A stretch of DNA of 17,375 bases. It comes from Asparagopsis taxiformis (lineage: Eukaryota > Rhodophyta > Florideophyceae > Bonnemaisoniales > Bonnemaisoniaceae). This document shows, piece by piece, positions 1 to 17,375 of the stretch. The stretch is taken from positions 1 to 17,375 of the forward strand of contig JALQPE010002871.1 of assembly GCA_030407315.1 (NCBI GenBank), written 5' to 3'. The notes beneath the pieces are model-generated. The model made no database searches, was not told the origin of the DNA, and worked only from the letters and a program-made list of their open reading frames with translations. The position numbers were made by a program, and so were the translations under genes. Every line of letters starts with the position of its first letter. Position 1 is the stretch's first letter.

Positions 1-327
1 CATTCAGATTCCACGAAGTTTGGAAATAAAAAGTTTATTATTACAATGAATTAATTGAAAATCCATGTCCCAGGGCAGTCGTTCGTCCTTCCATGCACAC
101 GTTGCCAGCACGCAATGTGATGTAACAGTTGGAAATGATTGAACTCTCGGTTAAATTCCACCGTTGGGATGTCAGCTGGAGTGAGCACAAAACTACTACC
201 CAAAAACTACGAACGAACACGTTACATTCCAAGTCTCGAAAGCACCACAAAAATAAAATTGGTCGCATCTGGACGGCACAGTCTCCCCTGTTCAGCTCGC
301 AATCCTCCCTTTTGCGTCAAACTCGAC
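1..327. other. Upstream flank of the transposase gene
   Basis: No gene is supported here. The first ~60 bases are AT-rich. The transposase reading frame is open upstream of its first ATG (an in-frame TTG lies at 139), but those residues do not resemble a domain. I looked for a terminal inverted repeat matching the 5730-5960 region and saw none, so the left end of the transposon is either outside the window or too eroded to recognise. Confidence 0.4.
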
Positions 328-3300
328 ATGGAATGCAAGTATGAAGGGTGCTTCTACTACTGCGTAGATGCTTATGCGCTCGCGCTGCATGAGCGAACGT
401 GTCGCTACCGTTTCAACCCCTCTCCCCAACATTTCAACAACGCTCGTGTCCCTGCCGTCACCCATGAGCCTGCTCGAAACGGCGACCATGATTCCCCGCA
501 ACCCAGCTCCCCAGACCCAGAATCTGGTCGTGCTTCCTCCAGCGACTCACCCTGTGACGCTTCACTGCCACCAACCTCAACCCCTCCCGCGCAGACCTCC
601 TCGTGCAATCCCTCGCCGCCAGTCTCACAACCCTCGAGTACAAGGCCGGCGCTGGCCGCGTGAGCGAAGTCATCACCATCCTACAAGACCCCGCATTCTC
701 CCTAGAAAAGTTCAACAGCGCCGTTCGCACCGTAGAAGAATGTCGCCACGTTACCGCTTCCATGGTCGAAACACATTTCCGCACCGAAGGTTACAAGAGC
801 CACATCATTCCAGACAAAACTGGTAAGTACTCGGCACAGCTGTACCTCCGCGACCCAGTCGACATGCTCCGCAGGCAGTTAGCACTGGCTAACGACCAAA
901 ATACTCTCTTCCACCCCTCCCCACAGACCGCCCCAGACGGCACCGCAATATTTTCTCATCCCCTACACACAGAATTCGCGAAAACGCTGCACCAGGTTAC
1001 TAGACAGCGCGTGCAGCTCTCGGAAGATCCACAGGTCGTATGGGCAGAGGAAAATGATCCCACCGCTTCCTCCTTTGCCGGCCTCCTCCAAGTGTACTCC
1101 GACAAGAGCAGCACAAGCCTCAAGAGCTCCGCAATCGTCGCATACCCCATACACGTCACACTGCTCAACTTCTCCGCCCCCTCCGTCGCCACTGCATCCG
1201 TACCGGCCTCACCATCGTCGGGTATCTTCCGTACATTGTTAACCCTTCGTCCAACGCCTTGTTCGGTGATGAAATGCCGACAACCTCTAGTTCTGCTAGT
1301 CGCGCTCGCAAAATTGATATTCTTCATAAAGCACTCGAAAAAGTGTTTTCGTCCCTATCCACCGCGTTCTCTTCCGGGTTCCCCTGCACAGACTCCACTG
1401 CAACTGCCCGCCAATGCTTTCCCATCCTAGCCAATTATTGCTGCGACTTTCCAGAGGCCAAAGAGCTGTCATGCACTCACAACAGCACTACCACCACACA
1501 TCCCTGCCACCGCTGCTACATCCCCGCCACTCAACTTGAATCCACCGCGCCACATCAGCCCCGCTCCCTCGATGATACACGCTCTGCACGCCAAGAGAGC
1601 GCTCAGGAGCATACAACTGCTCCGCTCGAAGCTCTCTCCCTCCTCGAACAACACTCTGTCCTCGAATCGACCGCTCTTTTACCCACCAACAGTCCCCTAG
1701 ACCCCTACAACATTTTCTCCTTCGAGCCTCTGCACAATCTCCACCTCGGCATCTCAAAGCTCATCAAACAGTGCATTGTCCACCGCCTCAGCTCCCCAGA
1801 CCTCACCACCACCACTGCCTCCCATTCCGGGACACCTCGCACCTTCAAGAAGCTGAAAAAATCCATCCTCGCCGGCTCAAACAGCATTTTGTCCGCTATC
1901 GAACGTGACTACTACATCACCGGTCTTCATGTCGACTTCTCCAAGGGTGAGAAGGGCACCAATTTGAACGGCCTCTTCACGGAGGACGGCATACGCGGCA
2001 TGCTCGCAGCCAAAGAATATCACCATGTCGACATGGTGTTCCCTTTCATCGCAGCATTCATTGACACATGCTGTGACGAAGTAGATACAGCCCCCCTCAC
2101 TTCCATCTGCACGCAATACTCTGACCTCGTCGCATGGGTCATGAAACGCGGTCGCATCAAGCACTGGACTGCCGCCGAACTAGAAAGCCTCCAGAACTCC
2201 ATTTCCTATTTCAAACAATCAATGCTCTCCACCCTCGGCCCATTCCACACCACAGGTCTCAAAACTTTCAAGTTCCATCTTCTAGACCATCTTCCCGGTG
2301 ACTTGCAGAGATATGGCGCCCTGGAACACATTGATGCAGGCCCCTACGAACACTCGCATCTTCTGTTCAAACAGAGTTATAGGAAAACCTCTCGAAGGCG
2401 CTCCACAGCCATGGAAGAGACTATTCGCCACATGGAATTCTCCTTGGCCACTCCAACTGGTCATACCCCATCGAACACATTGGGAAACGCACGCATGATA
2501 TCGCCCACAGACGGTGCAGTACTCGTTCGCGACGGATTCACCGTTGCACTGCACGACTTTGCCTCCCTGCTGCCCGATGCAACCCTCCTCGTTGCAGATA
2601 TCGACGGACAGCCCGATCCTGCCACTCTTTTGCCGCTGCACAACTCCTCGTTCCCGTCTGGCACCATAACGCTATTCCAGCAACTCGGTGACACAGCTGC
2701 ACAAGCGTTCCTCACCCTCGCTAGACTGCGCGCCACGGCAGAAGGCCCTCCAATACATGACATGGACATTTCCGTCACCGTGGTAAAGTCCGCCTACGTC
2801 ATGGGAGGGTACGTCCCAGATGCCGACGACTTTGACCCGCACAGTGGCATGCTTCGCCCCACAAACGTGTCGAGGCACAAGCAGCAGCGCGTCTTTGCAA
2901 CTTCATCGTTCGGCCCCGCAAAGAGATCGCAGTACTCCTTTGTCGTCATCTCCGGAACTGCCGATGACTACAGAACCATATGGGTAGGGCGCGTCCTGGC
3001 ACTGGTACGCCTGCAGTCTCCAAACCTGTTTCAACCTGTAGAACTCGCTTTCGTTCAGTATATGACCTGCTTTGCCCCAAAAACCGCTGTGGAAAAATCA
3101 CTTGGGTGCATTTGTTTAAAGTGGTCCACATGGGACCCGGACAACGGATCCGTTGACAGCAATGACACTGCATCCCACAGTGCAGGTGGTCCTTGGTTTG
3201 ACCTCATTCCTGCATCTACTATATCTGGCACCGTGCACATCGTACGAAGTAACTTTCCAGTCAAGCCATTTACGAAACAAATGCACTGGTCGGACCACCG

Positions 3301-3367
3301 TTTCTATCTCAACCGCTTCTACACCAACACTGATTACCAGTTCACAGATGATAATGAAGAAGAATAA
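328..3367 (+). pseudogene. Plavaka/CACTA-type DDE transposase, split over three frames
   Basis: This is a cut-and-paste transposase of the CACTA-related Plavaka/TNP2 group, acting in the nucleus on its own element's ends. The ATG at 328 begins with a zinc-finger-like motif, C-x4-C then H-x3-C (MECKYEGC...LHERTC), typical of these proteins' N-termini. A Ser/Pro-rich linker follows. The second frame (603-1190) contains YSDKSS at 1095-1112, matching the family's first catalytic Asp (SDK) block, then a YPIHVTLLN strand. The third frame (to 3367) has RTGLTIVGYLPYI, HPCHRC, EPLHNLHLGISK and KFHLLDHL...YEHSHLLFKQSY; Glu at 2348-2350 is the likely last catalytic residue. Two frame changes break it: one between 558 and 663, and one at the C-run 1177-1181, where one missing C would explain it. 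An AATAAA overlaps the stop (3363-3368). Family call is strong; activity is unlikely as it stands. Confidence 0.82.
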
Positions 3368-3444
3368 ATCTAAATCGCAGCACTCTATTGATAATGTACT
3401 ACATGATAAACCTTCTAGTCAACGTCACATTTACTGCACTAATT

Positions 3445-5728
3445 TCAACCATCCTCCATTACGCCAAAACCGTTATCAGCAGTGGCTGCATGGCGCCGCT
3501 CCATGCCCCCATACTGTGGGGCATTGATTTCGACATTCAGGTTTGCACTCAGGTGTCCAGCATATGGGTCAACGACGAAAAGTTCTGCGCCAATTAGTCC
3601 TTGCGCAATCACACAATCCATTACAGCACCGAGGTTTGACGTAATATGCGATTGAATCCAATCCTCGGACACTAGAACAAGTGATGAGCAGCGGTTTACA
3701 TCATCAACGACATGAACAATTCCAGACCCCTCTCCGCTTTGCCACACTTCAACAGCCTCTCTCGTCACAGTACGGCTTGCAAACACATGCCGTGACTGTG
3801 CACTAGTCCGCTGTTCGCTCTCGACAACGTCCGTTTCTTCCCTTGCTTGCGAGCCTTGGAGACAAGACATGCAGTACACCACCATACCAACTAATTGCTG
3901 AAAAGCTACCCCCACATATTGACTGTACCGCCTTGTAAACTCCTTCTGCCGTGCACCTCCTTTCCCCTTCGGTTCATCCAAACACTCCACAGTAGTCACT
4001 AGCCAAGCATCCAGGCGCGCCAGCGTTAGTATGCTCGTCTCTATGTCCATTACTTGTTCTGGTCGTATCGAATAACCCCTGAAGATGTCCAGCACATTCA
4101 CAGCTACTCGGTTGTTAAACCATGCATCACCATTCACTTCCATTTCGAAGCTGTCAGGAACCAGCCTTTGCTGTATCGCAGCTCTGAGAACGGTGCCGTT
4201 CGCCACCTCCCCATATCCAAATCACCGTTACTTTCCCGTTTCAAAAGCTTCTCAGACGCTTCGCGCTTTTGTTCCTCTCGCTCGTCCATCTCAGCTCGCG
4301 TCGTCAGCATCGTGCATCTAGACATTAATTTCGTGTACCCCAGCGAACCGAACAATCTGTCCCTCGCATTACGCTTCCGTGCACTCATCACGTCGGACAG
4401 TTTCTGCGTCACCTTCACTTTCAATTCCTTGCTCCCCGCCACAGCCTCTTGACAGCACACACGCTGCTCCTCATCGGAAAACACATCACACCACGGACTT
4501 TGACGCAGTACGTGTCGCACCAAGTCATTCAGCAGATCACTCTCGTCCCTGTACGAAGGTGTATACCACTGCAGATTCTTGATGATATAGCCCGGAGGGG
4601 TAGCAATATATCCTACACCGTTTTCGCTCCAAAGTGCCCCTTCTACCGGCTCTACCTCGATGGTACGTCCAGTCCAACGTCTCTGCGTTTGTTCCGCTAT
4701 AGGGTCCAGCTCCATAGTCTCGTTCTTGCACCACTTTGTCAGGTTTTCCTCAACCGCCCTAAGAACTCCAAGGTATTTCACAGGAATGGCTTTCTGTATT
4801 TTCGACTTACCGCCACCGTGATCACTGATTCTACCTGTTCTCGCAATTGCAGTAAGGCTGGCATTTTCCGCCTGCAGAGTCTTCACCTTAGCCTCCAACG
4901 CAACAATCTCCGTGGTGAGCGCCTTGTTTGCTATGTCCTGGCTAAACACTTTTTTTTCCAGCTCCGCGATCTTCTTCTTCTGCGCATTGATGCGACTCGC
5001 CATTAAATCGATGGATTCCGGCGGATGCAACCTCTCTGCCCTCACCGTCCCCCCATCTCGCACGCTATCGGGAATATGATGTCCTCCATCGCCAATAGCC
5101 TGACGTCGCGGGGGCGTTACGCGCATATTTGGCACCAATGACAGTCTGTTGTGACGAGGCCCGCACTCCGGCTGCTCTCTCCCCTCAGTACCACCTGACC
5201 GCCGATGATAGTTGGCATCCTGTGAACGTTGCTCAGAAACAACATCCCTTGCCGCTATCCTCGGGTCCCTGACTGCATTACCTGCTGGGGCTGATGTACT
5301 CGGCATAGTTGGCGCAGTGGGGGTCACAGCCTCCAGTGTCTCGGAAGCCCCGGCTGGGACTCCGTCTGCAGCACCTCCGCATCTGCCAACCCGGGAGGAA
5401 CTACCTTTGCCATAGCACTCTGCCGCAATTCCAACATGTTTTGAGCCACTATCATGTCATCATCATGATGTTCACTGTCCCTGCGAGCACGCTTGCCTCG
5501 GTCAAGCCCCATCTCTCTCCGCGCCGTTCCTCCTTCCTCACTTTCTCGCTGCGGATCCCCAGTTCTGCGCCGGTCCGTCTTGCGACTACCGGACCGCGGT
5601 TCAATGCTGCCGGTAGGCCCAGACCGCTTCTTCGCACGGGATTGTCGGGCACTCGATACAGCAGCTGCTGACCGGGTTTTCTGGAGGCCCGGAGGCTTTG
5701 GAGCTTTCTTCGCAATACGCGGCGGCAT
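3445..5728 (-). pseudogene. Unrecognised coiled-coil accessory protein of the transposon, split over three frames
   Basis: I do not recognise this family. The gene is convergent with the transposase, 77 bp between stops, an arrangement expected of a second transposon gene. The ATG at 5728 opens a very basic N-terminus (PPRIAKKAPK, KRSGPTGS, RRTGDPQRE) resembling a nuclear localisation region. A second frame (to 4134) has a Pro/Arg-rich stretch, then a coiled coil encoded at about 4991-4853 (heptads in KKKIAELEKKV...EIVALEAKVKTLQAENASL), then a compact, aromatic-rich domain (GVGYIATPPGYIIKNLQWYTP) and a charged helix. A third frame (4221-3445) supplies the C-terminus. Frame changes lie between 5453 and 5324 and between 4221 and 4134. 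Both could be single lost bases in G/C runs. A DNA-binding or transposase-partner role is inference from position and the basic/coiled-coil design only. Confidence 0.55.
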
Positions 5729-5956
5729 AATGAAGCTTTCCCGGAAGCGATGGAACGATTGAGTTGCACGAGATACAAAAAAGATTGCTGTATAGTGTCG
5801 GTAACCACAACGGTCTGCGATGAACGTTCAGGTCAGGTCAAGTACCGGATAATACGCCAACAGCCCAGATTGTATACGGTAGGCAGTCATCAACAGTATT
5901 TAATGAGGTACAATTACAGCTGTAGAGCTAGGCCGCGAGCACCCCTATGTCCGGAA
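5729..5956. other. Gap between transposon accessory gene and the inverted-repeat unit
   Basis: This is 228 bp without a supported gene. It presumably holds the promoter of the minus-strand accessory gene and the right edge of the first transposon. I found no terminal repeat matching the window's first bases and no target-site duplication. Confidence 0.35.
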
Positions 5957-6170
5957 GACGTCCTGATTTGAATTAAAATTTGGGCTATTCTCAAAAACAT
6001 GCACATGTGAACATGTTTTTGAGATGGGGGTGTGCCGTACGGCACAATCGACCGCTGAAATCGATGTTTTTTGCAATATTTTTTTCTGCCCTGAATTGTA
6101 GAATTTCTGGGCCGGACAGCAATGCAACTGAGCTGGACATCCACCGGGCGTCCATTTCAACTTGGTCGTG
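5957..6170 (-). repeat. Left long inverted repeat
   Basis: This is the reverse-complement copy of the repeat at 9926-10117. From the outside in it holds an AT-rich end, a hairpin with 12-bp perfect arms (CTCAAAAACATG at 5990-6001 and CATGTTTTTGAG at 6012-6023) around a CACATGTG core, a 14-bp perfect palindrome GTGCCGTACGGCAC (6032-6045), an A/T run, and a GCCGGACAGCAATGCAACTG segment. Its inner part extends to TTGGTCGTG at 6162-6170, matching the spacer of the tandem copies at 11585-11640, so it covers more of the repeat than the right copy does. Confidence 0.85.
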
Positions 6171-6386
6171 TATTTTGCATCTGCACGCATAACAGCATCC
6201 AAGCAGTCAGGTTCACTGCTCGGACGAAGTGCACCTAGAGTGTGAACGATTGGTTTTTGACAGGCGAGTACTGCTCAATAGGTTTCACCCTGGACTAATG
6301 GTGGCTGGACATGCTGCATTATATGATATACTTCAACTCTGGAACGTAGCTTTATTTGTAGTCGAAATGAAACATCTTTCGTGACC
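6171..6386. other. Gap between left inverted repeat and methyltransferase-SET stop codon
   Basis: I see no gene here. It is the 3' flank of the minus-strand gene and would contain its polyadenylation region. No clear AATAAA was picked out on the minus strand. Confidence 0.35.
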
Positions 6387-9300
6387 CTAATTCCATGCTC
6401 TAAACGCTGTCCCATAATGAACGTAGAGCTCCTGCCCCGGACGGATATCGCGGATTGCACGTACTACAATGATCTTCGGATTTTCTAGGTCCTTCGCCTT
6501 GAGCTTCTTCCCCGTCGAACCGCTGCTGTAGTTCTCGACAAACTCGACGTTGGCCATCCGCCTGGTGTCTTCCGCCGGAGTGTCCTCACCTCGCAAATAC
6601 CGCGGGTCGTTGATGAACTGCGCCGAACAGAACGGAGCCGGAACAATCCAAATTGGATGCTCGATGTTTTCGTCGTCCTCCGCTGTTGCATACAGCTTGA
6701 TGGCATACATCAAGAATGTTTCCTTCGTTATCGCCATGTGACCCTCTCCGTACGCGAACCTCATCGACTCCTTGCTCATATCAGAGTACACAACAGTTCC
6801 GTAGTATGCACATACTTCGTCGCCAACATTAAATGTCTGTTCAGCGAAGAGCCCTCTTCCTGCATTTGGATGCTTAATCAGCGATGGTCGAACGCTCAAT
6901 TTTTTCGCAACACAATCGTGTGCCCGCATCACGCGAGGGTTTTCAGTTTGCAACCAGCGGCGCAGGGAAGGTGGCCAATAATGTACCGGTTTTTCCATGT
7001 GCTCGTGCGACGCAATCGACTCTGGGCACAGCTGCCAGAGGTACTGCCGAATATATTTCGGGAACCTCTGGTACAGGGGAAGGCCAGGTGGGGGTTCGAT
7101 GATCCTGCGTTCCCTCTGCGTACGCATCGTGACAGAGGGGGACGCCAAGAACTTCTCAGCACTCTGTTTCGCTTCTGTCGTGACCCTCATGTCAGTGTTG
7201 TTTGAAAGAATTACACGTGACATGACTGCACACAGCTTTGGAAGCGATCGTGCCACACACAATTTGTCCATGTCACTGCCGACGAAAACACGGTGCTCAG
7301 GCAAGCTCATAGCTGCTTTTCCCGTTGCGAAAGTGCCAGAGAATGGATCGACAACAATATCACCAGGCTGTGAATGCTGGCTGATCAACTCCATCATGAG
7401 AGCGACGCTCTTCTGCTCTGCACGAACTCTGACCGTAGCACCGGTTGTGCTCCTTGTTCGCCACACCATCTCATTCGAATCGATGGCGGGCATATTGATG
7501 GTGACGTTGCACCACGCCGGGTACGTGCCGTCCATGTATCCGTGGTTCCTATAGGCCACCATCTCGCTTCCAGTCTTGAACGGAACACCTCGCTTCCAGA
7601 AGTGGATAGCGACCTCTGCCATGTTCATGCGTTGGTACCTCTTCCGCCCCGGCATTTGATAGAGGTGCCCAGGTAGTCGGACAAACAACAGAGGTACCTC
7701 GTCAACGAAGAAAACTGAATTCCGAACGACGTCCTCCTCCTCCTCGTCCTCCTCCTCATCCGCACTTTCTTCGCCACTGTGCTGCGATGCTTCGGAGTCC
7801 GAATTCATGGACGTAACCTCTTCTTCATCCGACCCGTCATCACTGGCAGCAGCATCGGTTGGGCCTTCTGACTGCGGTCCTTTGTACGTTTCCAAGTAAT
7901 GGAACCATTCGTAGAACTGCAAAACGGAGCAGAACACGATGCCGTGGCCACCGGGGCGCAACAGCTCGTCAAACACTTCGATGCTAGCCTGCATATCTTC
8001 TGCAGTTAGCCTGTCGTACGAAGAGTTGGAATCGTTCCTCTTACGACGAACATTGTAGGGCGGATCAGTCAGAATGAGCTGAACGTTGCCCGTGATGGGC
8101 ACGTGTTCTCGGCTCTCGTCGGCACTGACCAAATCTTCGAAAGGGACGTCGTACACCCGGCAATACTGACTCATTTTCGAAAGAAAGTCCTTTGCGAGAG
8201 CCTGCCCTTCACTTTCCTGCTCTTCTGTCGCATGGGGTGACGGTGACGGGGGAGACGGCCCTTGGGCAGTAAGACTGGTCCTCCCAGGTCCAAGTTGAAG
8301 CCTGGTTGTGTGTCTTGTCGACGGAACCAAACCTCTCCCTCCTGTGTTGCGACGAGTGGGAGTGTCATCAACCGGCTTGGGGACCTTTTCTGCGTCCGCG
8401 GCTTGTGGTGCCGGGCGGAGGACAGCCATAACGTCTTCGTCGAGGGTGTCAAAGTACGCTGGCAGCTTGTCCGGATTTCCGCTTGACAAGTATATTTCCA
8501 GCGCCCCCCAGCGGTCGGACTCCGGCCAGGTGTACAGGTCCGGGTTGACGATAAGAAACTGCAACCGGTCGAAGAACTTCCTCACAAGGTCCCTAAATGC
8601 ACTGTGCTGCGCACTGGTTCTTGTCTCTACTTTTCCACCATATCCATCAGGATGAGATAGGGGAGCTTTGTCGTGGTAGAGATCTAGCTTCTGCTCCATC
8701 GGTGCGAATAGACCTTCATCGAGCACGTCAAACCAATGCTCACTGCTGTCGAAAATGATGTACGGCGCCATCAACTCTTCGAAGCTGGAAAACTTTGCGG
8801 CGAAGGCCACATCGGTCCAAGCATGGTATAAAACTTGAACCACGTAACAAGCTCGATTAGTGCTTTTCCGATGGGCTGGGACGCGTGCGGCTTCGTTCCC
8901 CTCTTCGGCCGCGTCGCCTATTCGGCGACGCGGCAGGTTCTTGTTGTGATTTCGGATGATAGACAACGCTTGGAAATACATCAATACCTCGAACGTTTCC
9001 GGTGGAGCAAGAACGAAGGCGCTTGGTTCCCCGCGCTGCGGCGCCTGTAGTGGCGAAGGAAGCATGTTACATCCAATAAGGAAGGTCTGCGGCACGATCC
9101 CAGAAAGGATGCAGTGCTCAACCCATTGCCCGATACGCTCATCCTGTCTTGAAAACTCGGCAATGGTAATGCCAGACGAACAATCTGCTTGGCTCGCTCA
9201 ACGTTCATCTCTGCCATGACGATTTCGGCAACATCCGCCTCGACTCCAGCATTCTTCGAACGACCGCTGAAGGCCATGCTGAGTCGACCTTGCAGCGCCA

Positions 9301-9583
9301 GAAATTGTTCTTCCGTGCCCTGCGCAACCCAAGCGCCAAGGTCCGCGTATGTGAAACCTCCCGGCTTGTCCGTCAAGTCTGCGAAACTTGAGTGGGCGAA
9401 CAAATCCAGCAAGAGGCGGAGGAAGTCTTTGCCAGCGAGAGTAGTTTCGCGGGCGGCGCGACCTACGTTTCGACGTGTACCCATGTCACTAGAATCCTCC
9501 CAAGGGCTAGCGGGTTCGCGCAGAATTGGCACGGTTGCGTCGTCAACGATCGGATTGCTGTTGCGCCTGCGCTTATTCGTCAT
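6387..9583 (-). pseudogene. DNA amino-methyltransferase (DPPY, beta-class) fused to a SET domain, with one frame change
   Basis: ATG at 9583; the first frame is readable to about 9197-8981 and has no domain I recognise. The long second frame (open from 9197 to 6387) carries everything recognisable. DPPY, catalytic motif IV of N6-adenine/N4-cytosine DNA methyltransferases, is at 8066-8055. The AdoMet motif DPFSGT...GKAAM is encoded near 7349-7305, followed by HRVFVGSDMD. The order IV then I is the beta arrangement (N6_N4_Mtase type). Between them is an acidic Ser/Glu/Asp insert (about 7850-7725). The C-terminus (about 6884-6387) is a SET domain: GRGLF, an YYG strand, QFINDPR, ANVEF and ELYVHYG; SET domains methylate protein lysines with AdoMet. 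The two frames overlap by up to 217 bp and differ by -1. If the frame change is an assembly error, the gene is intact at roughly 1,065 residues. Adenine versus N4-cytosine target cannot be told from DPPY alone. Confidence 0.85.
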
Positions 9584-9925
9584 AATGGAATGAGTGGAAA
9601 TTCGGTACAGGATGGCGACCGCTCGGCGAGACAGTCAAATTTGACGACGTATCTCGTGACGTTTGCACTCTTTCGTGAGGAACACTGGTTGATATCGAAC
9701 GGAACAGAGTATACGGGTACACAGCACTGGAAAGGTCTTGAAACCCGTAACCGGTGTAGGTAATAAGTTGTGACGGATACGTGGTAGAGAAAAATATTAA
9801 AAAGATTGTGATTCCCTGTCTTTGAGTGTTGTACTGCACGGCCGCCATGGCGGCTGTGACTGCAGTCACATAGGTTGTCACAGGTGCATCACGCTTACCA
9901 GGTGAGCGACATCCGGACGGCCACT
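9584..9925. other. Upstream region of the methyltransferase-SET gene
   Basis: This is 342 bp between the gene's ATG and the right inverted repeat. No coding region is supported. It should hold the promoter and contains two adjacent perfect palindromes at 9841-9870 (listed separately). Confidence 0.4.
9841..9870. promoter_or_regulatory. Two back-to-back perfect palindromes
   Basis: GCCGCCATGGCGGC (9841-9854, 14 bp) is followed without any gap by TGTGACTGCAGTCACA (9855-9870, 16 bp). Both are perfect dyads. They sit about 260 bp upstream of the methyltransferase-SET ATG and about 55 bp inside the right inverted repeat. Either could bind a dimeric protein acting on expression or on the element's end. 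The function is inferred from symmetry and position only. Confidence 0.4.
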
Positions 9926-10117
9926 GGACATGGGGATGTCCAGCTCAGATGCATTGCTGGCCAGACCAGAAATTCTACAATTTCGGGCAGAAAAAATATT
10001 GCAAAAAACATCGATTTCGGCGGTCGATTGTGCCGTACGGCACATCCCCATCTCAAAAACATGTTCACATGTGCATGTTTTTGAGAATAGCCCAAATTTT
10101 AATTCAAATCAGGATGC
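9926..10117 (+). repeat. Right long inverted repeat
   Basis: This is the inverted partner of 5957-6170 and is in the same orientation as the tandem copies at 11250-12075. It contains GTGCCGTACGGCAC (10030-10043) and the hairpin arms CTCAAAAACATG (10052-10063) and CATGTTTTTGAG (10074-10085), and ends in AATTCAAATCAGG at 10113. Open frames across it (for example 9930-10208) recur in every copy only because the DNA is repeated. Confidence 0.85.
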
Positions 10118-10139
10118 AGATATTCGTCTTCTAGCATTG

Positions 10140-10388
10140 TCAGAACACATTCGTATAACCACATTTGGAGAACCTGAGCCCAGAGCTATCGGTTTTGGCG
10201 GGAGCTAAGCCATATCTCATATAATCAGTAACTACTTCCCGCCAGCTGAGTGGTGGAACCCCTGCTATTTCTACCAACGAGACATACGGGGTGTCAACTC
10301 GGCAATCGTATATGATTTGGGTGCTAAATTTATTCAAGAGACGAATGGGCTTCGAAAAGGAGCCCAACAACGTCTTCTTGTGATCCAT
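10140..10388 (-). CDS. Small unrecognised open frame, 82 residues
   Basis: An ATG-started frame lies next to the glycine-rich repeats. Its first residues (MDHKKTLLGS) resemble the MDEKKSMLRC and MDEKKNMFRS segments encoded in the repeats at 10410-10676, so it may be the diverged 3' portion of one glycine-rich protein gene now broken into several frames. I see no known domain, signal peptide or membrane span. It could equally be non-coding. Confidence 0.2.
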   Translation of the reverse strand: MDHKKTLLGSFSKPIRLLNKFSTQIIYDCRVDTPYVSLVEIAGVPPLSWREVVTDYMRYGLAPAKTDSSGLRFSKCGYTNVF

Positions 10389-10409
10389 GGGTATAGGACT
10401 ACTCTATTC

Positions 10410-10724
10410 TTCTCCAGGCTTCCACCATAGCCTCCTCCACCACCTCCGTTAATGGATCGAATATCCGAACCGCACCTCAACATGCTTTTCTTCTCATCCA
10501 TGGGTACTGACATCTGCGAGATGTGAGTCACATGTTCTCCAGGCTTCCACCATAGCCTCCTCCACCACCTCCGTTAATGGAACGAATATCCGAACCGGAC
10601 CTGAACATGTTTTTCTTCTCATCCATGGGTACTGACATCTCACATGTTCAACATGTGAGATGTCAGTACCGGACAGTTCTCCAGGCTTCCTCCGTAGCCA
10701 CCTCCTCCACCTCCGTCTGTGGGA
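10410..10724 (-). repeat. Three direct repeats encoding glycine-rich peptide on the minus strand
   Basis: Copies begin (TTCTCCAGGCTTCC) at 10410, 10535 and 10677, so the periods are 125 and 142 bp; the third copy is truncated. Read on the minus strand, each encodes (T/I)(D/N)GGGGGGYGGSLE, and the two full copies add MDEKK(S/N)M(L/F)R(C/S)GSDIRSIN. The peptide is conserved while the periods are not multiples of three, so the copies no longer share a frame. This looks like a duplicated exon or fragment of a glycine-rich structural protein gene; no intact gene remains. Confidence 0.7.
10628..10670. repeat. Perfect 43-nt palindrome
   Basis: Arms 10628-10648 and 10650-10670 (21 bp each, beginning GGTACTGACATCTC) are exact reverse complements around a single C at 10649. 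It lies in the linker of the second glycine-rich repeat. The matching linker of the first copy has only short imperfect dyads, so the palindrome arose after duplication, perhaps by template switching. Confidence 0.9.
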
Positions 10725-11249
10725 ATCAACACAACATCACCACTGCGTCTTACCTCACATCCACATCTCTCCGGGATGAAAACGGACGGACGACATAGGG
10801 TTTGTAGACGTTTAGAATCTTGTTAGAAAAAAGTAAACGAAAGAGAAGTTCTCTTTCATTGAATGATATCTCGTCCCTGTCGCAATATGTTCCATTTTCA
10901 TTTTCTCGGGTTGCACACCCATCATGGGTGATCAAGGCCTGGATCGAACCCTCCGAGGGTCTTCGATGGATAGGACAGATAGTGGAAGGCTTTTAAGCCT
11001 GTGACCAAGCGGCTATTGATTGGTTGGAGGAAGGAAATTACAGAGGAAATATAGCTGAGTACGGTGCTCGCAATAGCTGTTAGGTTAAAGTCAAATATGT
11101 TTTTCGATTATTTTTCGTACGGAAATGCTTTGGAAAAGACGATGCTTTATCGTTCTCTTGGAGGGAGTCCGTTGCATTGCACTCAATTCGAGAGCATCGT
11201 CATGAAGGAGAGGATTCTTTCTGCTTGTTAGAATCGGTTTAGAGGAGAT
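10725..11249. other. Non-coding stretch between repeat blocks
   Basis: No gene is supported. It contains GGATCGAACCCTCC at 10942-10955, which resembles a reversed tRNA T-loop but is not part of a foldable tRNA. Otherwise I see nothing. Confidence 0.35.
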
Positions 11250-12075
11250 AGCTAATGCATTACTGGCCAGCCCAGAACTTGTAGAATTTCGGGCAGGAAA
11301 AATATTGCAAAAAACATCGATTTCGGCGGTCGATTGTGCCGTACGGCACATCCCCATCTCAAAAACATGTTCACATGTGCATGTTTTTGAGAATAGCCCA
11401 AATTTTAATTCAAATCAAGGTGTCTAATTTGGCCAGAACGGCCCCAGGCACCGGCCGCCGCCCCGAGTAGGGTTGTCACTGGCTTCTGTAAGCACTAACT
11501 GTAAGGCTAAATGGCGTCTGACGAAGGGTCAATTTCAGGCTCAATACGCCAGGGACAGGTCTTGGTCCTTGTTCCATCATGGTCCCGCCTCACTCTCTCA
11601 CGACCAACCTCAAATGGACGTCCGGTGGATGTCCAGCTCAGATGCATTGCTGGCCAGCCCAGAAATTCTACAGTTTCGGGCACAAAAAATATTGCAAAAA
11701 ACATCGATTTCGGCGGTCGATTGTGCCGTACGGCACACCCCCATCTCAAAAACATGTTCACATGTGCATGTTTTTGAGAATAGCCCAAATTTTAATTCAA
11801 ATCAGGGTGTCTTAATTTGGCCAGAACGGCCCCAGGAACCGGCCGCCGCCCCGAGTGGGGTTGTCTCTGGCTTCTGTAAGCACTAACTGTAAGCCAAAAT
11901 CTCGTCTCACGACGGGTCGATTTCAGGCTCAACACGTCAGGGACAGGTCTTGGTCCTTGTTCCATCATGGTCCCGCCTCACTGTCTCACGACCAACCTCA
12001 AATGGACGTCCGGTGGATGTCCAGCTCGATTGCACTGCTGGCTAGCCCAGAAATTCTAAAATTTCCGAAAAATCA
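11250..12075 (+). repeat. Tandem array, ~388-bp period, made of the inverted-repeat sequence plus a spacer
   Basis: The ATGCATT(A/G)CTGGCCAGCCC block occurs at 11252 and 11641, and a diverged version at 12028, giving periods of 389 and 388. The first two copies carry the full ~165-bp core with GTGCCGTACGGCAC (11336-11349, 11723-11736) and the hairpin (11358-11391, 11745-11778). The third stops after AAATTCTAAAATTTCC. Between cores is a ~225-bp spacer containing AATTTGGCCAGAACGGCC, a GC-rich block and GGTCTTGGTCCTTGTTCCAT. The spacer is absent outside the right end of the 4.16-kb unit, which helps define where that unit's end lies. Confidence 0.88.
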
Positions 12076-12137
12076 ATTTGGTGGCCCAGCATCTGCTGTG
12101 CCGAAAATTCCCGCAGTCACTTCTGATATACTATATC

Positions 12138-12157
12138 GTAGTAGTAGTAGTAGTAGT
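12138..12157. repeat. (GTA)n microsatellite
   Basis: Six and two-thirds perfect GTA units, just past the truncated third tandem copy. It is a short simple repeat with no sign of function. Confidence 0.9.
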
Positions 12158-12500
12158 CTAGACGTGTTTCGCACTTGTACGCATCAGGGAAGGCTGCACG
12201 GAAGGTTGAGAGTACGCTACTTGTGTACCGCGTCGTCTGAAATAGCGAGTAGTGTTTGTTGTATAGTTGTGGAGTATGCGTCTAGTGGTTTGTAAAGCTT
12301 GCAGAACGGGATAGGGATGTGGGTGGCCCTATTTTATGAATACATGAGTACCAATATTCAAGGGTGACAAAGCGGAAAGTCATAGGCTCGTACATGTTTG
12401 AGATTGCATAGTGGAGAAAATATTTACATCGAAATTTACATGGAGCTGATGGAGGTATTGAGGATGAGGTATGAGAGGAATAAATTCTTCTGTGGTATGA

Positions 12501-12992
12501 AGATGTGTTCTGTGGGGGGATGGAATCTTGGGATGGTACAGGGGGAGGTGGAAATGTACGGAGTGCGGGTTTAGAATGGAGTGTGATTCGGAGAGGAGTG
12601 CCGACAAGCATATTATGGGGATTGGGGAGACGCTGCGGGGTGTTGGGGTAGTGAGGGCGGAGGAGGTGTTTAGGTGGGACCGTAGGAGGGTGCGGTTGAA
12701 GGCGCCGAGAGGAGGGGGTTTTAGGAAAGTGAGGAGAAAGAAGGGGAGGGTGGCGTCTGTTCTGGCTGTGGTGAGTGGGGATGTGATGGAGAAGAAGGGG
12801 TTATTGTACTTGGGGAGGGAGGGGAGTGGGAGGAAGGGTGCGAAGTGGGGGGTTGATATGTGTTTCAGAGCGGGGAGGTTTCTGGGGAGACGGCGGGGGA
12901 GCGGGAGCGTGGGCCGGTGGTGGTGGTGTATACGGTATCGAAGATGCGGATGGCGTGGGGGCATGGAGCAGCTGAGGGAGGGAGGGGTGTAG
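12501..12992 (+). CDS. Possible zinc-finger-like open frame in G-rich DNA
   Basis: This frame is open from 12501 to a TAG at 12990 but has no ATG near its start (TTG at 12528), so it would be an exon or a remnant. It encodes WKCTECGFRMECDSERSADK, a CxxC followed by a further Cys and a His, suggestive of a metal-binding knuckle, then a basic region (FRKVRRKKGR) and a stretch ending EKKGLLYLGREG. The whole region is so purine-rich on this strand that long open frames arise easily on both strands; the Ser/Pro-rich minus-strand frame (13138-12380) is probably its shadow. Coding status is uncertain. Confidence 0.3.
   Translation, partial: RCVLWGDGILGWYRGRWKCTECGFRMECDSERSADKHIMGIGETLRGVGVVRAEEVFRWDRRRVRLKAPRGGGFRKVRRKKGRVASVLAVVSGDVMEKKGLLYLGREGSGRKGAKWGVDMCFRAGRFLGRRRGSGSVGRWWWCIRYRRCGWRGGMEQLREGGV
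12812..12830 (+). other. G-quadruplex motif
   Basis: Four G-runs (GGGG, GGG, GGGG, GGG) are separated by loops of 1, 1 and 3 bases, fitting the canonical G3+N1-7 pattern. Another cluster with loops up to 7 lies at about 12893-12925. These follow from the region's G-richness; a regulatory role is not shown. Confidence 0.6.
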
Positions 12993-13430
12993 CAGGTCGG
13001 GTACGGGATGGGGAGTGAGAGGTTTTGGAAGAGTAAGCTGCAGGGGAAGTTTGTGTAGAGGGCGAAGGAGAGGGGTTGAAGGTAGAGGAGAGAGGGTATT
13101 GAAGAACAATACGTTTCAAAGGTGATGGGGAAGACCATGGTCGAGGAGATAGGGGTGTTTTTGCCCTATTCTGAGGTATTATGAGGACTGGTTATACGAA
13201 ATCTGTACGGTAGAGCAGAAAAGTAGGTATCATACCTCATTCCATATGGAATGGAGGTGTGCACCGTGGAAGCGGGGATAGGTAGCTGAAAATGCGTGCT
13301 AGAGTGGTATTGGGGGTGTTTGAGGTACAGTACGGGGGAGGTGAGCACCAACAGGAAGGGGGTGTGAGCGAGAGGATGAAAAAATTAAAGACGAAATTGG
13401 AGTCGACCGACAAGGAAAAATAGAGTGGTC
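12993..13430. other. Non-coding, purine-rich to mixed stretch
   Basis: The G-rich skew continues to about 13140 and then fades. I see no supported gene or named repeat. Confidence 0.35.
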
Positions 13431-13580
13431 GCCGTGATGGATGCGGACATCCATGTCGAGCACGGCGGCAGAAATTTCTGGGCTCGAAATTTTTGAATTT
13501 CTGAACCGGCGCCCGTCCTAGGTGGACATAGACATGGCGGAAGTCCTTCCCGAGGGGGACATCCGTGGTACTAGAAACAA

Positions 13581-13710
13581 TGGATGTCGCCCTAGTAATA
13601 CTAGACGTACTAGACCGCATGGACGTCCGGTTCTAGGCGGACATCCAAAAATACTGGAGAACATGGACGTCCGCCTAGTAATACTAGGTGTACTAGAGGT
13701 TGTGGACGTC
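13581..13710 (+). repeat. Dyad-rich tandem repeat with TGGAYGTC every 38/45 bp
   Basis: TGGATGTC or TGGACGTC occurs at 13581, 13619, 13664 and 13702 (spacings 38, 45, 38), an 83-bp higher-order unit present about one and a half times. Units contain the dyad CTAGTAATACTAG and mirrored GGACGTCC/GGACATCC elements. A diverged start may be visible back to about 13527. Confidence 0.7.
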
Positions 13711-13721
13711 CGCGTCCATTT

Positions 13722-13919
13722 CCGAGAACACAGACGAAGGCTTTCGGAACGAAGAAGCTGTCGCTGTTCGAAACTAAGTGGTACGGACCGTTTAAGGTCA
13801 TCCAATCTAGCCACCCCCGATACCTACTCGCCTCCGACCAAGCGAAGGTATCACGTCGCCCCATCCATGCGAGACGTCTACTTCTCTTCCGTAGGCGTCC
13901 ACAACATCTACTGCATTAA
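13722..13919 (+). pseudogene. LTR-retrotransposon integrase C-terminal fragment
   Basis: The frame reads RTQTKAFGTKKLSLFETKWY followed by GPFKVIQSSHPRYLLASDQA, then a basic tail to a TAA at 13917. The W-x-GPFKV block followed by a Tyr-Leu strand is the small beta-barrel that ends integrases of Gypsy-type polyproteins. No protease, reverse transcriptase, RNase H or integrase core is present upstream; the fragment abuts the dyad-rich repeats. It is a short relic, so the superfamily assignment is tentative. Confidence 0.6.
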
Positions 13920-14084
13920 GTTTCCATTAGGGAAACCCTTCGTTTGCACACTCCCTTTTATGCATAATCCCTTTTAATCATTCAACCCTTGTCTACGCAT
14001 TCATTTCAATTCTAGATCTCTCTACCCATTACTAGCTAGTCTACTCAATACGATTCATTTCCTTCTCTATCAAATCGTTCTGTG

Positions 14085-14375
14085 CTAAGACAACCCCTCA
14101 CCGTCGATCTTCGCTTTGCGAACCTTCTCGCGCTTCCTCATGCGCTGTCGCTTAGCGCGCTTCTCCTCTGGATTCGAACCCTCCCGTTGGACGCGTCGAA
14201 GATCATTGAAGGAGGAGAAATCCGACGACTTACTGGTGCTACAACATAAAAAGAATGCCCGAGGCTCTAGACTCATCACAAAGGCTTCAGAGGAGTCGTA
14301 GATGAGACCAGGCCAGGTACGAGAGTCGATACATATGGCGTGTTTCAGGCCATCTCGACTCCAAACCTGCACCAC
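14085..14375 (-). CDS. Possible small basic open frame
   Basis: The frame starts with GTG, has no recognised domain, and ends in a strongly basic tail (EEKRAKRQRMRKREKVRKAK). It could be a gene fragment or exon. A good splice-donor-like GTAAGT lies within it on this strand. Evidence is composition only. Confidence 0.2.
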   Translation of the reverse strand: MVQVWSRDGLKHAICIDSRTWPGLIYDSSEAFVMSLEPRAFFLCCSTSKSSDFSSFNDLRRVQREGSNPEEKRAKRQRMRKREKVRKAKIDGEGLS

Positions 14376-14399
14376 GTATCACTACTGTGTCTGAAATCG

Positions 14400-15610
14400 G
14401 GCCTGGGGCAGTACTGTACGGCAGTAAAATTTACTGCCTGAGGCAGTAAAATTTAGTACTGTAAAAATATAAATTAATGCCCTACTTGCCGGCAGTACAG
14501 TGCACTGCCCGGAGGCAGTGGCCATGTGCTGCCGACGGCAGTAGAAAGTACTGCCTGGATGTATGAGGTGAGGCAGTGGTGGGAGGCAGTGATAGTTGCT
14601 GGATTTAGATTGTCTTTCTGGCAGTGATTTGTGCTACATTGGCCTGTAAAATAAAGTAGTATATTGTGCTGACTTGGGCAGCACGGGGAGGGAGTAAAAT
14701 ATGCTGTCCAGGAATATGGCCCACGGCAGTACTATTTGGTGGCGTGGGATGCACCGTGTGGCAGTAGAAGCTAGTGTTTCCGGCAGCGTGCTGTGCTGGC
14801 TGCGGGCCCGAATGACGGCAGCACATTTTGCTATATTTAGGTAGTGCCCCGATGTACTGTATGATACTGCCTGCAGGTCATGGCAGAGGCAGAGAAATGT
14901 ACTGTATTCTATTATTGGACAAAGCAGTAATTTCTGCTGCTGTGTGGTGCTGCTTTTTTTTGTACTTACAGGTAGTGACAAGTCTATGTTCTGACAGTAG
15001 AGTAATGCAGTGGAATATGATGACAGCAGACATGCTTCGAGGCTGTGTATTCTACTGCCTGTGGAAGCGAGTGGGGACAGTAAATTATGATGTCTGACGA
15101 AATGTGTGAAAGCAATGAAATGAGGTGCTGATAGTCTCTGGGAAAAGCTGCCTGATAGTACTGCTTTATGATACGAAAAGTGCTACCGTACCGTGCTACT
15201 TGACGTGGTGGAAAGTGCTGCCGTGCTCTACTACTTGCGTATGTGTAAAATCACTGCCACGCTGTACTGCTCCAGGATATGTGAATTGCTGCCCCACAGC
15301 ACTACAAAAAGTAGTAGATTTTGATGTATTATAGAGCTGTCCAGATCAGCGTAAAGTACTGTCTGATAGTGTTGTACTCGACAGGGGCATAGGACAGTAC
15401 CAGTTACTGCCTGTGGCAGTGCAGTGTACTACCTGGAAGTGCTACCTGTGGCAGTACATTTCACTACCTGGAACTAGTGCTTGAGACAGTACAATTTACT
15501 GATGGGAAGTCTATACTGAACCAGTAAATTGTAGTGCCTGGCGGTACTGACTCGGACAGAACGGGAAAGTAGTAGAATATGATGCCTAGGGTAATACTTT
15601 CTAGTGCCTA
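14400..15610. repeat. Degenerate array of a 19-bp near-palindrome (GGCAGTA-N5-TACTGCC)
   Basis: The clearest unit is GGCAGTAAAATTTACTGCC (14420-14438), a perfect odd-centred palindrome. Related units start at 14442, 14491, 14514, 14537, 15393, 15415, 15450, 15485 and 15520. Spacings are about 22-23 bp on the left, and exactly 35 bp for the last three steps. Many half-sites (GGCAGT, TACTGC, AGTGCTACC) fill the middle. Because the unit is dyad-symmetric it has no orientation. It could be an old minisatellite, the subterminal transposase-binding repeats of a DNA transposon, or a protein-binding array. No credible gene lies inside. Confidence 0.75.
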
Positions 15611-16081
15611 CAATTGATGTTCAGGACGATAGAATGAGGTGGAAATGCCATTCCAGCCGCATGTTCAGGCATCTGGCTACGAAATGTCGGGCAGAATGGA
15701 GTATCTCTCTCGGTGGTCTTCATAGAAGTGTATAGGGATAACCAAGTGTGATCTAAAAGGATGTCAGAATTTTTATGTAGCAAGGACAACGATGCCTGAA
15801 GGATTGTTTCAGTTCTATCATTAGACTAGACTACTCATAAAATCGAACTATCGTATCTAAATCTTACTATCTCTACAACCAGGACTATTGTGCAAGCAAA
15901 TCGAGTTCCTCGCTGTTTCAAAACTACATGTGATGTTCAGACAGGAGGGAAATAAACACCATTACAGATGATTTGCAACAGGCTAGCAATCGGATATAGA
16001 AAAGTATTGTAAAGGATGAGAAGAACATGAGTATGAATGGAATGAACAAACTTACCATCATTGAACTATTTTTGCGTGCAA

Positions 16082-16151
16082 AGGTATTGGTTGTAGGTTG
16101 GAATGACGAAAGCTTGCAAGCTTTCGTCATTCCAACCTATAACCAATACCT
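16082..16151. repeat. 70-nt palindrome with one mismatch and no spacer
   Basis: Arms 16082-16116 and 16117-16151 (35 bp each) are reverse complements except for one base pair. The centre is AAGCTTGCAAGCTT. It can extrude as a cruciform. No gene flanks it closely. Confidence 0.92.
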
Positions 16152-16382
16152 ATGCCAGAATCATTTGCAATCAATAGACTAGAATAGGATCAGCGAAGAA
16201 CGATATTTATGGTTAGTGCACTATCTTTCATGGAAGCATGTGGAAAGAAATGAGAGAGGGGAAGATACCTACTCGACAACGTACCAGCCTTACCTGTCAT
16301 CTTCATGATAACCGGATGATGAAATGGTCCTATACGTCGCGCATCAACAGCCTTAAATAGACAGCTCATCCACTCATAATGA

Positions 16383-16481
16383 CCTCGTCGTAACTGGAAG
16401 GCAGATGATTTGGCAGACGATGATGTGGCAGATGATTTGGCAGCGGATGATCTGTCAAATTTTCTGGACGTGATAAATTAG
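16383..16481 (+). CDS. Short acidic open frame, possible terminal exon or repeat
   Basis: Thirty-two codons after an upstream TGA encode NWKADDLADDDVADDLAADD and then LSNFLDVIN before a TAG. The DNA is an imperfect repeat of GGCAGATGATTT. It could be the last exon of a spliced acidic protein, or just a small minisatellite that happens to be open. It has no start codon. Confidence 0.2.
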   Translation, partial: PRRNWKADDLADDDVADDLAADDLSNFLDVIN

Positions 16482-16985
16482 CAGAAATAGAAATCATGCC
16501 CCTACGCAATGTCAAACCAACCTAAAAGTCTTGGTATTGATGTTTAGCTGCATACTGAAGGAGAAACATCGAATAAATGCTGTAAATTAGAGTAGTAGAC
16601 AATCCGAAAGAGAATTGCAACCGTGTTCTCATCTATATATAGTTTATTACCATAACAAGATTACTATTGAGGCCTATTATACCATGTACTGAAGCTAAAT
16701 TGTAAATGATTCGTGTATTTCATTCAGAAAAGGAAGCAGGAATCGTTGGAGGCATTAAGATCGCTGAAGAACCCAACATGGGAAATCAAGTCACCTGTTC
16801 CTTGAGTTAGGTAGGACACTAGTCAGTGTGAAGTTTTCCATAAGATGTAACGGTAAGAAAATATAGGTACTATAAACTATTACAGTGGCCTGGTTAAAAA
16901 GAGACGGATACCATCTTATTAGTTGCCTACTAGTTGACATTAATCCACAATTTGTGCAAGGTTCTCTCGAATCCAAAGAGAAGAG

Positions 16986-17375
16986 ATGAAACGAACAGCT
17001 GTTCGGAAGAAAGGTACACCTCGAAGAACCCGGAGAAGGTTTGAACCATTGCCAATCCCATACGAAAGTGGGACAAGGCACGAAAATGGGGAAACCCCGC
17101 TAGTTTCGAACGAAACATTCGAGGTTCACGCCGATATACCGGACGAAAACGTCGGAAAAGCATTTCCTGAAGACGAAAATATTTCTAGTGGCAATGGAGA
17201 AGAGCACATTGCATTTTTTGAGGCTGGAAAAGTTACGAGAGAACAAGAAACGATAGGCTCTGAGGAAAGCTCGGCCGAGAGCTGTGATGACCACGACGGA
17301 GAAGAGGCAGCGAAAGATGACCGCGGACTTGTGGATAAACTGCTGACCTGGCCAGTATTCTCTGCAATAATATTT
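16986..17375 (+). CDS. 5' part of an unrecognised gene running off the window
   Basis: The ATG at 16986 is the first in a frame that is open back to a TAA at 16941, and stays open for 130 codons to the last base. The first ~20 residues are highly basic (MKRTAVRKKGTPRRTRRRF), like a nuclear localisation signal. The next ~100 are Glu/Asp/Ser-rich (IGSEESSAES, DDHDGEEAAK), ending in LVDKLLTWPVFSAIIF as a structured domain seems to begin. A basic head plus acidic low-complexity segment is common in nuclear proteins and in the N-termini of some transposases (for example PiggyBac-like), but no family-specific motif is visible before the window ends. Confidence 0.5.
   Translation, partial: MKRTAVRKKGTPRRTRRRFEPLPIPYESGTRHENGETPLVSNETFEVHADIPDENVGKAFPEDENISSGNGEEHIAFFEAGKVTREQETIGSEESSAESCDDHDGEEAAKDDRGLVDKLLTWPVFSAIIF

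What the first reader, a model, noticed from the sequence alone, without database searches (positions are those of the whole stretch)
6387..9583. DNA amino-methyltransferase and SET domain in one protein, carried by a candidate mobile unit
Seen: DPPY, then DPFSGT..GKAAM in the beta order, then a C-terminal SET domain with GRGLF, FINDPR, ANVEF and ELYVHYG, in one reading frame. Known: beta-class N6_N4 methyltransferases are mainly prokaryotic, phage or viral. Eukaryotic captures are rare; the bdelloid rotifer N4CMT joins such an enzyme to a chromodomain. SET domains methylate protein lysines. Inference: this protein could write a DNA mark and a histone mark together, letting an element set its own chromatin state, or it could be a domesticated or virus-derived chromatin enzyme being moved by the repeats.
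Basis: partly seen in the sequence, partly recalled or inferred. Interest (0 to 1): 0.88.

Follow-up and report, generated by a model that had tools for sequence, protein, structure and literature searches.

The report
Seaweed transposon carrying DNA-and-histone methylase
A transposon family with hundreds of copies in what is very likely a red alga's genome carries one gene that joins a DNA-methylase domain to a SET (protein-lysine methylase) domain, and fuller copies also carry a predicted oxygenase gene, so the element may be able to write, and possibly erase, chromatin marks on itself.

Summary
Window 6387-9095(-) is one frame with an N6_N4_Mtase and a SET domain, both above Pfam cut-offs. 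The window copy has a single-base frame break near 9165; 19 of 19 sister copies examined keep the longer frame (1065 aa). The gene is cargo of a ~20-kb Plavaka-type DNA transposon with 33-bp terminal inverted repeats: 2416 exact ends, and 841 MTase, 926 transposase and 789 oxygenase marks in a 141-Mb genome (a red alga by its phycobiliprotein genes, very probably Asparagopsis taxiformis). Fuller copies carry a fourth gene, a predicted Fe(II)/2-oxoglutarate dioxygenase with a ParB-like front, which the window copy lacks. The MTase-SET segment is inverted in part of the copies. No C5-cytosine methyltransferase matched in the assembly. Best reading: an element that likely marks its own chromatin (predicted 6mA plus lysine methylation). 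Activity, target base and effect are untested. DNMT-bearing retrotransposons, TET-bearing Plavaka and SET-bearing Harbinger elements are known; ten full-text searches showed no description of this fusion and pairing.

The parts
1..13736 (.). Part of one transposon copy held by the window; the left end lies beyond the contig end; this copy lacks the dioxygenase gene
   Evidence: Homology to sister copies runs to exactly 13736; no match in the window to the ~4.5-kb stretch with the dioxygenase gene of L048 and L052; a 15,630-bp TIR-bounded copy with transposase and MTase marks but no dioxygenase mark exists elsewhere (C12:302749-318378)
139..3367 (+). Plavaka transposase gene, split over three ORFs in this copy (139-663, 603-1430, 1259-3367)
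   Evidence: ORFs; PF18759 E=8.3e-15 in the window ORF 1259-3367; E=2e-24 in sister copy L047:5409-7998; open frames of 1036-1037 aa in many scored copies
3445..5728 (-). Second element gene (coiled-coil protein, about 765 aa over two or three overlapping frames), no curated family
   Evidence: ORFs 5324-5728, 4134-5327, 3445-4206; sister copies L056 and L057; no Pfam match above its cut-off
5955..6170 (-). Internal inverted-repeat arm downstream of the MTase-SET gene, at which the segment is flipped in some copies
   Evidence: 86-98% complementary to pieces of 9934-10114, 11298-11425, 11599-11813 and 11987-12063; inversion junctions in L089 and L090
6387..9583 (-). MTase-SET gene; 1065-aa ORF in sister copy L009, here with a single-base frame break near 9165
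7263..8084 (-). N6_N4_Mtase domain (TDPPYNV at 8049-8069, DPFSGT at 7332-7349)
   Evidence: PF01555; motif positions
6411..6860 (-). SET domain (FINDPR at 6600-6617)
   Evidence: PF00856; motif position
9934..10116 (+). Internal repeat upstream of the MTase-SET gene
11240..12065 (+). Tandem copies of the ~387-bp internal repeat; in fuller copies the dioxygenase gene lies within this repeat region and is missing here
   Evidence: L048 and L052 hold about 4.5 kb with the dioxygenase gene between stretches that match window 11.6-11.8 kb and 11.6-12.5 kb
13704..13736 (-). Right terminal inverted repeat; element end at 13736
   Evidence: pattern counted 2416 times in the genome
13737..17375 (.). 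Flanking DNA outside the element
   Evidence: homology between copies stops at 13736

Best explanation
The MTase-SET gene is cargo of a ~20-kb Plavaka-type DNA transposon that occurs in hundreds of nearly identical copies in a genome that is very likely a red alga's, and its product is predicted to methylate DNA amino groups (likely N6-adenine) and protein lysines (likely histones) so that the element likely marks its own chromatin. Shown by the calls: the two-domain frame and its conservation, the terminal inverted repeats, the copy number, the recurrent spacing to the transposase gene, and a further gene (dioxygenase fold, ParB-like front) that sits beside MTase-SET in this element and, as a relative, in a second, diverged repeat family. 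Inferred: that the methyltransferase and SET domains are active, that they act on element copies, that the dioxygenase removes or oxidises one of the marks, and that the purpose is to keep element copies expressed and mobile in spite of host silencing. The MTase-SET segment lies in either orientation, most simply through recombination between inverted repeats; whether that changes expression is unknown.
Against: No activity, modification or expression data. The SET core motif is unusual (ND in all 6 A1 rows, where many SET enzymes have NHS; recalled), and one relative has lost the DPPY motif (P0006: APPQ). Of the four TIR pairs longer than 15 kb only one shows a 2-bp duplication; five of the six duplications come from ~10-12-kb derivatives without the gene marks. 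The right flank of the copy whose left junction was checked does not continue the target. The MTase-SET dN/dS of 0.12-0.29 comes from copies chosen for protein similarity, and 5 of the 8 transposase pairs from loci ranked by transposase score, so these are biased low. 75 of 140 scored SET hits of the weaker, element type lie in frames shorter than 1065 aa. Only 16 of 87 MTase marks meet both spacing conditions at once. The MTase-SET model is poor (mean pLDDT 48.4). The second repeat family was not shown to be mobile.
Confidence: 0.6

Rival explanations
1. The enzyme serves transposition itself rather than chromatin: DNA methylation (for example hemimethylation after replication) times or licenses transposase action at the ends, as Dam methylation does for some bacterial elements (recalled), and the SET domain methylates the transposase or is a binding module.
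For: The gene travels with the transposase at a recurrent distance. Adenine methyltransferases are also reported in DIRS retrotransposons (passages of PMC5890265). The SET domain has a non-standard core motif.
Against: It does not explain the recurrent dioxygenase partner or why a SET domain is kept in all 6 members of A1 and in the second family.
Confidence: 0.2
2. The marks silence the element: it limits its own harm by recruiting repressive methylation, and the dioxygenase reverses this in a chosen life-cycle phase.
For: In bdelloid rotifers a captured amino-methyltransferase writes 4mC that supports silencing of transposons (abstract and passages of PMC8885841). A writer gene and a predicted oxygenase gene sit close together in two families.
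Against: The 19 sister copies compared differ from the window by only 0-7 substitutions over the 3.2-kb gene (a set chosen for similarity), which suggests recent and vigorous spread.
Confidence: 0.2
3. The methyltransferase and SET gene is passive cargo or a host gene captured and amplified by chance, without a role for the element.
For: Many ends belong to copies without these genes: among the first 100 of 2416 ends, 25 of 51 left ends have no transposase mark 3-6 kb inward and 27 of 48 right ends no dioxygenase mark 1.5-6 kb inward (contig ends and mutated marks not excluded), so mobility does not need the gene in cis.
Against: Both domains are kept at about 25-39% identity across relatives, with catalytic motifs in most, and the pairing with a dioxygenase recurs.
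Confidence: 0.08
4. Virus-derived or viral element (giant virus or Polinton-like) rather than a transposon.
Against: No relative found in one scan of the viral contig collection. The element has a Plavaka transposase and short terminal inverted repeats; none of the 8 window ORFs scanned matched a capsid, packaging or DNA polymerase family.
Confidence: 0.02

Closest known systems
[quoted passage not shown] passages seen)
   Same: Plavaka transposase, terminal inverted repeats, 2-bp target duplications, an epigenetic enzyme as cargo, and an Fe(II)/2OG dioxygenase carried along
   Different: Here the cargo is an amino-methyltransferase fused to SET; the dioxygenase was not shown to be TET/JBP and has a ParB-like front; termini are CGTCTGTG..CACAGACG; host is not a fungus
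DNMT-bearing LINE, DIRS and Gypsy retrotransposons of dinoflagellates and charophytes (PMC5890265; passages seen)
   Same: A DNA methyltransferase amplified as transposon cargo, with purifying selection reported for the Gypsy ones
   Different: Cytosine-C5 enzymes in retrotransposons; no SET domain or dioxygenase gene mentioned in the passages seen
HarbingerS and MuDR transposons with a SET gene in oomycetes (cited in PMC12730594; originals not seen)
   Same: DNA transposons carrying a SET methyltransferase
   Different: No DNA methyltransferase in the same protein is mentioned in the passage seen
Bdelloid rotifer N4CMT (PMC8885841; abstract and passages seen)
   Same: Bacterial-type PF01555 amino-methyltransferase in a eukaryote that lacks C5 methyltransferases, coupled to histone marks
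   Different: Host gene (allelic pair) with a chromodomain reader, not a transposon gene; the SET function is in separate SETDB1 proteins
Amoebidium Plavaka giant repeats (PMC11244446; section 7 read)
   Different: Many genes are tyrosine recombinases; no amino-methyltransferase or SET cargo is mentioned for the Plavaka units in that section (a Dam methyltransferase is named for the adintovirus regions)
Expanded N6_N4_Mtase genes in Asparagopsis taxiformis (PMC12115072; passages seen)
   Same: Very probably the same assembly; 66 N6_N4_Mtase genes called potentially the most striking feature
   Different: Discussed there under gene duplication; transposon, SET fusion and dioxygenase partner are not mentioned in the passages seen

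Membership tests
Plavaka DNA transposon | Plavaka transposase domain (PF18759) | tested here: met
   E=8.3e-15 (55.3 bits) in the window ORF, E=2e-24 (86.9 bits) in a sister copy, cut-off 26.3 bits
Plavaka DNA transposon | Terminal inverted repeats | tested here: met
   33-bp TIR at both ends, 2416 exact occurrences, control 0
Plavaka DNA transposon | 2- or 3-bp target site duplication | tested here: met
   2 bp in 6 of 10 TIR pairs (by eye): 5 of 6 pairs of 10-12 kb, but only 1 of 4 pairs over 15 kb; none at the C2181 copy
Plavaka DNA transposon | Termini TGT..ACA (PlavakaA) or CATCA..TGATG (PlavakaB) | tested here: not met
   Termini are CGTCTGTG..CACAGACG; so a Plavaka relative outside the two fungal groups described in PMC12730594
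Plavaka DNA transposon | C(2)C and H(3-4)H motifs between catalytic residues | tested here: inconclusive
   CHRC is visible in the translated frame and HNLH lies further on; catalytic residues were not mapped
Beta-class amino DNA methyltransferase | PF01555 with motif IV before motif I | tested here: met
   DPPY at residue 507, DPFSGTF at 746 of the 1065-aa protein; PF01555 over cut-off
Beta-class amino DNA methyltransferase | Fold of solved beta-class enzymes | tested here: inconclusive
Beta-class amino DNA methyltransferase | Methylation of DNA, 6mA or 4mC | not testable with these tools
   Needs assay or read kinetics
SET lysine methyltransferase | SET profile and core motifs | tested here: met
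   PF00856 over cut-off in the window, L009 and L091 proteins and matched in 6 of 6 A1 members; terminal YG in 7 of 7; the central motif is ND rather than NHS
SET lysine methyltransferase | Lysine methylation of histone | not testable with these tools
   No assay
Fe(II)/2-oxoglutarate dioxygenase (partner gene) | HxD...H facial triad and 2OG arginine | tested here: met
   Pattern in 8 of 8 A2 members plus the second family's protein
Fe(II)/2-oxoglutarate dioxygenase (partner gene) | Double-stranded beta-helix fold | tested here: met
TET/JBP dioxygenase | Match to TET/JBP profile or fold | tested here: inconclusive
   No such Pfam match; the fold lists shown are filled by other 2OG dioxygenases
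ParB-like domain (partner gene) | ParB profile similarity and DGxHR-type motif | tested here: inconclusive
   Motif DG.[HN]R in 8 of 8; profile match to prokaryotic ParB-MTases E=1e-4 but probability 57.6%; no ParB match in Pfam

The most novel reading that the evidence does not exclude
A transposon family has supplied a red alga with its own epigenetic system: one enzyme writes a DNA amino-methyl mark and a histone-lysine mark together, a co-carried oxygenase edits them, and because the host has no detectable C5-cytosine methyltransferase these element enzymes are the main DNA methylation machinery of the nucleus, with the writer gene's orientation flipped as a switch.
Probability: 0.2. Interest if true: 0.95.

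Novelty: new variant of a known kind. Interest (0 to 1): 0.84.

Why it matters
Mobile elements that carry one epigenetic enzyme are known. This one joins predicted DNA and protein-lysine methyltransferases in one polypeptide and pairs the gene with a predicted oxygenase, a pairing that recurs in a second repeat family of the same genome. It offers a direct test of whether transposons can run their own write-and-erase system, and it would explain the reported N6_N4_Mtase expansion in Asparagopsis as transposon cargo. If the host is that species, it concerns a seaweed of interest as methane-reducing feed. PacBio reads exist (PRJNA809757, named in PMC12115072), so the main prediction may be testable without new sequencing if kinetic data were deposited.

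Tried and rejected
Virus origin: one viral-contig scan with two peptide patterns gave 29 pattern hits and no relative. Sequence searches of PDB for the dioxygenase protein: none at E up to 1 with one sequence, two chance-level matches with the profile (E 0.24 and 0.28), so the assignment rests on motifs and fold. Pfam on the 8 dioxygenase relatives: best match E=0.21, a DUF, in one member. TET/JBP identity of the dioxygenase was not shown. MTase-SET structure prediction was too poor to judge the SET fold. Origin of the methyltransferase domain: the last homology search gave 237 proteins, 120 listed, the strongest being mostly unnamed relatives, with prokaryotic methylases (some with PF02195 ParB) much weaker; no tree was built. 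dN/dS on MTase-SET copies is biased by how the copies were chosen. Target duplication for the C2181 copy: its right flank does not match its left target. The ~11-kb derivatives were sampled by one 3-kb stretch without ORFs of 100 aa or more. The Foldseek library 'viral' was not searched. Papers: 10 full-text searches; 'N6_N4_Mtase' and 'SET domain' together occur in one held paper, the rotifer one; subscription papers are mostly not held.

Full report
OBSERVATION. The 902-aa frame at window 6387-9095 (minus strand) matches PF01555 (E=1.9e-15) and PF00856 (E=7.9e-07), both above Pfam's curated cut-offs. Motif IV (DPPY) precedes motif I (DPFSGTF), the beta-class order, and the C-terminal part holds AGRGLF, FINDPR and ELYVHYG. 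The window copy has a single-base frame break near 9165; the 19 other copies compared keep the whole frame. Those 19 were among the best-scoring copies. In a set ranked by SET score rather than by frame length, 65 of 140 weaker, element-type SET hits lie in an open frame of at least 1065 aa (150 of 1661 candidates were scored).

HOST. The window is a whole contig (C2742) of a 141,494,207-base genome in 3156 contigs. Phycobiliprotein genes lie mainly on one contig, one of them twice, 177,170 bases apart, which I read as a plastid genome that wraps round: a red alga. A. taxiformis lineage 6 is reported with 142,472,235 bases, 3308 contigs and a 176,936-bp plastid, and with 66 N6_N4_Mtase genes called potentially the most striking feature (PMC12115072, passages). 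The identity with that species is an inference from these numbers; no name comes from a call.

THE ELEMENT. Comparing copies gave the right end at 13736 in the window, shared with two other copies, and the left-type end in L031, L047, L049 and, reversed, L055. Both ends carry nearly the same 33-bp inverted repeat. One copy (C2181) spans 92342-112234, 19,893 bp. A degenerate form of the repeat occurs 1211 + 1205 times without mismatch, and never when read backwards. Exact 32-base marks occur 841 times for the MTase, 789 for the dioxygenase and 926 for the transposase. At the C2181 left junction the surrounding repeat continues without the element in 10 of 10 places read, out of 39 other places listed; the right flank of that copy does not continue the target. 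Of 10 TIR pairs, 6 are flanked by matching 2-bp sequences (read by eye): 5 of 6 pairs of about 10-12 kb and 1 of 4 longer ones (lengths, which lists 11 facing pairs; the eleventh, on C100, was not fetched). The six shorter pairs hold none of the three marks, and a 3-kb sample of one has no ORF of 100 aa, so they look like non-autonomous derivatives. Two-base duplications and the PF18759 transposase fit Plavaka as described by Kojima (PMC12730594, passages); the terminal bases differ from both fungal Plavaka groups.

GENE CONTENT. Order in fuller copies: Plavaka transposase (+), coiled-coil protein (-), MTase-SET (-), then a protein of 1353 aa in L052 (+), with matching open frames of 1352-1450 aa in the full-length hits. 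Of the first 87 of 841 MTase marks (contigs C1-C290; the 13 further listed ones were left out because the transposase list ends at C290), 58 share a contig with a transposase mark: 41 at 5.8-6.5 kb in the same orientation, 7 at 7.0-7.4 kb in the opposite one, 10 elsewhere. 50 share a contig with a dioxygenase mark: 40 within 4.5-8.6 kb, 27 in one orientation and 13 in the other. 16 of 87 meet the first transposase condition and the dioxygenase condition together; contig ends and altered marks lower these numbers. The opposite orientation reflects an inversion of the MTase-SET segment between inverted repeats: both junctions were read on contig C135. The window copy has no match to the dioxygenase stretch, and a 15,630-bp copy on C12 has no dioxygenase mark.

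CONSERVATION. A homology search returned six MTase-SET proteins, one at 99% identity; the five diverged ones are 29-39% identical to the query in alignment A1 and all carry both domains. A second repeat family in the same genome was read at one copy (L091): it encodes a 1158-aa MTase + SET protein, aligned with the first over 747 columns, E=4e-63, with a dioxygenase-like protein on the same 10-kb stretch, E=1.5e-21, which keeps HxD...H...R. In one search, 78 of the 150 scored PF01555 hits have the same score as that copy, which is why I call it high-copy; its ends and transposase were not found. Relatives of the two proteins share contig lengths 15726 (P0004, P0010) and 7918 (P0005, P0011), which I take to be the same contigs; their organisms are not named. 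Other families (L003, L006) carry PF01555 without a SET match. One relative (P0006) has lost the DPPY motif.

SELECTION. Pairwise dN/dS is 0.30-0.31 for the dioxygenase gene (2 pairs) and 0.30-0.47 for the transposase (8 pairs, 5 of them with loci ranked by transposase score). The MTase-SET value of 0.12-0.29 (8 pairs) comes from copies found by protein similarity and is biased low.

HOST METHYLATION. PF00145 (C5-cytosine methyltransferase) gives no match in this genome (0 candidates); the control genomes are prokaryotes and 10 of 14 ring. The paper reports 81.6% complete BUSCOs for the probable assembly, so absence is not proven. Ten SET hits at E below 1e-10 look host-like; the other 140 scored have E of about 1e-6, apparently of the element type.

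MECHANISM. Shown: a repeated, TIR-bounded element that carries these genes, and conservation of the fusion. Predicted: the methyltransferase acts on DNA, probably on adenine, since DPPY and the closest solved structures point to N6 enzymes (low-confidence model; the link of DPPY to adenine is recalled); the SET domain acts on lysine; the dioxygenase modifies a mark. Inferred: element copies are marked to escape host silencing. Rivals are control of transposition, self-silencing and passive cargo.

NOVELTY. DNA methyltransferases in retrotransposons (PMC5890265), TET/JBP enzymes in DNA transposons including Plavaka, SET genes in Harbinger and MuDR elements (PMC12730594 and references it cites, not seen), and a captured amino-methyltransferase coupled to histone marks in rotifers (PMC8885841) are in print. 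The fusion of an amino-methyltransferase with SET inside a DNA transposon, with a dioxygenase partner, did not appear in ten full-text searches of an open-licence library. I rate it a new variant of a known kind.

Noticed in passing
L091 (C382:8501-18500): Second high-copy repeat family: MTase-SET protein of 1158 aa with a ParB-like motif near its N-terminus, and a dioxygenase-like gene on the same 10 kb; its ends and transposase were not found
   Followed up: partly
whole genome: No C5-cytosine methyltransferase match and only ten SET hits at E below 1e-10, against hundreds of element-borne MTase-SET genes
   Followed up: partly
window 5955-6170, 9934-10116, 11240-12065; L089, L090: The MTase-SET segment is flanked by internal inverted repeats and is flipped in part of the copies (13 of the 40 that lie near a dioxygenase mark)
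   Followed up: yes
L003, L006: Further methyltransferase families without a SET match, with a ParB-like DGxHR motif upstream; in L006 a cysteine-rich C-terminus
   Followed up: partly
L092 and TIR pairs on C11, C12, C14, C20, C49, C90: TIR-bounded elements of about 10-12 kb without the gene marks; the one sampled is non-coding and shares the internal repeats; 5 of the 6 show 2-bp target duplications
   Followed up: partly
window 4134-5728: The coiled-coil gene changes frame at the same place in two sister copies (L056, L057) but not in the window, where other breaks occur; slippage, intron or sequencing error not resolved
   Followed up: no
window 16078-16155: A 39-base inverted repeat with no spacer, 95% complementary, in the flank outside the element
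   Followed up: no
window 13737-13920: The flank right of the element reads like the C-terminal part of a retroelement polyprotein (by eye); the Pfam test did not run
   Followed up: no
P0006: A relative that keeps SET and motif I but has APPQ in place of DPPY, perhaps a protein that kept only the SET function
   Followed up: no
PMC12115072, figure legend: The bromoform gene cluster contig of A. taxiformis is drawn with site-specific and adenine-specific DNA methyltransferase genes; these may be copies of such elements beside an economically important cluster
   Followed up: no
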